This document shows positions 1 to 49,795 of a stretch of DNA of 49,795 bases, in pieces. The stretch is from assembly GCA_030426475.1 (NCBI GenBank), contig JAUHYR010000010.1:1-49795 (forward strand). Reading direction: 5' to 3'. Each line of letters begins with the position of its first letter. Positions within the stretch are counted from its first letter, which is position 1. This stretch comes from Bacteroidia bacterium. GTDB taxonomy: Bacteria; Bacteroidota; Bacteroidia; Flavobacteriales_E; Vicingaceae. Both the position numbers and the translations under genes were made by a program. Below the pieces are notes generated by a model. The model had not been told where the DNA came from. It saw only the letters and a list, made by a program, of their open reading frames with translations, and did no database searches.

Positions 1-135
1 TGGTTCTTCAGAAGTGGGTACTCCGACAGCAGTAGTGTCTGTAATAGTATTCGCTTCGTTTACATTAGTATCTTCTGCAGTATTGCACGAATACACAAAC
101 AGTAAAGCCGCAGCATAGATTAAAGTAGTTCTCAT
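1..135 (-). CDS. Lipoprotein, N-terminal 45 residues only (runs off the window)
   Basis: The open frame begins at an ATG and continues past the left window edge. It encodes a short signal peptide (MRTTLIYAAALLFVYSC) with a lipobox ending at Cys17, followed by an acidic, Thr/Asn/Glu-rich linker. This is the usual N-terminus of a Bacteroidota lipoprotein. The mature domain lies outside the window, so function cannot be assigned. It is divergent from the glycine-rich T9SS protein. The start is supported by the signal peptide and by a TAnnTTAG element four bases upstream. Confidence 0.7.
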   Translation of the reverse strand, partial: MRTTLIYAAALLFVYSCNTAEDTNVNEANTITDTTAVGVPTSEEP

Positions 136-139
136 GCCT

Positions 140-147
140 CTAAAATA
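140..147 (-). promoter_or_regulatory. Putative -7 element (TATTTTAG) of the lipoprotein gene
   Basis: On the minus strand this reads TATTTTAG, one mismatch from the Bacteroidota -7 consensus TAnnTTTG. It ends four bases before the lipoprotein ATG, so transcription would start at or next to the start codon. I see no clear -33 TTG. Confidence 0.35.
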
Positions 148-231
148 CAAAATAGAACATTTATTTCCTTTTATAAGGAGTTTAATTGATTAATTCACTA
201 GCTTCGTCAACTTATTAACTATTAAATTGAT

Positions 232-2406
232 ATGATGAAAAAACTAACTACTTACTTCGTACTATTATTAGGTGTTGTGGCCTTTTCTTCTACACAGGCA
301 CAACAGTCTTATATATTTACCGCAGCCGGTGCAGTTGGCTCTACAGGCCCAACACAAGGTATGGTAAATACAGCATATTCTTCTACTAACCTTAATGGTA
401 AAGTTACCGCAGTAGGTGGTATTCAATATTGGGTGGTTCCTTCTACAGGAACATACCAAATAGAAGCTTGGGGAGGACAAGGTTATGGTTCTTTTGGAGG
501 AAGAGGCGCTTACATTAGCGGAGATTTTCCATTACTTGCAGGAGATACACTTAAAATTTTAGTAGGCCAAATGGCGGGACCTTACCTAAATTATCCTGCT
601 ACTACTTATAATCATCAGTTTGGTGGTGGCGGTGGTTCTTTTATAACTACTACTAATAATACTCCTTATGTTGTTGCCGGTGGTGGTGGCGGAAATCATG
701 GCACTTCTTACGTTACAAGCTGTGACGGACAAATTACCACTAATGGAGCTTCAGGAGCAAATGGTTCGACCATTGGTGCAGGAGGTACAGGCGGTATGGG
801 TGGTTTACAGGCAAGCAGTGCAGACGGTGGCGGTGGCTTATTAGGAAATGGTACCGGTGGTGGTGCACAAGGCATTTCTTTTATAAATGGTGGATTAGGC
901 GGAAACGATGAAGGCTTTGGTGGCTTTGGATGTGGCGGTGGAACAAGTAGCTGGAACAACTACAGAGGAGGCGGTGGCGGAGGCTACAGTGGCGGTGGCG
1001 GAGGAAACAACGGAGGAAGTTGTTGCCCTGCCGGTGGCGGTGGAGGTTCTTTTAATTCAGGAACCAACCAAATAGCTACTGCAGGAGTTCAGACAGGAGA
1101 CGGAATGGTAGTGATTACTCCGTTAACTCGTGTACCAAACGATGCGGGAGTTTCTGAAATTCTAGGTTTTAACCCTCCTGTTTGTAAAGGAAATTATTCA
1201 GTAGATGTTGTGGTTAGAAACTTTGGAAATAATCAAATTTCTCCGGTTACGGTTCAATGGTCGGTAAACGGTGTTGCTCAACCTGACTCTACTTACACAG
1301 GTGTTCTTGACACCATTAATGGTACAGGTCCTGACTCTGTTTTAATTAACTTAGGTAATGTTGCTATTACCGGTGCTACTAGCATTAAAGTATGGACTAC
1401 TTTACCTAACAACACCACTGATTCAAGCAACTTTAATGATACTACAGAAATTATGATTGCTGCTCCTGCAGCCATTACATCTGTAATAAATACTTCGGTT
1501 TCTTGTAACGGATTATCAGACGGAGCATTATCGGCAATAGTAAGCGGAGGAACTCCGGGATACTCTTATAGCTGGTCAACTAATGATACTATTAGTTCTA
1601 TTTCGGGTTTAACAGCAGGAAATTATACTCTGGTAATAACCGATAATAATGGTTGTAAAGACAGTGCTACATTTACCGTGACACAACCCAACCCATTAAT
1701 AGGAGTAGATATTATAACCAACATTAGTTGTTTTGGTATGAATGACGGGCAAGTGTTTTTAAATCCACAAGGTGGAACTCCGGGTTACATTACTATATGG
1801 TCTCCTTCAGATACTACTAATTATATTAATTCATTATCTGCGGGATATCATACCTATACCATTATTGATGCAAACGGATGTGTGTATGTTGATTCATCAC
1901 TTATTACCGAGCCTACTGCATTAATGTTGTCTAGCACGACCAGTAATGAAACTACCTCTCCGGGTAATGACGGTGCTGTTGATTTAACCGTAAGTGGTGG
2001 AACACCTGCTTACTCTTACTTATGGAGCACTGGTTCTTTTAACCAAGACATTTCAGGTCTTACGGCAGGAACATACTCAGTGGTAGTAACTGATGCTAAC
2101 GGATGTATGGATTCAATAACTGTTACCGTAAACAAAGCAGGTGTTGGTATTAATGAATCTACCATTAGTTTAGGTTGCAGTATTTACCCTAACCCTTCAA
2201 ACGGAAACTTTACCGTATCTATCAGCAACTCTAATGATGAGAGAGAAATAACTATTGATATTTATGATATTGCCGGTAAATTGGTAAAAAAGATTGAAAA
2301 CGCTAACCCTACAACTAGCATTAATCTAGCAGAAAAAAGCGGTTTCTACATTGTTAAGATAACAAACGGAAGCCTTTATCATACTCAGCAGATAATTGTT
2401 AACTAA
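232..2406 (+). CDS. Secreted glycine-rich protein with SprB-type repeats and T9SS C-terminal sorting domain
   Basis: A 724-residue cell-surface or secreted protein. The order is: signal peptide (about 1-23, ending TQAQQ); a glycine-rich domain (about 75-295) with many GGGG runs, resembling the glycine-rich domain of ALK-type receptors and many Bacteroidota surface proteins; a CARDB-like beta domain (about 304-405, NDAGVSEI...VVVRNFGNN); three SprB-like repeats (about 420-636, each with SGGTPxYxYxWS and GLTAGxYxxxxTDxNGC, the middle one more divergent); and a T9SS type A signal (about 650-724, YPNPSNGNF...IYDIAGKLV...GFYIVKI). T9SS export across the outer membrane is inferred from this C-terminus. 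The ligand is unknown. The start is ATGATG and either ATG would serve. A terminator follows directly, so the gene is probably monocistronic. Confidence 0.9.
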   Translation: MMKKLTTYFVLLLGVVAFSSTQAQQSYIFTAAGAVGSTGPTQGMVNTAYSSTNLNGKVTAVGGIQYWVVPSTGTYQIEAWGGQGYGSFGGRGAYISGDFPLLAGDTLKILVGQMAGPYLNYPATTYNHQFGGGGGSFITTTNNTPYVVAGGGGGNHGTSYVTSCDGQITTNGASGANGSTIGAGGTGGMGGLQASSADGGGGLLGNGTGGGAQGISFINGGLGGNDEGFGGFGCGGGTSSWNNYRGGGGGGYSGGGGGNNGGSCCPAGGGGGSFNSGTNQIATAGVQTGDGMVVITPLTRVPNDAGVSEILGFNPPVCKGNYSVDVVVRNFGNNQISPVTVQWSVNGVAQPDSTYTGVLDTINGTGPDSVLINLGNVAITGATSIKVWTTLPNNTTDSSNFNDTTEIMIAAPAAITSVINTSVSCNGLSDGALSAIVSGGTPGYSYSWSTNDTISSISGLTAGNYTLVITDNNGCKDSATFTVTQPNPLIGVDIITNISCFGMNDGQVFLNPQGGTPGYITIWSPSDTTNYINSLSAGYHTYTIIDANGCVYVDSSLITEPTALMLSSTTSNETTSPGNDGAVDLTVSGGTPAYSYLWSTGSFNQDISGLTAGTYSVVVTDANGCMDSITVTVNKAGVGINESTISLGCSIYPNPSNGNFTVSISNSNDEREITIDIYDIAGKLVKKIENANPTTSINLAEKSGFYIVKITNGSLYHTQQIIVN

Positions 2407-2425
2407 AACAAACTACCTTATAATT

Positions 2426-2461
2426 AAAAACGCCTTCTAGATTTAGAGGGCGTTTTTTTTG
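2426..2461 (+). terminator. Rho-independent terminator after the T9SS cargo gene
   Basis: A hairpin with arms CGCCTTCT and AGAGGGCG (one G-T wobble), extended by flanking A/T pairs, has a six-base loop and a run of eight T. It lies about 25 bases after the stop codon. Confidence 0.85.
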
Positions 2462-2480
2462 TTATCAACCTCACCAACCA

Positions 2481-3191
2481 CTAATCACTTTCAAAATCGT
2501 ACCGCTTGCTGCAATCCACAAAAATGGTCATGGCTTTTAATCGCCTGGGAGTACCATTGGGCATTACACAAAATATATCTGTAAAATTTAAAGGAACTCC
2601 CGGCTTTAAAGCCATTACATGTCTTCGCATTTCCGGTGAAAACCTATCGCCCACAGAATTAAACTTTACATTAGATGTATCTATTAAAACTTCCATTTTA
2701 AAAGAGATTACTTTTAAGTTATAATCTTTATTAAATCTATTCATTTTAGCCATTAAAAAATCATTCTTCAGAATATCATTTCTATGAGCAATAGAATCTG
2801 CTTTTACACCCGCTAAAACCGGATATGGTTGTTGTAAATGAACAATTTTATAGGTTTTTGATAATCCCAACTCCATTTTTCCATTAGGGTTAAGAAGATA
2901 AATAACCAGTACTGCTTCGGTTCCTTCATTTACGGTGGCAATAAAACTATTGCCACTTCGCTGAATTTTTCCGCCTTCTAAGTTTACTACACCTAGTTTA
3001 GACTTTCCTTCTACTTCAATCTTAAAATGGTTTTTATGGTCGGTATAAATAGCTGTATCTTCATAGTGCACAGTAATATCTGATTTAGGGCTTCTTACTT
3101 TAAAAGTATAGGTGTAATTTACCGTAGTCGTATCTTGGCAGAAGCATAACTGAACTAATAAATCGAATAATATGATTAAACTAAATCTCAA
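2481..3191 (-). CDS. Exported protein resembling the GldM C-terminal domains
   Basis: A 236-residue protein with an N-terminal signal peptide (MRFSLIILFDLLVQLCFCQ). The rest resembles the last two periplasmic domains of the gliding/T9SS motor protein GldM. Residues about 45-115 match the domain around IYTDHKNHFKIEVEG. The tail matches GldM_C features: YPVLAGVKAD, a central FNKDYNLKVISF, then RFSPEMRRHVMALKPG and a final FxDIxxxxPNGTPRRL. It lacks the transmembrane and coiled N-terminal parts of real GldM, so it is not the motor subunit. It is the third gene of the ECF sigma/anti-sigma operon. The start is a TTG that overlaps the stop of the preceding gene by 11 bases; no in-frame ATG would keep the signal peptide. 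Assignment is by motif recall, without alignment. Confidence 0.7.
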   Translation of the reverse strand: MRFSLIILFDLLVQLCFCQDTTTVNYTYTFKVRSPKSDITVHYEDTAIYTDHKNHFKIEVEGKSKLGVVNLEGGKIQRSGNSFIATVNEGTEAVLVIYLLNPNGKMELGLSKTYKIVHLQQPYPVLAGVKADSIAHRNDILKNDFLMAKMNRFNKDYNLKVISFKMEVLIDTSNVKFNSVGDRFSPEMRRHVMALKPGVPLNFTDIFCVMPNGTPRRLKAMTIFVDCSKRYDFESD

Positions 3192-4758
3192 GATATTTAC
3201 GTATTTGTAATTCGGTTTTAATTTCTTCTTTAATTACTGTCATTTCAAGAGTAAAACTTTCTCCTTTGCCAATAATATCCATTTTCTTGAAGTTTTCATA
3301 AGAAATAAACGCTAACTTATTGTCATCGGTAACCGTCCATATCATATTTTCTTCTTTGGGATTAAAAGAAAACTCTTTAAGTGAATAATAGGTATATAAA
3401 GCATTTTTTTCTTTTTCTACGAGATGTAGTTTATTGAATATTAAAAAGGTATCAGGTTTGGTTTCTTCTTTATCTTTAAGTTTTGCAAAAATAGTTGCTC
3501 CTTTCGGTAGGTTTTGAGGGCAGTCAGAGTTATATATACCAAATGATTCAATAGAAAAGGCTCTCATTATCTTTCCGCTAGTAATCATAGCTTCAGAGAT
3601 ATTCATCTGTTTTAAATTATATGCTCTTAACGAAGCTGCCTGGGCATCTTTTTCGGCATTTAGCTTTTTAAACATTTCTTCTCTAGCCGCCTTTTTTTCT
3701 TCTAATAAGGCTAATGATTTTTTATACTTTTCTTCAAACATTTTCATGGCTGAACCATAGTCCTTCTTCTCAAAAACAGGAATACAGTTATATTCTTTAA
3801 CTGTTTTACCGCTTTCAAAGTGTAGAATATAATTACCATTAGTTGATTTTTTTACTTGCACTACGTCCCACTCCATTTCTGACTCAGAGACGTTAAAGTC
3901 TTTGTTGTCTGTAATTTGAAACTTTACATTGTCGTAAATAGCAATTTCAGGAAATTCGGATTCTAATACATCCAATTTGATGGAAATACTTTTTGGAGTT
4001 TCCATAACAGGTGTAGGAGGTATAGTGGCTTCAATTGTCTTGATTTCCGATTCCACATTTTCTATTTCTGTTTCCAAATCATATTTTAGTGCAAGAGCTG
4101 AAGTATCTTTATACATATAATTCCACTTATTATCAGCCTTATTAAATTGATAGATGTTATAGTTATCGCCCAAGTAATCTGATAAATAATTGACCACAAT
4201 GTTACTACCCTGATTCAATAGTAATTCTTCATCTCCTTTAAATGCTAAAATCTCAAACATTCCTGCTGATTCAAAGTGATAGGTTGCGCCTCCTGAATCA
4301 TATTGCATGGTTATGCCCGAAAGGAAAACATCTACCATGTCTCTATATTCCTTATATTTTATGGTTAAAGGCTCTTTCATTAAACTTCCGTTCTTATCTA
4401 CAATTGAATTTGCCGGAATAACTATTTCACTGCCATTTTTAGTGGTTATTACGTTTTGTATTGTGGGGTTTATTTCAAAACTTTCATATTCAAGCTGAAT
4501 ATTAGGAAACGGCTTAATTGAAGCCGGTATAACAGCTTGTTCATTGTTATTTTGGTTTTCTTTATTCTCTGAGAAAAAATACAAGCTCAGTAAAACAATT
4601 ATTGCGCTCAAGCTTATTCCAATATACCATGCTTTTCCCTTAAACAAAGATTGATTTGTCTTTGATGCCTTATTCAATACTGCATCAAAGTTTTTACCCT
4701 TTAGTGCTTCTGATTCGGGTATTGCCTCTTTATCTACTCTAACTTTAATATTTTTCAT
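3181..4758 (-). CDS. Single-pass membrane protein, putative anti-sigma factor
   Basis: A 525-residue protein with a 43-residue charged cytoplasmic N-terminus, one transmembrane helix (about 44-62) and a large periplasmic part. The periplasmic part opens with a ZU5-like segment (about 105-205; IVIPANSIVDKNGS, then YRDMVDVFLSGITMQYDSGG). Two helical stretches follow, around 225-245 and 335-375; the second is Lys/Glu/Ala-rich and probably coiled coil. It starts inside the sigma gene stop (ATGA, 4-nt overlap). Position and topology fit an anti-sigma factor, but the N-terminus lacks the HxxxCxxC zinc motif of classical anti-sigma domains. The role is therefore inferred from context. It could instead be a sigma-controlled envelope sensor. 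Confidence 0.6.
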   Translation of the reverse strand: MKNIKVRVDKEAIPESEALKGKNFDAVLNKASKTNQSLFKGKAWYIGISLSAIIVLLSLYFFSENKENQNNNEQAVIPASIKPFPNIQLEYESFEINPTIQNVITTKNGSEIVIPANSIVDKNGSLMKEPLTIKYKEYRDMVDVFLSGITMQYDSGGATYHFESAGMFEILAFKGDEELLLNQGSNIVVNYLSDYLGDNYNIYQFNKADNKWNYMYKDTSALALKYDLETEIENVESEIKTIEATIPPTPVMETPKSISIKLDVLESEFPEIAIYDNVKFQITDNKDFNVSESEMEWDVVQVKKSTNGNYILHFESGKTVKEYNCIPVFEKKDYGSAMKMFEEKYKKSLALLEEKKAAREEMFKKLNAEKDAQAASLRAYNLKQMNISEAMITSGKIMRAFSIESFGIYNSDCPQNLPKGATIFAKLKDKEETKPDTFLIFNKLHLVEKEKNALYTYYSLKEFSFNPKEENMIWTVTDDNKLAFISYENFKKMDIIGKGESFTLEMTVIKEEIKTELQIRKYLEI

Positions 4759-5300
4759 AACATTTCGTTTACCGTTAGCATTGTTTTAATTTTCTTTAGT
4801 AGTCTATGTAATTTCACCCTTAAACTTTCCTCTGTCACACTAAGTATTTCTGCTATTTCTTTGAATCTTCGTTCTTCGAAAAATCGTAATTCCAATAGAT
4901 ATACTTCCTCTTCCGAAAGTTTGTCAAATGATTTTATAAGCTGCTGCACTAACTCATCATTATATGGTTCTGAAATTTCAACAGCAATGGACTCAATTTG
5001 TTTTGTTGACACATCTACTACCCTAGTTGTTTTGTTTTTCCGATACATATCAATAATGGTATTGTGGGCAATCCTGTATAACCAAGATGAAAATGGTAAT
5101 CCTTTAAATTGATAGTTAGAAATATTTTCTAATGCTTTAAGAAAAACGAGAGCCGTAATTTCATCAGCCTCTTCCCTACTGCTTACCCGCTTATATACAT
5201 AATAAAAGATAGGTAAGTAGTAAAAATTGTATAGGGGTTCAAATTTACTTAAGTCGTTTTTAGACTCTTTGATAATATTTTCTTCGTTCTCTAACCCCAT
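4755..5300 (-). CDS. RNA polymerase ECF-type sigma factor
   Basis: A 181-residue sigma-70 family protein of the extracytoplasmic function type. Region 2 is about residues 25-90 (FLKALENISNYQ, then PFSSWLYRIAHNTIIDMYRK). Region 4 is about 125-175 (KLSEEEVYLLELRFFEERRFKEIA, then the helix-turn-helix LSVTEESLRVKLHRLLKKIK). There is no region 1 or 3. The stop overlaps the start of the putative anti-sigma gene by four bases, indicating translational coupling. The sequence upstream looks like an ECF promoter, so autoregulation is likely. Regulon unknown. Confidence 0.92.
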   Translation of the reverse strand: MGLENEENIIKESKNDLSKFEPLYNFYYLPIFYYVYKRVSSREEADEITALVFLKALENISNYQFKGLPFSSWLYRIAHNTIIDMYRKNKTTRVVDVSTKQIESIAVEISEPYNDELVQQLIKSFDKLSEEEVYLLELRFFEERRFKEIAEILSVTEESLRVKLHRLLKKIKTMLTVNEML

Positions 5301-5333
5301 ATATACATAGAATTTGTATCGTTATTTAGTATC

Positions 5334-5360
5334 ATAACGCAGGATTAAAGTTTTGTTACA
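5334..5360 (-). promoter_or_regulatory. Putative ECF-type promoter of the sigma operon
   Basis: On the minus strand TGTAAC (5360-5355) and CGTTAT (5339-5334) are separated by 15 bases. An AAC-containing -35 with a CGT-containing -10 is typical of ECF sigma promoters. It would give a leader of about 25-30 bases. No TAnnTTTG element is seen here, unlike at most other starts in the window. Confidence 0.4.
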
Positions 5361-5393
5361 AAATATTTTAAAAAAAGATAAAACTTAGTTACC

Positions 5394-7001
<1,608 letters not shown>

Positions 7002-7013
7002 CTAAAATTTGTG

Positions 7014-7021
7014 CAAAGGTA
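7014..7021 (-). promoter_or_regulatory. -7 promoter element (TACCTTTG) of the YbiT-type gene
   Basis: A perfect TAnnTTTG on the minus strand, 15 bases before the ATG, giving a leader of about 10 bases. The nearest TTG upstream is 27 bases away, so the -33 box is weak or absent. Confidence 0.5.
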
Positions 7022-7058
7022 TCATTTACTTAGGTCTTTAAGGCTATTCAACAGAAAT

Positions 7059-7901
7059 TTAGGGAATATTTACAGCCTGACCAATGATGTAAACAGAGCC
7101 ATAGGTAGATTCTTTCCATATTTTGCCTTTGGCATCTACACCGTAATAGTTGTCTAAATAGTTATAAATCCAGAGGTATTTTCCGGTTTTCGATTCTTCC
7201 TTTTTACCAATAATAATAGGACTTCCTTGATTATTGTACCAAATAATGTTGTCCTTCTCATCTACAAAATAAATATTGTCGTCACCAATAAAAGTACATT
7301 TATACATAAACTTCACTCGCTCCTTTCCTTCTACCGGTTGATTATCGTAAGCATTACTGTTTTTTAGATTTTTAGCATCGTTCCACCCGTTAGCTATGGC
7401 TTGTAATCTGGCACTTTTTGGAGGGTGACGAATAGTATCTGTTTCATGACCTATGGCACTTAATGCAGCCAATGCTTCTTCCAAAGTCGCTCCCATTTGG
7501 TGTAAAATGAAACCCGAAAATCTATCTGCAATCAATTCATTTCCGGGAGATTGTTCTTTTAATAACGTATGTCCGGCCAGATGATGCCCGATTTCATGTG
7601 CTAAAACACTTACGGCAGCCCAGTTGGTTTTAGCTTTATTGTTTAGTTTTTTAATAAACTCCGGATTGTAGGAAATATACCGCTGATTATTTTTTAAATA
7701 AGCCAGAGCACTTTTAATGTTGTTATCGGCAACTACCGTAAAATTTGGGGTTAGGCCCGTGTACTGAACTATTTTACTAACGGCTTCTTTCGCTATTTTA
7801 TCCGGTTCATACTCATAGTTTTCATTAGAAAGGCTATCCCCTACTTGTGAATAGCCTATCTTTAATAAAAGTAACGCAATGAAAGTAAACTTTAACTTCA
7901 T
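7059..7901 (-). CDS. M48-like zinc metalloprotease with C-terminal beta repeats
   Basis: A 280-residue exported protein starting MKLKFTFIALLLLKIGYSQ (signal peptide). The active site is HEIGHH (102-107, HExxH) with a third ligand in NELIAD (Glu122), the M48-like arrangement. After about residue 195 there are two related stretches of roughly 35 residues with a shared pattern: YFVDEKDNIIWYNNQGSPIIIG and YYGVDAKGKIWKESTYGSVYIIG. These look like beta-repeat units. The chosen start overlaps the stop of the upstream heavy-metal lipoprotein as TAATG. The frame also opens 15 codons earlier, but that would lie inside the lipoprotein gene and destroy the signal peptide. Substrate unknown. Confidence 0.82.
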   Translation of the reverse strand: MKLKFTFIALLLLKIGYSQVGDSLSNENYEYEPDKIAKEAVSKIVQYTGLTPNFTVVADNNIKSALAYLKNNQRYISYNPEFIKKLNNKAKTNWAAVSVLAHEIGHHLAGHTLLKEQSPGNELIADRFSGFILHQMGATLEEALAALSAIGHETDTIRHPPKSARLQAIANGWNDAKNLKNSNAYDNQPVEGKERVKFMYKCTFIGDDNIYFVDEKDNIIWYNNQGSPIIIGKKEESKTGKYLWIYNYLDNYYGVDAKGKIWKESTYGSVYIIGQAVNIP

Positions 7902-8131
7902 TAACTTTCTTTCACTTCTTCTAAATCCATTCCACATTGAGGACACTGTCCCGGTTCCTCATACATTTTATCTCCTTCACACTTCATAGGACATTGATAC
8001 ATTGCATGCTCACCATCATGGTGCTCCATGTGTTCTCCGTCATGATGTTCTGAGTTATTGCAGCTTACAAATAATGTACTTCCAAATGCAAATAATACTA
8101 TTGCACCGATTGCTAGAATTTGCTTTTTCAT
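7901..8131 (-). CDS. Small lipoprotein with heavy-metal-binding domain
   Basis: A 76-residue lipoprotein: signal peptide with lipobox LFVSC (Cys24), a His-rich linker (two HHDGEH units), and one heavy-metal-binding domain (about 45-72) of the pattern YQCPMKCEGDKMYEEPGQCPQCGMDL. This domain also occurs twice in the adjacent copper ATPase, which suggests periplasmic copper binding. It has its own promoter, which overlaps the 3' end of copA, and it is translationally coupled to the protease gene downstream. Confidence 0.87.
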   Translation of the reverse strand: MKKQILAIGAIVLFAFGSTLFVSCNNSEHHDGEHMEHHDGEHAMYQCPMKCEGDKMYEEPGQCPQCGMDLEEVKES

Positions 8132-8159
8132 TTTGAATGGTTTTTGGGGTTATGCGTTA

Positions 8160-8190
8160 GAAAGATACGTTATTTAATTTTAAAATCAAA
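8160..8190 (-). promoter_or_regulatory. Promoter of the heavy-metal lipoprotein / M48 operon
   Basis: On the minus strand a TTTG -33 box (8190-8187) is followed after 19 bases by TATCTTTC (8167-8160), one mismatch from TAnnTTTG. The -33 box lies in the last codons of copA. The leader would be about 25 bases. This separates the lipoprotein transcript from the copA transcript. Confidence 0.6.
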
Positions 8191-10672
8191 TACCGGTCTT
8201 TCTCAATCTTAATGCATTTGTAATTACCGAAACAGAGCTAAAACTCATTGCCAGGGCAGCTATCATGGGAGATAATAGTATTCCAAAAAACGGAAACAAC
8301 ACTCCTGCCGCAATAGGAACACCAATAGAGTTATATATCAATGCAAAGAATAAATTTTGCTTAATATTTTTCATTACTAAAGCGCTAAGCTTTCTGGCTT
8401 TTACAATTCCGTGTAAATCTCCTTTCACTAAAGTAATGGCAGCACTTTCAATAGCCACATCTGTTCCCGTTCCCATTGCAATCCCTACATCTGCCAAGGC
8501 TAATGCAGGAGCATCGTTTATACCGTCACCTGCCATTGCAATCAAATGACCTTCTGACTGCATTTTTTTAACTTCATTCAATTTGTCTTCGGGTAAACAG
8601 TCAGCCCTAAAATCAGTCAACTTTAATTCATCTGCAACAGCTTTAGCAGTATATTGATTATCTCCCGTCATCATGATGACGTTAATTCCGTTTTCTTTTA
8701 ATTCAGCAATTGCTTTACGGCTAGTTTCTTTAATGGCATCAGCAATAACTACAAAACCCACCACATTACCTTTTACAGAAAGATAAGGAACTGTTTTACC
8801 TAATTCTTGTTGCTCTTTTGCTTTTTCTTTTAGCTCACTAGAAATACTTATTCCCTCCTGCTCCATTAAAGCCATATTTCCTAATAAAACTTCTTCACTT
8901 TCAATCAAAGCCTTTACACCTTTTCCGGTAATAGATTCAAACTTATCGGCTTTTAGAGCACTCACACTCTTTTCTTTTGCATATTTTACGGTAGCTTCTG
9001 ACAAAGGATGTTCACTAAGCTGATTAATAGAATAAATGTATTGTAACACCTTATTCTCGTCAAACTCTTCACTTCCAACTACTTTTTCTACGGAAGGTTT
9101 TCCTTCTGTCACTGTTCCTGTTTTATCAATAATAAGTGTGTCTATTTTATTCATTTTCTCCAATGCCTCAGCATTCTTCACCAATACTCCGGATTGAGCA
9201 CCCTTCCCCACTCCTACCATTACAGAAACAGGTGTTGCTAATCCTAAAGCACAAGGACAAGCAATGATAAGTACGGCAATTGCATTCACAAAAGCATATA
9301 CATATACCGGTTCAGGGCCAAAAATTACCCAAACAATAAACGTAATGATAGAAATACCTATTACAACAGGCACAAAATAGCCGGATATTTTATCGGCTAA
9401 CTTTTGAATAGGAGCCTTACTTCTGCTGGCATTATTTACCATATGAATAATCTGGGAAAGCAAGGTATCACTGCCTACTTTTTCAGCTTTCATCACAAAA
9501 GACTGTTTACCATTTATGGTACCGGAAGAAACCTTATCCCCTTTTTCTTTGTTAACAGGTATTGGTTCTCCTGTTATCATTGATTCATCAATGGAAGTAT
9601 CGCCCTCTTCAATTATTCCGTCCACCGGAATTTTATCACCCGGCTTTACTCTTAGTAAATCACCAACTTTTATATCATTTATACTAATTGATTTTTCTTC
9701 TCCGTTCTCAATTCTTACAGCTTTATTCGGTGCTAACTTTAGAAGTTCTTTCACTGCATTGTTTGTTTTACTGTGAGCTCTTGCTTCCAAAACCTGACCA
9801 AGCAAAACAAGGGTAAGAATTACGGTTGTAGCTTCAAAATAAACATGAACGGTTCCGCCATGTGTTTTAAATTGTGCGGGAAAGATATCAGGGAAAAGCA
9901 TACCGGCTAAACTAAATAGCCATGCTACTCCTGAGCCTATTCCTATCAATGTAAACATGTTTAAACTCCTCCTTACAACAGAAGAGTAGGCTCTTTGAAA
10001 AAACATCCAAGTAGCATAAAATACTACAGGAATTGACAACACAAGCTGTACCCAATTCCAATATTTTAAAGGCATTAGCTTATAGATGGGGTTATTAGGA
10101 ATCATTTCCGACATAGCAATCAGAAAGATAGGTAGCGTAAATGCTCCTGCAATCCAAAGCTTTTTAACCAGCTTTTGGTAAGTTTTATTTTCTTCAGACT
10201 CATCAGCATCCATTGGAACTAACTCCATTCCACATTTAGGGCATGAGCCGGGTTCATCAGCTATTACTTCAGGGTGCATCGGACAAGTATATTTTCCTGA
10301 GCCGGAGTTTAAGCTAGGCTGTTCTACTAAATCCATACCACAGACAGGGCAATCTCCCGGCTTGTCGTATGTTTTTTCTACTTCGCAATGCATAGGACAA
10401 TAGTAAACTCCACTCCCCTTTTCTTTTACCTCTTTTGGCTTTTCTTCTTCTATTTTATCATCAGGATGATGAATAGAATAGTTTCCTCCTGATTCTTTAA
10501 GTGCATCTTGAAATGTTGTAAGAGAAACATGTTTATCCATTTCAATAGTTGCTGACTTATTTTCCAAACTAACTTCTACTTTGGAAACTCCTTCAACCTC
10601 ACTAAGAGCTTTTTCAACATGGCTTTTACAACCATTACAGCTCATTCCGGATATTTTATAATTATGTTTCAT
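8186..10672 (-). CDS. copA: Copper-translocating P1B-type ATPase
   Basis: An 828-residue Cu+ exporter. N-terminal HMA domain (1-68, GMSCNGC with Cys12/Cys15), then two heavy-metal-binding domains (about 90-117 YYCPMHCEVEKTYDKPGDCPVCGM; about 127-153 YTCPMHPEVIADEPGSCPKCGM). Eight predicted membrane helices follow, with the CPC ion site in IACPCALGLATP (about 471-473), the phosphorylation motif DKTGT (about 515), and hinge motifs MTGDN and GDGINDAPAL. All catalytic motifs are intact. It moves Cu+ out of the cytoplasm across the inner membrane. The start overlaps the stop of the preceding gene as TAATG, so it is the last gene of a helicase operon. No copper regulator is nearby. Confidence 0.95.
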   Translation of the reverse strand: MKHNYKISGMSCNGCKSHVEKALSEVEGVSKVEVSLENKSATIEMDKHVSLTTFQDALKESGGNYSIHHPDDKIEEEKPKEVKEKGSGVYYCPMHCEVEKTYDKPGDCPVCGMDLVEQPSLNSGSGKYTCPMHPEVIADEPGSCPKCGMELVPMDADESEENKTYQKLVKKLWIAGAFTLPIFLIAMSEMIPNNPIYKLMPLKYWNWVQLVLSIPVVFYATWMFFQRAYSSVVRRSLNMFTLIGIGSGVAWLFSLAGMLFPDIFPAQFKTHGGTVHVYFEATTVILTLVLLGQVLEARAHSKTNNAVKELLKLAPNKAVRIENGEEKSISINDIKVGDLLRVKPGDKIPVDGIIEEGDTSIDESMITGEPIPVNKEKGDKVSSGTINGKQSFVMKAEKVGSDTLLSQIIHMVNNASRSKAPIQKLADKISGYFVPVVIGISIITFIVWVIFGPEPVYVYAFVNAIAVLIIACPCALGLATPVSVMVGVGKGAQSGVLVKNAEALEKMNKIDTLIIDKTGTVTEGKPSVEKVVGSEEFDENKVLQYIYSINQLSEHPLSEATVKYAKEKSVSALKADKFESITGKGVKALIESEEVLLGNMALMEQEGISISSELKEKAKEQQELGKTVPYLSVKGNVVGFVVIADAIKETSRKAIAELKENGINVIMMTGDNQYTAKAVADELKLTDFRADCLPEDKLNEVKKMQSEGHLIAMAGDGINDAPALALADVGIAMGTGTDVAIESAAITLVKGDLHGIVKARKLSALVMKNIKQNLFFALIYNSIGVPIAAGVLFPFFGILLSPMIAALAMSFSSVSVITNALRLRKTGI

Positions 10673-11154
10673 TATTTTTTCTCTAGTAATACGTTAATTT
10701 CAACACCGTAATCTCTCTGTAAATCTTCATGAAGGCTTTTCGTGATTTTTGCTGCCTTCTTCAACTGATTTTCAAAAATATTTTTAAGCATTAAATTCCC
10801 TTCAATGGACGGTTTGAGTTCTTTCAGTTTTTTACAAAAATAAAGAAGTAACTCAACTTCTGTTTCTTTATGATTTGTATATCTATTGTATTTATTAATG
10901 TTTCTTAAAATCTTTCTGACACTCTTTTTTATAAAATAATAACTGCTTTTGTTAATGGCATCAAACTGCTCATCAATTTCTTGCTTAATTGAATTGATAT
11001 AAGAGGTTTCATTATCAGATTCAAATAACAGATAAGTAAGCAACTCCTTATTTTCTTTTTTAAATCTGGCTAAACGAAGGCAAAGCTCAACAAGCTCTTT
11101 GTGTGTGCTGAGCTTTAATTCTGTACTTATTTCTTTGGAGCTAGCCGGTTTCAC
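10672..11154 (-). CDS. Conserved helical protein of unknown function
   Basis: A 160-residue, Lys/Glu-rich, probably all-helical soluble protein with no signal peptide, cysteine motif or nucleotide-binding motif that I recognise. The start is a GTG overlapping the helicase stop by four bases (GTGA), and its own stop overlaps the copA start as TAATG. It is thus coupled on both sides. The charged, helical composition would fit a helicase or RNA partner, but that is only inference. Confidence 0.65.
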   Translation of the reverse strand: MKPASSKEISTELKLSTHKELVELCLRLARFKKENKELLTYLLFESDNETSYINSIKQEIDEQFDAINKSSYYFIKKSVRKILRNINKYNRYTNHKETEVELLLYFCKKLKELKPSIEGNLMLKNIFENQLKKAAKITKSLHEDLQRDYGVEINVLLEKK

Positions 11155-12377
11155 TTCTTTTTCTTTCTTTTTGACTGATGGCTGTCTAACTCCTCTACCA
11201 ACGACTGCCAGTTATCTAGTCCGCCTGAAGTTTTTACAGTGGTTTGATATTCATATTTACTGATGTCTATTCTTTTAATTGGCTTTCCTAATCGTTTCTC
11301 AATTGCGAATAATTGCTCTTGTTCGTCATCACTACAAAAGCTTATTGCATTTCCTTTGTTCTTAGCCCTTCCTGTTCTACCTACTCTGTGAACATAATAC
11401 TCCATCGTTTCAGGTAAATCATAATTTATAACATAGTCAACATTTGGAATGTCAATTCCTCTTGCACTTACATCTGTAGCTATTAGTATTTTTAAATTGC
11501 CATATCTAAAGTCATACATGGTTTGTTCTCGCTCTTTTTGGTCTTTATCGCTATGTATGGTTTCGGTGACTATACCCACTCTCTCCATTGCTTTTTTAAC
11601 TCTTTCAGCACGCACTTTAGTTCTTACAAACACTAACATTTTTGCATCCTGATTATTCTTTATCAACTCCTCAAGAAAGAAACGCTTATCGTCCATACTG
11701 ATAAATGCTACAGAATGATCAATGTTTTTAGCTACAGGGTCTTTGGGTGATATTTGAATTCGAATGGCATTATTTACTAAAGAATAAGCAAGTTTTTTAA
11801 TCTTTTCATTTATAGTAGCCGAGAAAAAAAGTGTTTGTCTTTTTCTGGGTAAATGCTTCATTAAATCTCTAATGTCTTTTATGAAGCCCAAGTCCAACAT
11901 GTGATCTGCTTCATCTAACACCAATATTTCAACTCTTCTCAAGCTTAATATTCCCTGACTAACTAAGTCAAAAAGTCTTCCGGGTGTTGCAATTAAAACA
12001 TCTACACCTTTATCTAGTTGTTCCTTTTGTGGATTCTGGTCAACACCACCATGAATGCAAAAGGATTCAATTCTAGTATGTTTTCCCAATGATTTAAATA
12101 CTTCGTCAATCTGTAAAGCTAATTCATGAGTAGGTGCCATTACTAAACACTTTACCCCATCTTTCCTTGTATTACTCTTTCTTTGTTGTAGCAAATGAAT
12201 AATAGGTATAGCAAAAGCGGCTGTTTTACCTGTGCCGGTTTGAGCAATTGCAAGTACATCTTCTCCGTTAAGTATCGGTGGAATAGATTTAAACTGAATG
12301 TCTGTTGGTTTTTTAAAGTCAAGCTTAGATAATCCTTTTAAAATACCTTCGTTAATATGGTAATCTTCAAATTTCAT
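11151..12377 (-). CDS. rhlE: DEAD-box RNA helicase, RhlE-like
   Basis: A 408-residue superfamily 2 helicase. Motifs in order: Q motif (KPTDIQFKSIPPIL), AQTGTGKT (Walker A), PTHELA (usually PTRELA), GG, TPGR, DEAD, SAT, then in the second domain ARGIDIPNVDYVINYD and HRVGRTGRA. A short basic C-terminus ends in KRKKKK, typical of RhlE-type enzymes that unwind structured RNA during ribosome assembly or cold adaptation. It follows the VF530 gene by 26 bases and overlaps the next gene by four. The exact subfamily is less sure than the DEAD-box call. Confidence 0.92.
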   Translation of the reverse strand: MKFEDYHINEGILKGLSKLDFKKPTDIQFKSIPPILNGEDVLAIAQTGTGKTAAFAIPIIHLLQQRKSNTRKDGVKCLVMAPTHELALQIDEVFKSLGKHTRIESFCIHGGVDQNPQKEQLDKGVDVLIATPGRLFDLVSQGILSLRRVEILVLDEADHMLDLGFIKDIRDLMKHLPRKRQTLFFSATINEKIKKLAYSLVNNAIRIQISPKDPVAKNIDHSVAFISMDDKRFFLEELIKNNQDAKMLVFVRTKVRAERVKKAMERVGIVTETIHSDKDQKEREQTMYDFRYGNLKILIATDVSARGIDIPNVDYVINYDLPETMEYYVHRVGRTGRAKNKGNAISFCSDDEQEQLFAIEKRLGKPIKRIDISKYEYQTTVKTSGGLDNWQSLVEELDSHQSKRKKKK

Positions 12378-12403
12378 TTTTCAAAACAAATACTAAGTGT
12401 TGA

Positions 12404-12646
12404 TTATTTCTTTTTGGTACACTTCAAATAAAGGTTTTCTACCTTTTCTCTTGCCCAAGGAGTTTTTCTTAAAAACTTCAAGCTTGATTTAATGGAAGGG
12501 TCATAGTTAAAACATCTAATATTAATTTCTTCTCCTAATCTTTCCCAACCAAAGTAAGCAACCAAAAACTCAAGCATATCAGCCAGCTTTACTCCATGAA
12601 GTGGATTATTTGGCTGCTCAAGTTTCCTAAGTTTTATTTCATCCAT
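12404..12646 (-). CDS. VF530 family (DUF2132) DNA-binding protein
   Basis: An 80-residue protein matching the VF530 family: [16 protein letters not shown] near the N-terminus, then a [16 protein letters not shown] segment, then [22 protein letters not shown]. Members are small DNA-binding proteins related to the C-terminal SAP-like fold; their cellular role is unclear. It is probably the first gene of the helicase-copA operon, with a TAnnTTTG element just upstream. Confidence 0.85.
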
Positions 12647-12656
12647 AAAATCTCTT

Positions 12657-12664
12657 CAAAGATA
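12657..12664 (-). promoter_or_regulatory. -7 promoter element (TATCTTTG) of the VF530-helicase-copA operon
   Basis: A perfect TAnnTTTG on the minus strand, ending ten bases before the VF530 ATG. The predicted leader is only about six bases. No clear -33 TTG at the expected spacing. Confidence 0.5.
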
Positions 12665-12738
12665 GACAATCACAGACGAATTAACTTTTATTAACTTCTT
12701 TTAACAGCAAGATATTATAAACCAATTAGTTTCTTGCT

Positions 12739-12746
12739 TACATTTG
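12739..12746 (+). promoter_or_regulatory. -7 promoter element (TACATTTG) of the small secreted protein gene
   Basis: A perfect TAnnTTTG 27 bases before the ATG at 12774, which gives a leader of about 24 bases. I do not see a TTG at the -33 position. Confidence 0.5.
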
Positions 12747-12773
12747 CTTTGTTAAATCATTAAACTATTTGTT

Positions 12774-13097
12774 ATGAAAAAAATAATGTTACTAGGTTCG
12801 GCTTTTGCAATTATGGCTGTTTTAAACACTGTAAGTGCACAAACAGCAGAAAAAAAAGAAATGAGAAAAGAAGTGAAGGTTGAAGATGTAGGTGGTGAAA
12901 AAGTAATGACCATTACTACTACTGAAAACGGAAGCACTTCTACAGAAGTTTACAAAGGTGCTGACGCTGAAGCAAAGATGAAAGAGATGGAAAAAGAAAC
13001 GGAAGGAACTTCAACTAAAACTACTAAGACTGTAGCTCCTGACGGAAAAATGAAAGTGGAAGTTGAAACAAAAGTTGTAGAAAAGAAAAGTAAATAG
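12774..13097 (+). CDS. Small secreted Lys/Glu/Thr-rich protein, unknown function
   Basis: A 107-residue protein with a signal peptide (MKKIMLLGSAFAIMAVLNTVSAQ). The mature part is very charged and Thr-rich, with no cysteine or aromatic core: MTITTTENGSTSTEVYKG, a Lys/Glu helix, then TKTTKTVAPDGKMKVEVETKVV. It may form amphipathic beta strands and a helix but looks low in complexity. No family recognised. It is monocistronic, with its own promoter and a strong terminator, which suggests a fairly abundant transcript. Confidence 0.75.
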   Translation: MKKIMLLGSAFAIMAVLNTVSAQTAEKKEMRKEVKVEDVGGEKVMTITTTENGSTSTEVYKGADAEAKMKEMEKETEGTSTKTTKTVAPDGKMKVEVETKVVEKKSK

Positions 13098-13127
13098 AGT
13101 AGTTTTTTACTATTTTTAAGTTTAGTT

Positions 13128-13149
13128 AAAAGCCCCTGCTGGGGCTTTT
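13128..13149 (+). terminator. Rho-independent terminator, probably bidirectional
   Basis: A perfect nine-base-pair stem AAAAGCCCC / GGGGCTTTT with loop TGCT. It lies between the convergent ends of the small secreted protein gene and the PP-loop ATPase gene, and A/T runs on both sides would let it serve both. Confidence 0.85.
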
Positions 13150-13152
13150 GTT

Positions 13153-13866
13153 TTACACGGGAATTAAATCACAGTAATAGAAAGTAGCACTTTCTTCACT
13201 TGTACCACAACTGTCTTCATCTTTTTTTGGAGCAGGAAAATCTCTACTCACTTTCTCTCCCACTTCAAATTTAACGGGAGTTTTAAATATTGGGCCATCA
13301 AAAACAAAAGTGTGAAATTCACCGTTTTCTCCACAGGGATCTACTCCCTTTGGCAAATCTTTTAAAAAATCATTATCGATAATTCTTCCGGTAAACCCCT
13401 CTCCCAATTGTGAGTTTGCACAAACCACAATAGTCTTAAATCCTAAATCAATAAACTCACGAATTAATTCAGAGGTATCTCTTTTCCAAAGTGGAAAGAT
13501 AGCATTCAATCCTACTTCTTTTAGTTTTTCTTCACGATACTTTTTTAAATCCTCTAAGAATATATCACCAAAAATGCTATGTTCAATACCACTTTCTTTT
13601 AATTCCAGCATTGATTTTTTCATGACGTTATCATAATCGGTCATGCTTGGCATTTCAGGCAATAAAATTTCCATAACCGGAATACCAATAGCTTCAGATT
13701 GCGCTTGTAAAAGTTCTTTGCGAACGCCATGCATGGAAATTCTATTGTATTTAGAATTGATAGTGGTTAACAAAGATGTGACTTCGAATTGACTTTGTTT
13801 TAGAAGATGATAAAGCGCTAAGGCGCTGTCCTTTCCCCCACTCCAATTAAATACTGCTTTATTCAC
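13153..13866 (-). CDS. PP-loop ATP pyrophosphatase, Dph6-related
   Basis: A 237-residue adenine-nucleotide alpha-hydrolase-type enzyme. The PP-loop SGGKDS is at 9-14 and the C-terminal half carries GEGFTGRIID and the GVDPCGENGEFHTFVFDGP motif of diphthine-ammonia-ligase-like proteins. Eukaryotic and archaeal Dph6 amidates diphthine, which bacteria do not have, so the bacterial substrate is unknown. The start is a GTG, forced by the preserved PP-loop and overlapping the glutathione peroxidase stop by eight bases (GTGAATAA). Last gene of the dinB operon. Confidence 0.85.
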   Translation of the reverse strand: MNKAVFNWSGGKDSALALYHLLKQSQFEVTSLLTTINSKYNRISMHGVRKELLQAQSEAIGIPVMEILLPEMPSMTDYDNVMKKSMLELKESGIEHSIFGDIFLEDLKKYREEKLKEVGLNAIFPLWKRDTSELIREFIDLGFKTIVVCANSQLGEGFTGRIIDNDFLKDLPKGVDPCGENGEFHTFVFDGPIFKTPVKFEVGEKVSRDFPAPKKDEDSCGTSEESATFYYCDLIPV

Positions 13867-14425
13867 CTAACAAAGAAATAATCTCCTCACTAATCGGCTC
13901 TACATTAGAGTAAAAAACATTTATTAATCTACCTTCTTCATCAATCATATATTTTTGGAAATTCCACTTTACTTCACTATCCATTTTACCGTTTTTCGAT
14001 GCAGAAGTTAACCATTGATATAGCGGATGTTGATTATCTCCTTTTACTTCTATCTTTTCAGTGATTAAAAAATCTACTCCATAGTTTTTTTGGCAAAAGT
14101 TTTGAATTTGATTGGCGTCACCGGGCTCTTGTCCGCCAAATTGATTACAGGGAAGCCCAATAATTACTAATTGGTCTTTGTATTTTTCATGTAATTCTTG
14201 TAAACCTTTATATTGAGGAGTAAAACCACATTCTGAAGCAACATTTACGAAAAGAATCTTTTTGCCTTTAAAATCATTAAGATTAATTTCTTTCCCGTCT
14301 ATTGAATTTATTTTAATATCATAAATATTTTCCATGGGTTCAACAGTTTTAGATGTTTGAGCGTTTGTAGAAGATGTTGTTAAACCAATCCACAAGCCAA
14401 AAAATAGTTTCGTTAATTTATTCAT
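13859..14425 (-). CDS. Glutathione peroxidase-like thiol peroxidase, exported
   Basis: A 188-residue cysteine-type glutathione peroxidase family protein. Catalytic Cys66 lies in NVASECGFTPQ, followed by LPCNQFGGQEPG (Cys93) and the conserved WNFQKYMID near the C-terminus. Cys111 may be the resolving cysteine of thioredoxin-dependent members. A signal peptide (about 1-22, ending TNAQ) suggests a periplasmic location, which is less usual for this family; an internal Met31 could give a cytosolic form. It sits in the dinB operon with eight-base overlaps at both ends. Confidence 0.9.
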   Translation of the reverse strand: MNKLTKLFFGLWIGLTTSSTNAQTSKTVEPMENIYDIKINSIDGKEINLNDFKGKKILFVNVASECGFTPQYKGLQELHEKYKDQLVIIGLPCNQFGGQEPGDANQIQNFCQKNYGVDFLITEKIEVKGDNQHPLYQWLTSASKNGKMDSEVKWNFQKYMIDEEGRLINVFYSNVEPISEEIISLLGE

Positions 14426-14831
14426 TAAATAACAGTTTTACTTTGTATTTATTTGCAATTTTTCTGATTTGTTCGTCAGAGATATCATGTACGTTTTTAT
14501 TTCCATGATAGTTTTCTACTGTTAAAACAAAGGTAGTATAAGAAAAGTTTTGTGCCAGTTTAAAGTAAGGTTCTATTTCCCATTCTAGCGAAAACACATT
14601 ATGCAAAAATATTTTTTCAACACCCTCTTTCATTGCTGCCTCACAATTTCCTAAGCACAACTGATAGGCTAGGTGATTTTTAGTAAACTCAAAATGGTAT
14701 TTACCGGAAACAGTATTGGTAAAATAATCATCAATCGAAAAAACCGGATATTTTTTTTCGGCTAAAATACTAGCTAAGGTTGATTTACCTGCTCCGGGAA
14801 GTCCTCTCAGTATAATTAAAGATTTATTCAT
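14418..14831 (-). CDS. P-loop ATPase/kinase-like protein
   Basis: A 137-residue protein with Walker A GLPGAGKST (10-18) and a following SIDDYF, the pattern of polynucleotide-kinase-like and zeta-toxin-like small P-loop kinases. HNVFSLEWEIEPYFKLA and the later TVENYHGNKNVHDIS fit this group. The substrate is unknown; an RNA/DNA 5' end or a small molecule are both possible. It overlaps dinB and the peroxidase gene by eight bases each. Confidence 0.75.
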   Translation of the reverse strand: MNKSLIILRGLPGAGKSTLASILAEKKYPVFSIDDYFTNTVSGKYHFEFTKNHLAYQLCLGNCEAAMKEGVEKIFLHNVFSLEWEIEPYFKLAQNFSYTTFVLTVENYHGNKNVHDISDEQIRKIANKYKVKLLFNE

Positions 14832-16014
14832 GCTCTTTTCCGAATGGGTTAAAATTATACACCTTCTCTCCCATTGTATTTGCTCTCGCCACTATTTTAC
14901 TTCCATATTTATTTCTTAAACTATCAATTGATTGATGTAATTTGTCAGCTCTTTCATCCTGCTCAAATAAATTCATTTGATAGTCTTTGCTGCTTATACC
15001 ACTAAGCCTGACACCAACTAAACGTATTAACTTATTTTTTTCATAGAGTTCATCAAACAACTCAAGCACGTGTTTAAGAACAATAAAGTCATTATCTGTT
15101 GCATCAATGGTTCTTTGAATCGACTGATTTTCGAAGTTTTGGTAGCGAATTTTAATTGCGACACAATTAGCCACCTTTCTCTTTGTTCTTAATTGGTAAG
15201 TAATGTTTTCAGTAAGAGTGGTAAGTGTGGTTTTTATTTTTTGAATATCATTTGTGTCTTTGCTATAAGTCCTTTCAGCAGATATAGACTTCCTTTCATG
15301 ATAAACGCCAATTTTAGAATTATCTATTCCGTTCGCTTTTAGCCATATCATACTTCCCATTTTACCAAATCGACCTTCAAGAGTTTCAATTTTCATTTTT
15401 TGGATGTCTTTGATAAAAAATACACCCATTTTATGAAGACTTTCACTTGCCTTAGCTCCTAAAAAAGGTATTTTTTCAATTTTTAAAGGAGCTAAGAAAT
15501 CCTTTTCCTGTCCGGGTTCAATCTTTAGTTGATTATTGGGTTTTGCTTCACCTGTTGCAATTTTAGAAACAGTTTTATTTGTAGAAAACCCAAAAGAAAT
15601 AGGCAAACCGGCTTCTTTAATAATTCTTTGCCTTAGGTTTGAAGCTATTTTATATGCTCCAAAAAATTTATCTGTACCTGTCAAATCTATATAAAATTCA
15701 TCTATGGAGGACTTTTCAAAAATAGGAACCGATTCTCTGATAATATCAGTAACCATATTTGAATATTTAGAATATAAACCAAACCCACTTGACACAATAA
15801 TCGCCTCAGGACAAAGCTTTTTTGCTTTTTGAATAGGCATGGCAGATGTTACTCCATACTTACGTGCTTCATAACTACAAGATGATACTACTCCTCTTTC
15901 GGTATCTCCGCCAACTATAATTGGTTTATTGTTTAATGATGGATTCTTCAGCCTTTCACAGGAAACAAAGAATGAGTCTAAATCCATATGAACAATTGCT
16001 CTATTTTCCATCAT
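14824..16014 (-). CDS. dinB: DNA polymerase IV, Y-family translesion polymerase
   Basis: A 396-residue Y-family polymerase. N-terminal HMDLDSFFVSCE (catalytic Asp11), KPIIVGG, SYEARKYGVTSAMP, and SIDEFYIDLTGT (catalytic Asp/Glu about 103-104), then helix-hairpin-helix and little-finger regions. The C-terminus contains MNLFEQDE, which resembles a clamp-binding motif. It makes error-prone bypass of damaged templates. First gene of a four-gene operon. No LexA-like box was recognised in the short gap to the divergent LysE gene. Confidence 0.95.
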   Translation of the reverse strand: MMENRAIVHMDLDSFFVSCERLKNPSLNNKPIIVGGDTERGVVSSCSYEARKYGVTSAMPIQKAKKLCPEAIIVSSGFGLYSKYSNMVTDIIRESVPIFEKSSIDEFYIDLTGTDKFFGAYKIASNLRQRIIKEAGLPISFGFSTNKTVSKIATGEAKPNNQLKIEPGQEKDFLAPLKIEKIPFLGAKASESLHKMGVFFIKDIQKMKIETLEGRFGKMGSMIWLKANGIDNSKIGVYHERKSISAERTYSKDTNDIQKIKTTLTTLTENITYQLRTKRKVANCVAIKIRYQNFENQSIQRTIDATDNDFIVLKHVLELFDELYEKNKLIRLVGVRLSGISSKDYQMNLFEQDERADKLHQSIDSLRNKYGSKIVARANTMGEKVYNFNPFGKEHE

Positions 16015-16039
16015 TTTTTAGAATGTATAAATTTAAAAA

Positions 16040-16047
16040 TATATTAG
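16040..16047 (+). promoter_or_regulatory. Putative -7 element (TATATTAG) of the LysE-type gene
   Basis: One mismatch from TAnnTTTG; it ends four bases before the ATG at 16052, so the transcript would begin at the start codon. Confidence 0.35.
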
Positions 16048-16051
16048 CAGA

Positions 16052-16660
16052 ATGGTTTTTATAGAGGGATATTTAATTGGTTTGGCCATGATTATTTTTA
16101 TTGGCCCTGTCTTTTTTTACCTTTTAAAAACAACTTTACAATATGGTTTTGGCTCAGGCTTGTCTGTCGCTTTGGGTATTGTTATTAGTGATTTAGTATG
16201 TCTTATCATTTGCTATTTAGGTGCCAGTGAGTTTATCCAAAGCGATGATAATAAACTTTGGTTGGCAATGACTGCCGCCATTATTTTAATAGCTATGGGA
16301 GTAAAGTATTTGGTAAAACCTAATATCAAAACATCTACTGACATTCAACTAAAATCTTATGATTACGGAAAGTTATTTGCAAAAGGCTTTTTAGTCAATT
16401 TTGTAAACCCATTTGTTTTTTTGGTTTGGATAGGCATTATCACTTTTGCTATTGAAAAGTACGAATCTTTTACCAGTCAGGTTATTTACTTTGCAGCAAT
16501 TTTACTTGGTATTTTTACGATTGACTTTGCTAAAGTAATTCTAGCAAAAAGAATTAAAAAATTTATTGAACCTCATATTTTAAAGCGTATTTATAAAATT
16601 ATAGGTGTTTTACTTATTTTATTTGGGGTGAGAATGTTTATTTATTGTTTTTCATTATAA
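16052..16660 (+). CDS. LysE/RhtB family amino-acid exporter
   Basis: A 202-residue inner-membrane protein with about six hydrophobic helices. It opens with FIEGYLIGLAMIIFIGPVFFYLLKTTLQYGFGSGLSVALGI, the conserved N-terminal repeat of LysE-family exporters, and has FLVNFVNPFVFLVWIG in the middle. The family exports amino acids or other small metabolites; the substrate cannot be read from the sequence. It is divergent from dinB and leads a run of co-directional small genes. Confidence 0.87.
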   Translation: MVFIEGYLIGLAMIIFIGPVFFYLLKTTLQYGFGSGLSVALGIVISDLVCLIICYLGASEFIQSDDNKLWLAMTAAIILIAMGVKYLVKPNIKTSTDIQLKSYDYGKLFAKGFLVNFVNPFVFLVWIGIITFAIEKYESFTSQVIYFAAILLGIFTIDFAKVILAKRIKKFIEPHILKRIYKIIGVLLILFGVRMFIYCFSL

Positions 16661-16670
16661 ATTAATATAC

Positions 16671-17348
16671 ATGAGTGCATACTTTACAAACGATTTTGCA
16701 AAATTCTTTAAGGAATTAGAAAGAAACAACAACAAAGACTGGTTTGACGCTAACCGTAAAAGATACGAAGAGTCGGTAAAAAAACCGTTTCATGATTTTA
16801 TGAATGCTGTGGCAGGTGAACTTCAAAAAGTCTACCCAAAATCAAGTATGAGGGATAACATTAAAATATTTAGAATAAATAGGGATATACGATTTAGCAA
16901 AGACAAAACACCATATAAAACGCATATGGCCGGAATGGTTTCTCCGGTAGATAAAAAAGATATGACTAGTCCGGGATTTTATACTCAAGCTAATCACAAT
17001 GACATTAGGGTTTATTCAGGTGTTTATATGCCCGATAAAGACCAGTTAGAAGCCATAAGAGATCATATAGTTGATAATATGAAAGAATTTGACAAACTAG
17101 TAAATGACAAAAAGTTTAAACTTGTTTTTGGAGAAATTTTAGGTGAAAAAAATAAGCGATTACCCAAGGAATATCAAGAAGCGGCAGAAAAACAACCATT
17201 TCTATACAACAAAGGGTTCTATTGGTTTTTTAAACTTAGTCCAAAAGATCTAACTTCAGACAAACTAGTGAAAACATTAATTGATAATTATAAAAAGGCC
17301 ATGCCTTTAAATACTTTTTTTGACAAAGCTCTTGGTATTAAACACTAG
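16671..17348 (+). CDS. DUF2461 family protein
   Basis: A 225-residue protein of the DUF2461 / TIGR02453 family: FAKFFKELERNNNKDWFDANRKRYEE at the N-terminus, then RINRDIRFSKDKTPYKTHMAG, and GVYMPDKDQLEAIRDHI. Family function is unknown. It begins ten bases after the LysE gene and is probably co-transcribed. Confidence 0.9.
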   Translation: MSAYFTNDFAKFFKELERNNNKDWFDANRKRYEESVKKPFHDFMNAVAGELQKVYPKSSMRDNIKIFRINRDIRFSKDKTPYKTHMAGMVSPVDKKDMTSPGFYTQANHNDIRVYSGVYMPDKDQLEAIRDHIVDNMKEFDKLVNDKKFKLVFGEILGEKNKRLPKEYQEAAEKQPFLYNKGFYWFFKLSPKDLTSDKLVKTLIDNYKKAMPLNTFFDKALGIKH

Positions 17349-17354
17349 ATAATT

Positions 17355-17699
17355 ATGGCTTACAATGATTTTTTGGAGGATAGAATTAATCAAGTATTCA
17401 ATGAAAAAGGTGTTTTGTTTAAAGCTAAAAGGATGATGGGTGGGCTTTGTTATATGGTTGATGAAAAAATGTGCGTTGGAATAGTAGGTAATCAGCTAAT
17501 GTGCAGAATAAACCCAGATATTTATGAAGAAGCTTTAAAAAAGAAAGGATGTAAGGAAATGAATTTTACAGGTAGAGCAATGAAAGGTTTTATATTTGTA
17601 GATGAAACTGCTATTGATAAACAAGGTGATTTAGAATACTGGATTCAGCTTTGTCTTGATTTTAATCCGCTTGCAAAAAACTCGAAAAAGAAAAAATAG
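17355..17699 (+). CDS. TfoX/Sxy N-terminal domain protein
   Basis: A 114-residue single-domain protein: KAKRMMGGLCYMVDEKMCVGIV, then LMCRINPD and GRAMKGFIFVDE, matching the TfoX N-terminal domain. The C-terminal helix-hairpin-helix domain of enterobacterial TfoX is absent, so a role in competence should not be assumed. The tail is Lys-rich. It starts six bases after the DUF2461 gene. Confidence 0.85.
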   Translation: MAYNDFLEDRINQVFNEKGVLFKAKRMMGGLCYMVDEKMCVGIVGNQLMCRINPDIYEEALKKKGCKEMNFTGRAMKGFIFVDETAIDKQGDLEYWIQLCLDFNPLAKNSKKKK

Positions 17700-17701
17700 A
17701 C

Positions 17702-17709
17702 TACATTTG
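17702..17709 (+). promoter_or_regulatory. -7 promoter element (TACATTTG) of the DUF1761 gene
   Basis: A perfect TAnnTTTG immediately after the TfoX-like stop, 26 bases before the DUF1761 ATG. It suggests an internal promoter with a leader of about 22 bases. Confidence 0.5.
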
Positions 17710-17735
17710 GTCTATAAACCCAAAAAACTATAACT

Positions 17736-18230
17736 ATGAATTTTTTAATACTATTATTAGCAGCTCTAGTACCTATGATTCTAGGATTTATATGGTACAA
17801 TCCTAAAGTGTTTGGAAATGCCTGGATGAAAGCATCAGGAATGACTGATGAAAAAATAAAATCCGGCAATATGATTTTAATTTTTGGATTAAGTTTTGTT
17901 TTTAGTTTAATGCTTGCTCTAATATTACAAGCATTGGTAATTCATCAAGTTCACTTGAACTCTATTATTATGAATGAGCCCGGGTTTCATGAAGGAACAG
18001 GTGAAGCATGGCAGATGGTTCAAGACTTTATGAGTAAATATGGAACTAATTTCAGAACTTTTGGTCATGGAATGTTTCATGGGGTAATTGCCGGTTTTTT
18101 TATTGCTCTACCAATATTAGCAACTAATGCACTTTTTGAAAGAAAAGGATTTAAATATATTGCTGTTAATACTGGCTATTGGATTTTAACACTTGGACTT
18201 ATGGGTGGTATCATCTGTCAGTGGGCATAA
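17736..18230 (+). CDS. DUF1761 family membrane protein
   Basis: A 164-residue protein with four predicted membrane helices. It opens with LAALVPMILGFIWYNPKVFGNAWMKASGM, the hallmark of DUF1761, and ends with a helix containing ILTLGLMGGIICQWA. Function unknown in all members. It has its own promoter element and is followed by a strong terminator. Confidence 0.88.
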   Translation: MNFLILLLAALVPMILGFIWYNPKVFGNAWMKASGMTDEKIKSGNMILIFGLSFVFSLMLALILQALVIHQVHLNSIIMNEPGFHEGTGEAWQMVQDFMSKYGTNFRTFGHGMFHGVIAGFFIALPILATNALFERKGFKYIAVNTGYWILTLGLMGGIICQWA

Positions 18231-18247
18231 AAAAAATAGTTTTTATC

Positions 18248-18275
18248 AAACGCCTCATTTTTTGGGGCGTTTTTA
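18248..18275 (+). terminator. Rho-independent terminator, probably bidirectional
   Basis: Nine-base-pair stem AAACGCCTC / GGGGCGTTT (one wobble) with a seven-base loop and T run. It lies between the convergent DUF1761 and YdjM-type genes and touches the stop of the latter. Confidence 0.82.
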
Positions 18276-19280
18276 TTTTCCCTTAACCCTTTCCACTAAA
18301 TCATCAAATAATTTTCCCGGATTATCTATTTTCATTCTTCGCTGATGCGCCTTAACAATACCATCTTCTTCAACCAGTTCATAAGAAAAGTTCACTTTTC
18401 TATCAGCATTATCAATACCTATCTGGCCAAATCGTAAATCGTTAAAATATATTTTATCACCTTCTTTTTGAATGCTATACCAGCCTCTCGATTGTTTAAT
18501 TAAACTTTGAACCACACTTTCGTTTTTCCACTCTCCTAAAAGTTCATGATTTTTTGCAAAGTGAGTAAACTCAATGTCATTATCTTTATCTAAAAGAGAA
18601 TAGAAGCCAATTAAATATTCATCTTCGGTTTCTACATCAGCAATCCATAAAATACTATTCAGTGGAGACGGTTTTGTGTCTAACTCCACATATTCTATTT
18701 TTTGTTTTTCCAAAGCATCATCAAATTGATAAAACGCAATACCCTTAAAAACAATAGTAAGTAACATATAGCTACTGCTAATAATAATTCCTGCTCTATT
18801 AATTTTGTGTCGCTTCGGGTTATTTCGCTTGTAAAACATAGCTATAATGACACATATCAAAAATGGAACTGTGTATAAAGGGTCGGCAACAAATATATTA
18901 TTATAAGCAAATCTGTAGTCAAAAGGCCAGAGTAGCTGTGTACCCCAGTTGGTATGTGCATCCAGTAATGGATGAGTAAACAAGCTCCAAAACATAAGTT
19001 TTGCCCATGGCTTCCAGCTCAATTTTTCCTTTTTATGAAGTTTAGATGCAATCCAACCTAATATAGGTGACATTAAAAGACAAAAAATAATGGAATGGGA
19101 AAAACCTCTATGAATTTGATTAATGTAAACAATATCATCGGTGAAAAAGCGAACAAAAACATCCAAGTCAGGAATGGTTCCTGCAATGGCACCCCAAAGC
19201 ATAGCTTTGTTACCTACTTTTTTACCTAGCACCGCTTCACCAACTGCCGCACCAAGAACTATTTGTGTTAAAGAATCCAT
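18273..19280 (-). CDS. YdjM-type membrane-bound metal-dependent hydrolase
   Basis: A 335-residue membrane protein of the YdjM family (PF04307). MDSLTQIVLGAAVGEAVLG at the N-terminus, then GTIPDLDVF and HRGFSHSIIF, with a later HPLLDAHTNWGTQLL; these His/Asp residues form the putative metal site. About four to five membrane helices precede a soluble C-terminal domain (about 195-335). In Proteobacteria some members are SOS-regulated; no such box is evident here. Its start overlaps the stop of the upstream gene as TAATG. Confidence 0.88.
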   Translation of the reverse strand: MDSLTQIVLGAAVGEAVLGKKVGNKAMLWGAIAGTIPDLDVFVRFFTDDIVYINQIHRGFSHSIIFCLLMSPILGWIASKLHKKEKLSWKPWAKLMFWSLFTHPLLDAHTNWGTQLLWPFDYRFAYNNIFVADPLYTVPFLICVIIAMFYKRNNPKRHKINRAGIIISSSYMLLTIVFKGIAFYQFDDALEKQKIEYVELDTKPSPLNSILWIADVETEDEYLIGFYSLLDKDNDIEFTHFAKNHELLGEWKNESVVQSLIKQSRGWYSIQKEGDKIYFNDLRFGQIGIDNADRKVNFSYELVEEDGIVKAHQRRMKIDNPGKLFDDLVERVKGK

Positions 19281-20470
19281 TAGTTATAGCTAAAAGAAGC
19301 TTTAAATGGTTTTCTTAGCTCATAATCATTAGGGGAAATTCGTTCAATAAACGGTTTTAAAAGCTTATTGGAAAGTGAATTTTTGTGTCGCATAAATAGT
19401 TTCATATTTACAGGTTCAGCACCTAATCCACTTTTTAGTTCTTCAGCTGTTCGTCCTAACCTCAATTCAGAACACTTGTTATCAATAGCCATTTCCACAA
19501 AATCATACAACATTCTTTGGTAAAGTGCATATTCATGGTTTAAGTCATAATCAAATCCCACATAGTTTGCATCTAATACCTCACCAAACAAAAACCCGGA
19601 ACTAAACCCAACTAATTCCTCATCTTTGAAATATCCAGTAACAATAAACTGACCATTTAAATTATTTTTTAACTGTAAAAAAGCTTCTCCGTTTAATTCA
19701 CCAAATTTGAAATCAGCATTTTTTAAAACTGCCTGATAAAGGTTTTCTAACTCTGATTGATATTTTTCTATTTCTTCAGCAGTAAGTTTTCTTGAAGAAA
19801 TTTCAGCCGATTTTTTAAAAACACTTTTTGCCTTTGTCCTGAACTTGGTAACCATACTAGCCAAATAATCATCAATACTTTTCCACTCAGGATGAATTTT
19901 AAGTATCATATTTACATCTATACTAAAACCTCTAAAATTTTCGGGTTTTAGAAAAGCTCCCTTTTTGAATGATTGTGGCCAAAACTCTTTTAATAAAATA
20001 ACCGAAGCATTTCCGTTTAACTCTTTGTTTCTTGAAAGCTCTTTTAAACCTTTACACAAAGCCAAATAGAATTCTCTTTCAGAAATGTCGTTAGTGTGAA
20101 TAAATCCGTTTTCACCGGTTGAAAAGGCATTTCCACATGTCATTACCCTAATATTCAGCGATGCAATAAGTTTGTCTTTTATTTTATCGCCAACAGAGCA
20201 AAACAATTCTCCGTACTCTTTACTTTGATTAATAAGACTAACTATTTGCACGCTAGCCAGCCCTACAAGTTTCTTCTTCTTATAAAATAGAAGGTATCTA
20301 AAATCTACTGAATCTAAAGAATTTTCAAGAGATTTTAAGTAACGGGAGGTTAAATATAGATTTGAGTCATTGACAATTTCATCCCACTTCTTACAGTCTA
20401 TTTCAGAAATTGAGGTTTTAACATCAATTTTCACTTCTTGCTTATCGCTTATCGGGCAATTAAAAAACAT
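19280..20470 (-). CDS. GNAT/FemAB-like N-acyltransferase
   Basis: A 396-residue soluble protein with two acyltransferase-like halves. The N-terminal half has YLTSRYLKSLE and FRYLLFYKKKKLVGLASVQ. The C-terminal half (about 200-370) contains FIVTGYFKDEELVGFSSGF, then NYVGFDYDLNHEYALYQRMLYDFVEMAID and LRLGRTAEELKSGLGA, typical of peptidoglycan-type GNAT proteins. Substrate unknown. It is coupled to the YdjM-type gene by a TAATG overlap. Confidence 0.7.
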   Translation of the reverse strand: MFFNCPISDKQEVKIDVKTSISEIDCKKWDEIVNDSNLYLTSRYLKSLENSLDSVDFRYLLFYKKKKLVGLASVQIVSLINQSKEYGELFCSVGDKIKDKLIASLNIRVMTCGNAFSTGENGFIHTNDISEREFYLALCKGLKELSRNKELNGNASVILLKEFWPQSFKKGAFLKPENFRGFSIDVNMILKIHPEWKSIDDYLASMVTKFRTKAKSVFKKSAEISSRKLTAEEIEKYQSELENLYQAVLKNADFKFGELNGEAFLQLKNNLNGQFIVTGYFKDEELVGFSSGFLFGEVLDANYVGFDYDLNHEYALYQRMLYDFVEMAIDNKCSELRLGRTAEELKSGLGAEPVNMKLFMRHKNSLSNKLLKPFIERISPNDYELRKPFKASFSYN

Positions 20471-20521
20471 TAAATTTCTTTAGTGAGTAAAGATAATAGT
20501 TTATCACTCAATTAATAGTTA

Positions 20522-20561
20522 TAAAAAAACTTTCAGAACATTTTAGTTCATAAAAAATGTT
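20522..20561 (-). terminator. Possible terminator downstream of DUF72-DUF1801
   Basis: On the minus strand an eight-base-pair stem AACATTTT / AAAATGTT with a nine-base loop is followed by a run of seven T. The stem is A/T-rich and therefore weak. The gap it lies in (20471-20565) holds nothing else I can recognise. Confidence 0.5.
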
Positions 20562-20565
20562 AAAC

Positions 20566-21024
20566 TCACTTTCGTTTAAAGCTTTTCTCATAAGTATTAA
20601 TCCAATCTTTTGCTTCCATTTTTGAGGCTAGCTGACCAATTAACTCATAAGGGATTTTGTCCATCTTTTTAAATCGGATACAACTTTTTCCCATATCTAA
20701 TTTAGCATCGGAATGCTTGGGATATTCTTTTAAAAACCAATCCATTAATTTTTTATCGGCATAAACCCCCATGTGATAAACAGCTACAAAATTCTTTTGA
20801 GAAGCAATACTCATAAACGGCAACGGTAATTTTGGATCGCAATGATAACCCGAAGGGTAAATAGAATGAGGAACCACATACCCAATCATACCGTAACTCA
20901 TTTGTTCTTCAAAATCTTTTGGTAAATTTTTCAAAATAATTTTTCGTAATTTTGATAAAACGTCTTGCCTTTCAGATGGAATCTTATTAATATATTCATC
21001 CGGTGTACTTGCTTGTATCTGCAT
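20566..21024 (-). CDS. DUF1801 (YdhG-like) family protein
   Basis: A 152-residue protein with the DUF1801 pattern: TPDEYINKIPSERQDVLSKLRKII, then FEEQMSYGMIGYVVP, FMSIASQKNFVAVYHMGVY and CIRFKKMDKIPYELI. Related folds include frataxin-like proteins and YdhG. No function known. It starts ten bases after the DUF72 gene. Confidence 0.88.
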   Translation of the reverse strand: MQIQASTPDEYINKIPSERQDVLSKLRKIILKNLPKDFEEQMSYGMIGYVVPHSIYPSGYHCDPKLPLPFMSIASQKNFVAVYHMGVYADKKLMDWFLKEYPKHSDAKLDMGKSCIRFKKMDKIPYELIGQLASKMEAKDWINTYEKSFKRK

Positions 21025-21033
21025 ATAAAGTGT

Positions 21034-21918
21034 TTAAAATAATGTTGAACCATTTGGTGAGTTGGGTATATGTAAATCTGTTCCTAATTCTTTGTTTAAC
21101 TTTTCAATAAAATAGGCTGATAATAATGGTGACTCCTTTTCAATATTTTGATGTACAAAAAAGTATAGTTTTTCCAGTCCTTGCTTTTTCCAGCTTTTAA
21201 TTCTATTAATCCAGTCATCTAAACGTGCGTAATCAGTTTTATGATTAGCGCCAACATATCGAATAAATGCAACGGGAGTAGTTAATCTCATGTGCATTAA
21301 ATCTCTTCTTCCGGCTGTATCTACAATTACATTAGCTATATTATTTTTCTCTAAGAGTGAATACAACTTTTCTGAAACATCTTTATCATTATACCAATCT
21401 GTATGTCGAAATTCAATGGCTAAGGGAAAATCATCAGGCCAGTGTTTTACAAAAGCCTCTACTCTATCAAAATCTTTTAGAGCAAAATTATTGTGCATTT
21501 GCAAAAATGGCATTCCCAGTTTTTCATCTAAATGAGATACATTATAAATATATTCATCAACAGCTTTTTCTGTATCTTTTAATCGTGACCAATGAGATAT
21601 ATCCTGCCCCAACTTAGGAAAAAACTTAAATCCATCAGGAACAGTATCCTTCCACTTTTCAAATTGTTCTGCTGGAAACAGCCTATAAAATGTTGCATTT
21701 AATTCAATGCTGTTAAACTGTGTTGAGTAATATTCCAATTCATTTTTTGTTCCTTTTGGATAAAAGTTCTTCAAATCAGTTTTATTCCATTTGGCACAAC
21801 CAACATAGGCTTCAAAGCTATCACTATCAGATTTTTTTAATACGTTTTTAGTATCCTTATGGTCTTTTGGGATTGTAAAGTCTATGTCTTCAGGATTACT
21901 GACTTGTCCAAATTTCAT
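21034..21918 (-). CDS. DUF72 (YecE-like) family protein
   Basis: A 294-residue TIM-barrel-like protein of the DUF72 family: EAYVGCAKWN, YYSTQFNSIELNATFYR, KFFPKLGQDISHW, FLQMHNNF, LAIEFRHTDWY and FVHQNIEKESPLL are in the conserved order. The N-terminus has a charged 30-residue extension before the domain. The family is common and uncharacterised. It is divergent from the uracil-DNA-glycosylase-like gene. Confidence 0.9.
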   Translation of the reverse strand: MKFGQVSNPEDIDFTIPKDHKDTKNVLKKSDSDSFEAYVGCAKWNKTDLKNFYPKGTKNELEYYSTQFNSIELNATFYRLFPAEQFEKWKDTVPDGFKFFPKLGQDISHWSRLKDTEKAVDEYIYNVSHLDEKLGMPFLQMHNNFALKDFDRVEAFVKHWPDDFPLAIEFRHTDWYNDKDVSEKLYSLLEKNNIANVIVDTAGRRDLMHMRLTTPVAFIRYVGANHKTDYARLDDWINRIKSWKKQGLEKLYFFVHQNIEKESPLLSAYFIEKLNKELGTDLHIPNSPNGSTLF

Positions 21919-21931
21919 GTAAATAAGTGTT

Positions 21932-21960
21932 TTTGCTAAAGTACGATTTTTGTATTATTG
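21932..21960 (+). promoter_or_regulatory. Putative promoter of the UDG-like gene
   Basis: TTTG (21932-21935), 17 bases, then TATTATTG (21953-21960), one mismatch from TAnnTTTG. The element ends five bases before the ATG at 21966, so a leaderless or nearly leaderless transcript is predicted. Confidence 0.4.
21936..21943 (-). promoter_or_regulatory. Putative -7 element (TACTTTAG) of the DUF72 gene
   Basis: One mismatch from TAnnTTTG on the minus strand, 17 bases before the DUF72 ATG. It overlaps the divergent promoter of the UDG-like gene. Confidence 0.35.
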
Positions 21961-21965
21961 TTATA

Positions 21966-22538
21966 ATGAAAAAACTAATTTCTGAAATCCAAAAGTGTAC
22001 CGTTTGTGCAAGCTTTTTTGAAAATCATAAACCAAGACCTGTTTTAAGGGCAAGTAAAACATGTAAGATACTTGTAGTTGGTCAAGCTCCGGGTACAAAA
22101 GTTCATGCTTCCGGCATTCCCTGGGATGACCAAAGTGGTAAACGGCTGAGAGAGTGGATGGGCATAGATAGTGATTTATTTTATGACGATACCAAAATAG
22201 CTATTGTACCTATGGGGTTTTGTTATCCGGGAAAAGGAAAAAGTGGAGATTTACCACCAAGACCGGAATGTGCCCCTCTTTGGCATAAAAAGCTATTAAC
22301 ACAAATGCCTAATATTCAACTTACCTTATTAATTGGACAATACGCCCAAGCTTATTATTTAGGTAATAAAATGAAAAAGAATTTAACCGAAACGGTTAAG
22401 CATTACAAAGAATATCTACCATTTTTTTTGCCACTTCCCCATCCTTCTCCAAGAAATTTATTTTGGCTGAAGAAAAACAAATGGTTTGAAAAGGATGTGT
22501 TACCTATTTTAAGGGAAAGAGTAAAGTTATTATTATAA
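21966..22538 (+). CDS. Uracil-DNA glycosylase family protein, possible Fe-S type
   Basis: A 190-residue protein of the UDG superfamily. GQAPGTKVHASGIPWDDQSGKRLREWMG is the active-site loop region and LPHPSPRN is the C-terminal DNA-binding motif. CTVC (Cys11, Cys14), plus FCYPGK...PEC with 15 residues between the cysteines, matches the spacing of the iron-sulfur ligands in family 4 enzymes. The product may therefore carry a 4Fe-4S cluster. The catalytic residue differs between UDG families and I cannot assign substrate range. I chose the ATG at 21966; the frame opens 13 codons earlier but that would overlap the promoter. Confidence 0.8.
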   Translation: MKKLISEIQKCTVCASFFENHKPRPVLRASKTCKILVVGQAPGTKVHASGIPWDDQSGKRLREWMGIDSDLFYDDTKIAIVPMGFCYPGKGKSGDLPPRPECAPLWHKKLLTQMPNIQLTLLIGQYAQAYYLGNKMKKNLTETVKHYKEYLPFFLPLPHPSPRNLFWLKKNKWFEKDVLPILRERVKLLL

Positions 22539-22564
22539 TAAAAAGATAAGCTTTTCAGAATGAA

Positions 22565-24082
22565 TTACTCCCATATTAATAGTATTCCTGAAAAATCATG
22601 CACATCAATTTGTTTTATTTCACCTCCAAGCTGTTCGGTCATCATCCTTATAAGTTCAAGCCCAAAAGAGTTTTCGTTTTTCTCAAAAATCTGTTTTGGA
22701 ATTCCAATTCCGTTATCTACATATTTTAGCTCATATTTATCTTCATTCTTGGTTATGGAAAGATAAATATGACTCTGTTTACTACTATCTTTAAATGCAT
22801 GTTTTAAAGAGTTAGTAATAAGTTCATTAATTATTATTCCAAGATAAATTGACACTTTAAACGGAATTTCTTCAACTTTAATCTCAAGAGTCAGTTCTAC
22901 TGAATCTTTTTTTCCGGCAACCAACTGATGACTCAAGCCTTCAACATATTCCTTTAAATTTGTTGTTTCTTGTTCAGATTTATATAGTTGCTCATGCGCC
23001 ATAGAAAAAGACCTGATTCGTGCCTCCATTTCTTTAAGAACACTCACAATTTCCGGATTTTTTGACTCATAGGCCTGAATTCTGGCAATACTACTTACCA
23101 TTTGAAAATGATTTTTAACCCGATGATGTATTTCCTTAATTAATAATCCCTTTTCTTCTATTTGTTGTTGAATAGTTTCATTTTTAAGAGTTAAATCTAC
23201 GTTTAGCTGTTTTAACCTAAAAAATATAAATGATAAAAAACCTATTAATATACCACCAAGCAAACAAATTAATATCCCCAACACATAGCTCCATGTCTCT
23301 AGTGACTTTACATTTTTCCATCCCATTTTTGGTCTTGCAGCAATTTCCCATTCATTAAAAGAAACATTTATTGTTTTTTTCACCGGATTATCCTCAAATA
23401 TTAATGAATCTCCATAAAAATATGGAATACTGTTAAAGCCTTTTACTGTTCTAATAGCATAGCTATCTGTGGTATCTTTAAAAAAACTAATGTTACTCAA
23501 CATAGAGTCAACATCAACAACAATTGCAGAAAACCCCCAAAATCGCTCTCCGGTATTATTGGTAGAATCATTAACATATATCGGGATTCGATAAATATAT
23601 CCCAGCCCACCTTGAATGAGTTTTAATGGTCCACTCATGTTAGGCTTCTTATTTTCAATTGACTCAACAAATATGCTTTTATTGTTTAAACGTTTATAAA
23701 TATTAACACCCAAAACCTCTTCGTTTCCGTTGGTTGGATATATATGTGAAATTATACTATCCTTTACTAATTGAATACAGCGGACAGGTTCTCCCGAGTT
23801 TAAAAGTACTTGCTTTGCAAAGCTGCTAAATTGTGATTGAGTGATAGTAGGATGTGCTCTAACAACAGCAGCTATTCCAGTTGTCAGATATATCTTTTGG
23901 CTAAATTCAACCTCAATAGTGTTTTTAATAGAGGCTACTTTGTCTGATAAATCACTTCTATATTCTTCTCTCTTTTTTTCTTCCTGAAGAACTACAATAA
24001 TGGTTAGTAGTATAAATAATAGTAAGGCAAAAAAATTGCCGATAAATATGGAGTTAAGGATATCTTTTCTTAGTCGTGTCAA
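22565..24082 (-). CDS. CHASE-domain sensor histidine kinase (HisKA_2)
   Basis: A 505-residue membrane kinase. Transmembrane helix about 14-32; a periplasmic CHASE domain (about 45-215, TGIAAVVRAHPTITQSQF, then LGVNIY, LIQGGLGYIYRIPIY); second helix about 265-290; a short coiled coil; a HisKA_2 dimerisation domain (KEIHHRVKNHFQMVSSI, phospho-acceptor His about 316); and an HATPase domain (INELITNSLKHAF, VDNGIGIP, SFGLELIRMMTEQLGG). No response regulator lies nearby, so it is an orphan kinase. The start is a TTG, since no in-frame ATG precedes the first membrane helix; this makes the exact start uncertain. Confidence 0.88.
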   Translation of the reverse strand: MTRLRKDILNSIFIGNFFALLLFILLTIIVVLQEEKKREEYRSDLSDKVASIKNTIEVEFSQKIYLTTGIAAVVRAHPTITQSQFSSFAKQVLLNSGEPVRCIQLVKDSIISHIYPTNGNEEVLGVNIYKRLNNKSIFVESIENKKPNMSGPLKLIQGGLGYIYRIPIYVNDSTNNTGERFWGFSAIVVDVDSMLSNISFFKDTTDSYAIRTVKGFNSIPYFYGDSLIFEDNPVKKTINVSFNEWEIAARPKMGWKNVKSLETWSYVLGILICLLGGILIGFLSFIFFRLKQLNVDLTLKNETIQQQIEEKGLLIKEIHHRVKNHFQMVSSIARIQAYESKNPEIVSVLKEMEARIRSFSMAHEQLYKSEQETTNLKEYVEGLSHQLVAGKKDSVELTLEIKVEEIPFKVSIYLGIIINELITNSLKHAFKDSSKQSHIYLSITKNEDKYELKYVDNGIGIPKQIFEKNENSFGLELIRMMTEQLGGEIKQIDVHDFSGILLIWE

Positions 24083-24145
24083 GCCAAAATGTATAATCTC
24101 GACAAAACTAATTAAATATCAATCTATAATAAAATTAAAAGGGGC

Positions 24146-24718
24146 TTAAATCCATTTAACTTTTTCGCTGAGAGGTTTTCTTCTGCTAATTGGAAGCGAT
24201 TTATCATAATACCCCATATAGAATATACCAATACACTTTTCTCCTTCAGCCATTTTATAAAACTCACTCATATGTTGAATTAAATTAGGAGTACTCCAAT
24301 AACAACCGATATGATATGCAGTACAAGTGAGATACATATTTTGAACAGCCATTGCGGTTGCGGCTATCTCTTCCCATTCAGGTAATTGATTTTTTAAATC
24401 ACGTTGGAAATTAATGGTAATTATGGTATTTGCCCTATTAATATTATTTAAAATTTTTTCTCTCTTACTTTCCTGATATTTTTCAGCAGGAGTTATCTCT
24501 TCATATTTATTACCCATAAATTGAGCAAATGCAAGCTTCGCATCTCCTTTGATAACCCTAAATCTCCAAGGTTCAGTAAGTTTATGTGTTGGAGCCCGGT
24601 CGGCATTTTCAAGGATTTTATTAATAATATCATCAGGAATATCTTTATCAATATATTGATTTGGATAAACAGATTTCCGTTCTTTAATTATTTGATTAAT
24701 AACTTCTTCTTTTTCCAT
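24146..24718 (-). CDS. Nitroreductase family protein
   Basis: A 190-residue FMN-dependent oxidoreductase of the nitroreductase fold: INQIIKERKSVYPNQY, ADRAPTHKLTEPWRFRVI, then AMAVQNMYLTCTAYHIGCYWSTP and KCIGIFYMGYYDKSLPISRRKPLSEKVKW. Shape and length match YdjA/NfnB-like members. Third gene of the carbonic anhydrase-bestrophin operon; its ATG overlaps the bestrophin stop as TAATG. Substrate unknown. Confidence 0.88.
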   Translation of the reverse strand: MEKEEVINQIIKERKSVYPNQYIDKDIPDDIINKILENADRAPTHKLTEPWRFRVIKGDAKLAFAQFMGNKYEEITPAEKYQESKREKILNNINRANTIITINFQRDLKNQLPEWEEIAATAMAVQNMYLTCTAYHIGCYWSTPNLIQHMSEFYKMAEGEKCIGIFYMGYYDKSLPISRRKPLSEKVKWI

Positions 24719-25764
24719 TACATCAATACACCATCTTTAGGTTGAATAACTGGAGGCAATTCAGTTTCGCCTAACATTTCTTTTAAATCAATTTCTATTG
24801 TCCTACAAAGAGCTTGCATGGGTATATCATTTCCTAAGCCTTCAAATGGGTTTTCAGAATAATCACCAATTAACTCCATTACTAAAAACACCCAGCCCAC
24901 CAAAACCGTAAAAGGTATTGATAGCCATGCTCCCCATTCACTCAAGTCATGAAATTCAGTAACCAGACCAAATGGTAAAAGAAAAATAAAAAGTCCAACA
25001 AAAATAAAGCTCATACTTCCATATTGTCTTGGCAGTGGAAATTTTTTAATGCGTTCTGCTTTACCTTGATGAGTATAAAAATCATTTAACAATTTTTGAA
25101 GCTCCATATGGCGAAAATCATCAATGAGGTCTTTTTCACGTAATTCTTTTAAATCCTGAGATTGTTTGTCTATAATTTGTGTAGCAGTATTTTGATAACT
25201 AATTAGTTTATCAATTTCATCACATGGCAAATAAAGGTTCAACTCTTTTTCAGTAATACCGTCAGAATATAGATTTGTACCATATTTTTTCATTAGACTT
25301 TCTGCATTTTTCTTTATGTATTTACTTTGATTAATGTGCTCCCATTGTGTTGGGATTAATAACTGACTTCTTAATGTATATAGCCAACCAATATGTCTTT
25401 CTATTAGCTTTTTGTGAATACATTGCAATTCTTCTTTCGATAAAGCTGTAGCAGTAAATTGGTTACCTACATAAGCTTTAACATTTGTTCCCCACATTCT
25501 GCTTGAATTTACAATTGCTCCCCAAATTTTTCTGGCCTCCCAAAGTCTATCGTAGGCACTGTTGTTTTTAAAACCTACGTAAAATGCAACGGCAGTACCA
25601 ACTAATGATACAGGAAGCCAAGGAACTTTAAAAGCATAAATACCAAGATAATGAAGGTATTCAATAAAACATGTAGCTAGTGTGGCCCACAAGGTTAGCC
25701 AAATTAAATGAGCGCCAGAAAAACGCATCATTCCTACAATTCCAAAGTTTTTATTTACAAACAT
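24718..25764 (-). CDS. Bestrophin family anion channel
   Basis: A 348-residue membrane protein of the bestrophin (YneE) family. N-terminal helices with GAHLIWLTLWATLATCFIEYL, a conserved FYVGFKNNSAYDRLWEARKIWGAIVNSSR, two more helices about 245-295, and the C-terminal signature ENPFEGLGNDIPMQALCRTIE. Bacterial and animal bestrophins form pentameric channels; animal ones pass chloride and bicarbonate, and the one studied bacterial homologue was reported to be cation-selective. The ATG follows the carbonic anhydrase stop directly, so the two are made together. Bicarbonate transport is inferred from this pairing. Confidence 0.88.
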   Translation of the reverse strand: MFVNKNFGIVGMMRFSGAHLIWLTLWATLATCFIEYLHYLGIYAFKVPWLPVSLVGTAVAFYVGFKNNSAYDRLWEARKIWGAIVNSSRMWGTNVKAYVGNQFTATALSKEELQCIHKKLIERHIGWLYTLRSQLLIPTQWEHINQSKYIKKNAESLMKKYGTNLYSDGITEKELNLYLPCDEIDKLISYQNTATQIIDKQSQDLKELREKDLIDDFRHMELQKLLNDFYTHQGKAERIKKFPLPRQYGSMSFIFVGLFIFLLPFGLVTEFHDLSEWGAWLSIPFTVLVGWVFLVMELIGDYSENPFEGLGNDIPMQALCRTIEIDLKEMLGETELPPVIQPKDGVLM

Positions 25765-26403
25765 TTATGATGTAGTTAAGTTATATATCTCTTGAATACT
25801 CTTTAGCTTTTCGGTAAAATTTATTTTCAAATCAACCAGTTTACCGGAATGAACGTCAAAAACCCAACCGTGAACTAACGGAAAGTTATTTGCCAAATAG
25901 GACTTCTGAACCACTGCTGTTTTAATTACATTAATACATTGCTCTTCAACATTTAATTCAACTAGTCTCTTATACCTATCTTCTTCGCTTTGTATAGCAT
26001 TTAGCTCATCTTTATGAAGCCTATAAACATCTCGGATATTACGTAACCAAGGATTTAAAATCCCTAAATCTTTAGATTGCATAGCAGCTTTAACTCCACC
26101 GCAATAATAATGTCCACACACAACAATGTGCTTTACTTTTAAGTGCGCCACTGCATATTCTATAACAGACATAGAGCTTAAATCTACATTACTTATAACA
26201 TTTGCTACATTTCGATAAACAAACACTTCTCCCGGCTGGGCTCCCATTAAATCTTCAGCTGTCGCTCTACTGTCACTACATCCTATGTATAAGAAATCTG
26301 GATTTTGACCTTCAGATAAATGCTTAAAAAAGTCTTTATCTGTTCTGGTTTTTTCTTCAATCCATTTTTTATTGTTGTCAAAAATTTGTTCGTATGAAAA
26401 CAT
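25765..26403 (-). CDS. Beta-class carbonic anhydrase
   Basis: A 212-residue zinc enzyme that interconverts CO2 and bicarbonate. Zinc ligands are visible: Cys42 in CSDSRA, His98 and Cys101 in GHYYCGGVKAA, with the Asp44/Arg46 dyad. PGEVFVYRNVANVI and GWVFDVHSGKLVDL are further family signatures. No signal peptide, so cytoplasmic. First gene of an operon with bestrophin and nitroreductase; a TATCTTTA element at 26438-26431 may be its -7 box. Confidence 0.94.
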   Translation of the reverse strand: MFSYEQIFDNNKKWIEEKTRTDKDFFKHLSEGQNPDFLYIGCSDSRATAEDLMGAQPGEVFVYRNVANVISNVDLSSMSVIEYAVAHLKVKHIVVCGHYYCGGVKAAMQSKDLGILNPWLRNIRDVYRLHKDELNAIQSEEDRYKRLVELNVEEQCINVIKTAVVQKSYLANNFPLVHGWVFDVHSGKLVDLKINFTEKLKSIQEIYNLTTS

Positions 26404-26487
26404 AAGCGAGTAAATTATTTAAATTTTGAATAAAGATAAAAATGTTTTTTAGTGAGGAATAAAGAAAGTAAGCCATCTAAAAAAAGC

Positions 26488-27153
26488 TTAGCCTTTTGTT
26501 GCTAATTCATTAATATCAATATTCTCAAGATGATTCTTATGATAACCATTAAGCAAGGAGTTAATCATAGCTTTTCCTACATTGACACTTGTAGTAACCG
26601 ACTTCATTTTTTTCATCAGTGGAAAAAAAGGTCGAAGAATAACATAAAAGAATTGATACCAGTTAGTAGAAGATTTTACTCCCTTCTCAGGTAAAATCAC
26701 ACCCGGACGAAACATATAAGCAGCTTTAAATCCCTTATTTAGAATATAGTTTTCTGTTTTTCCTTTCACTCTAGCCCACATACTACTTCCTTTTTCCGAG
26801 CTATCTGTTCCTGTTCCTGAAACATAATTAAATATCATATTAGAATTTAGCTTATATAAAGTATCACACCAATGTCTAGTAAGGTCATAAGTTATTCTAG
26901 TATATTCTTCTTCAGATTTTCCAATTGCTGATGTTCCTAAACAAAAGAAACAAGCATCATAATTCGTAAGTTCTTTCTCTATGGATGATAAATCAAAAAA
27001 GTCTTTGTGAATTATTTCTTTTAGTTTAGGATGGGTAATTTCCAACTTTTGTCTATTCACAACCAATACCTCATTAATTTCATAGTGTTCAAGACATTCT
27101 AACAAAACACCTTTCCCAACCATTCCTGTAGTTCCTGTAATTATCACTCTCAT
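26488..27153 (-). CDS. NAD(P)-binding Rossmann protein, TIP30/HTATIP2-like
   Basis: A 221-residue atypical short-chain dehydrogenase/epimerase-like protein. GTTGMVGKG (7-15) is the dinucleotide-binding loop; CFFCLGTSAIGKSEEEYTRITYDLTRHW and FNYVSGTGTDSSEKGSSMWARVKGKTE (with the YxxxK equivalent replaced by WARVKGK) are typical of the HTATIP2/NmrA-like group. Substrate unknown. It follows dacB by four bases, ending a three-gene operon. Confidence 0.82.
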   Translation of the reverse strand: MRVIITGTTGMVGKGVLLECLEHYEINEVLVVNRQKLEITHPKLKEIIHKDFFDLSSIEKELTNYDACFFCLGTSAIGKSEEEYTRITYDLTRHWCDTLYKLNSNMIFNYVSGTGTDSSEKGSSMWARVKGKTENYILNKGFKAAYMFRPGVILPEKGVKSSTNWYQFFYVILRPFFPLMKKMKSVTTSVNVGKAMINSLLNGYHKNHLENIDINELATKG

Positions 27154-27157
27154 ACTA

Positions 27158-28741
27158 CTAATCCAATTCTGCCATTAATACCATTAATTTTTCCCATTTA
27201 TCTCTCATTTCTATTGCACTTACTCCATGATTATTACTCATCATAGTAAAAGATAATAGCTTTCCGGATTTTGAAGTAACATATCCTGCATAGCTTCTAA
27301 CTCTGCTCATATAACCACTCTTTGCATGAATGTTATTTTCGGCTTTTGTTCCTTTACAAAGTTTAGCAACTGTGCCACTTACTCCTACGATTGGTAAAGA
27401 TTGATAATAGTTTTCAAAATTAAAGGTAGAGTCTCTTGCAAAATATGTTAACAAGCTAGATAGCTGATTTGGGGTAATTGCATTATATCTTGACACACCG
27501 CTTCCGTCAACTTGATATAATCCTGACACATCGATTCCTTTTGAAGCCATGTATTCACGTATTGCCATTGCACCACCATAAGTTGAGCCATGCCCTTTTA
27601 CTTTTACGGCAATCATTTTAAGAAGCGTTTCTGCATAGAAATTTTGACTCACATGATTGGTATGATTAACAATACTGAGGAGTGAAGGAGAATAAATGGT
27701 ATGAATAGTTTTAAATTCCTTTACATCATTCAGTCTGCGTATCAGTTTTAAATTACTTCTAACAGCAACTGCAGTATCTGTCACAACAATTCCACTTTTT
27801 CTTAACGCTTTTAAAAGATTATAGGAAACCATTAAAGCCGGGTCGGGTGTTTGGCTTTGCACTTGTAATGAAGCTCCTGCAGATGTCGCATTTCCTCTAA
27901 TAAATCGATGATTCATATATGGAGAACCCGTAACAAATGCAAACGTATTTGCTTCAGTGCCGATAGCCATTTGATTGTATAGTTTTAAACCCGGAACTTC
28001 AGGGTAAGTAGAATAGCGCATACTATCACCAAAGCAGCAGGCTTTAATATTATACATATTCTCAGCAAAAGATAAACCACAAGCACCTGAGCAATAATCT
28101 CCTTGCATGTCTTCCCATGCCCACCCGGCAGGAACAATATCAAATTCAAACAACCTGTCATCTGCTATGATACTTCCGTCAATGGTATCAACGCCTAACT
28201 TTTTAATTGCCGCAACCCATTTATTGATAACTGTTTCCGGTTCACAACCTCCAAAAATACTTGAGCCTAATGTTGGGTCTCCTCCACCTTTAATAACAAT
28301 ATCTCCAACAAGCTTTTTCCGTTCTTTTTTAATTTCTCCATGATATTGCAGGCGTGTGGAAAACGAATAATTTGCACCCAATAAATCTAGTGCCACACCG
28401 GTTGTAACTGCTTTCATTACTGATGCCGGCACAACGCTTAAATTCTCATTGTATGATGTAACTACAGAATCGCCATCCACTGATTTTAAACAAAACCCCC
28501 AAGCTGCATTTTTCAAATCTTCTGAGCTTCTTAATGAATCTAAAAACAGCTGTAAAAACTCTAAGGCCGAAGTATCTTTCTTAACTTCCTTTATAGATAG
28601 CGTATCTTTAGTCTTAGGAATAGAAGCTGAAACAAGCAGAGCAGATTGATTATCTAACCGACTAAACAGGTAAACTGTCTGAATAATTAATAAGGCAATC
28701 AGGCCAAAAATAACCCAATGATACCACAGCAGTTTTTTCAT
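27158..28741 (-). CDS. dacB: D-alanyl-D-alanine carboxypeptidase/endopeptidase, PBP4 type
   Basis: A 527-residue periplasmic class C penicillin-binding protein with an N-terminal anchor (about 9-26). The active-site SxxK is SVMK (Ser107, Lys110), the second motif is SQN in HVSQNFYAE, and the third is KSG in HAKSGYMSRVRSYAGYV. The large insert between SxxK and SxN that marks the PBP4 family is present (IKGGGDPTLG, then VPAGWAWEDM). It trims or cleaves peptidoglycan peptides. It lies four bases after a lipoprotein gene and is probably translated with it. Confidence 0.93.
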   Translation of the reverse strand: MKKLLWYHWVIFGLIALLIIQTVYLFSRLDNQSALLVSASIPKTKDTLSIKEVKKDTSALEFLQLFLDSLRSSEDLKNAAWGFCLKSVDGDSVVTSYNENLSVVPASVMKAVTTGVALDLLGANYSFSTRLQYHGEIKKERKKLVGDIVIKGGGDPTLGSSIFGGCEPETVINKWVAAIKKLGVDTIDGSIIADDRLFEFDIVPAGWAWEDMQGDYCSGACGLSFAENMYNIKACCFGDSMRYSTYPEVPGLKLYNQMAIGTEANTFAFVTGSPYMNHRFIRGNATSAGASLQVQSQTPDPALMVSYNLLKALRKSGIVVTDTAVAVRSNLKLIRRLNDVKEFKTIHTIYSPSLLSIVNHTNHVSQNFYAETLLKMIAVKVKGHGSTYGGAMAIREYMASKGIDVSGLYQVDGSGVSRYNAITPNQLSSLLTYFARDSTFNFENYYQSLPIVGVSGTVAKLCKGTKAENNIHAKSGYMSRVRSYAGYVTSKSGKLLSFTMMSNNHGVSAIEMRDKWEKLMVLMAELD

Positions 28742-28744
28742 TGA

Positions 28745-29344
28745 TTACTTAAGTTTAACCGTAAAGTTACCCACTTTTTTATCATTTATTAAATCTTCCA
28801 GAGAGTAAGTATAGGTAAGAGTTTTTAAATCATCAGAAACAGTAACGCTTTTATTATCAACCTTTTTAATAATATGTCCCTTAAAATTAACCGTTGTTTC
28901 TATTTGAATCATTTTGTTTACATCAGCCATTTCATCTAATTCATTGGCTGAGTCTTTAAGCTTATCGTTATTAGAACTGTGTTCATACATTAGCTTTTTA
29001 CCTTTTTGCTTAAAGCCCATAAAATCAGATTTATCGGTCGTACCGCTTTTCTTCAAAAAAGCATTTAAAGTTTCAAGGTCACTAAAACTAAATTTAATAC
29101 CCATAACATTTTCTTCGCTAAACAACTGCACATTATCTAAGCCGGGAATACTATCTGTTTTAATATCAGAGAAAGGATTTTCTTTTAGCGTATCGTCTTT
29201 CATTATTTCTTTCATCGCGCTATAGTCAATAGACATCTTAAAGTCACCCGAAAAATCTTCATTAAAAGTGTATTCGTTCTTAATGGTACAAGAAATAAAT
29301 ATAAGTATAACAGAGGCCGTAAGCAGTTGAGATAAGATTTTCAT
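28745..29344 (-). CDS. Lipoprotein of unknown function
   Basis: A 199-residue lipoprotein with signal peptide and lipobox FISC (Cys19). The mature part begins NEYTFNEDFSGDFKMSIDYSAM and contains a Lys/Asp-rich helical segment (about 120-145) and a C-terminal beta region (SVTVSDDLKTLTYTYSLED). Proteins of this kind occur across Bacteroidota but I know no function. It heads the dacB operon, so an envelope role is likely. Confidence 0.75.
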   Translation of the reverse strand: MKILSQLLTASVILIFISCTIKNEYTFNEDFSGDFKMSIDYSAMKEIMKDDTLKENPFSDIKTDSIPGLDNVQLFSEENVMGIKFSFSDLETLNAFLKKSGTTDKSDFMGFKQKGKKLMYEHSSNNDKLKDSANELDEMADVNKMIQIETTVNFKGHIIKKVDNKSVTVSDDLKTLTYTYSLEDLINDKKVGNFTVKLK

Positions 29345-29422
29345 TTACTTTTTTTTGTGAAAATACTTCTTTTAAATGAAATGAATGGAGTTAATTAAAT
29401 CTAGTTTTATCTTTACACCGCT

Positions 29423-29935
29423 ATGAAGCATAAATTTAATTCTGTTCTCGAAAAATTTGACTCTGATTTATGGTACTTCTACTTTAAAGTACCCAATGAC
29501 ATTGCAAACAAACTTATTGACAAAGACAGAAGAGTAATATGCACCATCAATAATTTAGTAGAGTACAGCTGTGCCATAATGCATGGAAGTATGGGAGATT
29601 TCTTTATAAATGTAAATAAAGAATATAGAAAGAAATTAAAGATAAATGAGGGTGATGAAATTGAGGTAACACTTGTAAAAGATACCAGCAAATACGGAAT
29701 GCCCATGCCTGAAGAATTTGAGGAAATATTGTATCAGGACCCTGAAGGCGATAAAATCTTTCATTCACTAACTCCCGGTAAACAAAGAACTTTAATTCAT
29801 TTGGTGGGTAAAATAAAGTCTAGTCAAATAAGAATTAATAAAGCTTTAACTATTATTGATTACTTAAAAGAAGTTAGAGGAAATTTAGATTACAAGGAAT
29901 TAAATGAAGCTTTTAAAAACTCAAGATTTAAATAA
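29423..29935 (+). CDS. DUF1905 / YdeI-like domain protein
   Basis: A 170-residue cytosolic protein. The N-terminal half is a DUF1905 beta barrel (WYFYFKVPNDIANKLID, VICTINNLVEYSCAIMHGSMGDFFINVNKEYRKKLKINEGDEIEVTL). The C-terminal half is a short YdeI/OmpD-associated helical region (FHSLTPGKQRTLIHLVGKIKSSQIRINKAL). Function unknown. A TATCTTTA element at 29408-29415 may be its promoter. Confidence 0.85.
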   Translation: MKHKFNSVLEKFDSDLWYFYFKVPNDIANKLIDKDRRVICTINNLVEYSCAIMHGSMGDFFINVNKEYRKKLKINEGDEIEVTLVKDTSKYGMPMPEEFEEILYQDPEGDKIFHSLTPGKQRTLIHLVGKIKSSQIRINKALTIIDYLKEVRGNLDYKELNEAFKNSRFK

Positions 29936-29942
29936 TTAAAAA

Positions 29943-30218
29943 ATGAAAATAGTACGACTAATTGCATTGCTAGAAGGTTTATCACTACTAATACTTGTAT
30001 TGATTGCCATGCCTATGAAATATTTTTATGATTCTCCGCAAATGGTAAAAGTAGTGGGCATGGCTCACGGACTTTTATTTATCGTTTACATTATTGCTAT
30101 TGTCATGGCGAAATTTGAATACAATTGGAAATGGAAAGACTTTACCATTGGCTTTATTGGCTCTGTTCTTCCGTTTGGATTTGTTTATGTAGATAGAAAA
30201 GTATTTTTGAAATACTAG
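29943..30218 (+). CDS. DUF3817 family membrane protein
   Basis: A 91-residue protein with three hydrophobic helices. RLIALLEGLSLLILVLIAMPMKY, GMAHGLLFIVYI and IGSVLPFGFVYVDRKV match DUF3817, related to the YdzA-type integral membrane proteins. Function unknown. It starts seven bases after the DUF1905 gene and forms a two-gene unit with it. Confidence 0.87.
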   Translation: MKIVRLIALLEGLSLLILVLIAMPMKYFYDSPQMVKVVGMAHGLLFIVYIIAIVMAKFEYNWKWKDFTIGFIGSVLPFGFVYVDRKVFLKY

Positions 30219-30224
30219 CTCACA

Positions 30225-31457
30225 TTAATTATTCTTCTCTTCTATCCACTTGCTAAGGTATTTAGTAGCGTTTAACGACTGATGTTGTAATATTTGCCCG
30301 ATAAAATTGTTATTGCGATGTAAGTTGATGTCGTCAGCTATTTTATCTAACTTCTTACGAAATTTACTTTCAAACTCCACTTTATTAAAACGCTTGTCCA
30401 AAATATCAAATCCATTTTGTTGAGCGGTTTGCCATTCATTTTTATTGGTATATAATAATACAGAAGCATCAACAAATTTTTCCATTTCATCTGCAACAAA
30501 ACCTCCAAATGGCAAATCTCCACATATACCTTCTGCACCAATTGTAGTAGTTACTGCAGGTGTGCCAGTAGTCATGGCATCAAAAAGCTTTCCTTTTAAT
30601 CCTGCACCAAATTGCAATGGGGCTAAGCAAACTTTTGCTTTTTTTAATACTTCTGTAATATTTTCTGCCCAACCTTTAATTAAAAAACCTTCTGCTTCAT
30701 CATTCATCACATTAATTTCAGTTGGAGCATAAGCTCCATAAACATGAATTTGTGCTTCCGGTAATTTCTTTCTAATTAACGGCCAGATTTTTTTCTTCAA
30801 ATAAATTACTGCTTCTAAATTAGGTGCATGCTGAAAATTGCCGACTGTGATAAAATGATTTCTCTCTTCAAAAGGTGGAAGTGCTTTTAATTCTTTCTCA
30901 TCAGGCTTATCAACCATAAAAGGCAAATAGTGCAAAATATCACCAGAAATTTTGAAAGTTTTTTCCAGTAATTCCTCCATTTCATATTCAGAAATAATAA
31001 GAGATAGATCAGACCTAAAAATACTTGCTAATTCACGTTTTGCGATATCTGTATATAAGTTTAAGTTTTCAAAAGAAGCGTCTGCTTTATATGCTTTTTC
31101 CCTTGCTTTTCTTAAAAAATGCAAGTCTTCTGTATCTAATATTCTAAGAGATTTCGGACAATTTTCGGCAACACGCCAACCAAACTTCTCTTCTGTTAGA
31201 AATCTGTCAAACAGAACAATATCCGGGTTTAACTCCTTTACAAATACATCAAAACTAGAATCATTTAATTTGATTTCTTTAGTTGAAATTTTTAAAGAAA
31301 TAAAATCAACACTTTTATCGGAAATAGCCGCACTACTTGTAAATGTAATGTCATAATTTTCAGATAAGAAAAAGTCAATCAACTGCATCATACGCTTACC
31401 CGCAGCAGTGGTAGAAGGCTCCGGGAAAGTATAACCTATAATTAAAAGCTTTTTCAT
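30225..31457 (-). CDS. Glycosyltransferase, GT-B fold (family 4 type)
   Basis: A 410-residue GT-B enzyme. The N-terminal Rossmann half opens MKKLLIIGYTFPEPSTTAAGKRMMQLIDFF. The nucleotide-sugar half has FITVGNFQHAPNLEAVIYL, IHVYGAYAP, LIKGWAENITEVLKKAKVCLAPLQFGAGLKGKLFDAMTTGTPAVTT, where the acidic residue of the usual E-x7-E motif is replaced. The sugar and acceptor are unknown; an envelope polysaccharide is the likely target. Its ATG follows the uup stop directly. Confidence 0.82.
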   Translation of the reverse strand: MKKLLIIGYTFPEPSTTAAGKRMMQLIDFFLSENYDITFTSSAAISDKSVDFISLKISTKEIKLNDSSFDVFVKELNPDIVLFDRFLTEEKFGWRVAENCPKSLRILDTEDLHFLRKAREKAYKADASFENLNLYTDIAKRELASIFRSDLSLIISEYEMEELLEKTFKISGDILHYLPFMVDKPDEKELKALPPFEERNHFITVGNFQHAPNLEAVIYLKKKIWPLIRKKLPEAQIHVYGAYAPTEINVMNDEAEGFLIKGWAENITEVLKKAKVCLAPLQFGAGLKGKLFDAMTTGTPAVTTTIGAEGICGDLPFGGFVADEMEKFVDASVLLYTNKNEWQTAQQNGFDILDKRFNKVEFESKFRKKLDKIADDINLHRNNNFIGQILQHQSLNATKYLSKWIEEKNN

Positions 31458-33332
31458 TTACAGAAACTCTTCCAGTTCTAAAACCCTTAGTGTTTTTTCG
31501 TCTAATAAATTATTGATTTCTCCTATACGATTAGAAATGGTTTGAATTTTCTCAAAATCGTCACTACAATCAGTTAGTTCAGTTTCTAAATTAGTTTTCT
31601 CACTTTCTAATTTTACAAGCTCTTCATTTAGCTTTTTATATTCTATTTGTTCAGCGTAAGTTAATTTCTTCTTTTCAGAAGGAGCTGACTCAACAACATC
31701 ACTTACTTTTTCCTCTTTAATAGCTGATTTTTCTTTGGTAATTTCTTTTTCTCTGTATTCAGAATAAGAACAATATTGGTCGGTTATCACTGCATTTCCT
31801 TCAAAAACAAAAAAATGATCTACTAACCTATCCATAAAATATCTATCATGAGTTACCAGAATTAAACATCCTGAAAAACTTTCCAAAAACTCTTCCAACT
31901 TCTGTAAAGTCAATAAATCTAAATCATTGGTGGGTTCGTCTAAAATTAAAAAGTTAGGATTTTTAATTAATACCATTAAAAGAGTTAGTCTTCTTCGTTC
32001 TCCACCACTCAGTTTACTCACAAAACTATATTGCATGTGTGGTGTAAACATAAATTGCTCTAATAATTGCGAAGCAGAAAGTTTGCTTCCGTCAGCCATT
32101 ACAATATATTCAGCTACTTCCTTTAAAACCTCTATTACTCTTTTATCTTCTTTAAGCTGTATCCCAAGCTGCGTAAAATGACCGAACACTATCGTTTCTC
32201 CGACATTAATTTTTCCGGAGTCGGCTTCCTCCTTGCCTGTTATAATATTTAAAAACGTACTCTTCCCTACTCCGTTTTTTCCTATAATTCCTATTTTCTC
32301 TCCCTTTTTAAATGTATAATCAAACCCTTTCAAAATTTCTAAATCACCATAACTCTTGTAAATCTTTTTGAGTTCAAGAATTTTCCCGCCTATTCTACTC
32401 ATTTTTACATCCAACTGAATTTCCTTTTTCACTCGCTTTTGGCTTGCCTTTTCCTGAATATCATAAAAGGCATTAATTCTGGATTTTGATTTGGTAGTTC
32501 TGGCTTTAGGAGATTTTCTCATCCACTCCAATTCTTTTTTCATTAATTGCTTGGCTTTACCAAGTTCGGTGTTATATACCTCTTCTCGTTCAGCTCTTTT
32601 TTGTAAAAAGTATTCGTAATTACCTTTATGATGATAAAGCTTTCCGTTTTCAATTTCTAAAATGTGATTACATACATTATTTAAAAAATATCTATCATGT
32701 GTCACCATTAACAAGGTAATATTGGCTTGAGACAAATGATCTTCCAGCCACTCAATCATCTCAACATCAAGATGGTTGGTAGGCTCATCAAGAATTAAAA
32801 CATCAGGATTATCAAGCAGAGTAAAAGCCAACGCTAATCTTTTCTTTTGTCCACCTGAAAGATTCTCAATTTTTTGCAACAAATCATGAATGGAAAATTT
32901 ACCTAAGGTTTGAGTGATTTTTCGTTCATAATCCCATGCATCAAACTTATCCATGTTGGCTGTGGCTATCTCAAATTTCTTTTGATTTTCATCGCTAAAG
33001 TTTTCAGATTGAAGGAGAAGCGCTTCTTCGTACTCATTAATAACTTTAATGATTTCTCGGTTTCCTTCTTTTAAAAACTGATCAATGGTAAGAGAATCAT
33101 CTAGCTCAGGTTCTTGATTTAAAAAGCCTATTCTGATTCCATTTCTTAATACAACTGAACCTTCAGTAGGAACATCTTTACCAACCAAAATTTTAAGTAA
33201 TGTAGATTTCCCTGTCCCGTTATTGGCTATTAAAGCCGTTTTATCTCCCTTTGCCAAACCAAAACTAATTCCCTCAAAAAGCATTCTTTCGCCATAGGTT
33301 TTGGCTAAATTCTCTACACTTATATAATTCAT
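31458..33332 (-). CDS. uup: ABC-F family ATPase, Uup type
   Basis: A 624-residue protein with two ABC domains and a C-terminal coiled coil, as in E. coli Uup (about 635 aa). Domain 1: [39 protein letters not shown]. Linker about 240-310. Domain 2: [40 protein letters not shown]. Both ATP sites look intact, in contrast to the YbiT-type paralogue in this window. The Glu/Lys-rich C-terminus (about 560-624) is the DNA/RNA-binding coiled coil. Role: translation quality control and branched-intermediate processing. Its -7 element sits four bases before the ATG. Confidence 0.92.
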   Translation of the reverse strand: MNYISVENLAKTYGERMLFEGISFGLAKGDKTALIANNGTGKSTLLKILVGKDVPTEGSVVLRNGIRIGFLNQEPELDDSLTIDQFLKEGNREIIKVINEYEEALLLQSENFSDENQKKFEIATANMDKFDAWDYERKITQTLGKFSIHDLLQKIENLSGGQKKRLALAFTLLDNPDVLILDEPTNHLDVEMIEWLEDHLSQANITLLMVTHDRYFLNNVCNHILEIENGKLYHHKGNYEYFLQKRAEREEVYNTELGKAKQLMKKELEWMRKSPKARTTKSKSRINAFYDIQEKASQKRVKKEIQLDVKMSRIGGKILELKKIYKSYGDLEILKGFDYTFKKGEKIGIIGKNGVGKSTFLNIITGKEEADSGKINVGETIVFGHFTQLGIQLKEDKRVIEVLKEVAEYIVMADGSKLSASQLLEQFMFTPHMQYSFVSKLSGGERRRLTLLMVLIKNPNFLILDEPTNDLDLLTLQKLEEFLESFSGCLILVTHDRYFMDRLVDHFFVFEGNAVITDQYCSYSEYREKEITKEKSAIKEEKVSDVVESAPSEKKKLTYAEQIEYKKLNEELVKLESEKTNLETELTDCSDDFEKIQTISNRIGEINNLLDEKTLRVLELEEFL

Positions 33333-33336
33333 GCCG

Positions 33337-33344
33337 CAAAGATA
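33337..33344 (-). promoter_or_regulatory. -7 promoter element (TATCTTTG) of uup
   Basis: A perfect TAnnTTTG on the minus strand, four bases before the uup ATG, predicting transcription start at the start codon. No -33 TTG is seen; that position falls in the adjacent inverted repeat. Confidence 0.5.
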
Positions 33345-33349
33345 AACTA

Positions 33350-33412
33350 GTTTAGCGTATAGCGTTTAGTGTTTAATTTATTTTGAATAACACTAAACTC
33401 TCCACTCTAAAC
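33350..33412. repeat. Heptamer-based imperfect inverted repeat between uup and cvfB
   Basis: Left arm 33350-33373 and right arm 33389-33412. Ten base pairs (GTTTAGTGTT / AACACTAAAC) and six base pairs (GTTTAG / CTAAAC) match exactly, with eight non-pairing bases between and a 15-base loop. Each arm is made of seven-base units: TTTAGCG-TATAGCG-TTTAGTG on one side and, on the other strand, TTTAGAG-TGGAGAG-TTTAGTG. It fills nearly all the space between two divergent -7 elements. Confidence 0.7.
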
Positions 33413-33421
33413 AAAAAAGCA

Positions 33422-33429
33422 TAGCTTTG
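33422..33429 (+). promoter_or_regulatory. -7 promoter element (TAGCTTTG) of cvfB
   Basis: A perfect TAnnTTTG four bases before the GTG start of cvfB. Predicts a leaderless transcript or a start further downstream. No -33 TTG at normal spacing. Confidence 0.45.
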
Positions 33430-33433
33430 CGCT

Positions 33434-34270
33434 GTGATAGAAATAGGAAAAATAAACAACCTTATTGTAAGTAAACACTCTACTCATGGAGTTTACTTAA
33501 AAGATGAAGACTCTGATGAAGAAGTATTATTACCTAATGCTTTTGTTGATTCAAAATTATCGGTAGATGATGTGATTTCAGTTTTTATTTACAAAGATTC
33601 TGAAGATAGAATTGTAGCGACAACCGAAACCCCTAAACTCTTTTTGGGGCAATTTGAATTACTTCGGATTAAAGACGTCACTAAAGTTGGAGCCTTTGCT
33701 GATTGGGGTTTACAAAAAGATTTGTTAATACCATACAGTGAGCAAAAACACGAACTTGAAGTTGGAGAAGAATATATCGTACATCTCTATCTAGATGAAC
33801 AAAGTAAGCGATTAGTAGGTTCAACAAAAATCAGAAAACACCTGCAAAAAGAAGGAATAGTACTAACTCCGGGCGATGAAGTAGATTTAATGGCTTTTGA
33901 TGTTTCGGATATGGGAGTAAGCGTTATTGTAAATGAAAAATATTCAGGAATGGTTTACGATGATGAAATTTACGAACCACTTGAATATGGAGAAAAACTA
34001 AAAGGATACGTTAAAAAAGTAAGAGAAGATGGAAGACTGGATATTACTCTGCGAAAGTTTGGATACAAAAAAGTATCCTCTGAAAGTGATAAAATACTAA
34101 AGAAGCTAAATGAGAATAATGGCTTTTTAAATCTTCATGATAAAAGTTCGCCTGAAGAAATCTCTAACCAATTAAAAATGAGTAAAAAAGTATTTAAAAA
34201 AGCCATTGGAGATTTATATAAGCGGAAAAAAATAAAAATAGAAAAGGACGGTATTCGGTTAATTTCATAA
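33434..34270 (+). CDS. cvfB: CvfB-like S1-domain RNA-binding protein
   Basis: A 278-residue protein with three S1-like modules followed by a winged helix. FLGQFELLRIKDVTKVGAFADWGLQKDLLIPYSEQ is the most typical S1 part, then EVDLMAFDVSDMGVSVIVNEKYSGMVYDDEIYEPL and GYVKKVREDGRLDITLRKFGYKK; the tail (FKKAIGDLYKRKKIKIEKDGIRLI) is the winged helix. CvfB in Gram-positives affects virulence gene expression through RNA. The start is a GTG; no in-frame ATG precedes the first S1 strand. A terminator follows. Confidence 0.88.
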   Translation: MIEIGKINNLIVSKHSTHGVYLKDEDSDEEVLLPNAFVDSKLSVDDVISVFIYKDSEDRIVATTETPKLFLGQFELLRIKDVTKVGAFADWGLQKDLLIPYSEQKHELEVGEEYIVHLYLDEQSKRLVGSTKIRKHLQKEGIVLTPGDEVDLMAFDVSDMGVSVIVNEKYSGMVYDDEIYEPLEYGEKLKGYVKKVREDGRLDITLRKFGYKKVSSESDKILKKLNENNGFLNLHDKSSPEEISNQLKMSKKVFKKAIGDLYKRKKIKIEKDGIRLIS

Positions 34271-34299
34271 AAAAGCCCTGTATTTCTACAGAGCTTTTT
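34270..34299 (+). terminator. Rho-independent terminator after cvfB
   Basis: A stem AAAAAGCCCTGTA / TACAGAGCTTTTT with one mismatch and loop TTTC begins at the cvfB stop codon and ends in five T. Confidence 0.82.
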
Positions 34300-34342
34300 A
34301 CAAACCTAACTATGAAAAACACACGGTTGTGTGTACCTTGAA

Positions 34343-34984
34343 TTATATAGTACCTTTAATTTCAACAGTAATTATAATGTCGTTAGATAATACCATGTCT
34401 TGCATTTTTGGCATATAAGAAACATCGTAATTTTGTCTATTAAAAGTTAATGTTCCGGTAATGGTAAAATTGTTTCCATCAACAGCAACATTTAAATTTT
34501 CTACTTTCTCTTCACCTTCTTTTCCTCTAACGGTTAATTTACCCATTGCTACATTGCCATCAACTGAATTAACAACAAATGAAGCTGTAGGATGATTCGC
34601 TACATCAAAAAAATCAGGAGATTGCAGGTGACCAACTAATTGCTCTTTGGTTTTTCCTTCTTCAGGGTTATAATTTTCATCTGTAGGAGTCATTGTTGAC
34701 ATGTCAACAACAAAGTTTCCACCGGTTACTTTATCGCCTTTCATTGTAAAGCTTCCTTCTTTAAGCTTTATATTACCTTCATGCGAATAAACCCCAAGCA
34801 TTTCACCTTTCCAGTGAACATTTGATTCTTCTAAATTTACATTAACTGTCTTTTCAGATTCGTCAACTACCTCTTCAGTAGTTTCATTTGAAGTTGTTTC
34901 TTCTACTTCTTCACTTCCACCACATGATGTTAGTGCAAAAGATGTAGCGATTATTGTAGCTACCATTAATGTCTTTGTTTTCAT
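34343..34984 (-). CDS. YceI-like lipoprotein
   Basis: A 213-residue lipoprotein: signal peptide with lipobox FALTSC (Cys21), an acidic linker rich in Glu/Thr, then a YceI lipocalin-like domain (about 50-213; VHWKGEMLGVYSHEGNIKLKEGSF, FVVDMSTMTPTDENYN, HLQSPDFFDVANHPTASFVV, LTVRGKEG, LTFNRQNYDV). YceI-fold proteins bind isoprenoid-type lipids. I chose the inner ATG because the lipobox peptide begins there and the -7 element lies 27 bases upstream; an earlier in-frame ATG would overlap the -7 element. Divergent from a marR-pirin operon, sharing its promoter region. Confidence 0.9.
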   Translation of the reverse strand: MKTKTLMVATIIATSFALTSCGGSEEVEETTSNETTEEVVDESEKTVNVNLEESNVHWKGEMLGVYSHEGNIKLKEGSFTMKGDKVTGGNFVVDMSTMTPTDENYNPEEGKTKEQLVGHLQSPDFFDVANHPTASFVVNSVDGNVAMGKLTVRGKEGEEKVENLNVAVDGNNFTITGTLTFNRQNYDVSYMPKMQDMVLSNDIIITVEIKGTI

Positions 34985-35011
34985 TTTTTTAGTGTTTTTT
35001 AATTCATGAAG

Positions 35012-35043
35012 CAAATCTACGTACAATATTTGTTCTAAACAAA
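35012..35043 (-). promoter_or_regulatory. Promoter of the yceI gene
   Basis: On the minus strand TTTG (35043-35040), 20 bases, then TAGATTTG (35019-35012): a full match to the Bacteroidota consensus. The transcript would start near 35008, with a leader of about 24 bases. The -33 box lies inside the central palindrome. Confidence 0.75.
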
Positions 35044-35057
35044 TTTTGTTTAAAACA
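35031..35057. promoter_or_regulatory. 27-bp palindromic operator shared by yceI and marR promoters
   Basis: TGTTCTAAACAAA-T-TTTGTTTAAAACA: 12 of 13 base pairs are symmetric, and the inner 17 bases (35036-35052) are perfect. The two TTTG -33 boxes of the divergent promoters lie in opposite arms. A MarR-family dimer encoded right beside it is the obvious candidate to bind here. Confidence 0.7.
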
Positions 35058-35074
35058 TTTTTTATTTAACTTTG
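35045..35074 (+). promoter_or_regulatory. Promoter of the marR-pirin operon
   Basis: TTTG (35045-35048), 18 bases, TAACTTTG (35067-35074): a full consensus. The element ends four bases before the ATG at 35079, so either the message is leaderless or translation starts at the second in-frame ATG (35115). Confidence 0.72.
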
Positions 35075-35078
35075 CAAT

Positions 35079-35519
35079 ATGGTAAGTCAAGCAAAAAACA
35101 ATAATGAAGTCTTAATGGTAGAAATCATTAAAACATCAGGGTATATTGAAAGAAAGATAACAGAAGTATTAAAGGAATTTGAAATTACCCCTATTCACTA
35201 CAATATTTTACGAATATTAAAAGGAGCGCATCCAACTCCACTATCAGCAGGTGAAATAAAAGAGAGAATGCTATTTCCTAACCCTGACGTAACAAGATTG
35301 ATAGACAGAATGATAAAGAGGAATATAGTTGAGCGAAACATCTGTGAAAAAAATAGAAGAAAAATGGACATTCTTATTACTAAAGACGGAATTGAATTAT
35401 TAAAAAAAATATACCCGAAACTTGAAAAAGCAACCAATCAGTTTTTTAAGAATGAGATTAATGAGAACAATGCCAAAGCACTCACTAAAAAATTAGAAAA
35501 AATAAGAAATTCAATATAG
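35079..35519 (+). CDS. MarR-family transcriptional regulator
   Basis: A 146-residue winged-helix regulator. IIKTSGYIERKITEVLKEFEITPIHYNILRIL is the dimer/first helix region; PLSAGEIKERMLFPNPDVTRLIDRMIKRNIVERNICEKNRRKMDILITKDGIELL is the DNA-binding wing-helix, with the DVTRLIDRM recognition helix. The family usually represses its own divergent operon and is released by a small ligand. Two starts are possible: 35079, which the promoter places at the transcript 5' end, or 35115 (MVEIIKTSG), with a 35-base leader. It precedes the pirin gene by two bases. Confidence 0.88.
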   Translation: MVSQAKNNNEVLMVEIIKTSGYIERKITEVLKEFEITPIHYNILRILKGAHPTPLSAGEIKERMLFPNPDVTRLIDRMIKRNIVERNICEKNRRKMDILITKDGIELLKKIYPKLEKATNQFFKNEINENNAKALTKKLEKIRNSI

Positions 35520-35521
35520 TT

Positions 35522-36388
35522 ATGAGGACAATCAAAGACATACGAAAAGCCGCAAAAGTAGATATGGGCGGAATATTACTAGACCAAGCATTACCTATAA
35601 ACGGAATTGATCAAATAGACCCATTTTTATTAGTTCACCACTGGGCTAGCACATACAAAGGCGGTCAAAAACAAAAAGATGTTGGAGTTGGCCCACATCC
35701 CCACAGAGGGTTCTCTCCGGTTACTTTTATATTTAAAGGTGGAGTACATCATCGAGACTCGAAAGGTCATGAAAGTATAGTAAACGAAGGTGGAACACAA
35801 TGGATGAATAGCGGAAAAGGATTAGTACATAGTGAACGGCCTAGAAAAGACATAGCCGAAAACGGTGGTGAATTTGAAATTATTCAATTTTGGGTAAATG
35901 CTCCTTCTGGTAAAAAGATGGAAGAACCAAGTTATCAGCCGCTTTCTGCTGAAGAAACCCCTACTCTATTTTCTGAAGACGGAAAAATAAAAATTGGATT
36001 AGTCGCAGGAGAATTAATGGGCAAAAAAGGAAAAATAACTCCACACTCAGACCTATTAGCCATAAGATTAGAAATTGAAAAGGATGGCGAGATTAATATT
36101 CCCGTACCAAAAGAATTCAATGCCTTTATTTATCAACTAAACGGCAACACCATAATTAATAATAAAGAAATTGGAGATAAAGAATTAGTTTGGTTTGAAA
36201 ATAATGACGAAAACATCACTATTAAAGGAAAATCTGAATCAAGAGCAATTTTACTAGCAGGAAAACCTATTAACGAGCCATTAGCAACCTATGGCCCATT
36301 TGTAATGAATTCTCAAAAGGAAATTATCAATGCCTTGAATGATTTCCAGTCAGGAAAAATGGGAACACTTGTAGAAAAATTTGATTAA
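35522..36388 (+). CDS. Pirin family protein
   Basis: A 288-residue double cupin. The metal-site residues of pirin/quercetinase are present: PHPHRGF (two His, about 57-61), then HHRDSKGHESIVNEGGTQWMNSGKGLVHSERP with the third His and the Glu. FEIIQFWVNAP and a second cupin half follow. Some bacterial pirins are quercetin dioxygenases, others regulators; which applies here is unknown. Co-transcribed with the MarR-type gene; overlaps the convergent proC end by four bases. Confidence 0.92.
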   Translation: MRTIKDIRKAAKVDMGGILLDQALPINGIDQIDPFLLVHHWASTYKGGQKQKDVGVGPHPHRGFSPVTFIFKGGVHHRDSKGHESIVNEGGTQWMNSGKGLVHSERPRKDIAENGGEFEIIQFWVNAPSGKKMEEPSYQPLSAEETPTLFSEDGKIKIGLVAGELMGKKGKITPHSDLLAIRLEIEKDGEINIPVPKEFNAFIYQLNGNTIINNKEIGDKELVWFENNDENITIKGKSESRAILLAGKPINEPLATYGPFVMNSQKEIINALNDFQSGKMGTLVEKFD

Positions 36389-37170
36389 ATCCTTTCAAAG
36401 GAAGTCTTTACTCCTTTAATTAAAGCGGAGCTAAACCCTTGATGCTCCATCTCGTTTAATCCCGCAATTGTACAACCTTTTGGAGTAGTTACTTTGTCAA
36501 TTTCTTCTTCGGGATGAGTGTGGTTCTGTATAATAATTTCTGCAGCACCTTTAACTGTTTGAATCGCAATTTCATTGGCTGTTTTAGCATCAAAACCAAT
36601 TTCAATACCTGCCTGCACCATTGCTCGGATATATCGTAAAGCAAAGGCAATCCCACAAGCGCCAAGCACAGTTGCTGCATTCATTAAACTTTCATTAATC
36701 AATATTACTTCTCCCAGTTTTTCTAATACGCTAACTACAACAGCCTTATCTTTTTCATTTAAATTAGGAGCTGAATAACAAGTAGCTGACTCGTTTATTA
36801 CACTTGCTGTATTTGGCATCATCCGAGCAATTTTTGCATCGCTTCCAAGTATTTCCATCATTTGATGAATGGAAAGGCCACTAACCGCAGATACAACAAT
36901 ATGTTTAGAAGAATCAAAAACTTGCTTCATTTCCGTCAACACTTCTGCAGCCTTAAATGGCTTAATAGTTAGAAATATAATTGTTGAATTTTTAACTGCA
37001 GATAAGTTATCATTTGTAGTAGTTACACCCTCCTTTGCTAAATCAGCTAAAAGCTCTGCTTTATTTCTAGTAATAGTAATTAGTGAGGATGTTACTCCTG
37101 CATTTAATAAACCTTTGGCAATACTTTTTCCTAAATTACCTCCTCCAATAATTGCAATTCGATTATCCAT
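36385..37170 (-). CDS. proC: Pyrroline-5-carboxylate reductase
   Basis: A 261-residue NAD(P)H enzyme making proline from pyrroline-5-carboxylate. Rossmann loop IIGGGNLGKSIAKGLL (7-22), TRNKAELL, FLTIKP, VSAVSGLSI, ARMMPNTASVINESATCY, and the C-terminal GACGIAFALRYIRAM, TVKGAAEII, TTPKGCTIAGLNEME match ProC. Length is usual. It follows fabD with a 28-base gap. Confidence 0.93.
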   Translation of the reverse strand: MDNRIAIIGGGNLGKSIAKGLLNAGVTSSLITITRNKAELLADLAKEGVTTTNDNLSAVKNSTIIFLTIKPFKAAEVLTEMKQVFDSSKHIVVSAVSGLSIHQMMEILGSDAKIARMMPNTASVINESATCYSAPNLNEKDKAVVVSVLEKLGEVILINESLMNAATVLGACGIAFALRYIRAMVQAGIEIGFDAKTANEIAIQTVKGAAEIIIQNHTHPEEEIDKVTTPKGCTIAGLNEMEHQGFSSALIKGVKTSFERI

Positions 37171-37198
37171 TTAAACTATTATTTTGAGAAATATTCTA

Positions 37199-38071
37199 CT
37201 ATACGCTAGCCGTCTCCACTTCTCTGTCTACTTTTTTAACCAGTCCTTGTAATACTTTTCCGGGACCAACTTCTGTAAAAGAAGTAGCACCATCGGCAAG
37301 CATTTGCTTAACAGTTTGCGTCCATCTCACGGGAGCCGTTAATTGTGAAATAAGGTTTTTCTTTATTTCTTCAGGACTAGAAACTGCAGCAGCAGTTACG
37401 TTTTGATACACAGGACAAATAGGTTGACTAAAATTAACTGAATTAATCGCTTGCTCTAATTCTGCTCTGGCAGGCTCCATTAATGGAGAGTGAAAAGCTC
37501 CACCAACAGGTAAAACCAAAGCTCGTTTTGCTCCGGCTTCTTTCATTTTTTCGCAAGCAACATTTATGGCATCAATAGCCCCAGATATAACCAACTGACC
37601 GGGACAATTATAGTTTGCAGCCACAACTACTCCATCTACTTCATTACATATTTTTTCTACAATTTCATCTTCAAGACCTAATACCGCTGCCATTGTTGAA
37701 GGTTCGGCTTCACAAGCTTTTTGCATTGCTAAAGCACGTTTTGAAACTAATTGCAATCCATTTTCAAAAGACAATGTTTTATTTGCTACTAAGGCAGAAA
37801 ATTCACCTAATGAATGACCCGCAACCATATCAGGAGAAAAATTTTGAATAGTATTAGCTAAAATAACAGAGTGTAAGAAAATAGCCGGCTGTGTTACTTT
37901 GGTTTGTTTTAGTTCTTCATCAGTTCCAGTAAACATGATGTCAGTTATTCGAAAATCCAAGATATCATTAGCTTTTTCAAACATTTCTTTAGAAACAGAA
38001 GAAGAATCATATAGTTCTTTACCCATTCCTACAAATTGCGAACCCTGTCCGGGAAATATGTATGCCTTCAT
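37199..38071 (-). CDS. fabD: Malonyl-CoA:ACP transacylase
   Basis: A 290-residue acyltransferase loading malonate onto acyl carrier protein for fatty-acid synthesis. FPGQGSQFVGMGKEL at the N-terminus, QPAIFLHS, the nucleophile Ser87 in AGHSLGEFSALV, and the catalytic His in GGAFHSPLM (about 198). The C-terminus has VRWTQTVKQML and FTEVGPGKVLQGLVKK. No other fab genes are adjacent. It follows the Bax-inhibitor gene by 18 bases. Confidence 0.94.
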   Translation of the reverse strand: MKAYIFPGQGSQFVGMGKELYDSSSVSKEMFEKANDILDFRITDIMFTGTDEELKQTKVTQPAIFLHSVILANTIQNFSPDMVAGHSLGEFSALVANKTLSFENGLQLVSKRALAMQKACEAEPSTMAAVLGLEDEIVEKICNEVDGVVVAANYNCPGQLVISGAIDAINVACEKMKEAGAKRALVLPVGGAFHSPLMEPARAELEQAINSVNFSQPICPVYQNVTAAAVSSPEEIKKNLISQLTAPVRWTQTVKQMLADGATSFTEVGPGKVLQGLVKKVDREVETASV

Positions 38072-38089
38072 TTTTTATAATTAAGTTAA

Positions 38090-38818
38090 TTAATTCCTAC
38101 TTCCACCAAAAAGACGAAGTAAGAATAAAAATAGATTAATAAAATCAAGATATAAGGTTAATGCACCCATTAACACTAGTTTCTTTGTTGTCTCGTCTCC
38201 GTTAGCTTGTCCAGCTCCGATATTTTTAAGTTTTTGAACATCATAAGCCGTTAAGCCTGTAAAGATTAAAACCCCAAAAATTGAAATAATATAATCTAAA
38301 GTTGAATTACCTAAAAACCAATTTACTAAGCTTGCCAAAATAATACCTATCAATCCCATATATAAAATTGAACCGAATTTTGTTAAATCAGTCTTTGTGG
38401 TATATCCTAAAAGCGCCATAAGACTAAACGTACCCGCAGTAATAAAAAATGTAGTGGCTATAGCACTACTTGTATAATAGTGAAATATAAAACTGAAACT
38501 AATTCCGTTTACAAAAGAATAGGCTGCAAACAATAAAAATAAAGCTGTGTAGGAAAGTCTATTAAACGCAAATGACATAATTAAAACAAAAATTAATGGG
38601 GAAAACATTACTGCATAGCCTAATATATTTAATCCACCTTCTACATTTCTTAATGAATTCATAATAACCTCTTGGCCTGCTGCCCAATAAGCAACAAAAC
38701 CCGTAAGCGCTAAAGCTCCTGTCATGTATAAAAATACATTTGACATAAATTTTGTTACTGATGCAGCATCTTTTATAAAGATGTTGTCAATGGGTTGTTG
38801 TTCGTTTTGTAAATTCAT
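38090..38818 (-). CDS. Bax inhibitor-1 / YccA family membrane protein
   Basis: A 242-residue protein with seven predicted membrane helices. FMSNVFLYMTGALALTGFVAYW, NGISFSFIFHYY, ALLGYTTKTDLTKFG, ILASLVNWFLG, TGLTAYDVQKLK and LYLDFINLFLFLLRLFGG are the family signature blocks. Members are pH-sensitive calcium leak channels or FtsH-associated proteins. Starts 13 bases after the QueD-like gene. Confidence 0.92.
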   Translation of the reverse strand: MNLQNEQQPIDNIFIKDAASVTKFMSNVFLYMTGALALTGFVAYWAAGQEVIMNSLRNVEGGLNILGYAVMFSPLIFVLIMSFAFNRLSYTALFLLFAAYSFVNGISFSFIFHYYTSSAIATTFFITAGTFSLMALLGYTTKTDLTKFGSILYMGLIGIILASLVNWFLGNSTLDYIISIFGVLIFTGLTAYDVQKLKNIGAGQANGDETTKKLVLMGALTLYLDFINLFLFLLRLFGGSRN

Positions 38819-38831
38819 TGTTTTCTAATCT

Positions 38832-39248
38832 TTAGCTACCAAAATATTCGCAATAGTTATTTTCAGTTTCGTAAAGTTTTACCGCATGCAGTTCACAATT
38901 TCCTAACTCAGAAATATGATTTTTTAATTCATCCCAAATTGCAATAATCAAATTTTCGGTAGATGTCATTTTTCCTTTCATAAACGGAACGTCTAAATTC
39001 AGGTTTTTGTGGTCAATGACATCACAAATATATTTTCTAATCAGCACACTTAAATCTTTTAAGTTAGCAACAAAACCCGTTTGTGGATCAGGGTTTCCCT
39101 TCACCGTAACATAAAGCGTATAGTTGTGCCCATGCCAATTTGGATTAGCACACTTTCCAAAAACTTCATCATTCTTTTCATTACTCCAATCAGGATTATA
39201 CACCCTGTGTGCAGCATTGAAAGTTTCCCTTCTTGTAATATAAATCAT
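38832..39248 (-). CDS. 6-pyruvoyltetrahydropterin synthase / QueD family enzyme
   Basis: A 138-residue T-fold zinc enzyme. Zinc ligands are His14 (NAAHRV) and His39/His41 (NWHGHNY), and the catalytic Cys33 lies in GKCANPNW. DHKNLNLDVPF and STENLIIAIWDEL complete the family pattern. It makes either 6-carboxytetrahydropterin for queuosine or 6-pyruvoyl pterin; the window has no other que genes to decide. I chose MIYITRRETF at 39248 because the upstream in-frame ATG lies in the -7 element. Confidence 0.88.
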   Translation of the reverse strand: MIYITRRETFNAAHRVYNPDWSNEKNDEVFGKCANPNWHGHNYTLYVTVKGNPDPQTGFVANLKDLSVLIRKYICDVIDHKNLNLDVPFMKGKMTSTENLIIAIWDELKNHISELGNCELHAVKLYETENNYCEYFGS

Positions 39249-39263
39249 TCTTAAAATTTTACG

Positions 39264-39271
39264 CAAATATA
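39264..39271 (-). promoter_or_regulatory. -7 promoter element (TATATTTG) of the QueD-like operon
   Basis: A perfect TAnnTTTG on the minus strand, 15 bases before the chosen ATG. It rules against the ATG at 39266, which lies inside it. No -33 TTG at standard spacing. Confidence 0.5.
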
Positions 39272-39278
39272 TATTCTA

Positions 39279-39312
39279 TTGAGCAATTTCTTTAGCTGAA
39301 ATAATATCTTTG
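39279..39312 (+). promoter_or_regulatory. Promoter of hldD
   Basis: TTG (39279-39281), 23 bases, TATCTTTG (39305-39312). The transcript would start near 39317, which rules out a GTG start at 39312 and supports ATG 39330. Confidence 0.55.
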
Positions 39313-39329
39313 TGATAATATTTAAACAA

Positions 39330-40295
39330 ATGATAGTAGTAACAGGTTCAGCAGGGTTTATTAGCAGTTGTTTAGTTAGCAAACTAAATGAAGAAGGAAT
39401 TACTGATTTAGTTCTTGTAGATGATTTTTCCAATCAAGAAAAAGAAAGAAACTACTTCAACAAACAATACAAATCGCTTATCCATAGAGATAATATTTCA
39501 GATTTTTTAGAAAAAAATAAAAGTGAAATTGAATTTATTTTTCACTTAGGTGCAAGAACTGATACCACTGAATTCAACAAAATAATTTTCGACAAACTTA
39601 ATCTTAACTACAGTAAAATTATTTGGAACTTTTGTACTGAAAATAACATTCCATTAGTTTACGCATCTTCCGCTGCTACTTACGGAATGGGTGAATTAGG
39701 ATATGATGACAACCATGAAGTAATTCCAAATTTAAAACCCTTAAACCCTTACGGAGAATCGAAAAATGATTTTGACAAATGGGTTTTAGAACAAAATGAA
39801 ACTCCGCCTTTTTGGGCAGGTTTGAAGTTTTTTAATGTTTATGGTCCCAACGAATATCATAAAGGCAGAATGGCATCTGTAGTGTTTCATGCATTCAATC
39901 AAATAAATAAAACAGGAGAAATGAAACTGTTTGAATCACATCATCCCGATTATAAAAATGGTGAGCAAAAACGTGATTTTGTTTATGTAAAAGATGTAAC
40001 AGAAGTTTGTTGGTTTCTATACAGTAACCAAAAACACAGCGGCATTTATAACTTAGGCTCAGGAAAAGCAAGAACATTTTTAGATTTAGCAAAAGGTGTT
40101 TTCAAAGCAATGAAAAAAGAAGAAAATATTTCATTTATCCCCACCCCTATTGACATTAGAGACAAGTATCAATATTTTACTGAAGCAAATATGAATAAAC
40201 TTAAAGCCATAGGATACAATAAAGAATTTACCAAATTAGAAGACGGAATTAACGATTACGTAAATAATTACTTATCATTAAACAAAATTTACTAA
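39330..40295 (+). CDS. hldD: ADP-glyceromanno-heptose 6-epimerase
   Basis: A 321-residue SDR enzyme that epimerises ADP-D-glycero-manno-heptose for LPS core synthesis. MIVVTGSAGFISSCLV, FHLGARTDTTEFNK, YASSAATYG, the YGESK catalytic pair, FFNVYGPNEYHKGRMASVVFHAFNQ and KRDFVYVKDV align block by block with E. coli HldD. The third glycine of the dinucleotide loop (GxxGxxG) is Ser here. The ATG at 39330 is preferred over the GTG at 39312, which overlaps the promoter. The stop overlaps the VOC gene start as TAATG. Confidence 0.92.
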   Translation: MIVVTGSAGFISSCLVSKLNEEGITDLVLVDDFSNQEKERNYFNKQYKSLIHRDNISDFLEKNKSEIEFIFHLGARTDTTEFNKIIFDKLNLNYSKIIWNFCTENNIPLVYASSAATYGMGELGYDDNHEVIPNLKPLNPYGESKNDFDKWVLEQNETPPFWAGLKFFNVYGPNEYHKGRMASVVFHAFNQINKTGEMKLFESHHPDYKNGEQKRDFVYVKDVTEVCWFLYSNQKHSGIYNLGSGKARTFLDLAKGVFKAMKKEENISFIPTPIDIRDKYQYFTEANMNKLKAIGYNKEFTKLEDGINDYVNNYLSLNKIY

Positions 40296-41356
40296 TGAAT
40301 TATATTGTAAGTGGTATCCAGCAAATTGGAATAGGTGTAAGCGATGTACAAGAAGCATTTAAGTGGTACAATAAAAATTTAGGGTTTGATGTTCCTGTTT
40401 TTGAAGAAGCTGCAACAGCAGGATTAATGCTACCTTATACCGGTGGTGAACCAAGAGACCGACATGCTATTCTTGCAATGAATTTACAAGGTGGTGGCGG
40501 ATTTGAGATTTGGCAATATACCAGCAAGGTTCCTGAAAAAGCAACGTTTGATATTCAATTAGGTGATTTAGGTATTTTTATTTGTAAACTAAAAAGTCCT
40601 GATGTTAAAGCTGCCTATAATGATTTAAAAGAAAAGGGAATTCACCTCTTAACAGAAGTCACACATTCTCCTGCAGGTTATCAGCATTTCTACTTTCAAG
40701 GTTTGTACGGAAATATATTTGAAGTAATTCCAAGTAAAGTTTGGTTTAACCCTATTAATTATAAAATTGGTGGAGTAGCCGGTGCTACAATAGGCGTTAG
40801 TGACATGGAAAAAAGCATTGACTTTTATCAAAAAGTGTTGGGTTTTGACCAAATACTTTCTGATAGCGTTGCACGGTTTGATGATTTTAAAAATCTACCC
40901 GGTGGAAATGAAACCTACCGAAGAGTAATTTTAACTCACTCAAAGCCAAGAATAGGAAGATTTAATAAGCTTTTAGATGGCGGAACAATTGAATTAGTTC
41001 AATCTAAAGATAGAAGCCCAAAAAAGATTTATGAAAACAGAATGTGGGGAGATTTAGGATACATTCACTTGTGTTTTGATGTTATTGGCATGGAAGAATT
41101 ACGCAGTGCTTGTTCAGAATATGGCAGTCCGTTTACGGTTGATAGCGCAAACTCATTTGACATGGGTGAAGCAGCCGGTCATTTCTCCTATATTGAAGCA
41201 CCTGAAGGCACTTTAATTGAATTTGTAGAAACCCATAAAATACCGATTTTCAAGAAAATAGGTTGGTATTTAAATCTACAAAAAAGGCCAAAAGAGAAAT
41301 CACTACCTAACTGGATTTTGAAATCACTAAAGTATATGAGAGTAAAACATAAGTAA
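40295..41356 (+). CDS. Two-domain VOC (glyoxalase-like) protein
   Basis: A 353-residue protein with two VOC modules. Module 1 (about 5-145): GIQQIGIGVSDVQEAFKWYNKNLGF, then FEIWQY, YQHFYFQGLYGNIFEVI. Module 2 (about 158-310): AGATIGVSDMEKSIDFYQKVLGF, IELVQSKDRSPKKIY, GYIHLCFDV, FSYIEAPEGTLIEFVETHK. A paired fold of this kind is used by extradiol dioxygenases, isomerases and glyoxalases; the reaction is unknown. Coupled to hldD by a one-base overlap. Confidence 0.82.
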   Translation: MNYIVSGIQQIGIGVSDVQEAFKWYNKNLGFDVPVFEEAATAGLMLPYTGGEPRDRHAILAMNLQGGGGFEIWQYTSKVPEKATFDIQLGDLGIFICKLKSPDVKAAYNDLKEKGIHLLTEVTHSPAGYQHFYFQGLYGNIFEVIPSKVWFNPINYKIGGVAGATIGVSDMEKSIDFYQKVLGFDQILSDSVARFDDFKNLPGGNETYRRVILTHSKPRIGRFNKLLDGGTIELVQSKDRSPKKIYENRMWGDLGYIHLCFDVIGMEELRSACSEYGSPFTVDSANSFDMGEAAGHFSYIEAPEGTLIEFVETHKIPIFKKIGWYLNLQKRPKEKSLPNWILKSLKYMRVKHK

Positions 41357-41364
41357 AAATTACT

Positions 41365-41372
41365 TATATTAG
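41365..41372 (+). promoter_or_regulatory. Putative -7 element (TATATTAG) of the 89-residue protein gene
   Basis: One mismatch from TAnnTTTG; it ends three bases before the ATG at 41376, so the message would be leaderless if this promoter is used. Confidence 0.35.
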
Positions 41373-41375
41373 CGT

Positions 41376-41645
41376 ATGGAACTCATCGAAAAAGAACAAA
41401 TTTCGGCCTTACGCTTTCCAAAAGAGGAAGTAGAGTTATCCCCTGAACAAAAGAGAATGTTACAGAAATCCCTTGAAAGAGCTACTTCTCTCGGCAATAT
41501 CGACCGAATAAAATTCAGAATTACGTTTCATGACGATGTAAGCCTAAAGCAAGTACACACAACTATTTGGGCTGCAAATCCACAACATATTGTTTTAAAA
41601 AAGGGGGTTGTTATTCCTGTAAACAGAATTTTAGATATTAACTAA
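41376..41645 (+). CDS. Conserved small protein of unknown function
   Basis: An 89-residue cytosolic protein: a charged helical N-terminus (ELSPEQKRMLQKSLERATSLGNID), then a beta part (KIRFHDD-like KFRITFHDDVSLKQVHTTIWAANPQHIVLKKGVVIPVNRILDI). I recognise it only as a recurrent Bacteroidota hypothetical. It overlaps the convergent acyltransferase gene by 15 bases at the 3' end. Confidence 0.7.
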   Translation: MELIEKEQISALRFPKEEVELSPEQKRMLQKSLERATSLGNIDRIKFRITFHDDVSLKQVHTTIWAANPQHIVLKKGVVIPVNRILDIN

Positions 41646-42926
41646 ATCTTCTCTAATCTCCCCCACCTTTTTTCGCAAATAGTTTCTTCTTGTATTTGAC
41701 CAAATAAGAACATTCGCCAACACTTTTTTATAGGGTTCTAATAAGGCAACTGTAAAATATCCCAGTAAAGGCAATATAAATAAAGTAATAAGCCCCACTT
41801 TCCAGCCATATATATTACCAACAAACAAAGCAATAATTGCCGAGTAAATAGGAAAGATAACACTACAAAGACCAATTAATATAGACGGATAAAACTCTTT
41901 TTCCTTAACTATTTTATTAGTAATCATTTTTATAACTTCCCAAACGGGATAAACGATAATGGCACCAAGAAAGAAAATAGGTAAGAAAAGCAAACTAAAT
42001 AAATCGAGTGCGTTAAGCCTTGAATAACTCAACCAACTGAGTCTTAATTTCATCTTTTTCGCAATTCTATATGCCATAATAAGTTTATGTCTAAATTCAT
42101 TATATTTATTTGTATCATGCTCATACCAATGGTTAATTCTTGCAGCAACTTCTTTTTCTATTTTAAAATTAGCATCCTTTTCACTGTACCATGGCCACAC
42201 ATTTTCTTTTTTTCGCATTACATCAAAAGCTAATTCACAAATGGTTTCCGTTTCTTTATGTTTAATAATTACCAAGCAATCTTCCAAAGCTTGCTGCATA
42301 TCTCTGGTAAGTTTTAGTGTAGCAGCCACAGGCTCTTTCTCAAACAATTCAATATATGGCTCTACTGAAACGGGCTCTCCAAAATTCATATACACATCTT
42401 TCCGAAGCTGAAGCGGGTTAGTATAATTAAGCCCCACAGGAACAAAACACATGTTTTTTACATGATGTTTTTGATATGCACCAAAAATCATTCGAGCAGC
42501 ACCCTTTTTTAACCTTCTCAATCGCTTTTCTTGAATACAATCACCTTCCGGAAAAATCAAAATTAATTCCTTATTGCTGAGACAATCGTACATTTTATCA
42601 AATGTAGGCTGGTTCATTTCCTCAACTGTCATTTGTTTACGCTCTTCTGCAGTCATGTCTCTTGGGCGATAAATAGGCGTTTGATTCATCTGTTCAAACA
42701 TCCAACGCTGAGGTTGTTTTCTGAATACATCGCCTCTAGCCAAAAAGTAAAACTTTTCAGGACGAAAAGTAGCCAATAACACAGGATCCAAAAAAGCACT
42801 ACCATGATTTGCAATAAGCATTATTCCTGTATCTTTTGGTAAATTATTGTTGATAGCATATCGCTTTCGGAACCAAAACCGAAAAGTAAATTTTAGAATA
42901 AATTTTAAAGGATGATACAATACCAT
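41631..42926 (-). CDS. PlsC-type lysophospholipid acyltransferase with membrane tail
   Basis: A 431-residue protein. The acyltransferase half has NHGSAFLDP (the His-Asp motif, with five residues between), FLARGDVFRKQPQRWMF, PIYRPRD, and FPEGDCIQEKRLRRLKKGAARMIF. The C-terminal half has at least three membrane helices (about 310-405), unlike the short bacterial PlsC. It probably transfers acyl chains in phospholipid or lipid A-related synthesis. It has its own -7 element about seven bases before the ATG. Confidence 0.85.
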   Translation of the reverse strand: MVLYHPLKFILKFTFRFWFRKRYAINNNLPKDTGIMLIANHGSAFLDPVLLATFRPEKFYFLARGDVFRKQPQRWMFEQMNQTPIYRPRDMTAEERKQMTVEEMNQPTFDKMYDCLSNKELILIFPEGDCIQEKRLRRLKKGAARMIFGAYQKHHVKNMCFVPVGLNYTNPLQLRKDVYMNFGEPVSVEPYIELFEKEPVAATLKLTRDMQQALEDCLVIIKHKETETICELAFDVMRKKENVWPWYSEKDANFKIEKEVAARINHWYEHDTNKYNEFRHKLIMAYRIAKKMKLRLSWLSYSRLNALDLFSLLFLPIFFLGAIIVYPVWEVIKMITNKIVKEKEFYPSILIGLCSVIFPIYSAIIALFVGNIYGWKVGLITLFILPLLGYFTVALLEPYKKVLANVLIWSNTRRNYLRKKVGEIREDLVNI

Positions 42927-42933
42927 TACGCTG

Positions 42934-42941
42934 CAAAAATA
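42934..42941 (-). promoter_or_regulatory. -7 promoter element (TATTTTTG) of the acyltransferase gene
   Basis: A perfect TAnnTTTG on the minus strand, seven bases before the ATG, giving a leader of about three bases. Confidence 0.45.
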
Positions 42942-42993
42942 GTATTAATGATGATTTTACTTAAAATTATTATCATTGTAAAAAGCTCTTTAA

Positions 42994-43761
42994 ATGAAAA
43001 AACTACTTTATCCATTTTTAATATTAGTTGTAACAGCATGTAGCGAACCGAAAGCAGAGAAAGCTACTAATGAAAGCTCTACTGACACTATTATTAAAGC
43101 AGACACTAATAATATATCTGAAATTCAAAGCATTGATGGCTGTGAAATTAGAAATGCAGAGTTTTTAAGTTTATTTGAAAAACTTAATCTAGAAGATTCT
43201 CTTTATATAATTACATCAAACGTCATTTCTAAAGAAACACCTTATGAATTTAAAGGAAAATGGATAGGTTTTCACCTTTTCAAATATTTTGGAAAAGAAG
43301 GACAAGTAAAATATGAAAACTTTCCCGGTGACATGAAAAAAAATATTGAACAAGGTCTGTTTGCATGCAAACAACTACCGTTAGATGAAAACCAAAAACT
43401 ACTCATTTTGAGAACACCATCACAATATGGAGCATACACACTGGAGTTTGCAATATTTAATTGTGATAGCTCTAAAGTTACACAGCAAATGAAAATAGCT
43501 AATAATTCTGGAGAAGGAACTGTACTGTATGTTAATTCACTACTAACAAAAGCAGAGGAAGGCTACCAACTTAAAATGCGACAAGAATATAAAGATTTAA
43601 ACAATACGGATCCGGATTGGGCAAAACGGTTTGTCAGTGACAGCACTATTACTTATACTGTCAACTCTAATGGTTTTAAAAGAATTGAGGAAAAAAAGAC
43701 CGATAAAAAAAGTGATTTTACAAAAACAATTGACACTGAATTCAAAAAGTATAATCGTTAA
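42994..43761 (+). CDS. Lipoprotein of unknown function
   Basis: A 255-residue lipoprotein with lipobox VVTAC (Cys16), a Thr/Ser/Asp-rich linker (about 17-45), and a mature domain beginning CEIRNAEFLSLFEKLNLEDSLYI. It has FKYFGKEGQVKYENFPG, and EFAIFNCDSSKVTQQM. I do not recognise the family. A TATCATTG element at 42971-42978 may be its promoter. The next gene, pheT, has its own -7 box. Confidence 0.75.
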   Translation: MKKLLYPFLILVVTACSEPKAEKATNESSTDTIIKADTNNISEIQSIDGCEIRNAEFLSLFEKLNLEDSLYIITSNVISKETPYEFKGKWIGFHLFKYFGKEGQVKYENFPGDMKKNIEQGLFACKQLPLDENQKLLILRTPSQYGAYTLEFAIFNCDSSKVTQQMKIANNSGEGTVLYVNSLLTKAEEGYQLKMRQEYKDLNNTDPDWAKRFVSDSTITYTVNSNGFKRIEEKKTDKKSDFTKTIDTEFKKYNR

Positions 43762-43824
43762 GAAATCGTGTAAAACTTTGAACATTACAACTAAAAATAG
43801 GTTTCTATATACGTATTGTATTTA

Positions 43825-43832
43825 TAACTTTG
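43825..43832 (+). promoter_or_regulatory. -7 promoter element (TAACTTTG) of pheT
   Basis: A perfect TAnnTTTG 17 bases before the pheT ATG, leader about 12 bases. No TTG at the standard -33 spacing. Confidence 0.5.
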
Positions 43833-43848
43833 CAGCAAACATTTATAG

Positions 43849-46263
43849 ATGACCATATCTTTCTCATGGCTAAAAGAATATATTGACAATCTGGATATTT
43901 CTACTAGTGAAGCAGCAAGTATTTTAACTAACACAGGCTTAGAAGTTGAAGCCATTGAAGAAGTGAGTTCTTTTCAAGGAGGCTTAAAAGGCTTGGTAAT
44001 TGGTGAAGTGCTTACCAAAGAAAAGCATCCTGATGCTGATAGATTAAATCTTACTAGCGTTAATGTTGGCTTAGATAAACCATTAAACATTGTTTGTGGC
44101 GCAACTAACGTAGAGGCAGGTCAAAAAGTGGTGGTAGCTCCAGTAGGAACAACGATATATCCCACAAACGGAGAGCCTTTTGAAATTAAAAAAGCTAAGA
44201 TTAGAGGGCAAGCTTCTGAAGGAATGATTTGTGCTGAAGATGAAATCGGATTAGGTGAAGGACATGACGGAATTATGGTGCTTTCTCCTGATGCAAAAGT
44301 TGGAACATTAGCTTCTGAATATTTTAAAATTGAAAGTGATACTTCATTTGAAATTGGCCTTACTCCTAACAGAACAGATGCTGTAAGTCATCTAGGAGTC
44401 GCTAGAGATTTGGTAGCTGCTTTAAATGTAGCAGGAAAAAACCTTTCTATAAAACTGGAAGAAATTGAGCTTCCTAATACAAATAAAAAACTTCCGATTG
44501 AAGTAGAGGTTGAAAACAGTGAGGACAGCCCTAGATATGCCGGAATAGTAGTTACTAACTTAAAAGTTACAGATTCTCCGGACTGGTTAAAAAACAGATT
44601 AACTTCAATTGGCTTGAGCCCCATCAACAATATAGTTGACATCACTAACTATGTAATGCACAGCATCGGGCAACCTTTGCACGCATTTGATTATGACAAA
44701 ATTAGTGGCCATAAAGTAGTGGTGAAAAGAGCTAATGAAAAAGAAAAATTTATCACATTAGATGGCGTAGAAAGAGAACTTTCATCAGAAGATTTAATGA
44801 TCTGTAATACTGAAAAGCCAATGTGTATGGCCGGAGTATTTGGAGGTAAAGATTCCGGTGTTTCAGCTTCTACAAAAACTGTTTTTATTGAAAGTGCGTT
44901 GTTTAATCCTGTTACCATTAGAAAAACATCTAAGAGACATGGACTTCACACAGATGCTTCTTTCAGATACGAAAGAGGCGTTGATTCAAATATCACCATT
45001 ACAGGACTAAAAATGGCGGCTAAACTAATGATTGATATTGCCGGAGGAGAAGTTGCTTCTGATATTATTGACCATTATCCAAACAAAATTGAAAAAGCCA
45101 ACGTAAAGTTAACATACGAATACTGCAATAGGCTAATTGGTAATGAAATACCAAAAGAAATCATTAAAAAAATATTATCGGAGTTAGAGTTTGAAATTGT
45201 AAAAGAAGAAAACGATGAGCTGGATTTATTGGTTCCAACTTACAGAGTAGATGTAACAAGACCTTGTGATGTAGTAGAAGAAATTATTAGAATTTATGGT
45301 TTTAATAACATTACTCTTCCTGAGCAACCTAGATTTTCTATCTCCTACTCTACGCATCCCGACAAAGAAAAAGTAAAAAACACCATTTCAGATTTATTGG
45401 TAGGAAAAGGGCTTTCTGAAATTATGAATAACTCTTTAACCAATGGAAAATATTACGAAGAAACTAATTCGGTTAACATACTCAACCCTATTAGCAAAGA
45501 ATTAAATGTGCTCAGAAAATCATTATTAGAGGGCGGATTAGAAACTACCAGATACAACATTAATAGAAAAAATAGTGACTTAAAACTGTTTGAATTCGGA
45601 AAAACTTATCACCAATACGAAAACTACCAAGAAACTGAAAGACTTTCTATAATTCTCACAGGGCTGAAACAAGAAGAGTCATGGAAAACACCCGATTCAC
45701 TTTCAGATTTCTATTACTTAAAAAGCTTAATAAATGCTATTCTAATTAAGACAGGCTTGTCTGGTTTAAATGTATCAGAAAAAGAAGTTAAATCAGAAAG
45801 TTTTGAGTATGGTTTGAGTCTTAAAATTGCAAAAAAACAAGTGGTTGATTTCGGAAAATTAAACTCTTCTATTTTAAAGAAATTTGACATTAAACAAGAA
45901 GTGTATTATGCTGATTTTAATTTCAATACCTTGCTTGACTTAATTAAAGACACCAATATAAAATATCAACCCATTTCTAAATTTCCTTCTGTAAGAAGAG
46001 ACCTTTCATTACTACTAAATAATGAGATAAGCTACGAACAATTGTGTGAGTTAGCTGAAAAGCAAGGAAAGCAAATATTAAAGGAAATCAACTTGTTTGA
46101 TTACTATAAAGGAAAGAACATTGACAAGGACAAAAAATCATACGCCATGAGCTTTTTATTTCAAGATGAAACAAAAACGCTTACTGATGAAGAAGTAGAT
46201 GGCGTTATGAAAAATATTATTGATGTGTTTAATAAAGAGACAGGAGCAGAATTAAGAGGATAA
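43849..46263 (+). CDS. pheT: Phenylalanyl-tRNA synthetase beta subunit
   Basis: An 804-residue subunit of the heterotetrameric enzyme that charges tRNA-Phe. Domains in order: EMAP-type tRNA-binding (about 40-155, GLVIGEVLTKEKHPDADRLN and ICGATNV-like NIVCGATNVEAGQ), B3/B4 editing (about 215-375), B5 (about 400-475), catalytic-like core (about 490-690), and the C-terminal FDX-ACB anticodon-binding domain (about 710-804, YQPISKFPSVRRDLSLLL). All domains and length are usual. pheS is not in the window. Confidence 0.96.
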   Translation: MTISFSWLKEYIDNLDISTSEAASILTNTGLEVEAIEEVSSFQGGLKGLVIGEVLTKEKHPDADRLNLTSVNVGLDKPLNIVCGATNVEAGQKVVVAPVGTTIYPTNGEPFEIKKAKIRGQASEGMICAEDEIGLGEGHDGIMVLSPDAKVGTLASEYFKIESDTSFEIGLTPNRTDAVSHLGVARDLVAALNVAGKNLSIKLEEIELPNTNKKLPIEVEVENSEDSPRYAGIVVTNLKVTDSPDWLKNRLTSIGLSPINNIVDITNYVMHSIGQPLHAFDYDKISGHKVVVKRANEKEKFITLDGVERELSSEDLMICNTEKPMCMAGVFGGKDSGVSASTKTVFIESALFNPVTIRKTSKRHGLHTDASFRYERGVDSNITITGLKMAAKLMIDIAGGEVASDIIDHYPNKIEKANVKLTYEYCNRLIGNEIPKEIIKKILSELEFEIVKEENDELDLLVPTYRVDVTRPCDVVEEIIRIYGFNNITLPEQPRFSISYSTHPDKEKVKNTISDLLVGKGLSEIMNNSLTNGKYYEETNSVNILNPISKELNVLRKSLLEGGLETTRYNINRKNSDLKLFEFGKTYHQYENYQETERLSIILTGLKQEESWKTPDSLSDFYYLKSLINAILIKTGLSGLNVSEKEVKSESFEYGLSLKIAKKQVVDFGKLNSSILKKFDIKQEVYYADFNFNTLLDLIKDTNIKYQPISKFPSVRRDLSLLLNNEISYEQLCELAEKQGKQILKEINLFDYYKGKNIDKDKKSYAMSFLFQDETKTLTDEEVDGVMKNIIDVFNKETGAELRG

Positions 46264-46286
46264 CTTAAAACAAAAGAACTAAACTC

Positions 46287-47603
46287 ATGATATCAAGCAT
46301 CATATTTATTATCATACTAGGCGCAGCAGGATTTTTATTCTATAAAAACGTAGCTTTTATCAGAAGGAACATCATGCTCGGCAAAAAAGTAAAACCAAGT
46401 GGAGATTCTTCTGAGAGATGGAAAACAATGATAAAAGTTGCATTGGGTCAATCAAAGATGACCGCCAGGCCAATAGCAGGCTTTCTCCATATTCTTGTTT
46501 ATGCCGGTTTCATTATCATTAACATTGAGGTGCTTGAAATATTAATAGATGGCATTTTTGGAACTCACAGGATTTTATCTTTTATGGGTGGGTTTTATGA
46601 TGTTTTAATTGGAAGCTTTGAAGTGTTGGCATTACTTGTAATTGTTGCTTGTGCGATATTTTTAGTAAGAAGAAATATCCTAAAAATCGGGCGTTTTCAT
46701 AAACCTGAAATGAAAAAATGGCCTACCACAGATGCCAACTTAATTTTAATATTTGAGATTGCTCTGATGATGGCTTTCTTAAAAATGAATGCTGCCGACC
46801 AGGTTCTTCAAGCCAGAGGTGTTGAACATTATATCAATGCCGGCTCCTTCCCTGTTAGTAGTTGGTTTTTAGTTCCGCTATTTGAATCATACTCTGACTC
46901 ATTTTTAATTTTTGTGGAAAAAGCCGCCTGGTGGTTTCATATAGTGGGAATTTTAGCATTTATGAATTATCTACCCTACTCCAAGCACTTTCACATCATA
47001 TTAGCTTTCCCAAACACCTATTATTCGAAACTTGAAAATAAAACGCAAATTAATAACCTTGAGTCTGTTACAAATGAAGTAAAACTGATGATGGACCCCA
47101 CAGCCGACCCTTACGCTACTCCGGCTACCGATGCTCCTGTAGAAAAATTCGGAGCTAAAGATGTTACTGATTTAACTTTTATTCAGTTAATGAATGCATA
47201 CAGTTGCACCGAATGTGGTAGGTGTACATCAGAATGTCCTGCTAACATAACGGGTAAAAAACTTTCTCCAAGGAAAATTATGATGGATACCCGTGACAGG
47301 TTGGAAGAAGTAGGAAAAAATATTGATAAAAAAGGAAAAGATTTTGATGACGGAAAAGCGCTTTTAGGAGATTATATTTTGGAAGAAGAATTGCTGGCTT
47401 GCACTACCTGTAACGCCTGTACAGAAGCTTGCCCTGTGAATATCGACCCTGTATCCATCATTATGGATTTAAGGAGATTTTTAATCATGGAGCAATCAAA
47501 AGCTCCTGCCGAATGGACCACTGCACTTACCAATATTGAAAACAACGGAGCACCATGGCAATTTTCACAATCTGATAGGCTAAACTGGAAAAACGAAGCA
47601 TAA
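46287..47603 (+). CDS. Membrane Fe-S oxidoreductase subunit, HdrC/NarI-like fusion
   Basis: A 438-residue inner-membrane protein. About five helices: 3-22, then FLHILVYAGFIIINIEVLEIL, SFEVLALLVIVACAIFLV, LILIFEIALMMAFL, and WWFHIVGILAFMNYLPYSKHFHI, whose histidines suit b-heme as in NarI-like subunits. A C-terminal domain has two 4Fe-4S motifs, CTECGRCTSECP and CTTCNACTEACP. It probably passes electrons between the quinone pool and the CCG-domain partner encoded two genes downstream. Electron donor or acceptor unknown. It begins 23 bases after pheT. Confidence 0.85.
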   Translation: MISSIIFIIILGAAGFLFYKNVAFIRRNIMLGKKVKPSGDSSERWKTMIKVALGQSKMTARPIAGFLHILVYAGFIIINIEVLEILIDGIFGTHRILSFMGGFYDVLIGSFEVLALLVIVACAIFLVRRNILKIGRFHKPEMKKWPTTDANLILIFEIALMMAFLKMNAADQVLQARGVEHYINAGSFPVSSWFLVPLFESYSDSFLIFVEKAAWWFHIVGILAFMNYLPYSKHFHIILAFPNTYYSKLENKTQINNLESVTNEVKLMMDPTADPYATPATDAPVEKFGAKDVTDLTFIQLMNAYSCTECGRCTSECPANITGKKLSPRKIMMDTRDRLEEVGKNIDKKGKDFDDGKALLGDYILEEELLACTTCNACTEACPVNIDPVSIIMDLRRFLIMEQSKAPAEWTTALTNIENNGAPWQFSQSDRLNWKNEA

Positions 47604-47605
47604 AA

Positions 47606-48019
47606 ATGGAATTAAAAGAACTGAAAATAGACGGGAAAAAAGTAAGTCCATTATTAGATGAATCAATTAAAAACTACTTAATTGATATTGACGGAACAGT
47701 TGGTGAAGACATTCCAAATGAAGAAGCTCACCGCATGATTGATGCAGAAGTTTATCCTGATGCAATAGAAATCCTAAATGGCTGGTATGAACAAGGTCAT
47801 ATCATTACTTTTTTCACATCAAGAACAGAAGAACACAGAGACGTAACTGAAAAATGGCTGAACAAACATGGTTTTAAATATCATGGCTTGTTAATGGGAA
47901 AACCAAGAGGTGGCAATTATCATTGGATTGACAATCATATTGTTAGAGCTACCCGTTTTAAAGGAAAGTTTACCAATTTAATTGAGAAAGAAGAAAACAT
48001 TCAAGTATTTGAATCTTAA
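47606..48019 (+). CDS. Small HAD-superfamily phosphatase-like protein
   Basis: A 137-residue HAD-like protein. Motif I is DIDGTVGED (nucleophile Asp about 28), motif II is FFTSRTEEHRD, and GLLMGKPRGGNYHWIDNHIV carries the Lys and a late Asp. There is no cap domain. Relatives are often labelled phosphoheptose isomerase in databases, but I see nothing of the SIS fold, so phosphatase-like is the better description. It begins two bases after the Fe-S membrane subunit and lies between it and its partner. Confidence 0.78.
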   Translation: MELKELKIDGKKVSPLLDESIKNYLIDIDGTVGEDIPNEEAHRMIDAEVYPDAIEILNGWYEQGHIITFFTSRTEEHRDVTEKWLNKHGFKYHGLLMGKPRGGNYHWIDNHIVRATRFKGKFTNLIEKEENIQVFES

Positions 48020-48028
48020 GAAAATATT

Positions 48029-48808
48029 ATGGCAGTAGAAGTAAAAACAATGGCAGAATTAACCGCAGCAGGTCAAAAACCTGATGTACTGTTTTGGGTG
48101 GGTTGTGCAGGAAGCTTTGATGACAGAGCAAAAAAAATCACACTTGCCTTTGCCAAAATTTTAAATCACCTTAACATTAACTTTGCCGTATTAGGCACGG
48201 AAGAATCATGCACCGGTGACCCTGCCAAACGAGCCGGAAACGAATTTTTGTTTCAAATGCAAGCGATGGGAAATATTCAAGTATTGAATGCTTATGAAGT
48301 TAAAAATATAGTAACCACTTGTCCTCACTGCTTTAACACACTTAAAAACGAATACCCCTCCTTAGGCGGAAATTATGAAGTGCAGCATCATACACAATTC
48401 TTGCAAAAGCTTATCAATGAAGGAAAACTAAAAATTGAAGGCGGAGAATTTAAAGGAAAGAAAATTACGTTTCACGACCCTTGTTACTTAGGTAGAGGAA
48501 ACGGAGAGTACGAAGCACCAAGAAAATTAATTGAAGAATTAGACGCAGAATTGGTAGAAATGAAACGCTGCAAATCCAAAGGATTGTGTTGTGGTGCAGG
48601 TGGCGGACAAATGTTTAAAGAAGCTGAAAAAGGTGACAAAGAAGTAAACATTGAACGTACAGAAGATGCTTTGGAAATAAAACCTGATGTAATAGCCACA
48701 GGTTGCCCGTTTTGCATGACCATGATGACGGATGGCGTTAAACTAAAAGAAAAGGAGCACGAAGTAAAAGTGTTTGACTTAGCTGAACTATTAGCAAAAG
48801 GAATATAA
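48029..48808 (+). CDS. CCG-domain Fe-S protein, HdrB/LutA-like
   Basis: A 259-residue soluble protein with two cysteine-rich CCG-type modules. Module 1: VGCAGSFDDRAKKIT, EESCTGDPAKRAGNE (Ser replaces the first Cys of CCG, as is common in this subgroup), TTCPHCFNTLKNEYP. Module 2: HDPCYLGRGNGEYEAPR, LCCGAGGGQMF, GCPFCMTMM. Such modules bind an iron-sulfur cluster and act on disulfides or pass electrons. The partner is the membrane subunit two genes upstream. Confidence 0.87.
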   Translation: MAVEVKTMAELTAAGQKPDVLFWVGCAGSFDDRAKKITLAFAKILNHLNINFAVLGTEESCTGDPAKRAGNEFLFQMQAMGNIQVLNAYEVKNIVTTCPHCFNTLKNEYPSLGGNYEVQHHTQFLQKLINEGKLKIEGGEFKGKKITFHDPCYLGRGNGEYEAPRKLIEELDAELVEMKRCKSKGLCCGAGGGQMFKEAEKGDKEVNIERTEDALEIKPDVIATGCPFCMTMMTDGVKLKEKEHEVKVFDLAELLAKGI

Positions 48809-48810
48809 CC

Positions 48811-49278
48811 ATGAATTTACCCGATTCAACCAGACTGTGGATTTACCAAAGCAACAGAGTTCTTAATAACTATGAGGTGGATGAAATAAAAAGTGAAGCA
48901 GAGGAGTTTATTTCTACCTGGCAAAGTCATGGAACCGATTTGGTGGCCAATTTTGATTTGCTGCATAATACTTTCCTAATCTTTTTTGTAAATCAAGAAT
49001 ACTGTAATGCTTCAGGTTGTTCTATTGATAAGTCTGTCAACTTTATAAAGAAAATAGAAGAAAAGTACGGTTTAGATTTGTTTGACCGTATGAATCTAGC
49101 TTTTGAGATAAACGGAAAAATAGAATTCATAAAATTCCCGCAACTAGAAAGTAAATTAGCAGAAGGCAAACTTACTGCTGACAGTACTTTTTACGACAAC
49201 TCAATCACCAACTACAAAGAGTTTAAGGACAGATGGAAAACTACTATTAAAAATAGTTGGATTGCAGAAAGAATCTAA
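48811..49278 (+). CDS. Conserved Bacteroidota protein of unknown function
   Basis: A 155-residue cytosolic protein: LPDSTRLWIYQSNRVLNNYEVDEI, EFISTWQSHGTDLVANFDLLHNTFLIFFVNQEYCNASGCSIDKSVNFIKKIEEKYGLDLFDRMNLAF. The CNASGCSID block looks conserved and could bind metal or a thiol. Database copies are, as I recall, sometimes called ABC transporter ATPase, but there is no Walker A or signature motif. It starts two bases after the CCG-domain gene and is the last gene of that operon. Confidence 0.78.
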   Translation: MNLPDSTRLWIYQSNRVLNNYEVDEIKSEAEEFISTWQSHGTDLVANFDLLHNTFLIFFVNQEYCNASGCSIDKSVNFIKKIEEKYGLDLFDRMNLAFEINGKIEFIKFPQLESKLAEGKLTADSTFYDNSITNYKEFKDRWKTTIKNSWIAERI

Positions 49279-49280
49279 CG

Positions 49281-49795
49281 CTAACACTTTTCTCGATTTA
49301 GTTTATATCCATCAACAATAATTTTATAATAATCAATTTTAAAGTTTTCTAGTTTCTTTCTGATAAAATTCATCTTTTCTTCACTCATTTTAAAACCAAA
49401 ATAAATCGATTTTATTGAGTCAACCGAAACATTGTGTAATCCAGGCAAATCATTGATTAAACGCAACTCTTCTTCATAGTTATACTTTTCAAATTTAGTC
49501 GACAACAGTTTTTGAATAATTGAATAACCTCCAGTTTCTTTAACTCTAGCTAAATCATTATAATCAATTGAAGGAATTTGTTTAGAATATATTACTGGAC
49601 AAGTGTATATTTTTTTATTAGGATAAGATTTTGAAATTTCATCTAAATCATATTCAATACAAAAACCAGAATAACTATCAGAATAATGTGTCCACATTTG
49701 CTCATTTTTGTAGTTTTTCGAAAGAGAATATATACCAACATCATCTTTTTTGGATATAACTCCATCTAAACTAGAATAAAGTAATTCAAGTGCTT
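49281..49795 (-). CDS. DUF2971 family protein, 5' end outside the window
   Basis: The frame stays open to the right window edge (32 codons beyond the internal ATG at 49697), so the N-terminus is missing. Visible: VGIYSLSKNYKNEQMWTHYSDSYSGFCIEYD, then YEEELRLI and IKSIYFGFKMSEEKMNFIRKKL, the DUF2971 pattern. The family is found in accessory and defence-type islands as well as elsewhere, so the boundary may mark an accessory region to the right. Function unknown. Confidence 0.82.
   Translation of the reverse strand, partial: ALELLYSSLDGVISKKDDVGIYSLSKNYKNEQMWTHYSDSYSGFCIEYDLDEISKSYPNKKIYTCPVIYSKQIPSIDYNDLARVKETGGYSIIQKLLSTKFEKYNYEEELRLINDLPGLHNVSVDSIKSIYFGFKMSEEKMNFIRKKLENFKIDYYKIIVDGYKLNREKC

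Follow-up and report, generated by a model that had tools for sequence, protein, structure and literature searches.

A tandem TTGTT-N3-AACAA element as the probable operator of a MarR-family regulator between divergent yceI and marR-pirin promoters in Bacteroidota

The MarR protein of Escherichia coli recognizes boxes of the form TTGCC-N2-GGCAA, which make up two operator units (marO) at its own promoter. MexR of Pseudomonas aeruginosa, in turn, binds two adjacent sites that overlap the divergent promoters of mexR and mexAB-oprM, one of them its own. A MarR autorepressor acting between divergent promoters is a textbook mechanism and an ordinary form of bacterial control. Here we describe a comparable arrangement in the window (the whole 49.8-kb stretch of DNA analysed), where a gene for a YceI-domain lipoprotein diverges from a marR-pirin gene pair (Table 1). 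Comparative sequence data make it very probable that the adjacent MarR has its operator in the region between them, where one or two dimers would repress both divergent promoters; we favor this regulator because the site is conserved together with marR, yceI and pirin, and because its sequence class correlates with the recognition helix of the protein.

Table 1. Features of the yceI/marR-pirin locus, in window positions
Feature	Position	Strand	Basis
yceI, YceI-domain lipoprotein	34346-34984	-	Pfam PF04264 (E 6e-20); sequence reading
Predicted yceI transcription start (5' UTR of 23 nt)	35007	-	position rule (inference)
-7 box of yceI, TAGATTTG	35012-35019	-	sequence; conserved in L003, the closest relative (GCAAATCTA)
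Putative left operator unit TTGTT-CTA-AACAA (MarR-box-like, dyad 35036)	35030-35042		exact TTGTT-N2/3-AACAA in 16/20 related loci
27-bp palindrome (centre T35044, where the two operator units meet)	35031-35057		sequence, palindrome scoring
-33 box TTTG of yceI, within the operator	35040-35043	-	sequence; 20 nt to the -7 box
-33 box TTTG of marR, within the operator	35045-35048	+	sequence; 18 nt to the -7 box
Putative right operator unit TTGTT-TAA-AACAT (one mismatch, dyad 35052)	35046-35058		third half-site TTGTT at N3 in 9/20 loci
-7 box of marR, TAACTTTG	35067-35074	+	sequence
marR, MarR-family winged-helix repressor, 146 aa	35079-35519	+	Pfam PF12802 (E 3e-9), PF01047 (E 6e-8)
pirin, two-domain cupin, 288 aa	35522-36388	+	Pfam PF02678 and PF05726; gene order

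The gene names yceI, marR and pirin proposed in a first-pass annotation hold on the strength of Pfam matches and gene order. For yceI, the TTG start of the mechanically called open reading frame was replaced by the ATG at 34984, giving a protein of 213 aa before the stop codon (34345-34343) that begins with a predicted lipoprotein signal (MKTKTLMVATIIATSFALTSC, lipobox ...FALTSC). The YceI protein had no sequence match in the PDB from which a ligand could be inferred. A terminator-like short hairpin with a T-run lies just 3' of this gene (34319-34334, minus strand). The scores of the MarR protein exceed the gathering scores of both PF12802 and PF01047, which places it among the MarR-family winged-helix regulators; it reached no NCBIfam equivalog cut-off and hence carries no equivalog name, and the nearest solved structure is that of another MarR protein (3u2r, E 5e-15). 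In the alignment, its recognition helix corresponds to NPDVTRLIDR (with Asp at position 70, D70) and the wing cysteine, Cys89, falls in ICEKNRR. The pirin gene begins 2 nt past marR, in the same operon.

The motif TTTG at -33 is the primary-sigma consensus of Bacteroidota, and both strands of the intergenic region carry it together with a -7 box of the type TAnnTTTG at suitable spacing. We found the two TTTG boxes one in each arm of the palindrome, and measured distances of 20 nt (yceI) and 18 nt (marR) to the respective -7 boxes, all as the first-pass annotation had it; the span that it covered (35012-35081) extends from the yceI -7 box through the marR ATG. A generic sigma-70 scan of the region was discounted as uninformative, since Bacteroidota use other boxes. 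Mapping of transcription starts in Flavobacterium psychrophilum located TAnnTTTG at -12 to -5 (PMC9723704). By this rule, the +1 of marR would be the A of its own ATG (35079), and because the predicted start coincides with the ATG, the marR mRNA is probably leaderless, a class that accounts for 5.5% of the F. psychrophilum mRNAs whose starts were mapped (PMC9723704). By comparison, TAnnTTTG is seen 3-6 nt 5' of a start codon in 18 of 105 MarR homologues. Relative to the starts predicted from the position rules, the operator would occupy nearly equal positions at the two promoters, -49 to -21 for marR (centre at -35) and -51 to -23 for yceI (centre at -37).

The palindrome originally reported for this region, TGTTCTAAACAAATTTTGTTTAAAACA, was reproduced in full: 27 bp, with 12 of 13 symmetric pairs about T35044 and a perfect inner 17 bp (35036-35052). 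It outscores every other palindrome in the window, and under a first-order Markov model odd 27-mers of such symmetry are expected only 0.14 times per window and 0.003 times per intergenic region at 19% G+C. No second copy of the inner 17-mer with 0 or 1 mismatches is present in the 2.87-Mb genome, and the 15 other genomic sites recovered at 2 mismatches equal the count of a reversed-pattern control. A second inverted repeat of similar quality, absent from the first-pass annotation, overlaps the first one (12-nt arms at 35023-35034 and 35038-35049, 92%).

The comparison set comprised about 100 MarR homologues, with 105 upstream regions in all, and 20 loci from the same MarR branch as the window's protein. 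A MarR homologue is present in 81 of 100 related genomes, and the three genes yceI, marR and pirin are found together in many Bacteroidota. Of the homologue loci fetched, over half have yceI and/or pirin next to marR, in varying gene orders. Of the 20 own-branch loci, 16 have an exact TTGTT-N2/3-AACAA upstream of marR or of the gene that opens its operon (vs. about 0.1 expected); the repeat has the 5-N2/3-5 form of a MarR-type operator, lies at the regulator's own promoter and is conserved in orthologues. Broken down by spacing, these loci hold TTGTT-N2-AACAA in 10 cases, TTGTT-N3-AACAA in 6 and AACAA-N3-TTGTT in 9 (0.04-0.10 expected for each), with 0 matches at neighbouring spacings including N1 and N4. 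The full set of 105 MarR upstream regions gave 14 exact operator matches, vs. 0.2 in dinucleotide shuffles. The N3 core is present in L001, L002, L003 and L042, whose MarRs group with that of the window in a well-supported clade, in L047/L048, and in the long-branched L059, whose placement in the tree is unsure; L043, from the same clade as the window's MarR, has a diverged N3-like site. The exact site is absent upstream of some D-type MarRs (L050, L079 and L043). The closest relative, L003, belongs to another family; its MarR is 47% identical, the divergent yceI/marR order is the same, and the alignable intergenic region includes the operator TTGTTGTAAACAACAATTGTTTGAAACAA as well as the yceI -7 box. 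This conservation of the site with its gene neighbourhood supports the adjacent MarR, the ligand first suggested for the palindrome, as the most likely one.

As judged from this comparison, the conserved unit is a 12- or 13-bp TTGTT-N2/3-AACAA element, and the window carries two of them in tandem, 16 bp apart. The right unit is imperfect, with a weakly conserved fourth half-site; its counterpart in L003 is a perfect TTGTT-TGA-AACAA. Since tandem palindromes are automatically palindromic about their junction, the 27-bp palindrome can be understood as the junction of the two units. Thus, of the initial idea of a dimer sitting on the palindrome, the coverage of both promoters stands, while the conserved unit proves to be TTGTT-N2/3-AACAA in two tandem copies. 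The proposed core TAAACAAA-N-TTTGTTTA does not recur letter for letter in the aligned relatives, although its AACAA-N3-TTGTT part does so in 9 of 20 loci. A single MarR dimer bound to the 27-bp palindrome, symmetric at 35044 and with the flanking units as by-products of AT-rich symmetry, would account for the central dyad being the best palindrome of the window and for the fixed spacing of AACAA-N3-TTGTT where it recurs. We nevertheless regard this alternative as unlikely, as TTGTT-N2/3-AACAA is the commoner arrangement (16/20), stands alone in L004, L011 and L051, and is built like the E. coli MarR box in its geometry. Occupancy by a pair of dimers, or by one dimer at the left unit with a weaker right site, would fit better than one central dimer and appears the likeliest arrangement; one dimer may suffice, given the imperfect right unit and its weakly conserved fourth half-site.

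Two pattern scans that ignored gene context (one of the phylum with up to 2 mismatches, the other of the class with exact matches) together yielded matches in 10 foreign genomes; in 7 of these (G057, G216, G236, G146, G448, G241 and G355) the match sits at a promoter belonging to a marR or yceI homologue. The matches in G016 and G519 (inside coding sequence) and in G205 (intergenic, beside unrelated genes) were taken as chance. Taken by themselves, the numbers of matches do not greatly exceed the reversed-pattern control, and it is the gene context that carries the information. In both G241 and G355 the site lies upstream of a yceI-marR operon (L047 and L048; in both, yceI is the first gene of the operon, ahead of marR, with the site in front of it) and also in front of another yceI that is not linked to this operon (L055 and L056). 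Such placement suggests yceI as a core target of the site, and a possible regulation of several YceI proteins in trans by one MarR in these two genomes. The unlinked yceI genes, at about position 1500 of L055/L056, have the same tandem operator, and the one in L055 is located downstream of a reductase-like ORF. A search of the window's own genome with the 28-bp tandem pattern at up to 3 mismatches gave no other convincing tandem site. The next-best tandem match there (G000:C114:45347-45374, TTGTTAGCAACAATACTCATTGCCAACA) has 2 mismatches and is symmetric.

Occurrence of the site at an unlinked yceI in G355 and G241, together with a second, distant MarR homologue in the window's own genome (G000:C31, E 6e-5), would also be compatible with use of the site by a different regulator, namely a paralogue of the adjacent MarR encoded elsewhere in the genome; we consider this quite improbable, as across families the distribution of the site parallels this MarR branch and its type of recognition helix. 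A chance AT-rich palindrome with no regulatory role, which a 19% G+C intergenic region would favor, has hardly any likelihood given its low expectation per such region and its conservation with gene context.

A sister branch of Bacteroidota MarR proteins (e.g. L013, L019 and L030) shares the protein family and the autoregulatory position of the site, often followed by pirin, but differs in its operator, TGTATATACA, and in the residue at recognition-helix position 70, which is Asn where the window's MarR has Asp. The sister operator is found exactly in 29 of 105 upstream regions (L013, L019, L020, L030 and 25 others). Residue 70 is Asp in all 14 proteins paired with TTGTT and Asn in all 29 paired with TGTATATACA, with none crossed. 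The corresponding Fisher p of 1e-11 is overstated, because the tree shows a single evolutionary switch; the way in which residue 70 tracks the operator class is suggestive, and not independent evidence.

From the above, we infer binding and repression by MarR, occupancy by two dimers, and release by an inducer, in the following way. The two TTGTT-N3-AACAA units would overlie the -33 boxes of yceI and marR alike; the left unit, the better of the two, would take up one MarR dimer, and a second dimer would probably sit on the right unit. Bound MarR would exclude sigma factor and RNA polymerase from both promoters, either occupancy being able to block both -33 elements, and the outcome would be autorepression of marR-pirin combined with co-repression of yceI. 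Ligand binding or thiol modification would then release MarR.

Cys89 of the MarR protein (35343-35345) is located in the DNA-binding wing and is a possible thiol sensor; 67 of the 105 homologues have a cysteine there. Oxygen and iron limitation induce pirin genes in Bacteroides fragilis, and do so independently of FurA (PMC11304471). In view of both observations, a redox or electrophile/lipid signal to MarR is plausible and may serve as a lead. Within the open-access literature, we found no paper joining MarR, YceI and pirin, and the combination of MarR, YceI and Bacteroidetes appeared only in an unrelated review; the MarR-YceI-pirin module is apparently undescribed. Tentatively, and with a likelihood that we place slightly short of even, these features may together reflect an undescribed conserved Bacteroidota regulon for an envelope/redox response, in which a MarR clade with leaderless marR would co-control YceI proteins and pirin via tandem TTGTT-N3-AACAA, its specificity having been switched between sister clades by the Asp-to-Asn change at residue 70. 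The analysis offers a concrete candidate operator code for a widespread Bacteroidota MarR-YceI-pirin module, and the two natural operator classes provide material for studying how MarR recognition helices select half-sites.

Overall, the locus resembles both of the described systems. It has in common with E. coli MarR/marO a MarR-family repressor and two units at the regulator's own promoter, the 5-N2-5 geometry there being close to the 5-N3-5 geometry here. On the other hand, the half-site is TTGTT rather than TTGCC, a divergent lipoprotein gene and a downstream pirin gene take the place of marAB, and the wing Cys89 is at a different position from Cys80 of the E. coli protein. With P. aeruginosa MexR it shares a MarR-family regulator and two adjacent sites over divergent promoters, including that of the regulator itself, whereas the MexR target is an efflux operon and the operator sequence is another one.
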